Shown: piece by piece, positions 1 to 40,663 of the stretch
Position numbering within the stretch: position 1 is the first letter of the stretch
How the letters are laid out: each line of letters starts with the position of its first letter
Assembly: GCA_012519845.1 (NCBI GenBank)
Contig: JAAYPK010000096.1
Location: forward strand, 1-40,663
Reading direction: 5' to 3'
DNA from: Clostridiales bacterium
Lineage (GTDB): Bacteria; Bacillota; Clostridia; Clostridiales; Clostridiaceae
DNA: 40,663 nt
The notes under the pieces: model-generated
Databases searched by the model: none
What the model saw: the letters and a program-made list of their open reading frames with translations, nothing else
What the model was told of the DNA's origin: nothing
Program-made: the position numbers and the translations under genes

Positions 1-68
1 CCTGTAATAATACATATAAATAGTAGTAAATTAATTAATTTACTACTATTTATATGTATTATTACAGG
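1..68. repeat. Perfect 68-base palindrome at window edge
   Basis: Bases 1-34 are the exact reverse complement of bases 35-68, with no spacer and no mismatch. The right arm reads in frame as the signal peptide of the amylase that follows, so the left arm is most simply an inverted copy of coding sequence. Perfect palindromes of this size without a spacer are unstable in living cells but common at contig ends. I therefore infer a fold-back sequencing or assembly artefact, possibly started by the self-complementary AT stretch at 28-41. Confidence 0.85.
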
Positions 69-1545
69 TTTAATTGGTTGTGGAAACGGAAATGTAAAAG
101 AAAATGTTTCAACAAATGTAAACGATGGAAGAGCCTTTTATGAGATTTTCGTTAGGTCTTTCAATGATTCTAATGGTGATGGCATAGGTGATTTAAATGG
201 GGTAACTGAAAAATTAGATTATTTAGAAGATTTAGGTATTAAGGGGATTTGGTTAATGCCAATTAATGCTTCTGGTAGCTATCATGGTTATGATGTAGAT
301 GATTATTATAGCATAAACAAGGATTATGGTACAATGGAGGACTTTGAAAAATTACTAGAAGAAGCTCATAAAAGAGATATTAAGATAGTTATGGATTTAG
401 TTATTAATCATACTTCTATTAACAATAAATGGTTTTTAAGTGCAAAAGATGATCCAAAAAGTGAATATAGAGATTACTATATTTGGACTAATGATATGAA
501 AAAAATAAATGAAATTTCACCAATGAATACAAAAGCATGGAGTCAAAATGGTGATAAAGATGAATTATATTATAGTATTTTCTGGAGTGGTATGCCGGAT
601 TTAAATATGGACAACCCAAAAGTAGTACAAGAGGTAAAAGATATTGCTAAATTCTATTTAGATAAAGGTATTGATGGATTCAGATTGGACGCAGCAAAAT
701 GGGTTTTTAATGATACTAGTAAAAATACAGCATTTTGGACTGATTTTAATAATTATGTTAAGTCAATAAATAGTGATAGTTTAGTTGTTGGTGAAGTATG
801 GGATTCAACTTATAATGAAGCAGCATATGCTAATTCATTAGATTCATTATTTGAATTTTCAATAGGAGAATGTGTTACAGATAGAATTCATAAATATTCA
901 ATTGCTGGATTCCCAGGTGATTATGAATCAGTAAATGAAATATTTAAATCAGAAAATGAAGAATTTATTATAGCTCCATTTTTAAGAAACCATGATCAAA
1001 ATAGAATAGGGGATACCTTTACTGATACTTATACATTGAAAGTTGCAGCAGCAATGTATTTAACTCTACCTGGTACACCATATATATATTATGGTGAAGA
1101 AACTGGAATGACAGGGTCAGGAGCAGATGAAAATAAGAGACAACCTTTTATTTGGGATAATAATGATACAAGTAAAAATACAAGTTGGGAAAAAAGCAAT
1201 AATAATATAAATAAAGTTGCAGTAAGTGTGCAGGAAAAAGATGAGGAGTCATTATTAAATTTCTATAAAGATATATTAAATGTAAGAAATAGTTATGAAG
1301 TTTTAAGATTTGGTACAGTATCTTCAGTTGATACAGATGATTCTAATATAATGGCAATGAAAAGAGAGTATAATAAAAAGGAAGCATATGTTATTGTTAA
1401 TGGAAATGATGATAAAGGTAAAGCAAGTATTCCAAAAGGAAAATATGATGTAGTATATTCAAATAAAGATAAAGAGAAAAGTATAAAAAGTTCAGGAGAA
1501 CTTGAAATAGATAATAAAGAGATAACTATTTTAATAAAAAAATAA
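1..1545 (+). CDS. Secreted GH13 alpha-amylase lipoprotein, 5' partial
   Basis: This is a glycoside hydrolase family 13 enzyme that cleaves alpha-1,4-glucans outside the cell. The frame is open from base 1. It begins in the hydrophobic core of a lipoprotein signal peptide (KLINLLLFICIITGLIGC), with the lipobox cysteine codon at 79-81. The true start codon is lost in the palindrome at the window edge; an internal ATG at 256 would remove the signal peptide and first beta-strand and is not the start. All four GH13 regions are visible: DLVINH (from base 394), GFRLDAAK with the nucleophile Asp at 688-690, GEVWD with the acid/base Glu at 793-795, and RNHD with the transition-state Asp at 994-996. 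A short beta-sheet domain C follows. A terminator closes the unit. The enzyme class is certain; exact substrate (starch, maltodextrin) is inferred. Confidence 0.9.
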   Translation, partial: PVIIHINSSKLINLLLFICIITGLIGCGNGNVKENVSTNVNDGRAFYEIFVRSFNDSNGDGIGDLNGVTEKLDYLEDLGIKGIWLMPINASGSYHGYDVDDYYSINKDYGTMEDFEKLLEEAHKRDIKIVMDLVINHTSINNKWFLSAKDDPKSEYRDYYIWTNDMKKINEISPMNTKAWSQNGDKDELYYSIFWSGMPDLNMDNPKVVQEVKDIAKFYLDKGIDGFRLDAAKWVFNDTSKNTAFWTDFNNYVKSINSDSLVVGEVWDSTYNEAAYANSLDSLFEFSIGECVTDRIHKYSIAGFPGDYESVNEIFKSENEEFIIAPFLRNHDQNRIGDTFTDTYTLKVAAAMYLTLPGTPYIYYGEETGMTGSGADENKRQPFIWDNNDTSKNTSWEKSNNNINKVAVSVQEKDEESLLNFYKDILNVRNSYEVLRFGTVSSVDTDDSNIMAMKREYNKKEAYVIVNGNDDKGKASIPKGKYDVVYSNKDKEKSIKSSGELEIDNKEITILIKK

Positions 1546-1551
1546 GAATTA

Positions 1552-1604
1552 AAAATGCTATAGTAATTCTAAAAAAGTAAAGGAATTATTATGGCATTTT
1601 ATTT
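1552..1604 (+). terminator. Terminator after amylase
   Basis: An 18-bp stem (1552-1569 with 1583-1600, including two G-U pairs) encloses a 13-base loop and is followed by a short T-rich tail. It lies 7 bases after the amylase stop codon. Confidence 0.7.
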
Positions 1605-1648
1605 GTTTAAACATGGTACAAGGGTCACTTTAATATAAGTAAGAATTA

Positions 1649-1657
1649 TGGTAAAAT
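1649..1657 (+). promoter_or_regulatory. Extended -10 promoter for rhomboid-like gene
   Basis: TGGTAAAAT matches the extended -10 form (TG-N-TAAAAT) 31 bases before the next start codon and just after the amylase terminator. No good -35 box is visible, so the call is tentative. Confidence 0.35.
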
Positions 1658-1687
1658 CAAAATTGAAGCTATAAAGGAGTGTGATTT

Positions 1688-2548
1688 ATGAATTGGATTA
1701 ATAAATTAGAAAGAAAGTTTGGAAAGTATTACATTCCAAATCTTATGCTTATAATTACAATGATAAGTTCAGGAGTTTATATTTGTGGAATGGTATTTGG
1801 ATCAAGTTTTTACAATTATTTTTTACTTGATCCTTCAAAAATAATGAATGGAGAAGTTTGGAGATTAATAACTTATATATTTATTACTCCATCAAATTCT
1901 ATACTATATGTATTTACTATTTATTTATTTTATTTAGCAGGAAGTTCCCTTGAAAGAGAATGGGGAGAATTTAAATTTAATATATACTATTTATTTGGTA
2001 TTGTTTGTACAATAGTAGTAGGATTTATTAATTACTTTCTACTAATAAATGGATCTGGAACAAGTATTTCAAATTATGTTAGTAATATAGTATTGGCATC
2101 AACAGTAATGAATTTATCCTTATTCTTAGCATTTGCTAAAATTTATCCTGATTTTGAATTATTATTATTCTTTATTATTCCAGTAAAAATAAAATATTTG
2201 GGATACATAAACTGGGGAGTAATCATTCTGAAACTTATTAGAGATTTAATTATTAATAGAGATATTGGAGGAGCATTATTCACAATTGTACCAATAATTA
2301 ATTATTTATTGTTCTTTGGCGGTAATAATTATAGAAATGCTAAAATGAGAAGAAATTCTGTAATTAGGATGAAGGATTATAAAAAGAAGCTTAATTCAAC
2401 TAAGAAGACTTACATTCATAAATGTGAAGTATGTGGAATTACAAATGAAGATGATCCAGACATGTTATTTAGATATTGTAGTAAATGTGTTGGAAAGCAT
2501 TGTTATTGTGAAAAGCATATATTAAATCATGAACATAAAAATAAATAG
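1688..2548 (+). CDS. Rhomboid-like membrane protein with C-terminal Cys/His cluster, probably non-catalytic
   Basis: The 286-residue protein has about six membrane segments with rhomboid landmarks: GEVWRLITYIF near residue 56, then a helix followed by LEREWGEFKF. The catalytic features of rhomboid proteases are not seen. There is no GxSG in the expected helix, and where the last catalytic helix should carry His-x-x-Gly-Gly the sequence reads RDIGGALF. The soluble tail (245-286) carries C246-x2-C249, C264-x2-C267, H271-C272-x-C274, H277, H281 and H283, which looks like a two-site zinc module. A Shine-Dalgarno AAGGAG lies at 1674-1679. It is transcribed alone between two terminators. I infer a pseudorhomboid that binds membrane clients or partners; the function is unknown. 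Confidence 0.7.
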   Translation: MNWINKLERKFGKYYIPNLMLIITMISSGVYICGMVFGSSFYNYFLLDPSKIMNGEVWRLITYIFITPSNSILYVFTIYLFYLAGSSLEREWGEFKFNIYYLFGIVCTIVVGFINYFLLINGSGTSISNYVSNIVLASTVMNLSLFLAFAKIYPDFELLLFFIIPVKIKYLGYINWGVIILKLIRDLIINRDIGGALFTIVPIINYLLFFGGNNYRNAKMRRNSVIRMKDYKKKLNSTKKTYIHKCEVCGITNEDDPDMLFRYCSKCVGKHCYCEKHILNHEHKNK

Positions 2549-2572
2549 CTTAGAAATTTTACTATAAATTTT

Positions 2573-2616
2573 AAGGATGATGCAAATTAATGATTTTGCA
2601 TCATCCTTATTTATAA
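2573..2616 (+). terminator. Terminator after rhomboid-like gene
   Basis: A perfect 14-bp stem (2573-2586 with 2595-2608) and 8-base loop are followed by a moderately T-rich tail. It stands 25 bases after the stop codon. Confidence 0.7.
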
Positions 2617-2625
2617 TTATTTATT

Positions 2626-2666
2626 ACACAGAAATCGTGCCATCATTTGATGGCACGATCCTGTGT
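2626..2666. terminator. GC-rich hairpin between convergent genes
   Basis: An outer 6-bp arm (2626-2631 with 2661-2666) and an inner arm of about 11 bp (2634-2644 with 2649-2659) form a strong hairpin separated by a small internal loop. It sits 25 bases from the minus-strand glnN stop. Neither strand has a clean T tract directly after it, so it may act as a bidirectional terminator or an RNA 3'-end stabiliser. Confidence 0.5.
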
Positions 2667-2690
2667 TAAAAAAGTTTTATAAAATTATAA

Positions 2691-4787
2691 CTATACTCTG
2701 AAAAGTAAATCAGAGTAAGTTGGGATAGGCCAGTACTCTTTTCCAACTAGTAATTCTAATTCATCAGCATACTTTCTAGCAGCTTCCATTTGAGGAATTA
2801 TTGTATTTCTATAATAACTTGCTAAATCATATCCTTCATTTACATCTTCTACTTTAACTAAAAGATTAGCAAGCTTTTCTGTTTCTTGATATAAACTATT
2901 AGCTGCATTAGATACTTTTGTTAAGGTACCTTTTTCTAAATCACAAGAGTTACTTAATCCAATAGAATTCTTAGCAATTATTGTATCGCTTAAATCTTTC
3001 ATATATGAAGTGACTGCAGGAATAATTTGTTTTCTTAACATGTCACGTAATGTAACAGCTTCTATATTTATAACCTTAGCATAGTTTTCAAGTAATATTT
3101 CATATCTTGAATATATTTCAGCTTTAGTATATACATTATGCTTTTCAAATAAAGCTACATTTTTATCTTTTATAAAGTATGGTAAAGCATCAACTGTAGA
3201 TTTTAGGTTTAATAAACCTCTCTTTTCAGCTTCTACAACCCATTCATCAGAATAGTTATTTCCATTAAAGATTATTCTCTTATGTTCTTTAATAGTTTTC
3301 TTTAATAATGCATCTAAAGCAGCATCAAAATCAGTTGCACTTTCAAGCTCATCTGCAAATTGTTGTAATTCTTCAGCAACAATTGTATTTAACATAATAT
3401 TAGGACAAGAAATTGAAACTGTAGATCCTAACATTCTAAATTCAAATTTGTTACCTGTAAATGCAAATGGAGATGTTCTATTTCTATCAGTTGTATCTTT
3501 TAAGAAATTAGGAAGTACATCTACACCTAAGTCCATATTTTTCTTAACTCTATGAGAGTAGTCTGAACCTTTTTCAATTGATTCTAATATATCATATAAA
3601 TCATCACCTAAGAACATAGAAACAATAGCAGGAGGGGCTTCATTAGCACCAAGTCTATGATCGTTTCCAGCATCAGCAACAGAAAGTCTTAATAAATCTT
3701 GATATTCATCAACAGCTTTTATAACTGCGCATAAAAATGTTAAGAATTGTTTATTGTCTTCTGGGTTATCTGTTGGATCTAATAGATTTTCTCCTAAGTC
3801 AGTTGATAAAGACCAGTTATTATGTTTTCCTGAACCATTAATTCCGTCAAATGGTTTTTCGTGTAATAAACATACTAATCCATGTCTTTCAGCTACTTTT
3901 TTCATAATTTCCATTGTTAATTGATTATGATCAGTTGCTATATTTGTAGTAGAGAAAATTGGAGCTAATTCATGTTGTCCTGGAGCAACTTCATTATGTT
4001 TAGTTTTTGCTAGTATTCCAAGTTTCCATAATTCTTGATCTAAATCAGCCATATATTCTGCAACTCTTGTTTTAATGTTACCAAAATAATGATCTTCAAG
4101 TTCTTGTCCTTTTGGAGCAGGTGCACCAATTAATGTTCTACCAGTAAGCATTAAGTCAAGTCTTTCTTTATATTGTTCTTTATCAACTAAGAAATATTCT
4201 TGTTCAGGTCCTACTGTAGTAATAACTCTTTTAGCTTCAGTATTTCCAAATAATCTTAAGATTCTTAGAGCTTGTTCATCTAATGTTTGCATTGAACGAA
4301 GTAATGGAGTTTTCTTATCTAATACTTCACCACTATAGGATAAGAATACAGTTGGTATACATAAAGTTCCATCTTTAATAAAAGCATCTGAAGTAGGATC
4401 CCATGCAGTATATCCTCTAGCTTCAAAAGTAGCTCTTAATCCTCCAGATGGGAAGCTTGAAGCATCAGGTTCACCTTTTATTAATTCTTTTCCTGAGAAT
4501 TCCATATTAATTGAGCATTTACCATTAGGTGTAATAAATGCATCATGTTTTTCAGCAGTAATACCAGTCATTGGTTGGAACCAGTGAGTAAAGTGAGTAG
4601 CACCTTTTTCAATAGCCCAATCTTTCATAGCATTTGCTACAACGTTAGCAACATCTATTGTTAAAGCTGTATTTGTATCTATAGCCTTTCTTAATTTTTT
4701 GTAAGTATCCTTTGGTAATCTTTCTTTCATTACTTGATCATTGAAAACTAATGATCCAAATAATTCTGGTACATTTTTAGTAGTCAT
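2691..4787 (-). CDS. glnN: Type III glutamine synthetase
   Basis: The protein ligates ammonia to glutamate with ATP hydrolysis in the cytoplasm. At 698 residues it has the length of the GSIII family (about 700), far larger than GSI. Family features include the N-terminal region with the [10 protein letters not shown] and [20 protein letters not shown] motifs, the catalytic-barrel segments [10 protein letters not shown] and [10 protein letters not shown], the [18 protein letters not shown] block, and [16 protein letters not shown]. The start is set by GGAGG (4797-4801 on the complementary strand) about 9 bases upstream. It is transcribed alone, divergent from a second glutamine synthetase, and its leader contains a terminator hairpin about 60 bases before the start codon. 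Regulation by nitrogen status through attenuation is inferred. Confidence 0.95.
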
Positions 4788-4843
4788 ATAAAATATCCTC
4801 CCTTTTTATAAAAAAAATTAACACTTAATTATTACGTAAGCAC

Positions 4844-4880
4844 AAAAAAAGACGCAGTGTATTTAAAAATACACAGCGCC
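4844..4880 (-). terminator. Attenuator-like terminator in glnN leader
   Basis: On the minus strand a 12-position stem (4869-4880 with 4851-4862; one U-U mismatch and one G-U pair) with a short AT loop is followed directly by seven T residues (4844-4850). It lies between the glnN promoter and start codon, beginning only about 8 bases after the predicted transcription start. This position means transcription of glnN must read through it, so it is a likely attenuation point. Confidence 0.75.
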
Positions 4881-4895
4881 TTTGCTGATGGTATT

Positions 4896-4924
4896 ATTAT
4901 ATGCTTAATTATGAAAAAAATCAA
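4896..4924 (-). promoter_or_regulatory. Sigma-A promoter for glnN
   Basis: Minus strand -35 TTGATT (4919-4924), 17-base spacer and a perfect -10 TATAAT (4896-4901). Transcription would begin near 4889, giving a leader of about 100 bases. Confidence 0.7.
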
Positions 4925-4939
4925 TAATTAATTTTACAA

Positions 4940-4968
4940 TTGACAAATTTTTTTCTACCTAATAGAAT
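4940..4968 (+). promoter_or_regulatory. Sigma-A promoter for candidate small RNA or long glnA leader
   Basis: Consensus -35 TTGACA (4940-4945), exactly 17 bases, then -10 TAGAAT (4963-4968). It faces right, away from glnN. The next start codon is 380 bases away, and a terminator lies about 80 bases downstream. Confidence 0.65.
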
Positions 4969-4974
4969 AGAATT

Positions 4975-5057
4975 AAGAACTTTAGTTCTTTTTATAATGA
5001 AGTTCATTAATGCAATGATAAATTAAAGTGTAGTGCATAGTATTTTGCACTTTTTTT
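4975..5057 (+). ncRNA. Candidate small RNA or attenuated leader between the two glutamine synthetase genes
   Basis: The segment starts about 7 bases after a strong promoter and ends in a terminator (stem 5025-5033 with 5045-5053, T tract 5051-5057). Within it, a small hairpin lies near 4975-4990 (AAGAAC paired with GTTCTT). No open frame with a ribosome site is visible. It could be an 80-nt small RNA or the attenuated 5' leader of glnA. The rest of the gap, 5058-5206, holds a 9-bp inverted repeat (5101-5109 with 5119-5127) and a 7-bp one (5144-5150 with 5155-5161), but no gene. Confidence 0.45.
5025..5057 (+). terminator. Terminator upstream of glnA
   Basis: A 9-bp stem (AAAGTGTAG with TTGCACTTT, including G-U pairs) ends in a run of seven T. 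A shifted pairing (5032-5037 with 5046-5051) is also possible. No protein gene lies upstream on this strand, so it ends a non-coding transcript or a leader. Confidence 0.6.
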
Positions 5058-5206
5058 AATGTCATTTAGGCATATATTTTTATAAAATAATATTAATATA
5101 TTAATCTAATTTATATTATTAGATTAAATAAAGAAATTTTCAAAAATTCTTTAGAGAATTTATTACTAATGGTATAATGGTAATATTAATTTCTTTAGAA
5201 TCTTAA

Positions 5207-5235
5207 TTGATATTGTTTTATATATTATATATAAT
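5207..5235 (+). promoter_or_regulatory. Sigma-A promoter of the glnA operon
   Basis: TTGATA (5207-5212), 17-base spacer, perfect TATAAT (5230-5235). The predicted start is near 5242, giving a leader of about 110 bases before glnA. I searched this leader for paired hexaloop hairpins recognised by ANTAR proteins and did not see a convincing pair. Confidence 0.65.
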
Positions 5236-5349
5236 GTAATAATTAATAACTTATACTTACTAAATAAAATATCATTAGACGTTTAGTTAATATATGAAAT
5301 AAATGCTGCAATTATTATAAGATAATAATAATTAAAGGGGGGAATAATA

Positions 5350-6672
5350 ATGGATAAAACAATTTCAGAAATACTAGAATTTGTTGAAGAAAATGATATA
5401 AAGTTTATCAGGTTGCAATTTTGTGATGTTTTTGGTGAATTAAAAAATATTTCAATTATGTCTTCTCAATTAGAGAAAGCATTTTTACATGGTATTAGTT
5501 TTGACGCATCATCTATAAATGGTTTTTTAACAATAGAAGATTCTGATTTATTCTTAGTTCCAGATCCATCAACTTTGGCAATTTTACCTTGGAGACCTCA
5601 AGAAGGAAGAGTAGCAAGATTTTTTTGTTATATAAAAACTCCGAGTGGTGAACATTTTGAAGGTGATTGTAGGTATCTCCTTAAAAAAACTGTTGAAGAA
5701 TTAAGAATAAAAGATTATACTGCTAAAGTTGGACCAGAATGTGAGTTCTATTTATTTAAAACTGATGATGAAGCAGAACCACTTCTTGTTCCACAAGACA
5801 GAGCAGAATATTTTGATGTAGCACCTTTTGATAAAGGAGAAAATGTTCGTAGGGAGATTTGTTTAACATTAGAAGAAATGGGATTAAAACCAGAATCATC
5901 CCATCATGAATCTGGCCCTGGTCAAAATGAAATTGATGTAAAGTATGATAATCCAGTAGAATCAGCAGATAATTTTATAACTCTTAAATCAGTAGTTAAA
6001 ACAATTGCTGGACTTAATGGTTTATATGCAAGTTTTATTCCAAAGCCTTTATTTACTCAAAGCGGATCTGGACTTCATATTAATTTATCATTATTTAAAG
6101 AAGATAAAAATATTTTCAAAATTAATAATGGTCATTCAAAGAAAGCAGAAAGCTTTATTGCAGGTATAATGTTTAGAATCAAAGAGATTACTGCTATTTT
6201 AAATCCTATAATTAATTCATATAAACGCTTTGGTTCACATGAAGCACCAAAATATATTACTTGGTCTCATAAAAACAGGTCTCAATTAATTAGGATACCT
6301 GCTTCTACTGGAGAATATTCTAGAATGGAGCTTAGAAGTGCAGATGGCACTTGTAATCCATATTTAGCTTTTGCTTTATTAATTAAAGCTGGTCTTGAAG
6401 GTGTTGAATTAGAAAGAAAATTGCCAAATGCATTTGATGGAAATGCATATAATATTAATGAAAGTATGCAATTAGATACTTTACCTGCCTCTTTAGATGA
6501 AGCTATTAAATTTATGAAAAATAGTGATTTCGTAAAAGATACTCTAGGAGAATTTTTATTTAATAAATTTATAGAAAAGAAAGAAAAAGAATGTAGGGAA
6601 TATCATGAAAATTCTTCAAGAGATGATGAAATATCAGACTGGGAGATAAACAATTATTTCTATAGATTTTAA
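5350..6672 (+). CDS. glnA: Type I glutamine synthetase
   Basis: This 440-residue protein has the size and layout of dodecameric GSI enzymes. It has an N-terminal beta-grasp domain (to about residue 100) followed by the catalytic barrel with KVGPECEFYLF, HHESGPGQNEID, the nucleotide/substrate segment GSGLHINLSL, NSYKRF, and IRIPASTGEYSRMELRS before NPYLAFA. The usual PGYEAP flap sequence reads GSHEAP and the loop before the GSGLH segment is TQS, so it departs somewhat from textbook GlnA; enzymatic activity still seems likely because metal and substrate residues are retained. The start has AGGGGGG 8 bases upstream. It leads an operon with an ANTAR regulator, dapF, pyrG and dapL. A glnA-nitR pairing is known in solventogenic clostridia. 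Confidence 0.88.
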   Translation: MDKTISEILEFVEENDIKFIRLQFCDVFGELKNISIMSSQLEKAFLHGISFDASSINGFLTIEDSDLFLVPDPSTLAILPWRPQEGRVARFFCYIKTPSGEHFEGDCRYLLKKTVEELRIKDYTAKVGPECEFYLFKTDDEAEPLLVPQDRAEYFDVAPFDKGENVRREICLTLEEMGLKPESSHHESGPGQNEIDVKYDNPVESADNFITLKSVVKTIAGLNGLYASFIPKPLFTQSGSGLHINLSLFKEDKNIFKINNGHSKKAESFIAGIMFRIKEITAILNPIINSYKRFGSHEAPKYITWSHKNRSQLIRIPASTGEYSRMELRSADGTCNPYLAFALLIKAGLEGVELERKLPNAFDGNAYNINESMQLDTLPASLDEAIKFMKNSDFVKDTLGEFLFNKFIEKKEKECREYHENSSRDDEISDWEINNYFYRF

Positions 6673-6704
6673 AAAATAATAAATCTATAATGGGGGCTGG
6701 AGAT

Positions 6705-7274
6705 ATGGATAAAATATTAATTGTTTGTAGCTCAGAAAAAGGATTAAAAGTATATACAGATAATTTGAAAAGTATGGGCTATAGCCATATAGAAAGTGAA
6801 AATAATAGTGCAGCTGCTAGGAGACGTATGATTCAAGATGACTTTAACGTTGTGTTAGTTGATACACCGCTTAAAGATGAATTTGGAACAGAATTTGCTA
6901 AGAAAGTATCTCAAAAAGGCTCAACAGGTGTAATATTAGTTGTAAAATCAATTGAAGCTGATATGATTAGTGCTAAAGTTGAGGAGTACGGAATTTTTGT
7001 TATCCCAAAGCCTTTTAGTAAATCTATATTCTATCAAAGTGTAAAATTTGTATTTACTTCACTTAGAAGATTTTCAAAACTTAAGGATGAAAAAAATAAA
7101 TTATTAAATCAAGTTGAAGTTATAAAAAAGGTTGATAGAGCTAAATGTCTTTTGATACAATATAACAGTATGTCAGAAGAAGAAGCTCATAAGTATATAG
7201 AAAAGCAAGCTATGGACTCCAGAGTAAGTCGTAAAGAAATAGCAGAAAAAATTATTAATTATTTTGAGGTGTAA
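6705..7274 (+). CDS. ANTAR-domain antiterminator response regulator (NitR-like)
   Basis: This 189-residue cytoplasmic protein has a receiver-like domain (1-120), a coiled-coil linker (about 121-145) and a C-terminal ANTAR RNA-binding domain (about 145-189, with DRAKCLL, the MSEEEAHKYIEKQAM helix, and basic residues). The receiver keeps the phosphoacceptor-position Asp53 (LVDTPL) and Lys102 (PKPF), but the acidic pair that normally binds magnesium is replaced by C8-S9-S10. Phosphorylation may therefore be absent or altered. ANTAR proteins bind dual-hairpin RNA leaders and prevent termination. The start at 6705 is preferred over ATG 6690 because the GGGGG ribosome site (6692-6696) falls 8 bases upstream of it. 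It lies 32 bases after glnA and 2 before dapF. Likely targets are nitrogen genes, perhaps those next door. Confidence 0.88.
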   Translation: MDKILIVCSSEKGLKVYTDNLKSMGYSHIESENNSAAARRRMIQDDFNVVLVDTPLKDEFGTEFAKKVSQKGSTGVILVVKSIEADMISAKVEEYGIFVIPKPFSKSIFYQSVKFVFTSLRRFSKLKDEKNKLLNQVEVIKKVDRAKCLLIQYNSMSEEEAHKYIEKQAMDSRVSRKEIAEKIINYFEV

Positions 7275-7276
7275 AC

Positions 7277-8116
7277 ATGGAATTCACTAAAATGCAAGGA
7301 TTAGGAAATGATTATATTTACTTTAATTGCTTAAAGGAAGAAATAAAGGAACCTAATAAACTTTCAGTAAAATTAAGTGATAGGCACTTCGGTGTTGGTT
7401 CCGATGGTATAGTATTAATATTACCATCTAAAATTGCAGATTTTAGAATGAGAATGTTTAATGCTGATGGATCAGAAGGAGAAATGTGTGGTAATGCAAC
7501 AAGATGTATTGGAAAATACGTATACGAAAAAGGCATTACTAATAAAACAGAAATTACTCTTGAAACTTTAGCTGGAATTAAGGAATTAAAGCTATCTGTA
7601 AAAGATAATTTAGTTACTGAAGTTGCAGTAAATATGGGAAATCCAATAATAAATTCAAAAGAAATTCCTGTGATTTTCAATAAAGAGAAAGTTATAAATG
7701 AAATAATAAAAATAAATAATATTGAATATAACATAACATGTGTATCTATGGGGAATCCTCATTGTGTTGTTTATATGGATAATATTGATGATTTGGATAT
7801 TTCAAAGATAGGACCATTATTTGAAAATAATCCTTTATTCCCAGAAAGAATTAATACTGAGTTTGTTCAAGTAATTGATAGAAAAACAATTAAAATGAGA
7901 GTATGGGAAAGAGGAAGTGGGGAAACATATGCATGTGGAACTGGTGCATGTGCAAGTGTAGTTGCATCAGTTTTAAATAATTATTGTAATAAAGATGAAG
8001 AAGTAACTGTAAAATTACTAGGTGGAGATTTAAAGATTAAATATTCATCTAATGGATCAGTAGAAATGACAGGTCCAGCAGAGTTTGTTTATGAAGGAAG
8101 GATAGGAAATGAATAA
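7277..8116 (+). CDS. dapF: Diaminopimelate epimerase
   Basis: DapF converts LL- to meso-diaminopimelate for lysine and peptidoglycan. At 279 residues it has normal length. The two catalytic cysteines are in EMCGNATRC and [10 protein letters not shown], and the N-terminal KMQGLGNDY signature is present. GAGGTG lies 6 bases upstream of the start. The stop overlaps the pyrG start by 8 bases, so translation is coupled. Its product pathway partner dapL is two genes downstream: DapL makes the LL-isomer that DapF epimerises. Confidence 0.96.
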
Positions 8117-9710
8117 AAAATATATATTTGTTACAGGTGGAGTTGTATCAGGGTTAGGAAAAGGAATAACAGCAGCATCTTTAGGTAGATTACTAAAGAA
8201 TAGAGGGTTAAAAGTTACAGCACAAAAATTTGATCCATACATAAATATAGATCCAGGAACAATGAGCCCACTACAACATGGAGAAGTGTTTGTAACAGAT
8301 GATGGAACAGAAACTGATTTGGATTTAGGTCATTATGAGAGATTTATTGATGAAAATCTAAATAAGTTCTCAAACATTACAACGGGAAAAGTTTATTGGA
8401 ATGTGTTAAATAAGGAAAGAAAAGGTGAATATTTAGGAGAAACAGTTCAAGTTATACCACATATAACAAATGAAATTAAGAATCAAGTTTATTCTGCTGG
8501 TGAAACAACAGATGCTGATATTATCATTACAGAAATAGGTGGAACAGTTGGAGATATTGAATCTCAACCATTTGTAGAGGCAATAAGACAGGTATCATTA
8601 GAAGTAGGAGAAGAAAATTGCTTATTTATACATGTAACATTAGTGCCTTATATAGCAGGTTCAGAAGAATTAAAATCAAAGCCAACTCAACATAGTGTTA
8701 AAGAATTACAAGGCCTTGGAATTAAACCAGATATAATTATTTGTAGATGTGATATACCTCTAGACGACAATATTAAAAGAAAAATAGGGCTTTTCTGTAA
8801 TGTAAGAGAAGATTGCGTAATAGAAAACTCTACTGTTAAAAATCTTTATGAAGCACCATTAATGCTTGAAAAGAGTAATTTTTCAGAAATAGTTTGTAGA
8901 GAATTATCAATTAAAGATACAAAATGCGATTTATCAAGTTGGACTGAAATGGTAAATAAAGCAGTATCTGTAACTGAAGAAGTTAACATTGGAATTGTAG
9001 GTAAATATGTATCACTTCATGATGCTTATTTATCAGTAGTTGAAAGCTTAAAACATGCTGGCTTTGCTGAAAATGTTAATGTAAATATTGTTTGGATTGA
9101 TAGTGAAGAAATAACAAGAGAAAATGTAAAAGAAAAATTAAAAGACTGCAAAGGTATCATTGTACCAGGAGGATTTGGTAATAGAGGTGTTGAAGGTAAA
9201 ATAGAAGCAGTAAGATATGCTAGAGAAAATGATTTACCTTTCCTTGGAATATGTCTTGGAATGCAAGTTGCAGTAATAGAATATGCTAGAAATGTATTAG
9301 GTTTTGAAGGTGCAAATTCTAGTGAGTTAGATGAAAATACAAAATATCCAGTAATAGATATTATGAAAGATCAAATTGACATCGAAGATCTTGGAGGAAC
9401 TATGCGATTAGGAGCATATCCTTGTAAAATAGAAAAAGATAGTAAATTATATCAAATCTATGGAAAAGAGATTATTAGTGAAAGACACAGACATAGATTT
9501 GAATTTAATAATAAATATAGAGATGAGTATTTAAACAGTGGTATGAATTTAGGGGGTATTTCACCAGATGGTAGATTAGTTGAATCTGTGGAAATACAAG
9601 CAAACAAATTCTTTGTAGGAGTTCAATATCATCCTGAATTCTTATCTCGTCCAAATAGACCACATCCATTATTTGTAGGTCTGGTAAAAGCATCAAAGGG
9701 GGATAAATAA
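8109..9710 (+). CDS. pyrG: CTP synthase
   Basis: PyrG aminates UTP to CTP using glutamine. The 533-residue protein has the complete two-domain layout: an N-terminal amidoligase domain ([17 protein letters not shown], the [13 protein letters not shown] loop, LGHYERF) and a C-terminal class I glutaminase domain with the GICLGMQ nucleophile-cysteine elbow and the YHPEF histidine-glutamate pair. It overlaps dapF by 8 bases, and dapL begins immediately after its stop. Its placement with glutamine synthetase genes puts a glutamine consumer under the same transcript. Confidence 0.97.
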
Positions 9711-10901
9711 ATGGTAAAAATTAATGAAAACTATTTAAATCTAAAGGATAGCTATTTATTTTCAACAATAGCAAAAAAGGTTAATGAATTTAAGAAAAAT
9801 AATCCAGAAAAAAAAGTTATTTCACTTGGAATAGGAGATGTTACTCGTCCTTTAACTGAACCTGTAATTAAGGAATTAGAATCAGGTGTTAAGGATATGG
9901 GTTCAATGGAAACTTTTAAAGGATATGGACCAGAACAAGGTTATGATTTTTTAAAAGAGGATTTAAAAAAATATTATGAAGAGTTTAATGTTAACCTTGA
10001 TATTAACGAAATCTTCGTAAGTGATGGAGCTAAAAGTGATTTAGGAAATATGTTAGATATTTTTTCTAAAGATAATGTAGTATTAATTCCAGATCCAGTA
10101 TACCCAGTTTATGTTGATACAAACATAATGGATGGAAGAAAGATTATATTTATGGATAGCAATGAAAGTAATAATTTCTTAGCAATGCCAAATTATGATG
10201 TGAAAGCTGATTTAATATATCTTTGTTCACCAAATAATCCTACTGGTGCTTCATATAATAGAGCACAACTTAAAGAATGGGTTAATTATGCTAAAGAAGT
10301 AGGAGCTATTATCTTATTTGATGCTGCATATGAAGCATTTATAAGTGAAGATGATATTCCACATAGTATTTATGAAATAGAAGGTGCTAAAGAAGTAGCT
10401 ATTGAAGTTTGTTCATTATCTAAAACAGCAGGATTTACAGGAATGAGATGTGGTTACACAGTTCTTCCATTTGATTTAAAAGTTAATGATGTAGTTTTAA
10501 ATAAGCTATGGCTTAGAAGACAAACTACTAAGTATAATGGGGTACCTTATGTAATACAAAAAGCAGCAGCAGGAGTATTTACTGAAGAAGGTAGAAAAAA
10601 GACTAAAGAAAATATAGATTATTATAAAGAAAATGCAAAAATAATTGCAGAAGCCTTAGATAAATTAGATATTAAGTATGTAGGTGGTGTAAATTCACCA
10701 TATATTTGGCTTAAGTGTCCAAATAACATGAAGTCATGGGATTTCTTTGATTTACTTCTAGAAAAAGTAAATATAGTTGGAACTCCAGGAGTTGGATTTG
10801 GAGAAAATGGTGAAGGAAACTTTAGATTCAGTTGCTTTGGAGAAAGAGAAAATGTTAAGGAAGCTGCTGAAAGATTACTTACAATAAAAGAATATTTATA
10901 A
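9711..10901 (+). CDS. dapL: LL-diaminopimelate aminotransferase
   Basis: This PLP enzyme converts tetrahydrodipicolinate directly to LL-diaminopimelate with glutamate as amino donor, bypassing the acyl-blocked dap steps. The 396-residue sequence shows the DapL hallmarks KINENYL, LGIGDVTRPL, FKGYGPEQGYDFLKEDL, DPVYPVYVDTN and SPNNPTGA, and the PLP lysine in SLSKTAGFTGMRCG. The start codon abuts the pyrG stop, with AGGGGG 8-9 bases upstream inside pyrG. It is the last gene of the operon and is followed by a strong terminator. Together with dapF in the same operon it defines the aminotransferase variant of lysine synthesis. Confidence 0.93.
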   Translation: MVKINENYLNLKDSYLFSTIAKKVNEFKKNNPEKKVISLGIGDVTRPLTEPVIKELESGVKDMGSMETFKGYGPEQGYDFLKEDLKKYYEEFNVNLDINEIFVSDGAKSDLGNMLDIFSKDNVVLIPDPVYPVYVDTNIMDGRKIIFMDSNESNNFLAMPNYDVKADLIYLCSPNNPTGASYNRAQLKEWVNYAKEVGAIILFDAAYEAFISEDDIPHSIYEIEGAKEVAIEVCSLSKTAGFTGMRCGYTVLPFDLKVNDVVLNKLWLRRQTTKYNGVPYVIQKAAAGVFTEEGRKKTKENIDYYKENAKIIAEALDKLDIKYVGGVNSPYIWLKCPNNMKSWDFFDLLLEKVNIVGTPGVGFGENGEGNFRFSCFGERENVKEAAERLLTIKEYL

Positions 10902-10911
10902 TATTTTAATT

Positions 10912-10964
10912 AGAGCTATGGTTTATGGATAAGAGTCCATGAACCATAGCTCTTTAATTTTTTC
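10912..10964 (+). terminator. Terminator ending the glnA-dapL operon
   Basis: A long stem (10912-10923 with 10942-10953, continued by 10925-10929 with 10936-10940) is followed by a T-rich tail. Confidence 0.85.
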
Positions 10965-11011
10965 TTATTAATTTAGAATTTACATTTTTTGTTTAATAAT
11001 AATACTAATTA

Positions 11012-11020
11012 TGGTAATAT
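11012..11020 (+). promoter_or_regulatory. Extended -10 promoter for ABC exporter operon
   Basis: TGGTAATAT fits TG-N-TAATAT, about 30 bases before the GTG start of the permease. A TTGTTT at 10989-10994 is too far for an ideal -35. Confidence 0.35.
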
Positions 11021-11049
11021 ATATATTATGTGAAAAAGGGGGCGGAAAG

Positions 11050-13542
11050 GTGAAAATATTTTTAAAATATATTATAAAGTCAATGTTAGAGAAAAAAAGT
11101 AGATTTCTATTACTGTTAATTGCAATATCTATAAGCACTGGATTTTTAGTAACTAGTATTGGTGTAGTAGACATTGCAATAAGTAGTTTTACTAAGCCAA
11201 TGTTAGAGCTTTATGAAAATAAAGAATTACAAATCACTTCAAAAGGCAATGATAATTTCTTTGAAACTGACAATATAAATGAGAATGGTGTTAAAAATAT
11301 TCAAAAAGAGATTTATATTGGGGGATTTTATAATGTAGATGATGAAATTAAAGATCTTGGAATAAGAGGTAGAGAAGAAAATTTATTAAAATCTGATAAA
11401 ATAATAGCTGGTAGTATATCTGATTTTAAAGGAAATAAATGTATAATTTCTAAAAGAGTAAGTGAAGATTTAGATCTAGAAGTAAATGATACCATTAAAG
11501 TAATTATAGGAGGGCAGCCAAAAGAACTAGAAATAGCTGCAATTAACTCTAATGATACTATATTTTATAATGATACCGCATCAAATTTTACAATTATTGT
11601 ACCTTATGAATATTTAGCAAAAGATTTTAATGCAGAAGGAAAATATAATTCTATTTTTGCTGATTCAGATGAAGAGAATGTACAAAAAGCAATAGACAAA
11701 TTTAATGAAAATAATTCTGATTTTGAATGTAGTAAATTATTTGATGAGGAATCCATAAAAGCACAAACAGGTAATTTTATTAATACCTTATATTTAATGC
11801 TTGTAATTGTTGTTTTTATGAGTGCAATAATAATATATGGATCATTCAAATTAACTATAACTGAAAGGATGCCAATTATTGGTACTTTTTTAAGTCAAGG
11901 TGCTACAAGTAAAACAATTGAAGTAATATTATACTGTGAAAGTATTTTATATGGCATTATTGGTGCTATTATAGGTAATATAATAGCTGTTTTTGGATTG
12001 AAAGGCATTAGTAGGATAATATCTCCTTTAAAAGAATACGGTATTTATGAAAATCCTAATATTTCACTTAAGTATTTTATAATAGGAACAATATTTTCAG
12101 TCTTTTTATCTTTAGTATCTTCTATAATTCCAATAAGAAGAATACGAAAACTTCAAGTAAAAGAAGTTATATTAAATAATGTAAATACAACAATGTCCAT
12201 TAGTTTTAAGAGATTTATAGTAGGGGTAATATTAATAGTAATATCTGTAGTTGTTAATTTTATTAGTTCAGAACTTGCTAATAATATTTCTATTGTTTTT
12301 GTTTTAATATCCATAACAGGATTGACATTAGCTTATCCTAAAATAATTGACATTGTGACTAATGTATTATGCAAGTTTTTTAAAGGAAGATGTAATACTG
12401 TATTTTTAGCATTAAATAATTTAAGAACCTCTAAAGTGTTGTTAAGTAATATTACACTAATAATTATTTCACTTTTATCAGTATTACTAATTACATCTAT
12501 TGGAACTTCTATAAAAGTTACTCTTGTGGATTGTTATGAAAAATTAAATTATGATATTAGTATTTTTAATATTTCTACTATTAGAGAGGATGAAGTAAGC
12601 GTTGAAGATAAAATAAAACAAATATTAAGAAGTAATGAAAACATTAATTTTAATAGTGTACAAGGAATAACTTTTGTTACTGCACTTATTGATGGTAAAA
12701 CTGTATATTTACAAGGGATAGAGGCAGATAAATACAAAAATTATAATGAATATATTGAATTAAATAGTAATGAAAATTATTCAATGTATAATGATTTTAC
12801 TAATTCTAAAGAAAAAGAAATAATTATTACTACAACTGATGCAAAGCTTATAAATAAAAAAGTTTCAGATACGGTAACAATAGAAGCTTATGGATTAAAA
12901 AGAGAATATAAAATTGCAGGTATAATTGAAGGAAAGTTATATAATGGGGGATTGTTTGCCCTTATAAAGAATACTGATTTGAAAGAGGATTTTGGAATTA
13001 ATTCTGCTAATTCAATTTTATTATCAACTAATAAAGACCAAGAAGAAGTTAAAGAAGAAATTAAAAAATCTATATCAGAATTTGGAGCTTCTATAGTAAC
13101 AAGTAATGACTCTAAAAAGAATGATGAAGAGGCAAATGAAATGCTGGTTAATATTTTAAGTATTTTTGCATATATGGCTGTCATAATTGCATCTTTAGGA
13201 GTATTAAATAATATTACAATAGGATTTATACAAAGGAAAAGGGATTTTGCAGTATTAAGTTCTGTTGGTATGAGAAAATCTAAAAGGAATCTTATGTTAA
13301 TAGTTGAATCCTGCATTTCCGTAATATGGTCATTAATATTTGCAGTATCAATAATTAAGTTGGAATTATCCTTAGTAACAAAATTTTTAAAAGTAATAAA
13401 TATGCCATTAAAAATTGAATTAGATGTTTATTCAATTCCAATGTGTTTTATAATTTCTTTAATTGTAATTTTACTTGCTACTTTACCTGTAATTTTTAAA
13501 AGTAAGAAATTATCAATTATTGAAGAATTGAAGTATGAGTAG
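11050..13542 (+). CDS. FtsX/MacB-type ABC exporter permease
   Basis: This large membrane permease (830 residues from the GTG start) has two FtsX modules. It has one N-terminal membrane helix (about residues 15-40), an extracytoplasmic domain, three helices near 240-380, then further helices near 390-480, a second extracytoplasmic domain, and three C-terminal helices. GTG 11050 is preferred because a purine-rich site (AGGGGGCGG, 11037-11045) directly precedes it and the upstream ATG 11011 lies in the likely promoter. The ATPase gene follows 10 bases downstream. Such permeases export lipoproteins or peptides, or confer resistance to antimicrobial peptides; the substrate here cannot be told, and no BceRS-type two-component system is next to it. 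Confidence 0.85.
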   Translation: MKIFLKYIIKSMLEKKSRFLLLLIAISISTGFLVTSIGVVDIAISSFTKPMLELYENKELQITSKGNDNFFETDNINENGVKNIQKEIYIGGFYNVDDEIKDLGIRGREENLLKSDKIIAGSISDFKGNKCIISKRVSEDLDLEVNDTIKVIIGGQPKELEIAAINSNDTIFYNDTASNFTIIVPYEYLAKDFNAEGKYNSIFADSDEENVQKAIDKFNENNSDFECSKLFDEESIKAQTGNFINTLYLMLVIVVFMSAIIIYGSFKLTITERMPIIGTFLSQGATSKTIEVILYCESILYGIIGAIIGNIIAVFGLKGISRIISPLKEYGIYENPNISLKYFIIGTIFSVFLSLVSSIIPIRRIRKLQVKEVILNNVNTTMSISFKRFIVGVILIVISVVVNFISSELANNISIVFVLISITGLTLAYPKIIDIVTNVLCKFFKGRCNTVFLALNNLRTSKVLLSNITLIIISLLSVLLITSIGTSIKVTLVDCYEKLNYDISIFNISTIREDEVSVEDKIKQILRSNENINFNSVQGITFVTALIDGKTVYLQGIEADKYKNYNEYIELNSNENYSMYNDFTNSKEKEIIITTTDAKLINKKVSDTVTIEAYGLKREYKIAGIIEGKLYNGGLFALIKNTDLKEDFGINSANSILLSTNKDQEEVKEEIKKSISEFGASIVTSNDSKKNDEEANEMLVNILSIFAYMAVIIASLGVLNNITIGFIQRKRDFAVLSSVGMRKSKRNLMLIVESCISVIWSLIFAVSIIKLELSLVTKFLKVINMPLKIELDVYSIPMCFIISLIVILLATLPVIFKSKKLSIIEELKYE

Positions 13543-13552
13543 GGGGAAGAAA

Positions 13553-14230
13553 ATGAGTATTATTGAAGCAAGAAATTTAAATAAATCTTTTAAAGTTGGA
13601 AAAGAAGTAGCACATGTTTTAAAAGATATAAATTTAACTGTTGAAAAAGGAGAATTTATATCAATAATGGGACCTTCAGGTGGAGGTAAGTCAACATTAC
13701 TATATTTACTTGGAGGTCTTGATAAGCCAACTAGTGGTGAAGTATTAATAAATAATAAGGATATAAGTAAAGTAAAAGAAAAGGAAATGAGTAAAATCAG
13801 AAGAAACACCATAGGTTTTGTATTTCAATTTTATAATCTTGTACCTAATTTAAATGTTGAGGATAATATAATGTTGCCATTAATATTGGATGGAAAAAAG
13901 ATAAAAGATTACAAGGAAAAATTGGATGAAATCCTTGATATTATTGGTATGCAAGATAAAAGAAAATTAACTCCTAGGGAATTATCAGGTGGACAACAAC
14001 AAAGAGTAGCTATAGCAAGAGCATTAATTTTTGAGCCAGATATAATCTTTTTAGATGAGCCTATTGGTAATTTAGATTCTAAAACTGGAACAGAAATAAT
14101 GGAATTATTTAAAAAAATTAATGTTGAATACGGCAAAACATTAATTCAAGTAACTCATTCTAAAAAATCTGCTCAGTATGGAACTTCAATAATTAACTTA
14201 ATTGATGGAGAAATACAAATTGATGATTAA
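13553..14230 (+). CDS. ABC exporter ATPase (LolD/MacB family)
   Basis: This 225-residue nucleotide-binding subunit powers the preceding FtsX-type permease. Walker A is GPSGGGKST, the Q-loop is in FVFQFYNLVPNLNVEDNI, the signature is LSGGQQQR, Walker B is IIFLDEP followed by the D-loop NLDS, and the switch histidine is in VTHS. The FQFYNLVP motif is typical of the MacB/LolD clade. ATG 13553 is chosen because AGGGGG (13541-13546) lies 6 bases upstream; ATG 13535 lies inside the permease end and has no ribosome site. Confidence 0.92.
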   Translation: MSIIEARNLNKSFKVGKEVAHVLKDINLTVEKGEFISIMGPSGGGKSTLLYLLGGLDKPTSGEVLINNKDISKVKEKEMSKIRRNTIGFVFQFYNLVPNLNVEDNIMLPLILDGKKIKDYKEKLDEILDIIGMQDKRKLTPRELSGGQQQRVAIARALIFEPDIIFLDEPIGNLDSKTGTEIMELFKKINVEYGKTLIQVTHSKKSAQYGTSIINLIDGEIQIDD

Positions 14231-14280
14231 TTGTGATAAAATAAAAAATATATTAAAGAAATAAAAAGGGGGATTTAATA

Positions 14281-14778
14281 ATGAAAGATACTTTTACTTT
14301 TGGACTTGAAGAAGCCTTTGATAATCTACACAAAAAAGGTGCTTTTTTTACAGTTGGTGATGAAAAGAAAGCAAATACAATGACAATATCATGGGGATCA
14401 GTAGGTTTTATGTGGAGAAAACCAATGTTTATGGCATTAATAAGAACATCAAGATATTCAAATGAATTTTTAGAACTTGGAGCAAATTATACAATTAGCA
14501 TACCTTATGGGGATAAAATGAAAAAAGCCCTTTCTATATGTGGAACTAAATCTGGAAGGGACATTGATAAAGAAAAAGAGGCAAATATTAAATTTATTCC
14601 TGGTAAATCTGTAAAGACTCCAGTTATAGAAGGTTGTGAAAAATACTATGAATGTAAAGTAGTATTAAAACAAGAAATGGATTTTGATAATTTAAATACA
14701 GAAATAAAAGATTCATGTTATGCTGAAGGTGAGGCAAAACATATATTATATTTTGGAGAAATTTTAAAAGAATATTAA
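14281..14778 (+). CDS. Flavin reductase-like FMN-binding protein
   Basis: This 165-residue protein has a flavin reductase-like split beta-barrel: KKGAFFTVGDEKKANTMTISWGSVGFMWRKP at the N-terminus is the usual FMN-contact region and NEFLELGANYTISIPY follows. Family members bind FMN and either reduce flavin with NAD(P)H or act in small electron transfers. AAAAAGGGGGA lies just upstream. It starts 50 bases after the ABC ATPase, so it may share that transcript, and is followed by a hairpin. The physiological partner is unknown. Confidence 0.82.
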   Translation: MKDTFTFGLEEAFDNLHKKGAFFTVGDEKKANTMTISWGSVGFMWRKPMFMALIRTSRYSNEFLELGANYTISIPYGDKMKKALSICGTKSGRDIDKEKEANIKFIPGKSVKTPVIEGCEKYYECKVVLKQEMDFDNLNTEIKDSCYAEGEAKHILYFGEILKEY

Positions 14779-14785
14779 TTTACTG

Positions 14786-14828
14786 GCTATGTTTTATATC
14801 AACATTGATTTAAAACATAGCTATTTAT
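14786..14828 (+). terminator. Terminator after flavin reductase-like gene
   Basis: An 11-bp perfect stem (14786-14796 with 14811-14821) with inner pairing is followed by a modest T-rich tail, TATTTAT. Confidence 0.6.
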
Positions 14829-14857
14829 CTACATTTATTTCCTTCAGTTATATGATG

Positions 14858-14886
14858 TTGACAATTTATTTTGAATAGTGTATATT
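14858..14886 (+). promoter_or_regulatory. Sigma-A promoter of the fab-acc operon
   Basis: Consensus TTGACA (14858-14863), a 17-base spacer, and TATATT (14881-14886). The FabT operator begins at its -10 box. Confidence 0.8.
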
Positions 14887-14898
14887 TTGATTATCAAA
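14886..14898 (+). promoter_or_regulatory. FabT operator
   Basis: TTTGATTATCAAA is a perfect inverted repeat around a central T and matches the FabT site known from streptococci and lactococci. It overlaps the end of the -10 box and the transcription start. Binding of FabT there should block the whole fab-acc operon, including fabT itself. Confidence 0.82.
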
Positions 14899-14929
14899 CT
14901 ATTTGACAATGCACTATGGAGGAATTTAA

Positions 14930-15388
14930 ATGGACAAAGCAAAAATGGTTTTAAATGAACTGTTTATAGAGCTTTTTAATGATATTCTTCATATTGAAGA
15001 AAAAACATTAAAAAATGGACCACTTTCTGATTTATCTGTAACGGAATTACATACAATTGATGCAATTGGCATGTATGAACAAAGAACAATGACAGAAGTG
15101 GCACAGGATTTAAAGATAACAGTTGGAACTTTAACTACTGCAATAAACAAACTGATTAAAAAAGGTTATGTAGAAAGAAAAAGGATAGAAGAAGATAGAC
15201 GTGTAGTACTTATTAATGTTACTAAGAAAGGAAAATTAGCTTTTAGGCTGCATCAAAAGTTTCATAGTGACATGATTAATGAAGTAGTTGAAGGCTTAAG
15301 TGGGGATGAAGAGGAAGTGTTAATATCATCCTTAGAAAGGCTAAATAATTATTTTAAGAAGAAATATGAATTATCAGTAAGGAGCTAA
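14930..15388 (+). CDS. fabT: FabT, MarR-family repressor of fatty acid synthesis
   Basis: This 152-residue MarR-type winged-helix dimer has the DNA-recognition helix in TMTEVAQDLKITVGTLTTAINKLIKKGYVERKRIEEDRRVVLINVTKKG. FabT proteins repress fatty acid genes when bound to long-chain acyl-ACP. Assignment as FabT rather than a generic MarR protein rests on three points: its position as first gene of the fab operon, the perfect FabT box in its own promoter, and the 2-base gap to fabH. GGAGG (14918-14922) precedes the start by 7 bases. Confidence 0.92.
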   Translation: MDKAKMVLNELFIELFNDILHIEEKTLKNGPLSDLSVTELHTIDAIGMYEQRTMTEVAQDLKITVGTLTTAINKLIKKGYVERKRIEEDRRVVLINVTKKGKLAFRLHQKFHSDMINEVVEGLSGDEEEVLISSLERLNNYFKKKYELSVRS

Positions 15389-15390
15389 AA

Positions 15391-16374
15391 ATGGAAGAAA
15401 TAAATATTGCTGGTGTTGGAGCATATGTTCCTCCACTAATAATAACAAATAATGACATAAGTAAAATTGTTGATACTAGTGATGAATGGGTATCAACTCG
15501 TACTGGTATTAAAGAAAGAAGAATATCAGAAGGAGAAGAAACTTCTGATATTGCAATTAAAGCTGCAAAGCTTGCATTAGAAAGAGCAAATGTAAAAGGT
15601 GAAGATATAGATTTAATTATTGTTGCAACTGTTACACCAGATGGATTTACTCCATCAGTTTCATGCCTAGTTCAAAGAGGAATATGTGCTATAAAAGCAT
15701 CAGCATTTGATATTAATGCTGCATGTGCAGGTTTTGTTTATGGTTTAGAAATAGCATTTTCTATGATGAATGGAAATAAAAAATATAGAAATGCATTAGT
15801 TATTGGAGCAGAAACTTTATCAAAAATTACAAATTGGGAAGATAGAAGTACCTGTGTTTTATTTGGAGATGGAGGTGGAGCAGTAGTACTAAAGAAAGAG
15901 GAAATATCTACAAAACCAAAATACAGAAGTTTTCATACTAAAGCAGTAGGAAAATTAGCAGATACTATTCATATTGATGCAATAAAGGTAAAAAATCCTT
16001 ATGTAAAAGAATCAAAGGATAAGATTCAAACATTACGTATGGATGGTAAGGAAGTTTTAAAATTTGCTACATTTTCTATGGTAGATGGAATAAAAAGAGT
16101 TTTAAAAGATTGTAATTTGACACTTGATGATATAGATTATATTGTCCCACATCAAGCAAATAAAAGAATAATAGAGTATACAGCTAAAAAATTTAAGATA
16201 GATATGAATAAGTTTTATTTAAATTTAGATAGGTATGGAAATACTTCTTCAGCTTCAATTCCTATAGCATTAAATGAAATGTATGAAAAGGGAATACTTA
16301 AAAATGGGATAAAAATAATTATGGTTGGCTTTGGTGGAGGTATGATATACGGAGCTTCATTAATAGAACTGTAA
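15391..16374 (+). CDS. fabH: Beta-ketoacyl-ACP synthase III
   Basis: FabH condenses acyl-CoA with malonyl-ACP to start fatty acid chains. The 327-residue protein has the full catalytic triad Cys112 (NAACAGF), His254 (VPHQANKRI) and Asn284 (YGNTSSAS), and the C-terminal GFGGGMIYGA. It starts 2 bases after fabT, with AAGGAG at the end of fabT. An 80-base spacer separates it from acpP. Confidence 0.96.
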   Translation: MEEINIAGVGAYVPPLIITNNDISKIVDTSDEWVSTRTGIKERRISEGEETSDIAIKAAKLALERANVKGEDIDLIIVATVTPDGFTPSVSCLVQRGICAIKASAFDINAACAGFVYGLEIAFSMMNGNKKYRNALVIGAETLSKITNWEDRSTCVLFGDGGGAVVLKKEEISTKPKYRSFHTKAVGKLADTIHIDAIKVKNPYVKESKDKIQTLRMDGKEVLKFATFSMVDGIKRVLKDCNLTLDDIDYIVPHQANKRIIEYTAKKFKIDMNKFYLNLDRYGNTSSASIPIALNEMYEKGILKNGIKIIMVGFGGGMIYGASLIEL

Positions 16375-16407
16375 TAGGAGAATGTTAGTAATTATTTTTT
16401 ATTATAT

Positions 16408-16442
16408 ATTATTTATTAAATTATTTATTAAATTATTTATTT
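16408..16442 (+). repeat. Three tandem 12-base AT repeats before acpP
   Basis: ATTATTTATTAA occurs at 16408-16419 and 16420-16431, with a third slightly altered, incomplete copy at 16432-16442. It fills the untranslated spacer upstream of the acpP ribosome site (TTGGAGG). It may simply be slippage, or an AU-rich ribosome- or RNase-accessible stretch that raises acpP expression. Confidence 0.6.
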
Positions 16443-16454
16443 GGAGGTTATGAA

Positions 16455-16676
16455 ATGATTTTTGAAGAAATTAGAGAAGTTATTTGTGAACAATTAGAGG
16501 TAGCACCTGAGGATGTAAAGTTAGAAACAACTTTTGAAGAATTAGGAGCAGATTCACTTGATTTATTTCAAGTAGTAATAGAAATAGAAGAAAAATTTGG
16601 TATCCAATTAGACGATGCTGAAAATATAAAAACAGTAAAAGATGCTGTTGATTATGTTGAAAAGCTAAAAAAATAA
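16455..16676 (+). CDS. acpP: Acyl carrier protein
   Basis: This 73-residue acidic four-helix protein carries growing acyl chains on phosphopantetheine attached to Ser34 in GADSLDLFQ. GGAGG lies 8 bases upstream. Unlike the rest of the operon it is flanked on both sides by 80-base untranslated spacers, one with tandem AT repeats and one with a stable hairpin. This arrangement suggests separate control of its mRNA level, as acyl carrier protein is needed in larger amounts than the enzymes. Confidence 0.96.
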   Translation: MIFEEIREVICEQLEVAPEDVKLETTFEELGADSLDLFQVVIEIEEKFGIQLDDAENIKTVKDAVDYVEKLKK

Positions 16677-16690
16677 TATTTATTAAACTA

Positions 16691-16735
16691 GTAAATCGGG
16701 TTACTAAAGCACCCGATTTACAATTATATGTTTAT
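16691..16735 (+). terminator. Intra-operon hairpin after acpP
   Basis: A perfect 11-bp stem (16691-16701 with 16711-16721) and 9-base loop lie 14 bases after the acpP stop. The tail is AT-rich rather than a pure T run. It may be a partial terminator or a 3' stabiliser producing extra acpP mRNA. Confidence 0.6.
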
Positions 16736-16758
16736 AAATATTAAGTTGGAGGATAATA

Positions 16759-17694
16759 ATGGAAAATAATAGAATATGCCAATTATTAAATATAAAATAT
16801 CCAATAATTCAAGGTGGAATGGCTTGGATTGCAGATGCTTCTTTAGCAGCTGCAGTAAGTGAAGCTGGTGGGCTTGGAATAATAACAGGAACAGCGCCTA
16901 TTGAGTGGATAAGAGAAGAAATAAAAAAGGTTAAATCTATGACTAACAAACCATTTGGTGTAAATGTAATGCTTATGTCACCTCATGCTGATGAAGTGGC
17001 AAAATTAATTTGTGATGAAAAAGTACCTGTAGTTACTACAGGGGCAGGTAGTCCAGGAAAGTACATGGAAATGTGGAAAGAAAATGGAGTAAAAGTTATT
17101 CCAGTAGTTGCTTCAGTAGCTTTAGCAAAAAGAATGGAAAAATTAGGTGCTGATGCAATTGTAGCAGAAGGTACAGAATCAGGAGGTCATATAGGACAAT
17201 TAACAACTATGACGTTAGTTCCCCAAGTAGTAGATGCAGTAGAAATTCCTGTAATTGCTGCTGGTGGAATAGGTGATGGTCGTGGTTTCGCTGCAAGTTT
17301 TATGCTTGGGGCAGAAGGGGTTCAAATTGGAACAAGATTCCTTGTTGCTAAAGAATGTACAGTTCATGATAATTACAAAGCTAAAGTAATAAAAGCAAAA
17401 GATATAGATTCTGAAGTTACTGGAAGATCAACTGGTCATCCTGTAAGAGTTTTAAAAAATAAATTATCAAAAGTTTACAAGAAGATGGAAGCAGAAGGGG
17501 CTTCTATAGAAGAAATAGAGGAACTTGGTATAGGTGCTTTAAAAAAGGCCGTAATTGATGGCGATATTGAAAATGGTTCAGTTATGGCAGGCCAAATAGC
17601 AGGCTTAGTTAAAAAAGAGCAAAGCTGCGAAGAAATTATTAATGAAATAATTAATGAAGCAGAATTAAAATTTAAAATAGTTGGAGGACAATAA
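16759..17694 (+). CDS. fabK: Enoyl-ACP reductase II, FMN-dependent
   Basis: FabK performs the last reduction of the elongation cycle with NAD(P)H and FMN. The 311-residue TIM barrel has PIIQGGMAWIADASLAAAVSEAGGLG, GVNVML, the EGTESGGHIG loop, AAGGIGDGRG and GVQIGTRF. It resembles nitronate monooxygenases, but its place in the fab operon and the missing fabI make FabK the clear choice. GGAGG lies 6 bases upstream. Its stop TAA shares one base with the fabG ATG, exactly where fabD sits in many related operons. Confidence 0.93.
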   Translation: MENNRICQLLNIKYPIIQGGMAWIADASLAAAVSEAGGLGIITGTAPIEWIREEIKKVKSMTNKPFGVNVMLMSPHADEVAKLICDEKVPVVTTGAGSPGKYMEMWKENGVKVIPVVASVALAKRMEKLGADAIVAEGTESGGHIGQLTTMTLVPQVVDAVEIPVIAAGGIGDGRGFAASFMLGAEGVQIGTRFLVAKECTVHDNYKAKVIKAKDIDSEVTGRSTGHPVRVLKNKLSKVYKKMEAEGASIEEIEELGIGALKKAVIDGDIENGSVMAGQIAGLVKKEQSCEEIINEIINEAELKFKIVGGQ

Positions 17695-18434
17695 TGTTAA
17701 ATAATAAAGTTGCAATTGTAACTGGAGCTGCAAAAGGTATAGGAAAAGCAATTGCCATTAAGTTAGCTTCAAAAGGGATAAATATTGTTTTAAATTATAG
17801 AAGTAGCGAAGATGAAGCAATCAAAGTTGAAAATGAAATTAAAACATTTGGAGTAGAGGTATTAAGAGTAAAAGGTGATATAAGTAAAATCGAAGATGTT
17901 GAAAATTTGATCAATTCTGCCAAAGAAAAATTTGGTAAAATTGATATTATGGTTAATAATGCAGGTATTACTAAAGATACATTACTTTTAAGAATGAAGG
18001 AAGAAGATTTTGATTCAGTTATTGATGTTAATTTAAAAGGGGTATTTAATTGTTTAAAAACAATAACACCTATTATGGTAAAACAAAGAGCAGGGAAAAT
18101 AATTAATCTTTCATCTGTGGTAGGGATAGTAGGAAATGCTGGTCAAGTAAATTATGCTGCATCTAAAGCTGGTGTAATAGGAATGACAAAATCATTAGCA
18201 AAAGAAATTGGTGCAAGAGGAATTACAGTTAATGCAATTGCCCCTGGTTTTATTGAAACCGATATGACTGAGGTACTTGGTGAGAAATATAAAGAAGAGG
18301 TAAAAAATGGAATACCACTAAAAAGATTAGGTAAGCCTGAGGATGTTGCAAATGTAGTTGCTTTTTTAGCTAGTGATGATGCAAATTATATTACTGGTCA
18401 AGTAATACATGTTGATGGCGGTATGGTAATGTAG
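17694..18434 (+). CDS. fabG: 3-oxoacyl-ACP reductase
   Basis: FabG reduces beta-ketoacyl-ACP with NADPH. The 246-residue short-chain dehydrogenase has the TGAAKGIG cofactor loop, NNAG, and catalytic Ser141, Tyr154 and Lys158 (NYAASKAG), then NAIAPGFIETDM and a C-terminal ITGQVIHVDGGM. GGAGG in the end of fabK provides the ribosome site, and the start overlaps the fabK stop by one base, so translation is coupled. Confidence 0.95.
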   Translation: MLNNKVAIVTGAAKGIGKAIAIKLASKGINIVLNYRSSEDEAIKVENEIKTFGVEVLRVKGDISKIEDVENLINSAKEKFGKIDIMVNNAGITKDTLLLRMKEEDFDSVIDVNLKGVFNCLKTITPIMVKQRAGKIINLSSVVGIVGNAGQVNYAASKAGVIGMTKSLAKEIGARGITVNAIAPGFIETDMTEVLGEKYKEEVKNGIPLKRLGKPEDVANVVAFLASDDANYITGQVIHVDGGMVM

Positions 18435-18445
18435 GAGGAAATAAT

Positions 18446-19681
18446 ATGAAAAATAGAGTAGTAGTAACAGGAATGGGAGCTATAACACCACTTGGAAATA
18501 ATGTAGAATCATACTGGGAAAATATTAAAAAAGGAACAGTAGGAATTGACTTTATTAAAAATGTTAATACTGAAGATTTCGAAGTGAAGATAGCAGCTGA
18601 AGTTAAAGACTTTCATCCAGAAACTGTTATGGATAGAAAAGAAGCAAAAAGATTAGATAGATATGCTCAATTTGCAATTGCTGCTGCTGATGAAGCACTA
18701 AAAAATTCTAAACTTGATTTAGAAAAAGTAAATAAAAAACGATTTGGTGTTTATGTTGGTTCAGGTGTAGGTGGTTTATGCACTATGGAAAATGATATAA
18801 GCAAAGTAGCATTAAGTTCTAAAAAAAGAGTTTCTCCTTTCTTTATACCAATGACAATAATAAATTTAAGTGCTGGAAATATTGCAATTAGATATGGATT
18901 AAAAGGACCTTGTACAGCTATGGTTACTGCATGTGCAACTGGTAATAATAGTATTGGAGAAGCATTTAGATTAATTAAGGATGGATATGCAGATTATATG
19001 CTAGCAGGAAGTACAGAAGCTCCAATATGTTATATGGGAGTGGGAGGTTTTGCTGGTATGAAAGCATTAAATACTAGTAATGATCCTTTAAGATCTTCAA
19101 TTCCCTTTGATAAAGAAAGAAGTGGGTTTGTAATTGGTGAAGGTGGGGCTGTATTAGTATTAGAAACCTTAGAAGGAGCAATTAAAAGAGGAGCTAATAT
19201 TTTAGCGGAAATAGTAGGTTATGGTTCAACTTGTGATGCATATCACATAACTTCACCACATCCAGAGGGAGAAGGGGCAGCAGATGCTATGATATTAGCA
19301 ATTGAGGAAGCAGGAATTAATATGTCTGATGTTTCATATATCAATGCACATGGAACATCAACACCTTTAAATGATAGATATGAAACTTTTGCTATAAAGA
19401 AAGCTTTTGGGGAAGATGCATACAATATCCCAATATCATCTACTAAATCAATGACTGGCCACTTACTTGGAGGGGCAGGATCAGTTGAAGCAGTTACATG
19501 TATTAAAGCTCTTCAAGATGGATTTATACCTGCAACTGTAGGCCTAAAAGTTAAAGATGAAGAATTAGATTTAGATTATGTGCCAAACCAAGGAAGAAAT
19601 AAGAAATTGGAATATGCTTTATCAAATTCTTTAGGTTTTGGTGGTCATAATGCAACATTGCTATTTAAACGATGGGAATAG
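18446..19681 (+). CDS. fabF: Beta-ketoacyl-ACP synthase II
   Basis: FabF condenses malonyl-ACP with acyl-ACP for chain elongation. The 411-residue thiolase-fold enzyme has Cys163 (TACATGNNS), His302 (NAHGTST) and His339 (TGHLLGGAGSVEA), the complete Cys-His-His triad, plus C-terminal NSLGFGGHNA. GGAGG lies just upstream. It is the only elongating condensing enzyme in this operon, as no FabB-like second gene is present. Confidence 0.96.
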   Translation: MKNRVVVTGMGAITPLGNNVESYWENIKKGTVGIDFIKNVNTEDFEVKIAAEVKDFHPETVMDRKEAKRLDRYAQFAIAAADEALKNSKLDLEKVNKKRFGVYVGSGVGGLCTMENDISKVALSSKKRVSPFFIPMTIINLSAGNIAIRYGLKGPCTAMVTACATGNNSIGEAFRLIKDGYADYMLAGSTEAPICYMGVGGFAGMKALNTSNDPLRSSIPFDKERSGFVIGEGGAVLVLETLEGAIKRGANILAEIVGYGSTCDAYHITSPHPEGEGAADAMILAIEEAGINMSDVSYINAHGTSTPLNDRYETFAIKKAFGEDAYNIPISSTKSMTGHLLGGAGSVEAVTCIKALQDGFIPATVGLKVKDEELDLDYVPNQGRNKKLEYALSNSLGFGGHNATLLFKRWE

Positions 19682-19696
19682 TATAAGGAGGATATT

Positions 19697-20176
19697 ATGG
19701 ATTTTAATGGTATTAAGGAAGTAATAGATAGAATTGATTCATCAACTTTATCTTATTTTGAATATAAAACTAAAGATGGTCATATAAAAATGGATAAATC
19801 TTTAACAAGACCCATTAATGGTGAAAAAGTTTCAAGTAATAATGTGATTGTAAAAGATAAAATTGAAGAAAATGACGAAGTAATAATTGAGAATACAAGT
19901 ACAGATAAAAATGAAAAAGAAGAGTCAGTTGAAGGATTAAAAATTGTTACAGCACCTATGGTTGGTACATTTTACAGTTCACAAGGACCAGATAAATCTC
20001 CCTTTGTTTCTGTTGGAGATGAAGTGAAAAAAGGAAGTACTTTATGCATAATTGAAGCTATGAAACTTATGAATGAAATAGAAAGTGATTATTCAGGGAT
20101 AGTTAAAGAAATATTAGTAGAAGATGGAGTAATGGTTGAATACGGTCAACCACTATTTAAGATAAAGGAGAATTAA
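19697..20176 (+). CDS. accB: Biotin carboxyl carrier protein of acetyl-CoA carboxylase
   Basis: AccB carries biotin between the carboxylase and transcarboxylase subunits. The 159-residue protein has an N-terminal helical region, an acidic, low-complexity linker (about 45-80) and a C-terminal biotinyl domain with Lys123 in EAMKLMNE, the standard biotinylation site. AAGGAGG lies upstream. It is the first of the acc genes, separated from accC by fabZ. Confidence 0.95.
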
Positions 20177-20180
20177 TCAT

Positions 20181-20600
20181 ATGGACATAAATGAAATAAG
20201 AGAAATACTACCACATAGATATCCATTTTTATTAGTTGATAGAATAACAGAATACGTTGAAGGGAAAAGTGTTAAAGGTTATAAGAATGTAACTATAAAT
20301 GAACCTTTCTTTCAAGGACATTTTCCAAATTATCCTGTAATGCCAGGAGTGTTAGTTTTAGAAGCCTTAGCTCAAGTAGGGGCAGTTGCCATTCTTGGTA
20401 TGGAGGAATATAAAGGGAAAACACCACTTTTTGCAGGAGCAGATAAAGTAAGATGGAGAAAACAGGTTGTTCCAGGTGACAAACTAGAGTTAAGTTGTGA
20501 AATAATAAGATTAAGAGGATCTATGGGAACTGGAAAGGCTATTGCTACTGTTGATGGTAAAAAAGCTTGCGAAGCAGAAATAATGTTTGCTATAGGATAG
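20181..20600 (+). CDS. fabZ: 3-hydroxyacyl-ACP dehydratase
   Basis: FabZ dehydrates beta-hydroxyacyl-ACP to trans-2-enoyl-ACP. The 139-residue hot-dog-fold protein contains [12 protein letters not shown], catalytic His47 in [15 protein letters not shown] and Glu61 in LEALAQ. Its ribosome site AAGGAG lies in the end of accB. No FabM-type isomerase is seen here, so how unsaturated chains are made is not evident from this window. Confidence 0.95.
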
Positions 20601-20608
20601 GTGATAAA

Positions 20609-21961
20609 ATGTTTAATAAGATACTAATTGCTAACAGGGGAGAAATTGCAGTTCGTATAATAAGAGCATGTAGAGAATTAGGAGTTTCAACTGTTGCTGT
20701 ATATTCAGAGGCGGACAAAGATGCTCTACATACACAGCTTGCAGATGAAGCTGTATGTATAGGGCCAGCCCAATCAAAAGATAGCTATCTAAACATTTAT
20801 AATATATTAAGCGCTTGTATATTAACAGGTAGTGATGCTATACATCCTGGTTTTGGATTTCTTTCTGAAAATGCGAAATTTGCAAAAATGTGCAAAGAAT
20901 GTAATATTAAATTTATAGGTCCAGATTACAAAGCAATAGAACTAATGGGTAATAAAGCCAAAGCTAGGGAAATTATGAAAGAAGCAGGGGTACCAGTAGT
21001 GCCAGGGTATGAAGGAAACATAGTTGATGAAAATCATGGCCTTGAAATTGCGAATAATATTGGATATCCTGTAATGATTAAAGCAGCTGCTGGTGGCGGT
21101 GGAAAAGGTATTAGAATAGCCTTTAATAATGAGGAATTCAAAAAAGGCTTTAATACTGCAAAGTCAGAAGCAAAAGCATGTTTTGGTGATGATACTCTAT
21201 ACATTGAAAAATTTGTGCAAAATCCAAGACATATTGAATTTCAAATACTAGCTGATAGTTATGGAAATGTTATTCATTTATGTGAAAGAGAATGTTCTCT
21301 TCAAAGAAAGAATCAAAAAGTTCTTGAAGAAGCGCCATCCACCTTTTTATCACCTCAATTAAGAAATGAAATGGGGGAAATTGCTAAAAAGGCTGCGAAA
21401 GCTGTAAATTATGAAAATGCAGGTACTATTGAATTTTTAGTAGATAAAGATTTGAACTATTATTTTATGGAAATGAATACTAGAATTCAAGTAGAGCATC
21501 CAATTACAGAAATGATAACAGGTGTTGATTTAGTAAAAGAACAATTAAAAATTGCAAGTTTAGAATCGCTATCAATTAAGCAAGAAGATATTAAAATACT
21601 AGGCCATGCAATAGAATGTAGAATTAATGCAGAAAATCCTGAAAAAGATTTTATGCCTTGTCCTGGAAAAATCGAAGAGTTATGTTTGCCGGGTGGACCA
21701 GGTATTAGACTTGATTCTGCAATATATTGTGGTTATAAAATTCCACCATATTATGATTCAATGCTAGCAAAATTAATAGCTTTTGGTAAAGATAGAAATG
21801 AAGCTATTGTAAAAATGAAAAGAGCTTTATTAGAATTTGCAGTTGGAGGAATTACTACCAATATAGATTTTCAATATTCATTACTTGAAATGGATGAGTT
21901 TGTAAAAGGAGAATATGATACTTCTTTTCTAGGGAAAAAGATGGTGATAAAGAATGCTTAA
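20609..21961 (+). CDS. accC: Biotin carboxylase subunit of acetyl-CoA carboxylase
   Basis: AccC carboxylates biotin with bicarbonate and ATP. The 450-residue ATP-grasp enzyme begins [20 protein letters not shown], has the glycine-rich loop [11 protein letters not shown], and the catalytic block [21 protein letters not shown] 20609 is chosen because AGGTGAT lies directly before it and the following residues match the family start; the frame is open 14 codons further upstream inside fabZ. It overlaps accD by 8 bases. Confidence 0.96.
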
Positions 21962-22820
21962 GGATTTATTTAATAAAAAGAAATATGGGGTAATTAAAGA
22001 AGCCAAAAAAGAAGAAATTGAAAAGCCAAACATTCCTTCAGGTATGTGGGTTAAATGTGAAAAATGTGGTGGAATAATATATAAAGAAGATTTAATTGGA
22101 AATTTTTATGTTTGTCCAAGTTGTAATAATCATTTAAGAATAACAGCAGATATAAGAATTAAATTATTATTTGATAAAGATAGTTTTTATAGACTTGGGG
22201 AAAATATTAAAACTAAAAATCCACTAGATTTTCCTGGTTATGAAGAGAAACTTGAAAGAAGCATGAAAAGTACAGAAAGTAGTGAAGCTGTAGTAACTGG
22301 TATCGGTTCTATTAATGGCATTAAGGTAGCTGCTGGTGTTATGGATAGCTTTTTTATGATGGGCAGTATGGGTACTGCAGTTGGAGAAAGGCTTACTGAA
22401 TTAGTAGAATACGCAACTGATAATAAATTACCGCTTATTATTTTCACCACTTCAGGTGGAGCAAGAATGCAAGAAGGTATATTTTCATTAATGCAAATGG
22501 CAAAGGTAAGTGCTGCAATTGGAAAGTATGATAATGCAGGATTATTATATATAACTGTATTAACAAACCCAACTACAGGTGGAGTAACAGCCTCCTTTGC
22601 TATGGAAGGGGATATTATATTAAGTGAGCCAAATGCTCTAGTAGGATTTGCAGGTAGAAGAGTAATAGAAAATACTATAAAGGAAACTTTACCTGATGAT
22701 TTTCAAAAAGCAGAATTTTTGCTTAAAAAAGGATTTATTGATAGTATTGTAGATAGAAGAAATCTAAAGCAGACTTTATATAATATCTTAACTATTCATG
22801 AGGTGAAGAATAATGGGTAG
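21954..22820 (+). CDS. accD: Acetyl-CoA carboxylase carboxyltransferase beta subunit
   Basis: AccD with AccA transfers CO2 from biotin to acetyl-CoA. The 288-residue protein has the N-terminal zinc ribbon (CEKC, 15 residues, CPSC) and the crotonase-fold core with [20 protein letters not shown] and the glycine-rich [15 protein letters not shown] oxyanion region. It overlaps both accC and accA by 8 bases, as expected for coupled synthesis of complex subunits. Confidence 0.96.
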
Positions 22821-23622
22821 AGATATGATTAAAACAATGACTAGTTGGGAAAAAGTCACAACTGCAAGACATAAAGATAGGCCAACTGGAGAATTTTATA
22901 TAGAAAATATTTTTGATAATTTTATAGAATTACATGGTGATAGGGAGTTTGGAGATGATAAAGCTATTATTTCTGGAATTGGTTTCTTAAAGGAAGTGCC
23001 AGTAACTGTAATTGCAATTACAAAAGGTGCTAATACAAAAGAAAACATTGAAAGAAATTTTGGAATGCCAAAGCCTGAAGGTTATAGAAAAGCATTAAGG
23101 TTAATGAAACAAGCTGAAAAATTTAAAAGACCTGTAATTTGTTTAATAGATACTCCAGGTGCTTTTTGTGGAGTTGATGCTGAGGAAAGAGGCCAAGGAG
23201 AAGCAATAGCTAGGAACATACTAGAAATGAGTAGACTAAAAACACCTATTATTTCTGTGCTTATGGGGGAAGGTGGCAGCGGAGGAGCATTAGCTCTTGC
23301 TGTGGCTGATAAAGTATTAATGTTAGAGCATGCAATTTATTCAATATTATCTCCAGAAGGTTTTGCATCAATTCTTTGGAAGGATAGTTCTAGAGTTGTT
23401 GAAGCTTCAGAAGTTATGAAAATCACTGCTCAGGATTTATTTGAATATAAAATAATTGATAAGATTATTAAGGAACCTTATGGAGGAGCTCATAAAAACC
23501 CTTTGAGAATGGCATTAATGTTAAAAAAAGAACTTATAAAAGAATTAGATAGTATAAGAGATGAAAATATATCAGAGTTGGTAGAAAATAGATATAATAA
23601 ATTCAGAAATTATGGCAAATAG
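22813..23622 (+). CDS. accA: Acetyl-CoA carboxylase carboxyltransferase alpha subunit
   Basis: AccA completes the transcarboxylase. At 269 residues it is shorter than the enterobacterial protein (about 319), lacking most of the N-terminal helical extension. It begins near [16 protein letters not shown] and contains [19 protein letters not shown], the [25 protein letters not shown] segment and [15 protein letters not shown]. The start has GAGGTG 7 bases upstream and overlaps accD by 8 bases. It is the last gene of the fab-acc operon. Confidence 0.95.
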
Positions 23623-23631
23623 TATACATTT

Positions 23632-23678
23632 AAAAGACCTATAGAGGTGATTAAATATCATCTTATAGGTTTTTTTAT
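23632..23678 (+). terminator. Terminator of the fab-acc operon
   Basis: The arms 23632-23643 and 23664-23675 pair with one G-U, with further inner pairing, and end in a run of seven or more T. Confidence 0.85.
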
Positions 23679-23691
23679 TTCCAATTATTTA

Positions 23692-23700
23692 TGATATAAT
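23692..23700 (+). promoter_or_regulatory. Extended -10 promoter for hutP-like gene
   Basis: TGATATAAT is a perfect extended -10 element 26 bases before the TTG start. The -35 region is only a T-rich tract shared with the fab terminator. Confidence 0.5.
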
Positions 23701-23725
23701 ATTTTTAATTTAAGGAGGAATAAGG

Positions 23726-24148
23726 TTGAAGGATTATAGAAGTACTGAAGTTGCAAAAATGGCAACAAGAATGGCAATTAGTTCAAGAGAAGAAGAAGAA
23801 AAGTTAAGTGAAGAATTTCTTAAAAAAGGAGCAAAAGTTGCAGCTGTTGATATTGGGGGAAATATTACAGAATCGATTCATAAAATATTAGAACGAGCAA
23901 TGGTATCTGCAAAACGTAATAAATTAATCACTGATCAACATTTAGATGAAGGGGCAATTATTGGTGCAACTAGAGATGCTATTATGCAAGTAATAAATAG
24001 ATGTAATGGACAAAGTGTTGGTGGTAAGGTTGGCATTGCTAGAAAAGGGGAACATATTTCAGTTTGTATTTTTCTAAGTATTGGATTGCTGCATTTAGAT
24101 GAAGTTGTAATAGGAATTGGTCATAGAGGGATACCAAACAATGTATAA
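23726..24148 (+). CDS. hutP: HutP-family RNA-binding antiterminator
   Basis: This 140-residue protein belongs to the HutP family, whose Bacillus member binds histidine, magnesium and a UAG-repeat RNA to allow read-through into histidine-use genes. The central block (about 35-75) and the C-terminal VCIFLSIGLLHLDEVVIGIGHRGIP resemble HutP, including the histidines of the ligand and metal region. It starts with TTG, well supported by AAGGAGG (23712-23718) 7 bases upstream. No hut genes are in the window. It lies between the fab operon and acetate kinase, so its RNA target and ligand are open. Family assignment is good; the role is inferred. Confidence 0.82.
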   Translation: MKDYRSTEVAKMATRMAISSREEEEKLSEEFLKKGAKVAAVDIGGNITESIHKILERAMVSAKRNKLITDQHLDEGAIIGATRDAIMQVINRCNGQSVGGKVGIARKGEHISVCIFLSIGLLHLDEVVIGIGHRGIPNNV

Positions 24149-24204
24149 AAAAATAGAAATATGTTAATAATTTCTTGATGAGTATATAGCAATAGGAGGA
24201 AAAT

Positions 24205-25395
24205 ATGAAGATATTAGTAATAAATTGTGGAAGCTCATCATTGAAATATCAACTTTTTAACATGGATAATAAAAAGGCATTAGTAAAAGGAGTAGTTGAG
24301 AGAATAGGTTTTAATGACTCACTTTTATCACAAAAAAATTATAAAGATATTAATTATGAAGAAAAGCATTCATTAAAAGATCATAAAGAAGCATTGAAAA
24401 TGATATTGAAATCAATAATTGATAAAGATGTAGGGGTTATTGCCTCATTAGATGAAATTGAAGCAGTAGGGCATCGTGTAGTGCATGGTGGTGAGAAATA
24501 TTCAGAAGCTGTATTAATTACTGAACAGGTTAAAGAATATATTAAGGAATGCTATAAATTAGCTCCACTACATAATCCATCAAATATGATTGGAATTGAA
24601 ATCTGTCAGGAACTTATGCCAAATACAAAAATGGTAGCAGTATTTGATACAGCTTTTCATCAATCAATACCAGAATCGGCTTTTATATATGGTATTCCCT
24701 ATGAATTTTATAAAGAAGATCATATTAGAAAATATGGATTTCATGGAACTTCACATATGTATGTATCAAAAATAGCAGCATTAGAAATGAAAAGAGATAT
24801 AAAAGAACTTAAAATAATAACTTGTCATTTAGGTAATGGGTCTTCTATGTGCGCTATTAAAGAAGGCAAATCCATTGATACAACAATGGGATTTACCCCT
24901 TTAGAAGGGTTAATTATGGGGAGTAGATGTGGCTCTATTGATCCAGCTATAATATTATATTTAATAAAAGAAAAAGGATATTCAGTTGATTACGTTAATG
25001 AAATAATTAATAAAAAGTCTGGTGTTCTTGGTATTTCTGGTATTAGTACAGATTTTAGGGATATTGAAAAGGCTAGTAGTTTGGGGAATAAAAGAGCATC
25101 TCTTGCATTAGAAATATTTTCTTACAAAATAAAAGGCACAATAGGATACTATGCTGCAATTATGGGGGGACTTGATGCAATTGTATTTACTGCAGGTGTA
25201 GGTGAAAATGGTCCAAACACAAGAGCAATGAGTTTAAGTAATTTAGAATTTTTGGGAATTGAATTAGATAATGAGAAAAACAAAGTGAGGGGAAAACTTC
25301 AAGAAATATCAAAAGAGAGTTCAAAGGTAAAAGTATTTGTAATTCCTACTAATGAGGAATTGGTAATTGCAGAAGAAACACAAAAAATAATATAA
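24205..25395 (+). CDS. ackA: Acetate kinase
   Basis: AckA makes ATP and acetate from acetyl phosphate, the main energy-yielding step of clostridial acetate fermentation. The 396-residue ASKHA-fold enzyme has [19 protein letters not shown], the catalytic [18 protein letters not shown] and [15 protein letters not shown] lies 6 bases upstream. Phosphotransacetylase, commonly its operon partner, is not in the window; ackA follows hutP after 56 bases and ends in a double hairpin. Confidence 0.96.
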
Positions 25396-25396
25396 T

Positions 25397-25477
25397 AAAA
25401 AGTAAGAGCTAATAAGTTAGAGCTTTGGATAGAATTTACCATAGCTCTTTACATTACTTTATAGCTCTTACTTTTTG
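25397..25477. terminator. Nested double-hairpin terminator between ackA and carD
   Basis: The outer stem is 14 bp (25397-25410 with 25463-25476). An inner stem (25419-25424 with 25443-25448) repeats the AGAGCT/AGCTCT motif, so arms can exchange partners. The + strand ends in TTTTT, and the minus strand copy also ends in TTTTT, so it can serve both convergent genes. Confidence 0.8.
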
Positions 25478-25543
25478 CTCTTATCTGAAAAACATCTTCC
25501 AGAGTATTCTAATAACCACTAATGTCATTGCTCATATTTCTCT

Positions 25544-26038
25544 TTAAGCTAAATGAATAGACTTATCTAAGAAATCTGATGCTTCTTCTTTTGTAACTTC
25601 CTTTGCTAAAGAAATCTCATCAATTACAAATTTTCTTGCGTTCTTTAATTGTTGAGTTTCACTAGAATTCAAGGTACGTTTCTTCTTTATATGTGATAAA
25701 TTAAATACAACTTCTACTAGATCTTCTAATGTTCCAGATTTCATTTTATCATTGTTTATTGCCATTCTCTCTTTAGAATTAATACTTTCTAAGTCTTCTA
25801 ATGAACTAGATTTATCTAAAACACATTTAAATATATGATCTAGTGATGAAGAATCACTTATTAATCTAATATTTGAATTATTAATTCTACTAGAAGGGAG
25901 CATAAGCTTCATAGAATTATTAATAAGATGTATATTGTAGAATTTTTGAACTTCACCATGAAATTCTCTGTCTTCAATAACATCAATAATTCCAACTCCT
26001 TGAACAGGATAAACAATCTTATCCCCAATATTAAACAA
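25544..26038 (-). CDS. CarD/CdnL-family transcription factor
   Basis: The 164-residue protein has a CarD-type N-terminal RNA-polymerase-interacting domain (FNIGDKIVYPVQGVGIIDVIEDREF, about 1-60) and a helical C-terminal DNA-binding domain ending in EEASDFLDKS. CarD proteins bind RNA polymerase beta and stabilise open promoter complexes. I choose a TTG start at 26038, because GGAGGTG (26046-26052) stands 7 bases upstream and the domain begins at once; the ATG at 26080 lies in the promoter. It is a single gene with its own promoter, convergent to ackA. Confidence 0.88.
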   Translation of the reverse strand: MFNIGDKIVYPVQGVGIIDVIEDREFHGEVQKFYNIHLINNSMKLMLPSSRINNSNIRLISDSSSLDHIFKCVLDKSSSLEDLESINSKERMAINNDKMKSGTLEDLVEVVFNLSHIKKKRTLNSSETQQLKNARKFVIDEISLAKEVTKEEASDFLDKSIHLA

Positions 26039-26070
26039 AATAAAACACCTCCATAACTTATTACAATTAT

Positions 26071-26100
26071 AGTATAACACAACAGCATAAAGAAATGCAA
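26071..26100 (-). promoter_or_regulatory. Sigma-A promoter for carD-like gene
   Basis: On the minus strand: TTGCAT (26095-26100), 18-base spacer, TATACT (26071-26076). It lies 33 bases before the TTG start. Confidence 0.6.
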
Positions 26101-26178
26101 ATTTTTAGTTTATCACAGTATTAATTTCTAGTCAATTAATATAATGTTAATAAAATATGAATAATTAAAAGCTTGATA

Positions 26179-26207
26179 TTTACAAGGAAAATTCCTATTT
26201 TTATAGA
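26179..26207 (+). promoter_or_regulatory. Possible promoter for DUF4145 gene
   Basis: TTTACA (26179-26184), 17-base spacer, TATAGA (near 26202-26207). A second choice is TTGATA from 26173 with TATTTT at 26196. A small inverted repeat AGGAA-AA-TTCCT (26185-26196) falls in the spacer and may be an operator. Confidence 0.4.
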
Positions 26208-26254
26208 ACATATTAAATATGAAATATAGAGCTTTCTATGAAAGGGATGAATAA

Positions 26255-27283
26255 ATGATAGTTAATACTTGTAATATTGATACCATATACGGAAATAGAA
26301 CTATTAATCTAATAAGAGGAAATGTTTTTGAAAGAAATTCAGATATTATTGTTTTTTCTACTAAATTTGAAAATAAAATTCTTCATGGAAGAGTTTATGA
26401 TGAATTAGATAAAAACTATAGAAAACAACTTAATAATAAAGAGGATTATAGTACTATTATAAATAATGTACATGTTAAGTTTTGGAGCAGTAAAAATAGT
26501 AATATTATGATGTCTATTATATCTGATACTAAAGTAGAAGAGGAGATAGATGTTTTTAATAAAAATAATAGAGCATTATTTTCATCTATAAGGGCATTAG
26601 AATTTAACGGATATAACTTTCGTAGCATATCAATAAATGCAATAGATGAAATTATACATGATAATTACAATGAATATATAAAAATACTTTTAAATTTATC
26701 AATAAAATATTTAAAAGAAAGTAAAAATACTGAAATTGTTAATTTATATATGCTAGAAGATGAAGATGAACAAAAATGGAGTGATGCATTTGAAAAAAAT
26801 TTAGGAAGAACTTATTATAAGCCTGGAAGTTTATTAGTGGTAGAATCTTTAATAAATAGTTTGAAAGAGACTATTGAAACAATGTATAAAGAGGGAAAAT
26901 ATAAAGAGATAGAGTATGTTTTAAATAGTATATACAGAGAGCTTGATGAAGTTAAATCATTATCTATTAATAATATAGCTATTAATGCTAGAAAAATTAG
27001 TGAAATTATATCGAAAGAAATTGCGGGAAGAAAAGGAATTAACATTCATAAAATTAAGTATGATTTAAGTGCAATTATTAATCTGTTAGCCGCAAAAGAT
27101 ATATTGGCACCTTGGGTAATTCAGTATTTGCATATGGCAAGAGTTTTTGGTAATAAGTCAGCTCATGTGGAAACGGCAATAAAGTATCAACCTAATAAAA
27201 TGTATTACAGTGACTTCATATCAATATTAGCTGCATTATATAATATTTTAAATTTTTGGTACTACAATAAAGAAAAAATCTAA
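26255..27283 (+). CDS. Macro-like plus DUF4145 protein of unknown function
   Basis: The 342-residue soluble protein seems to have two parts. The first (about 1-185) has the order of a macro domain: INLIRGNVFERNSDIIVFSTK, then KILHGRVYDELDK, and a late beta-alpha piece NTEIVNLYMLEDEDEQKWSDAFEKNL, but the glycine-rich ADP-ribose loops are degenerate, so this is tentative. The second (about 225-335) closely matches DUF4145: NARKISEIISKEIAGRKG, a helix with IINLLAAKDILAPWV, and RVFGNKSAH. DUF4145 belongs to the wider HEPN-like group and is often found in restriction and stress proteins. AAGGGATG precedes the start. The next gene, a metallopeptidase, follows after 10 bases, so the two probably act together. 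Function unknown. Confidence 0.65.
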   Translation: MIVNTCNIDTIYGNRTINLIRGNVFERNSDIIVFSTKFENKILHGRVYDELDKNYRKQLNNKEDYSTIINNVHVKFWSSKNSNIMMSIISDTKVEEEIDVFNKNNRALFSSIRALEFNGYNFRSISINAIDEIIHDNYNEYIKILLNLSIKYLKESKNTEIVNLYMLEDEDEQKWSDAFEKNLGRTYYKPGSLLVVESLINSLKETIETMYKEGKYKEIEYVLNSIYRELDEVKSLSINNIAINARKISEIISKEIAGRKGINIHKIKYDLSAIINLLAAKDILAPWVIQYLHMARVFGNKSAHVETAIKYQPNKMYYSDFISILAALYNILNFWYYNKEKI

Positions 27284-27293
27284 TGGAGTAAAC

Positions 27294-27968
27294 ATGAATA
27301 ATTTGTTTGATTATAATATAGTATATAAAAAAAGAAAAACAATAGGAATTGAAATAAATAATAATGGAGAAATATTAATTAAAGCACCATTAGGTACTAG
27401 TAAAGATATAATAAATAATATTTTAAAAGATAAAAATAAATGGATAAATCAAAAGCTGAAAAAAATAAAGACTAGAGTACAACTTAATGGTAATGAGATT
27501 ATGTATTTAGGTAAAATATATAAAACTTCCATATTAGTACAAAAATATCTTAAAAGAGAATTTGTTTTAATAAATGATAATAAAATAATTATTAATGTAA
27601 AGAAAAGAGAAAATGTTAAAGATTGCTTAATAGAACATTTTAAGAAAAAAACATATGATGAAATAGAAAAAAGAATAGAAGTATATAAAGGCTTCTTTCC
27701 AGTGGAACCTAAATCAATTAAAATTAGAGAACAGAAAACTATATGGGGTAGTTGTTCCTATGACAATAAACTGTCATTTAATTATAAGTTAATTATGGCA
27801 GATATAAAAATAATAGATTATGTTGTAGTTCACGAGATGAGTCATATGATTCATAAAAATCATTCTATGAATTTTTGGAAAAAAGTAGAGGAAATACTTC
27901 CAGATTATGAAATGAGAAAAAAATGGCTAAACGATAATGGTTATTTGTTAGATTTACAACAACTCTAA
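27294..27968 (+). CDS. YgjP-like (DUF45/M48-type) metallopeptidase
   Basis: The 224-residue protein has an N-terminal beta-rich domain (1-110) and a C-terminal gluzincin domain. The zinc motif is H180-E181-M-S-H184 with a further His at 190 (HKNHSMNFWKKVEEILPDYE), and the family signature WGSCSYDNKLSFNYKLIMA precedes it at 151-169. It is complete at both ends. YgjP proteins are predicted zinc peptidases of unknown substrate, sometimes found in restriction-modification operons. Here it is paired with the DUF4145 protein. GGAG before the start supports ATG 27294. Confidence 0.85.
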   Translation: MNNLFDYNIVYKKRKTIGIEINNNGEILIKAPLGTSKDIINNILKDKNKWINQKLKKIKTRVQLNGNEIMYLGKIYKTSILVQKYLKREFVLINDNKIIINVKKRENVKDCLIEHFKKKTYDEIEKRIEVYKGFFPVEPKSIKIREQKTIWGSCSYDNKLSFNYKLIMADIKIIDYVVVHEMSHMIHKNHSMNFWKKVEEILPDYEMRKKWLNDNGYLLDLQQL

Positions 27969-28037
27969 ATTATGATAATATTAGTACAATCACAAATTTA
28001 TTCCATGAGAAATTTAAAAATAAGGGGGACGACATAA

Positions 28038-29027
28038 GTGATCAAAAATAAAAAAATAATTTCACTTTTAAGTGCATTATTAGTGACAGCTTCATTAGTT
28101 GGTTGTAATGCATCAGGAAATAGTGATGTAAAAGAAATAGGGGTTGTTCAATTAATTCAACATTCGGCTTTAGATTCAGCCAATAAAGGTTTTATTGATG
28201 GATTAAAAGAAAAAGGTTATGAAGATGGAAGGAATATAAAGATAGAGCAGCAAAATGCTCAAGGAAAAATCGATGTTGCTCAACAAATTGCAGGGCAATT
28301 TGTAAATAGTAATAAGGATTTAATATTCTCTATTGCAACTCCAACAACACAAGCTGTACTAAATGCTACAAAGGATATACCTGTTGTATTTACAGCAGTG
28401 ACAGACCCAGTTGCTGATGGTCTTGCTAATGAATTAAAAAGTTCAGGAAATAATGCTACTGGAACATCTGATAAAGTTAACATTGATGAACAATTAGAAT
28501 TATTAAAAGAATTACTTCCTAATGTAAAGACTTTAGGGTTTGTTTATACAACATCTGAAACTAATTCCGTAAATCAACTAAATGAATTAAAAGATTTAGC
28601 TTCAAAATATAATTTAGAAATTAAAGAAATTGGTATAGCCAATATAAACGAATTAAATCAAAATTTAACAAATGCTGTTTCATCAATAGATGCATTATAT
28701 GCACCAACTGATAATAATGTAGCAGCTTCATATGATTTAGTAGCTAAAATTTGCTTAGAAAATAAAGTGCCTGTAATTGGAGCAGAACCTGCAATAGTAG
28801 AAAAGGGTGGTTTAGTTTCAAAAGGTATTGATTATTATGAACTTGGTAAAATGGCAGGATATAAAGCAGCAGAAATTTTAGATGGTAAAAAACCTTCTGA
28901 AATTGCTATAGAAACAATGCCGGAACTTAAGATAACTATAAATACAGACACAGCTAAAAAATTAAATGTTACTATACCTGAAGATATAGATAAAATTGCT
29001 AATAAAGTTACTGGAGGCGTAAACTAG
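28038..29027 (+). CDS. ABC transporter substrate-binding lipoprotein (TrpX/ABC_sub_bind family)
   Basis: This 329-residue extracellular solute receptor is anchored by a lipid. The signal peptide ends in a lipobox (TASLVGC, Cys at residue 23), and the mature part is a two-lobe periplasmic-binding fold with EIGVVQLIQHSALDSANKGF, GYEDGRN, ATPTTQAVLNAT and VFTAVTDPVADGL. These are typical of the ABC_sub_bind family, which includes the tryptophan receptor TrpX. The GTG start is set by AGGGGG 10 bases upstream. No T-box or other riboswitch precedes it, so tryptophan specificity is unproven. Permease and ATPase follow. Confidence 0.88.
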   Translation: MIKNKKIISLLSALLVTASLVGCNASGNSDVKEIGVVQLIQHSALDSANKGFIDGLKEKGYEDGRNIKIEQQNAQGKIDVAQQIAGQFVNSNKDLIFSIATPTTQAVLNATKDIPVVFTAVTDPVADGLANELKSSGNNATGTSDKVNIDEQLELLKELLPNVKTLGFVYTTSETNSVNQLNELKDLASKYNLEIKEIGIANINELNQNLTNAVSSIDALYAPTDNNVAASYDLVAKICLENKVPVIGAEPAIVEKGGLVSKGIDYYELGKMAGYKAAEILDGKKPSEIAIETMPELKITINTDTAKKLNVTIPEDIDKIANKVTGGVN

Positions 29028-29902
29028 TGAATATAATAATTAACATTTTGGAGCAAGCTTCATTATTTGGGCTTGTCGCAATGGGAGTTTATATAACATA
29101 TAAGATATTAGATTTTCCAGATTTATCTGTTGATGGTACATATCCATTAGGAGCATGTATTGCAGCTACATTATTAGTAAATGGGGTTAATCCAATTTTA
29201 GCAACTATTGGGGCTATGATAGGTGGAGGCTTGGCTGGACTTGTGACAGCCTTCCTTCATGTTAAATTAAAGATTAGCAACCTAATGTCAGGAATTTTAG
29301 TCATGATTGGTTTATATTCAGTTAATCTTTTAATAATGGGAAAATCTAATACATCATTATTGAACATAGATACAGTATTTAGTAGTAATGTATCAAAAAT
29401 AATTATTGTTTTAATTATTCTAATTATATTTAAAGTATTATTAGATTTATTTATGAAAACTAAACTTGGATTTTTACTTTTTGCAGTTGGAGACAACGAA
29501 CAAGTTGTAACTTCTTTAGGAGTAAATAAAGGCAATATTAAAATCCTTGGATTAATGGTTAGTAATGCATTTGTTGGACTTGCTGGTGGCTTAACAGCAC
29601 AATACAATGGCTTTGCTGATGTTGGAATGGGAACAGGAGTTGTTGTTAAGGGATTAGCTTGTGTTATAATAGGTATTTCTTTATTAAGTAAATTAAGATT
29701 TATAAAAAGTACTACTCAAGCAATTATTGGTACAATAATTTATTATTCTGCTATTACAATAGCTTTAAGAATGAACTTAAATCCTAATTTATTAAATTTA
29801 TTAACTGCAGCAGTAATCATTATTGCATTAAGTGCTCAAAATGGAATATTTAAATTTAATAGAAAAAACAAGGGAGGTAACCTTGAAAATGCTAACAATT
29901 AA
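29027..29902 (+). CDS. ABC transporter permease (TrpY-like, branched-chain type)
   Basis: This 291-residue permease has about eight membrane segments. It contains ILDFPDLSVDGTYPLGA near residue 30, a feature of the TrpY-like permeases, and GLAGGLTAQYNGFADVGMGTGVVVKGLACVIIG near 190. It begins with GTG whose first base is the last base of the preceding stop TAG, and GGAGGCG lies 7 bases upstream. It partners with the lipoprotein receptor and the ATPase. Confidence 0.88.
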   Translation: MNIIINILEQASLFGLVAMGVYITYKILDFPDLSVDGTYPLGACIAATLLVNGVNPILATIGAMIGGGLAGLVTAFLHVKLKISNLMSGILVMIGLYSVNLLIMGKSNTSLLNIDTVFSSNVSKIIIVLIILIIFKVLLDLFMKTKLGFLLFAVGDNEQVVTSLGVNKGNIKILGLMVSNAFVGLAGGLTAQYNGFADVGMGTGVVVKGLACVIIGISLLSKLRFIKSTTQAIIGTIIYYSAITIALRMNLNPNLLNLLTAAVIIIALSAQNGIFKFNRKNKGGNLENANN

Positions 29903-30683
29903 GAATTTATCTAAAACATTTAATCCAAATACAATAAATGAAAATAAGGTTTTTGATGGGTTATCACTTGAAGTAAATGAAGGAGACTTCATTTCAATTA
30001 TTGGTTCTAATGGTGCTGGTAAATCAACGCTTCTTAATATGATATCAGGAACTATTTTAGCAGATAGTGGAACAATTATATTAAATGGACAAAATGTATC
30101 AAATAAAAAGGAACATGAAAGATGTAAGAACATAGGAAGAGTTTTTCAAAATCCGTCTTTAGGTGTAGCACCTAATATGACTATTTTAGAAAATTTATCT
30201 TTAGCAGACAATAAAGGAAAAACTTATGGACTTTCCTTAGGAATAAATAAAAAAAGAATTGATCATTACATTGATCTTTTAAAAGAAGTAGATTTAGGAT
30301 TGGAAGATAAACTTTATAACAAAGTTGAATTATTATCTGGTGGACAAAGACAAGCGTTAACATTGCTTATGGCAGTTATGTCTCATCCAAAATTACTTTT
30401 ATTAGATGAACATACAGCTGCTTTAGATCCTAAAACATCTGAAAAAATTATGGCAATTACTAAAAAGATAGTTCAAGAAAGAAATATTACTACTTTAATG
30501 GTAACACATAATTTAAAACATGCTATGGATAGTGGAAATAGACTATTTATGATGCATATGGGGCAAATAGTAATAGATGTAAAAGGTGCAGAAAAAGCTG
30601 AATTAAATACAGACAAGCTATTTGAATTATTTGAAAAAGTTCATGTTAAAGATGATTTAAGTGATAGAACTTTATTCGGGTGA
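29889..30683 (+). CDS. ABC transporter ATPase of the TrpX-type importer
   Basis: This 264-residue ATPase powers the importer. Walker A is GSNGAGKST, Q-loop VFQNPSLGVAPNMT, signature LSGGQRQA, Walker B LLLLDEHTAALDPK and switch His in VTHNLKHA. I choose ATG 29889 (GGAGGT at 29873-29878, 10 bases upstream); a TTG at 29883 is also possible. It overlaps the permease by 14 bases. Confidence 0.88.
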   Translation: MLTIKNLSKTFNPNTINENKVFDGLSLEVNEGDFISIIGSNGAGKSTLLNMISGTILADSGTIILNGQNVSNKKEHERCKNIGRVFQNPSLGVAPNMTILENLSLADNKGKTYGLSLGINKKRIDHYIDLLKEVDLGLEDKLYNKVELLSGGQRQALTLLMAVMSHPKLLLLDEHTAALDPKTSEKIMAITKKIVQERNITTLMVTHNLKHAMDSGNRLFMMHMGQIVIDVKGAEKAELNTDKLFELFEKVHVKDDLSDRTLFG

Positions 30684-30698
30684 TATAATATAAGTTAT

Positions 30699-30736
30699 AA
30701 GGGTATTTAAGATGATTATTCATTTTAAATACCCTT
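30699..30736 (+). terminator. Terminator after the ABC importer
   Basis: A 12-bp perfect stem (30699-30710 with 30725-30736) with further inner pairing. The T tail is weak (AATTACAT), so read-through into rarA is possible. Confidence 0.5.
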
Positions 30737-30760
30737 AATTACATACAAGGAGGAATCAGT

Positions 30761-32011
30761 TTGAAACCTTTAGCAGAATTAATGAGACCAAAGACTTTAG
30801 AGGATTTTATAGGACAAGAAGAAATAATTGGCAAAGGAAAGCCTTTATATAATTTAATAAAAAGCAAAAAAATATGTAATTGTATATTATATGGGCCACC
30901 AGGTACAGGTAAAACAACTTTAGCAAATATTATGGCAAACTATGTAGATAAGAAATTTTACAAGCTAAATGCTACAACTGCCTCAGTAAAGGATATTCAA
31001 GATATAGCAAGTAGTTTAGATACCTTGCTTGGTTATAATGGAGTAGTAATTTACATAGATGAGCTTCAGCATTTTTCTAAAAAGCAACAGCAGTCTTTAT
31101 TGGAATTTATAGAAAATGGGCAAATAACTTTAATAGCAAGCACAACAGAAAATCCTTATTTTGCTCTTCATAAAGCCATAATAAGTAGATGTAACATATT
31201 TAACTTTAAGCCATTAAATAATGATAATATAAAAATAGGAATAAAAAAAGCTATAAATAGAGCTATAGAGAATGGTTTAAAGATTAATTATACAGAAGAA
31301 GCAATTAATTATATTTCTCAAATTGCACAAGGTGACTATAGGAAAGCTTATAATATTTTAGAGCTAGCTATAAATTCACAATTGAAGGATATAATTGAAA
31401 TAACAGTTGAATATATTGAAGGTCTTGGGCAATCACATATAAGATCTGATACATGTGGAGATGAATTTTATAATTTGTTAAGTGCACTTCAAAAGAGTAT
31501 TAGAGGAAGTGATGCAGATGCTGCTGTTCATTATTTAGCAAGACTTATTAAAGGTGGCAATTTAACTGCAATTGTAAGAAGGCTTTCAGTTATTGTTGCT
31601 GAGGATATAGGATTAGCTCATCCAAATGCTTTGTCAGTAGTAAATTCAGGTATAGAATTAGTTTTAAAGGTAGGGCTTCCTGAAGCACAAATTATTTTAT
31701 CTGAAATTGTTATTTATTTAGCCACTCTTCCTAAATCTAATAGTGCATATTTAGCAATAAGTGCTGCAATGAATGATATAGATAATATAAATATAGGAGA
31801 AGTGCCTAATCATTTAAAAGATGCTCATTATAGTGGAGCCAAAAAGCTTGGAGTAGGTGGATATTTATATCCACATGATTTTGAAAATGATTATGTAAAG
31901 CAAGAGTACATGCCAAAGGAATTAAAAGGTAAGAAATACTATGAAGCTAAGAATAATAAGTATGAAGAATCATTAGCAAATTATTGGAAGCAAGTTAAAG
32001 AAAATAGGTAA
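30761..32011 (+). CDS. rarA: Replication-associated recombination protein A, AAA+ ATPase
   Basis: RarA (MgsA, YrvN) acts at stalled replication forks and is related to the clamp loader. The 416-residue protein has N-terminal LAELMRPKTLEDFIGQEE, Walker A GPPGTGKTT, Walker B VVIYIDELQHF, sensor STTENPYFALHKAIISR, and the C-terminal tetramerisation domain with KSIRGSDADAAVHYLARLIKGG. It starts with TTG, with AAGGAGG (30747-30753) 7 bases upstream. It stands alone between two terminators. Confidence 0.94.
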   Translation: MKPLAELMRPKTLEDFIGQEEIIGKGKPLYNLIKSKKICNCILYGPPGTGKTTLANIMANYVDKKFYKLNATTASVKDIQDIASSLDTLLGYNGVVIYIDELQHFSKKQQQSLLEFIENGQITLIASTTENPYFALHKAIISRCNIFNFKPLNNDNIKIGIKKAINRAIENGLKINYTEEAINYISQIAQGDYRKAYNILELAINSQLKDIIEITVEYIEGLGQSHIRSDTCGDEFYNLLSALQKSIRGSDADAAVHYLARLIKGGNLTAIVRRLSVIVAEDIGLAHPNALSVVNSGIELVLKVGLPEAQIILSEIVIYLATLPKSNSAYLAISAAMNDIDNINIGEVPNHLKDAHYSGAKKLGVGGYLYPHDFENDYVKQEYMPKELKGKKYYEAKNNKYEESLANYWKQVKENR

Positions 32012-32036
32012 GAATTGTGTCAATGGGATTTGATAA

Positions 32037-32189
32037 AACATTAATTATTCTGAAGCAGATTATTCAAAAGGAACCACTGCATATATGTGGATAATGAATA
32101 GAGTGGAAGAAATTGCTGAAAATATATATCTTAGTGAAAGAAATAAATTAAGGGAATCTATTTCTAGTACACCAAAACATTTAAGTTGA
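32037..32189 (+). pseudogene. Short coding remnant of unknown origin
   Basis: The 347 bases between rarA and ahpC hold an open stretch of 50 codons with protein-like composition (ADYSKGTTAYMWIMNRVEEI) that begins directly after a stop codon, has no initiation codon with a ribosome site, and ends at TGA 32187-32189. A second short frame starts at ATG 32023 (MGFDKTLIILKQ) and stops after 23 codons. Together these look like the decayed C-terminal end of a gene with a frameshift. I do not recognise the parent family. A terminator follows. Confidence 0.4.
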
Positions 32190-32211
32190 AATTATAAATA
32201 ACTGAATATTA

Positions 32212-32250
32212 AAAAACCTTGTAATAGTAATGACAAGGTTTTTTGTTTTT
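32212..32250 (+). terminator. Terminator upstream of ahpC
   Basis: A perfect 12-bp stem (32212-32223 with 32234-32245) ends in a T-rich run. Confidence 0.88.
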
Positions 32251-32302
32251 GCAGAATATTTATATCTTTTTTAGAAAAAATAAAAAAGAAAGCAGAAAAG
32301 TA

Positions 32303-32331
32303 TTGACTAATTATTAATTAATAGTTATTAT
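32303..32331 (+). promoter_or_regulatory. Sigma-A promoter of ahpC
   Basis: TTGACT (32303-32308), 17 bases, TATTAT (32326-32331). The spacer is made of ATTA repeats that only loosely resemble a PerR box. Confidence 0.65.
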
Positions 32332-32364
32332 TAGTTACAAGGAAGTATTTAAGGAGGAATGAAT

Positions 32365-32928
32365 ATGTCATTAATAAACAAAAAAATATCAGAATTTAAA
32401 GTAAACGCATACCAAGATGGTGAGTTTACAGAAGTAACACAAGATTCATTAAAAGGACATTGGTCAGTAGTAGTATTTTATCCAGCAGATTTTACATTTG
32501 TTTGTCCTACAGAATTAGGTGATTTAGCAGATAAATATGAAGAGTTTAAGAAAATTGGATGCGAAGTATATTCAGTTTCTACAGATACGCATTTTGTACA
32601 TAAAGCATGGGCAGATGCATCAGAAACAATTGCAAAAATTAAATATCCAATGTTAGGTGATCCAACTGGAGTTTTAGCTAGAGAATTTGAAGTAATGATT
32701 GAAGACGAAGGATTAGCATTAAGAGGATCATTCGTAATTAATCCAGAAGGTGAAATCAAAGCTTATGAAATTCACGATAACGGAATTGGAAGAAATTCAG
32801 ATGAGTTATTAAGAAAGGTTCAAGCTGCTCAATTTGTTGCAGAACATGGAGATCAAGTTTGTCCAGCTAAATGGCAACCAGGTGGAGATACATTAAGTCC
32901 AAGTTTAGACTTAATTGGTAAACTATAA
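32365..32928 (+). CDS. ahpC: Peroxiredoxin AhpC
   Basis: AhpC reduces hydrogen peroxide and organic hydroperoxides. The 187-residue typical 2-Cys peroxiredoxin has peroxidatic Cys47 in FTFVCPTELGDLAD and resolving Cys166 in QVCPAKW, matching canonical numbering. ATG 32365 is chosen because AAGGAGG (32351-32357) lies 7 bases upstream; the ATG at 32359 is only one base from that site. A hairpin separates it from the flavoprotein reductase gene that should recycle it. Confidence 0.96.
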   Translation: MSLINKKISEFKVNAYQDGEFTEVTQDSLKGHWSVVVFYPADFTFVCPTELGDLADKYEEFKKIGCEVYSVSTDTHFVHKAWADASETIAKIKYPMLGDPTGVLAREFEVMIEDEGLALRGSFVINPEGEIKAYEIHDNGIGRNSDELLRKVQAAQFVAEHGDQVCPAKWQPGGDTLSPSLDLIGKL

Positions 32929-32951
32929 TATAGAAATTTATTTTAAAATTT

Positions 32952-33025
32952 AAGGGGCTGTTGTAAAATTATTAATGGGATGTGATAAATGATTTTCTCG
33001 TTTAACAACATCCCCTTTCTTTTAT
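32952..33025 (+). terminator. Hairpin between ahpC and reductase gene
   Basis: Arms 32952-32964 and 33005-33017 pair over 13 positions with one mismatch and enclose a loop of about 40 bases; a T-rich tail follows. It is probably a partial terminator that lowers expression of the downstream gene relative to ahpC. Confidence 0.55.
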
Positions 33026-33046
33026 TAAATTTTAATGGAGGTTAGT

Positions 33047-34708
33047 ATGAGTAAAATATATGATGTAATAATTATAGGAGGAGGGCCAGCAGGATTATCC
33101 TCAGGAATATATGCAGGTAGAGCTAAGCTAAAAACATTAATTATAGATAAAGATGAATTGGGTGGGCAAGTAAATAAAACTTACGAAATTTCTAATTATC
33201 CTGGAGCAAGAAATAGTAATGGACCAAAATTAATGAAGGATATGATTGATCAGGCTTCTGATTTTGGAGTAGAATTCTTAAGAAGTGAAGTTAAAGGTTT
33301 TAACTTTGATAATGATGTTAAAGTAATAAAAACATCTCAAGGAGAATTACAGTCAAGATCAGTAATAATTGCTACTGGTGCATCACCAAGAAAACTTGGC
33401 TTTAAAGGTGAAAAGGAATTTACAGGAAGAGGAGTAGCGTATTGTTCAACTTGCGATGGACAGTTCTTTGAGGGATTACAAGTTTTTGTAATTGGAGCTG
33501 GATTTGCGGCTGCTGAAGAAGCCATGTTTTTAACTAAATATGCCAGAAAAGTAACAGTTATAGCAAGAGAGCCTGAGTTTACTTGTGCAAAATCTATTGC
33601 AGATAAAGTATTAAGCCATCCCAAAGTTGAAGTTAAATTTAATACTGAAGTAGTAGAGGTTTCTGGAAAAGAGGCTTTAACCTATGCAAAATTTATAAAT
33701 AATAAAACCGGTGAAACTTTTGAATACAATGTAGAAGGAAATGATAAGCTATTTGGGGTATTTGTTTTTGTAGGATATGAACCTAAAAGTGAATTATTTA
33801 AAGATGTATTAGAAATAGATAAATATGGATATATAAAAACTAACGACAATATGAAAACTAAAATAGATGGAGTTTTTGTTGCAGGAGATGTAAGACCAAA
33901 GGAATTAAGACAAATTGTAACAGCAGTTTCGGATGGAGCAGTAGCAGCTGTATCTGCAGAAAGATATGTTATTAGTGAAAAAGAAAGACTAGGAATAAAG
34001 GAGGAAGAAGTCCAAACTAAAAAAGAACCTGTAAAAGAAGTTAAAAATTCATCTTTAGGAGATATACATAGATATAGTAACCTATTAAATGATGATTTAA
34101 GACTTCAATTAAGAGGTATATTTGATAAACTTGATAAAAATGTAACTATAGCCACTTTTATTGATGAAAATAATGAAAAATCAATAGAACTTAAAAATCT
34201 AGTTTTAGATATTGAAGAGTTAGGAGAAAAAATTAATACAAAAGTATATAAAAAAGGTGATAATAAAGATTTAGAAAATACTTATGGTATTGATAAAACT
34301 CCTGCTATTGTTATATTAGATGATAATAATGAATATACTGGGGTCAAGTTTTATGGAGTACCAGGAGGACACGAATTAAACTCTTTTGTTCTTGCTCTTT
34401 ACAATGTTGGAAGTAAAGGACAACCTATTTCTGATGAAGTTAAAAATCAAATACAAAATATTAATAAAAAAGTAAACTTAAAAGTATGTATAGCATTATC
34501 TTGTCATTTATGTCCTGATGTAGTTGTAGCTGCTCAAAGAATGGCAATTTTAAATAAAAATATAGAAGCTGAAATGATAGATATATCATTATACAAAGAT
34601 GTAAAAGATAAATATAATATTATGAGTGTTCCTGCTTTAATTGTTAATGATGAAGAAATTAAATTTGGTCATAAGAAAATAGAGGACATTTTAGAAATAA
34701 TAAATTGA
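33047..34708 (+). CDS. AhpF-type peroxiredoxin reductase with permuted domain order
   Basis: This 553-residue flavoprotein probably passes electrons from NAD(P)H to AhpC. Residues 1-310 form a thioredoxin reductase module: FAD site IIIGGGPAGLSSGIYAGRA, redox Cys133-x2-Cys136 (YCSTCDGQ), NAD(P) site VIGAGFAAAEEA and second FAD motif GVFVAGDVR. Residues 340-553 resemble the tandem thioredoxin-fold module of AhpF, with a single CxxC at Cys486-Cys489 (SCHLCPD). In classical AhpF that module is N-terminal, so the order is reversed here. ATG 33047 is chosen, as GGAGG (33037-33041) lies upstream of it and inside the alternative frame from 33035. Adjacent to ahpC. Confidence 0.88.
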   Translation: MSKIYDVIIIGGGPAGLSSGIYAGRAKLKTLIIDKDELGGQVNKTYEISNYPGARNSNGPKLMKDMIDQASDFGVEFLRSEVKGFNFDNDVKVIKTSQGELQSRSVIIATGASPRKLGFKGEKEFTGRGVAYCSTCDGQFFEGLQVFVIGAGFAAAEEAMFLTKYARKVTVIAREPEFTCAKSIADKVLSHPKVEVKFNTEVVEVSGKEALTYAKFINNKTGETFEYNVEGNDKLFGVFVFVGYEPKSELFKDVLEIDKYGYIKTNDNMKTKIDGVFVAGDVRPKELRQIVTAVSDGAVAAVSAERYVISEKERLGIKEEEVQTKKEPVKEVKNSSLGDIHRYSNLLNDDLRLQLRGIFDKLDKNVTIATFIDENNEKSIELKNLVLDIEELGEKINTKVYKKGDNKDLENTYGIDKTPAIVILDDNNEYTGVKFYGVPGGHELNSFVLALYNVGSKGQPISDEVKNQIQNINKKVNLKVCIALSCHLCPDVVVAAQRMAILNKNIEAEMIDISLYKDVKDKYNIMSVPALIVNDEEIKFGHKKIEDILEIIN

Positions 34709-34733
34709 CATTTTATATATTTATATGTAAAAT
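34705..34733 (+). promoter_or_regulatory. Sigma-A promoter of the T-box leader
   Basis: Consensus TTGACA (34705-34710), 17-base spacer, TAAAAT (34728-34733). The -35 box overlaps the stop codon of the upstream reductase gene. Confidence 0.75.
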
Positions 34734-34746
34734 AAACATGATATGT

Positions 34747-34931
34747 TTGCTATGAAGAGGAAGAGTAATAAATAAGGTTTTAAAGAGAGGTTAGGTTTGC
34801 TGTAACTAACTAAACTGATATTATGAAGGGAGCCTTGGAGCATCTTTAAGTTGAAAAGTAGGGCATATGCCAAGAAGGGTGGAACCGCGGATTAAATTTC
34901 GTCCCTTTGTTTTGGCAGTGCCTTTTTATTT
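34747..34931 (+). promoter_or_regulatory. T-box riboswitch, apparently glycine tRNA-specific
   Basis: The RNA shows the T-box core AGGGTGGAACCGCGG (34876-34890) with partner CGTCCCT (34900-34906). Stem I has a base of TGCT with AGCA (34748-34751, 34839-34842), a kink-turn-like GA/GG element, AGTA (34764-34767) on the 5' side of the specifier loop and GAA (34825-34827) on the 3' side. The trinucleotide after GAA is GGG (34828-34830); a shift by one gives GGA, so both read glycine. The base after TGG in the bulge is A, which fits a tRNA with U73, as bacterial glycine tRNA has. A lower stem (34862-34873 with 34912-34922) leads into a T-rich tract. Downstream are an ACT protein and a UPF0210 protein, not a synthetase. 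Confidence 0.88.
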
Positions 34932-34962
34932 TATTTTATTTTAAATTATAGGAGTGGGTAAG

Positions 34963-35232
34963 ATGAAGTCAATTTTAACAGTTATCGGTAAAGATCAAGT
35001 AGGAATTATTGCAGGAATTAGTAGCGAACTTGGTAAATTTAATATAAACATTTTAAATGTTAATCAAACAATTATGGATGGCTATTTCACAATGATTATG
35101 ATGCTTGATTTAGAAAAGGCAAATGCATCCTTTGATGAAATTAAAAAAGGCCTTTCAGCAAAAGGCGAAGAATTAAAAGTTACAGTAAAGATTCAAAGAT
35201 CTGAAATATTTGATTCAATGCATTCACTATAA
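34963..35232 (+). CDS. ACT-domain protein (UPF0237 family)
   Basis: This 89-residue cytoplasmic protein is a single ACT domain ([49 protein letters not shown]). ACT domains usually bind amino acids, glycine and serine often among them. ATG 34963 is chosen because AGGAG (34950-34954) lies 8 bases upstream; the GTG at 34954 overlaps that site. It is the first gene after the T-box and is 14 bases from the UPF0210 gene. UPF0237 and UPF0210 genes are neighbours in many Firmicutes. A role as amino acid sensor for its partner is inferred. Confidence 0.9.
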
Positions 35233-35246
35233 GAAGGAGGAGAAAT

Positions 35247-36614
35247 ATGAGTACTAATATTACAGCTCAAAATATACTAGAAACAATAAAAATGATAGAA
35301 GAAGAAAAGCTTGATATAAGAACAATTACAATGGGAATTTCTCTTCTAGATTGTATTGATCCTGATGGTGACAAGGCAAGAGAAAAAATATATAATAAAA
35401 TAATGTCTTCAGCAAGGGATCTAGTTAAAGTTGGTAAAGAAATTGAAAATGAATTTGGAATTCCAATAGTAAATAAAAGAGTTTCTGTAACTCCTATTTC
35501 AATTATAGGTGGTGCTACAGACGAAGATAATTATGTGAAATTTGCACAAGTACTTGATAAATGTGCGGATGAACTTGGAATTGATTTTATTGGGGGATTT
35601 TCAGCTTTAGTACAAAAAGGATGCACAAAAGGAGATAAAATACTAATAAAATCTATACCTGAAGCCTTAGCAAAAACTAATAAAGTTTGTTCTTCTGTAA
35701 ATGTAGGTTCATCTAAAAGTGGAATTAATATGAATGCAGTAAGAGATATGGGAATTATTATGAAAGAAACTGCTGAACTCACAAAAGATCAGAAAGGTTT
35801 TGGATGTGCAAAATTAGTTGTCTTCGCAAATGCAGTTGAAGATAACCCATTTATGGCAGGAGCTTTCCATGGAGTTGGAGAAGCAGATAGAATAATAAAT
35901 GTAGGTGTTAGTGGACCAGGGGTTGTACAAAGAGCAATAGAAAAAGTTCGAGGAGAATCTTTTGACGTGTTAGCAGAAACTATTAAAAAGACTGCTTTCA
36001 AGGTTACAAGAATGGGTGAATTAGTAGCTCAAGAAGCTTCAAAAAGATTAGGAGTTCCTTTTGGAATTATTGACTTGTCATTAGCTCCAACACCTGCCAT
36101 TGGAGACTCTGTTGCACATATATTAGAAGAAATGGGACTTGAAACTGTAGGAACACACGGAACAACAGCTGCCCTAGCTATGTTAAATGATGCTGTTAAA
36201 AAAGGTGGAGTTATGGCATGTAGTCATGTTGGAGGATTAAGTGGTGCATTTATTCCAGTTTCTGAAGACTCAGGAATGATTGATGCTGTAATAAATGGTT
36301 CATTGAATCTAGAAAAGCTTGAAGCCATGACTTGTGTATGTTCTGTAGGACTTGATATGATTGCAGTACCAGGAGATACATCAGCTTCAACATTATCAGC
36401 TATGATTGCTGATGAAGCAGCAATAGGAGTGATTAATAATAAAACAACAGCTGTTAGAATAATTCCAGCACCTGGCTGCAAAGTTGGTGATATGGTTGAA
36501 TTTGGAGGCCTTCTTGGAAGAGCGCCTGTTATGGCTGTTAATAAGAATTCTTCAGAAGCATTTATTGCAAGAGGGGGAAGAATTCCAGCACCAATACATT
36601 CCTTTAAAAACTAG
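35247..36614 (+). CDS. UPF0210 / DUF711 (PFL-like) family protein
   Basis: This 455-residue cytoplasmic protein is full-length for its family. Recognisable blocks are [18 protein letters not shown] near the start, [95 protein letters not shown], and [40 protein letters not shown]711 proteins have a fold related to pyruvate formate-lyase, but no activity is established to my knowledge, and no glycyl-radical loop is seen here. AAGGAGG precedes the start. Its transcript is led by a T-box, which suggests a link to glycine supply or use. Confidence 0.9.
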
Positions 36615-36636
36615 TTTTATTTGAATAATAAAAGGG

Positions 36637-36676
36637 GTTGCTACAGAATTTTTGAATTTTGCTAGCAACTTTTTTA
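36637..36676 (+). terminator. Terminator after UPF0210 gene
   Basis: A 14-bp stem with one G-U (36637-36650 with 36655-36669) ends in TTTTTT. Confidence 0.85.
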
Positions 36677-36691
36677 AAGTGTTGGAAATTA

Positions 36692-36720
36692 TTGATATTA
36701 TGTAAAACAAGGTGTAATAA
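36692..36720 (+). promoter_or_regulatory. Possible promoter for FUSC-HAD gene
   Basis: TTGATA (36692-36697), 17 bases, TAATAA (36715-36720). The -10 match is weak. Confidence 0.4.
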
Positions 36721-36774
36721 TCTTACTAATTGTAAAAGCTACTAATATATTTAGAAAGGACAATAATAGAAAAA

Positions 36775-38049
36775 ATGAAAGATAAGAATATTAAATTTCC
36801 TCCAATTGGAATGCGAATTACTAAATCAGCTATAGGTGTTTTTTTAGGATTTGTGATTTATTATTTAAGAGGTGGCCAAGGAACACCATTTTATACAGCT
36901 TTATCTGTGCTTTGGTGTATGCAACCTTATGTTAATGATACAAAAGAAAAAGCCTTTCAACGAACTATAGGTACATTTATAGGAGCTTTTTACGGAACAA
37001 TAATGATATTATTAGAATTTTATTTATTTACCTTTGATAATGAATTAATTAGGTTTTTATTTATTTCAATTTTAATAATACCAGTTATTTATACCACTAT
37101 TGTAATTAATAAAAAAAATGCATCATATTTTTCATGTGTAGTATTTTTAAGTATTGTTGTAATGCACATTAATGATAGTAATCCTTATATTTTCATACTT
37201 AATAGAGTACTTGATACAATGATAGGTATAGGTTTATCTTTTGCTATTAATCATGTAAAGTTACCTGTAAAAAAACAAAAGAATATACTATTTGTTTCAG
37301 GAATAGATGATTTGTTTTTAAATTCACAAAACAAATTTTCTTCTTATAGTAAAATTCAACTAAATAGAATTATTGATGATGGTGCAAATTTTACAATTGC
37401 AACAATGAGGCCTCCTGCTGCATTACTTCCAGCAATTCAAGGTATCAGGATGAAATTACCAGTGGTGGCTATGGATGGAGCTATTGTTTATGATATTAAA
37501 CAAAATAGATATTTAAAAATAAACGAAATGTCTAATAAAGAAGCAAATATATTTTTAGAATTTTTACATGAAAGAGGATTTAATGCATTTACAAATGTAG
37601 TTGTTCAAGATTCAGTTTTAATTTATTACGGAGAATTTCAGAATAAAGCTGAAGAAACTATTTTTAATGAATTAAGATCATCTCCTTATAGAAATTATTT
37701 AAAACAACCTTTGCCTAAAGAATATGGAGCAGTTTATATAATGATAATAGATGTAAGAGACAGAATAGAAATGTTATATAAAGATCTTCAAGAAGCAGGT
37801 TATACAAAAAACTACAAAATATTAAAATATGATTCTGATGATTATCCAAATTATATGTATATAAAGATTTATCATAAAAGTGCTGATAAAAAATTAATGG
37901 TTAATTACATAAAAGAAATCTCTAATACTGAAAAAATCATAACTTTTGGTGAAATGGATGGAATTAGTGATGAATATATAAAAGGAAAAGATTCAAATGA
38001 AATGGTAAGAAAGTTCAAGAAACTTTATGAACCATTTATATGGAAATGA
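36775..38049 (+). CDS. Aromatic acid exporter/FUSC-like membrane domain fused to a degenerate HAD domain
   Basis: The 424-residue protein joins two parts. Residues 12-162 hold about five membrane helices with PIGMRITKSAIGVFLGF, GTPFYTALSVLWCMQP and the positively charged AFQRTIGTFIGA, like ArAE/FUSC transport domains. Residues 170-424 follow the layout of Cof-type HAD phosphatases: ILFVSGIDDLFLN (motif I), ANFTIATMRPPA (motif II), LPVVAMDGAIVYD (cap entry), DKKLMVNYI (Lys of motif III) and FGEMDGISDEYI (motif IV). In motif I the nucleophile Asp position is Gly176, and the motif II TGR reads TMR, so phosphatase activity is doubtful. The ribosome site AAAGG is far from the ATG. Role: perhaps a ligand-sensing transporter; unknown. 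Confidence 0.78.
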   Translation: MKDKNIKFPPIGMRITKSAIGVFLGFVIYYLRGGQGTPFYTALSVLWCMQPYVNDTKEKAFQRTIGTFIGAFYGTIMILLEFYLFTFDNELIRFLFISILIIPVIYTTIVINKKNASYFSCVVFLSIVVMHINDSNPYIFILNRVLDTMIGIGLSFAINHVKLPVKKQKNILFVSGIDDLFLNSQNKFSSYSKIQLNRIIDDGANFTIATMRPPAALLPAIQGIRMKLPVVAMDGAIVYDIKQNRYLKINEMSNKEANIFLEFLHERGFNAFTNVVVQDSVLIYYGEFQNKAEETIFNELRSSPYRNYLKQPLPKEYGAVYIMIIDVRDRIEMLYKDLQEAGYTKNYKILKYDSDDYPNYMYIKIYHKSADKKLMVNYIKEISNTEKIITFGEMDGISDEYIKGKDSNEMVRKFKKLYEPFIWK

Positions 38050-38064
38050 TTATAGGATGTAAAA

Positions 38065-38094
38065 TTGACATTAATTGCGACTATAATATATAAT
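38065..38094 (+). promoter_or_regulatory. Sigma-A promoter for small membrane protein and esterase
   Basis: Consensus TTGACA (38065-38070), 18-base spacer, perfect TATAAT (38089-38094). Confidence 0.7.
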
Positions 38095-38126
38095 TTACCA
38101 TATAAATATATAAAAGAGGCTTATAC

Positions 38127-38330
38127 ATGATTAATATTAAATACAAAAAGTATATAAAAATAATAGGGATAATTTTCATTATTTTAGGAATATTGTTGGA
38201 AAGTATAGATTACATAAATAATGGCCTTACAAAAAATATAATTCCATTTATATTTTTTATTATGGGAGGCATATTTCTTCTTATTTCTTGTAATTTCTTG
38301 TTTCCTAAAGACAATGAGGGAGAATTATGA
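38127..38330 (+). CDS. Small two-helix membrane protein
   Basis: This 67-residue protein has a basic N-terminus (KYKKYIK) and two hydrophobic segments, about residues 11-26 and 38-59, ending in an acidic tail. AGAGG lies 7 bases upstream. Its last 4 bases overlap the start of the membrane esterase gene (ATGA), so the two are translated together and may form a membrane pair. I do not recognise a family. Confidence 0.7.
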   Translation: MINIKYKKYIKIIGIIFIILGILLESIDYINNGLTKNIIPFIFFIMGGIFLLISCNFLFPKDNEGEL

Positions 38331-39451
38331 TAGTAGTATTGATATATTCAATTATATCCTTGTTTTTTTTGATTTTTTGTGAAACTAATATATATTGCTG
38401 GCTATTATTTCTCTTCATAGTTTTATCATTAATAATTGGATGGAAAAAATACATGTTAAAGAGAAAAACTATGTTTATTTTATTAATACCAACTTTATGC
38501 ATTACTTTATTATTCATAGGTAAAGAAGGAAAAGTAAGTGTAATGGGTAGCTTAACAAGAGAAGTTTATGGCAGGTTTTTATCTAATACATATAGTGATA
38601 TTTTCACAAGAGATGCTGAAAAAATTAAAGAGGAAAATATTGAAAGATACAATGGAGATTGGTCTATTCCAGAGGGGTATACAAATGATGTAATTACAAT
38701 GGATAACTTTAAAATGGAACTTATTAAAAATACATCTAGTGATAGTAATAAAGTAATATTACAACTTCATGGTGGAGGATATGTATTTGGATTAGACAAT
38801 TCTTATAGAGATATAGCAGTTAGATATTCAAAACTTAGCATGGGAGCAGCAGTTTTAACTCCTGATTATAGAGTTGGAACTATTAGTCCTTATCCTGCTG
38901 CATTAAATGATGCTGTAGAAGCTTATAAATGGTTAATAGAACATGGATATAAAGGAGAAAACATTATAGTTGTAGGAGATTCAGCAGGAGGAGGTTTAGC
39001 TTTAGGTACAGTTTTATATTTAAAAGATAACAACATTGAACTTCCTGCTGGTGTAATTACAATGAGTGCATGGACTAATTTAGGTTGTGATTCAGAATCT
39101 TACAAAAATAATGTAGATAAAGATGTTATTTTTGGTCCTATTTTAGGAGCAAATAGCGATTTTAATCCTAGTGATATTCCGTATGTAGGCAATAATAATA
39201 TTAAGGACCCTTATTTGTCACCATTTTATGGTGATTATGAAGGATTTCCTAAAATGTTAATGCAAGTAGGAACAAATGAATTACTTTATGATGATACAAT
39301 TAATGTTTATGAAAAAGCTAAAAGTCAGGGAGTGGATGTAAAGGAGACTACTTATTATGGAATGTTTCATTGTTTTCAATTGGGAGGAGATAAATTACCA
39401 GAAGGTACTGAAGCATGGAAAGAAGTAGAAGAATTTATTAATAGTATTTGA
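38327..39451 (+). CDS. Membrane-anchored alpha/beta hydrolase (HSL-type esterase)
   Basis: This 374-residue protein has two or three N-terminal membrane helices (about 2-18, 22-38, 48-65) and a hydrolase domain from about 85 onwards. The oxyanion motif HGGG is at 148-151, the nucleophile Ser219 lies in GDSAGG, the likely acid is Asp322 or Asp323 (NELLYDD), and His348 is in GMFHCF. These match the hormone-sensitive-lipase type carboxylesterases, which hydrolyse short or medium acyl esters or deacetylate glycans. The domain is probably on the outer face of the membrane, but topology is inferred. It overlaps the small membrane gene by 4 bases. Confidence 0.87.
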   Translation: MIVVLIYSIISLFFLIFCETNIYCWLLFLFIVLSLIIGWKKYMLKRKTMFILLIPTLCITLLFIGKEGKVSVMGSLTREVYGRFLSNTYSDIFTRDAEKIKEENIERYNGDWSIPEGYTNDVITMDNFKMELIKNTSSDSNKVILQLHGGGYVFGLDNSYRDIAVRYSKLSMGAAVLTPDYRVGTISPYPAALNDAVEAYKWLIEHGYKGENIIVVGDSAGGGLALGTVLYLKDNNIELPAGVITMSAWTNLGCDSESYKNNVDKDVIFGPILGANSDFNPSDIPYVGNNNIKDPYLSPFYGDYEGFPKMLMQVGTNELLYDDTINVYEKAKSQGVDVKETTYYGMFHCFQLGGDKLPEGTEAWKEVEEFINSI

Positions 39452-39475
39452 TTATATTTTTCTTTATGTTATACT
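39448..39475 (+). promoter_or_regulatory. Promoter for exodeoxyribonuclease III gene
   Basis: TTGATT (39448-39453), 16-base spacer, TATACT (39470-39475). The -35 box overlaps the esterase stop codon. Confidence 0.5.
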
Positions 39476-39515
39476 CAAAAATATGTAGTAATATGTTGAA
39501 ATAAGGAGGGAAAAT

Positions 39516-40274
39516 ATGAAGAAAATGATATCTTGGAATGTTAATGGTATTAGAGCAGCATTAACAAAAGGTTTTCTAGATTTTTTTAATGAAATAGATG
39601 CAGACATTTTTTGTTTACAAGAGACAAAGTGTCAAGTAGGTCAAGTAGAAATTGAATTACCTGGATATTATCAATATTGGAATGCAGCAGTTAAAAAAGG
39701 TTATTCAGGAACAGCAATATTTACAAAAGAAGAACCTATTAATGTAATTTATGACATGGGAATAGAAGAACATGATCAAGAGGGAAGAGTTATTACTCTT
39801 GAATTTGGTAAATTTTATTTTGTAACTGTATACACACCAAATTCAAAAAGTGAACTTGAAAGATTAGATTATAGAATGGTCTGGGAAGATGATTTTAGAA
39901 ATTATTTAAAGAATCTTGAAAAAAGTAAACCAGTTATATTATGCGGTGATTTAAATGTAGCACATAAGGAAATTGATTTAAAGAATCCTAAAAATAATAG
40001 AAGAAATGCTGGTTTTACAGATGAAGAAAGAGATAAATTTACTGAATTAATTAATTCAGGATTTATAGACACATTTAGATATTTTTATCCAGAACAAGAG
40101 GGGATTTATTCTTGGTGGTCCTATAGATTTAATGCTAGAAAAAACAATGCTGGATGGAGAATAGATTATTTTTTAACATCTGAATCATTAAAAGATAATT
40201 TAGTAGATAGCAAAATACATACTGAAATATTTGGATCAGATCATTGTCCTGTAGAGTTAGATATAAATATATAA
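39516..40274 (+). CDS. xth: Exodeoxyribonuclease III (AP endonuclease)
   Basis: The enzyme cuts DNA at abasic sites and trims 3' ends in base-excision repair. The 252-residue protein has the whole endonuclease/exonuclease/phosphatase fold: [10 protein letters not shown], metal-binding Glu in [14 protein letters not shown], catalytic [18 protein letters not shown], and the C-terminal SDHCPVEL with the active histidine. It belongs to the ExoA/XthA group. AAGGAGGG lies 7 bases upstream. It is probably a single-gene unit. Confidence 0.95.
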
Positions 40275-40303
40275 AATATTACATAAAATAGGAGCGCATT
40301 AAT

Positions 40304-40633
40304 ATGAGTAATTATTCAATATTGGGAATAGTATTATGTATTATCCTTTCTATATTATTTTTTATTGAAATTGTATATTTTTTCAGTTCTTTCACTGCTA
40401 AAGGAAGAAAAAAAATACCATTACATTTTCTAGGTTGTATAGCAACAGGGTTAGTAGATTTATATGTTATCTGTACAACATTAAAAATAGATTTAAACGT
40501 TAAATATCTAGGACTTATTACTTTAATTTGTTCAATTCTATTTTTTATTTTATTTAGTATAGATACATTAATGGTTGAAAAAGTTGAAAAGCCTATAAGA
40601 AAAAAACAAGTAAAAAAGAGTGAAAAATTTTAA
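40304..40633 (+). CDS. Small membrane protein of unknown function
   Basis: This 109-residue protein has three predicted membrane helices (about 5-28, 39-60, 67-89) and a strongly basic C-terminal tail (KPIRKKQVKKSEK). The start has AGGAG 9 bases upstream. It follows the exonuclease gene by 29 bases and may share its transcript. I recognise no family. The remaining 30 bases of the window show no feature. Confidence 0.7.
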   Translation: MSNYSILGIVLCIILSILFFIEIVYFFSSFTAKGRKKIPLHFLGCIATGLVDLYVICTTLKIDLNVKYLGLITLICSILFFILFSIDTLMVEKVEKPIRKKQVKKSEKF

Positions 40634-40663
40634 TCTGATACCTATAGACTAGACACTTATAAA

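Follow-up and report, generated by a model that had tools for sequence, protein, structure and literature searches.

Which amino acid controls the expression of a two-gene unit for an ACT-domain protein and a DUF711 protein, and what does this control say about the role of the two proteins? The question is raised by a 40,663-nucleotide stretch of DNA from a Clostridiales bacterium (called the window here, at its full length), where both genes follow a T-box leader. DUF711 proteins are widespread and conserved and a structure has been solved; for such a family, a control element that specifies one amino acid is a concrete handle on function. The portions of the literature found under the names of DUF711 give no function for it, and searches for COG2848 or COG3830 returned nothing related. 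The explanation that we favour, and regard as probable, is a glycine-specific T-box attenuating transcription of the ACT-DUF711 unit, with an ACT protein that would bind glycine or serine and a DUF711 protein that would act in glycine, serine or one-carbon supply. By tying the unit to glycine supply, the T-box makes its role testable.

That the leader is a T-box, as a preliminary description of this locus had proposed, is borne out by the RF00230 match at 34743-34909 on the forward strand (107.1 bits, gathering score 93, E 7e-23), the sole gathering-level Rfam match in the window. Our own covariance model, R1, yields 174.7 bits at 34743-34911, a score that is circular because the window sequence is in its training set. 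The leader (34743-34909, +) is of the short form without Stem II and Stem IIA/B, as indicated by both models and by covariation. It follows a putative sigma-70-type promoter (34705-34733, +; TTGACA, 17 nt, TAAAAT) with 11 of 12 consensus matches in a consensus scan; a TTGACA precedes the leader, or the first leader, in all 11 loci inspected, and is joined by the 17-nt spacing and TAAAAT in eight of them. Upstream, the stretch 32359-34708, which adjoins this promoter, carries ahpC and then the gene for a reductase resembling AhpF, whose end is of thioredoxin type (TIGR03143). Within the leader, the specifier codon GGA (glycine) lies at 34829-34831 (+; columns 100-102 of alignment A1), and the antiterminator bulge UGGA at 34880-34883 (+), inside AAGGGTGGAACCGCG at 34875-34889, is predicted to pair with a tRNA ending in UCCA. 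Computed folding places an alternative hairpin, a terminator with a T-rich tract behind it, at 34860-34924 (+). This hairpin and the antiterminator have the strand CGUCCC in common and are mutually exclusive in the computed folds, with minimum free energies of -27.5 kcal/mol for the 93-nt segment with the terminator versus -9.4 for the 52-nt antiterminator segment.

Both genes behind the leader encode members of the families to which the preliminary description had assigned them, UPF0237 and UPF0210, with scores above the curated cut-offs. The ACT gene (34963-35232, +) starts with ATG at 34963, has AGGAG at 34950 and encodes an 89-residue UPF0237 protein (PRK00194; NF001220, E 9.5e-35; 118.8 bits versus a cut-off of 74), a relative of PDB 1zpv, which we take to be the pneumococcal neighbour SP0238. 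The second gene (35247-36614, +) encodes a DUF711/UPF0210 protein of 455 residues that matches PRK05313 (E 4.9e-237; 786.8 versus 440 bits) and PF05167 (E 2.3e-200; 666.1 versus 25 bits), and whose only confident PDB match is 2ha9 (E 5.5e-213). Read from the sequence, a stem GTTGCTA...TAGCAAC followed by six T at 36637-36675 (+; segment minimum free energy -17.9 kcal/mol) is the likely operon terminator; the consensus terminator scan, which takes loops of 3-8 only, does not list this hairpin. Farther downstream, 36775-38049 encodes a single protein with an aromatic-acid-exporter/FUSC membrane part and then a HAD hydrolase domain.

The amino acid named by the leader was read from aligned columns, as a regular-expression reading was misplaced or out of register in eight of 15 leaders. 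Among the 13 aligned leaders found at ACT-DUF711 in 11 genomes, the specifier columns hold GGA in 12 and GGC in one, so that no non-glycine specifier appears in the alignment. Two leaders added later (G440 and G444), whose contigs stop before DUF711, both carry GGA. The specifier is thus a glycine codon in all 15 leaders from 13 genomes (14 GGA, one GGC), and the bulge is UGGA in every one. The preliminary description had left the specifier as GGG or GGA. GGA stood; the GGG register, one base early, gives GGG in seven of the 13 leaders and non-glycine codons in six (TGG in five, AGG in one), and the register one base late gives glycine in none. The GGA register also lies one purine ahead of covarying helix 2 in every aligned leader. 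The bulge base A had likewise been taken to suit U73 and to point to glycine; the base is right, but alone it narrows the choice only to glycine, cysteine and threonine, the sole tRNAs with UCCA ends (U73) among those that RF00005 and ARAGORN identified in the window genome and in the complete genome of a relative, G408. Because no tRNA-Gly gene was found among the 35 tRNA matches in the window's draft assembly, tRNA-Gly was taken from G408, in which the UCC and GCC species both end in UCCA. As read from the alignment, specifier and bulge together match glycine alone.

Elsewhere in the draft genome of the window, 25 T-box matches have E <= 0.001 and 21 of these exceed the cut-off; for 19 of the 25, the hand-read specifier agrees with the downstream gene as recognised by eye, under the names that we take these genes to have. 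A T-box at L012 (G000:C115:55210-55477, -) precedes a protein that resembles MetRS but is divergent (201.9 bits, cut-off 587; 482 residues visible, cut by the end of the locus), and its hand-read specifier looks like CAA (Gln) with the bulge UGGU, which is odd for a MetRS relative. At L025 (G000:C50:31781-31907, -), a short leader that resembles a T-box but has no normal Stem I precedes a 139-residue protein that has no NCBIfam match at 1e-10. Judged by its sequence, the leader at ACT-DUF711 is a glycine T-box, that is, an ordinary switch with an uncommon target, an uncharacterised gene pair.

Covariation was assessed on an alignment of the 13 leaders built on sequence, with the structure taken from the window's Rfam match. 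In the named structure 96.6% of cells pair, and changes on both sides affect 13 of the 32 pairs and 40 of the cells, versus 6.7 and 12.7 in shuffles, while slid versions of the structure all score far lower. Together with the kept glycine specifier, this covariation argues for selection on the leader where it is present. Detection depended on the method: ten of the 15 leaders at ACT pass the Rfam gathering score, and the five below it are those of L217, L263 and L276 together with the leading copy in both tandem pairs. For this reason a motif search was run beside R1. Scores of R1 are circular for the 13 leaders in its training set, but it found those of G440 and G444 (L388 and L406) independently, with 153.5 and 152.5 bits, and both pass Rfam as well. 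In the scan of the genus genomes it was run with stricter filters and 48 candidates scored per genome, so that weak leaders may escape.

The gene pair is far more widely distributed than its leader. In samples of the phylum, the family and the genus, DUF711 occurs in 234 of 398, 72 of 116 and 58 of 59 genomes, respectively, and it is also present in five of 14 control genomes (Corynebacterium glutamicum, Lactococcus lactis and three archaea). Of the 247 loci collected, 57 come from genomes of the genus and 41 from elsewhere in the family. Another 69 represent the remainder of the phylum, taken as the best-scoring rather than at random, and the last 80 are named loci, of which some seem to belong to species already represented. 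An ACT gene lies directly 5' of DUF711 in 246 of the 247. Intact leaders at ACT-DUF711 were detected by R1 in eight of 57 genus, three of 41 family, none of 69 wider-phylum and two of 80 named loci, the latter two apparently of species counted already; at six loci with fewer than 250 bases 5' of ACT a leader could not be seen. The 69 wider-phylum loci likewise carry no gathering-level Rfam T-box. Across the 59 genus genomes, R1 gave 66 matches above 115 bits, the next-best reaching 100.5, and all 66 stand before one of two genes, 56 before the glycyl-tRNA synthetase gene (glyS) and ten before ACT; behind these ten ACT genes DUF711 follows in eight cases and the contig ends in two. An association of T-boxes with UPF0237-UPF0210 pairs, which the preliminary description had suggested surveying, therefore holds in ten of 59 genus genomes and is no general rule, with none at the 69 loci of the wider phylum. 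Leaders in decay were also met, at L232 (41 bits) and at L234 (58.9 bits, with altered specifier and bulge), and by eye all that L280 retains is a hairpin resembling a terminator, while L218 retains no part of a leader. These counts suggest that this control is a trait of a single clostridial lineage, parts of which are losing it, and, with most DUF711 loci lacking a leader, the link to glycine may be lineage-specific. Riboswitches in some loci were considered as leaders and rejected: the TPP/THF riboswitches (L064, L065 and L057) are on the other strand from DUF711, and those for FMN (L135) and fluoride (L150) lie elsewhere in their loci.

In a tree of the leaders, those at glyS in the genus group together (98/98) and the genus ACT leaders fall outside that group, which argues that they are not fresh copies of glyS leaders. 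The leaders of a second genus, two species of which carry tandem leaders at ACT-DUF711 (one pair reading GGC, then GGA), and the leader of L292 group with those at glyS, with weaker support (86/96). On a quick DUF711 tree, built without bootstrap, the presence of a leader or remnant requires at least five changes, which is compatible with one gain followed by losses or with several gains. Among the glyS-type leaders themselves, L326 (G406:C49:14181) has the T-box and bulge and, by eye, seemingly no Stem I, and at L329 and L330 (G458 and G527) tandem glycine T-boxes precede a protein resembling glycyl-tRNA synthetase; in the section consulted of a 2025 survey, tandem T-boxes among synthetases are given only for thrS (PMC12452182).

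The proteins offer evidence of their own. When the ACT profile is compared with PDB, 1zpv and an unnamed protein are followed by GcvR, SerB, RelA and PurU. Weak matches to the GcvR model occur in 39 of 50 members and to the formyltetrahydrofolate deformylase model in 45 of 50, those of the window protein to the GcvR and PurU families being far under the model cut-offs; aspartate kinase is also among the relatives, in up to four of 50 members. Glycine is the signal for GcvR and PurU, and serine that for the ACT domain of SerB. This kinship, which is independent of the leader, fits glycine or serine sensing, although not uniquely. DUF711 is highly conserved, and its near-invariant polar residues, for example C36, C148, C365, D199, N200, E340, D341 and D370, include three cysteines and many acids. 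Glycyl radical enzymes carry the motif R-V/I/L-x-G-F/W/Y; neither this nor the looser R-x-x-G-F/W/Y matches anywhere in the 455 DUF711 residues. According to the sections consulted of the report on 2ha9 (SP0239), this structure has the ten-stranded barrel also seen in pyruvate formate-lyase and ribonucleotide reductase, no function was assigned to it and no candidate radical glycine is reported (PMC4390871). DUF711 is not associated with glyA (12 of 18 genomes without glyA have it, by a manual count, versus 222 of 380 with glyA, p 0.63). Among the nearest open reading frames of the 80 named loci (78 upstream, 76 downstream), no Pfam family exceeds five of 78 or six of 76, and no common neighbour points to glycine; this and the result for glyA count against a link with glycine.

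In the mechanism that we propose, tRNA-Gly, when largely uncharged, would pair through its anticodon with the specifier GGA of Stem I and through its free 3' end, UCCA, with the UGGA bulge, holding the antiterminator so that RNA polymerase could continue into the ACT-DUF711 operon; with charged tRNA-Gly the long terminator hairpin would form and transcription stop. The antitermination step is modelled on the known mechanism of the T-box family. Induction under a shortage of charged tRNA-Gly, as the preliminary description had expected, is a straightforward prediction that glycine specifier and covariation back. Since glycyl-tRNA synthetase has the same kind of leader, ACT-DUF711 would be expected to be induced together with it on glycine shortage. 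The ACT protein may then be a glycine- or serine-binding partner of DUF711. The latter, which probably has the pyruvate formate-lyase/ribonucleotide reductase barrel fold and shows no evident radical glycine, may perform or regulate a step of glycine, serine or one-carbon supply. A more specific scheme, in which the pair would be a glycine-gated, non-radical relative of these enzymes that makes glycine or a one-carbon equivalent, bypassing serine hydroxymethyltransferase, with ACT as the glycine sensor and the T-box as a second, tRNA-based sensor in some clostridia, is speculative and quite unlikely to be correct in this form.

How far the leader informs on gene function depends on how it came to this place. 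It could be a real glycine T-box of glyS type captured by chance, lineage-specific, partly neutral and now being lost, with little bearing on what the genes do. The patchy occurrence in the genus and the decayed copies and remnants described above are what such a capture would leave behind; selection on the leader where it is present, its tandem copies in the second genus, the position of the genus ACT leaders outside the glyS group and an ACT kinship that owes nothing to the T-box all speak against it, and we consider it unlikely. Still further from our expectation, and highly improbable, is a leader that senses another amino acid (tryptophan through TGG, arginine or glutamate) in a shifted register. 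Neighbouring registers of some leaders do contain TGG, AGG, GAG, GAA or GCG, but only the GGA register gives a single amino acid in all 13 aligned leaders, and the constant distance to helix 2 and the fit of UGGA to U73 speak for it too.

Even with glycine as the signal, ACT-DUF711 might be a regulatory complex answering to serine or one-carbon status instead of an enzyme that raises glycine, a less likely possibility: SerB and PurU stand beside GcvR among the profile relatives of ACT, and DUF711 has no radical-glycine motif. The near-invariant polar residues of DUF711 look enzymatic, which weighs against such a complex without being decisive. Glycine-specific attenuation of a pair connected with glycine, serine or one-carbon supply thus remains our preferred reading.

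The literature searched contains no prior report of a T-box at UPF0210; the main T-box surveys lay outside that search, and an earlier mention is possible. In the excerpts consulted, a C. difficile review places a T-box before the ACT-domain gene CD1564, and Wels 2008 assigns a glycine T-box to EF2480 of E. faecalis, a 'Gly related hypothetical'. The glycine riboswitch (RF00504) also exerts glycine-related control, but it binds glycine itself, as stated in the part consulted of the 2025 survey (PMC12452182). Across 133 of the 247 DUF711 loci, including all 69 of the wider phylum, Rfam gathering scores gave no glycine riboswitch; in the window genome, two adjacent matches (L371, G000:C7:6401-6564) precede an AgcS-type amino acid carrier. 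With GcvR, SerB and PurU the window protein shares an ACT domain detectable by profile; their ACT domains, however, occur in duplicate or in fusion with another domain, whereas that of the window is a free 89-residue protein beside DUF711. The closest counterpart of the gene pair is the UPF0237-UPF0210 pair of S. pneumoniae (ACT, PDB 1zpv; SP0239, PDB 2ha9), with the same two protein families and an alignment to 2ha9 that runs nearly end to end. The closest counterparts of the leader are the glycine T-boxes of glyQS and glyS, which are equally short and without Stem II, with a GGA or GGC specifier, a UGGA bulge and read-out through a terminator; the window genome's own glyS leader has GGA and UGGA and reaches 144 bits under the model trained on ACT leaders. 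The window leader differs from them in its place in the tree and in its target, which is not an aminoacyl-tRNA synthetase but ACT-DUF711.
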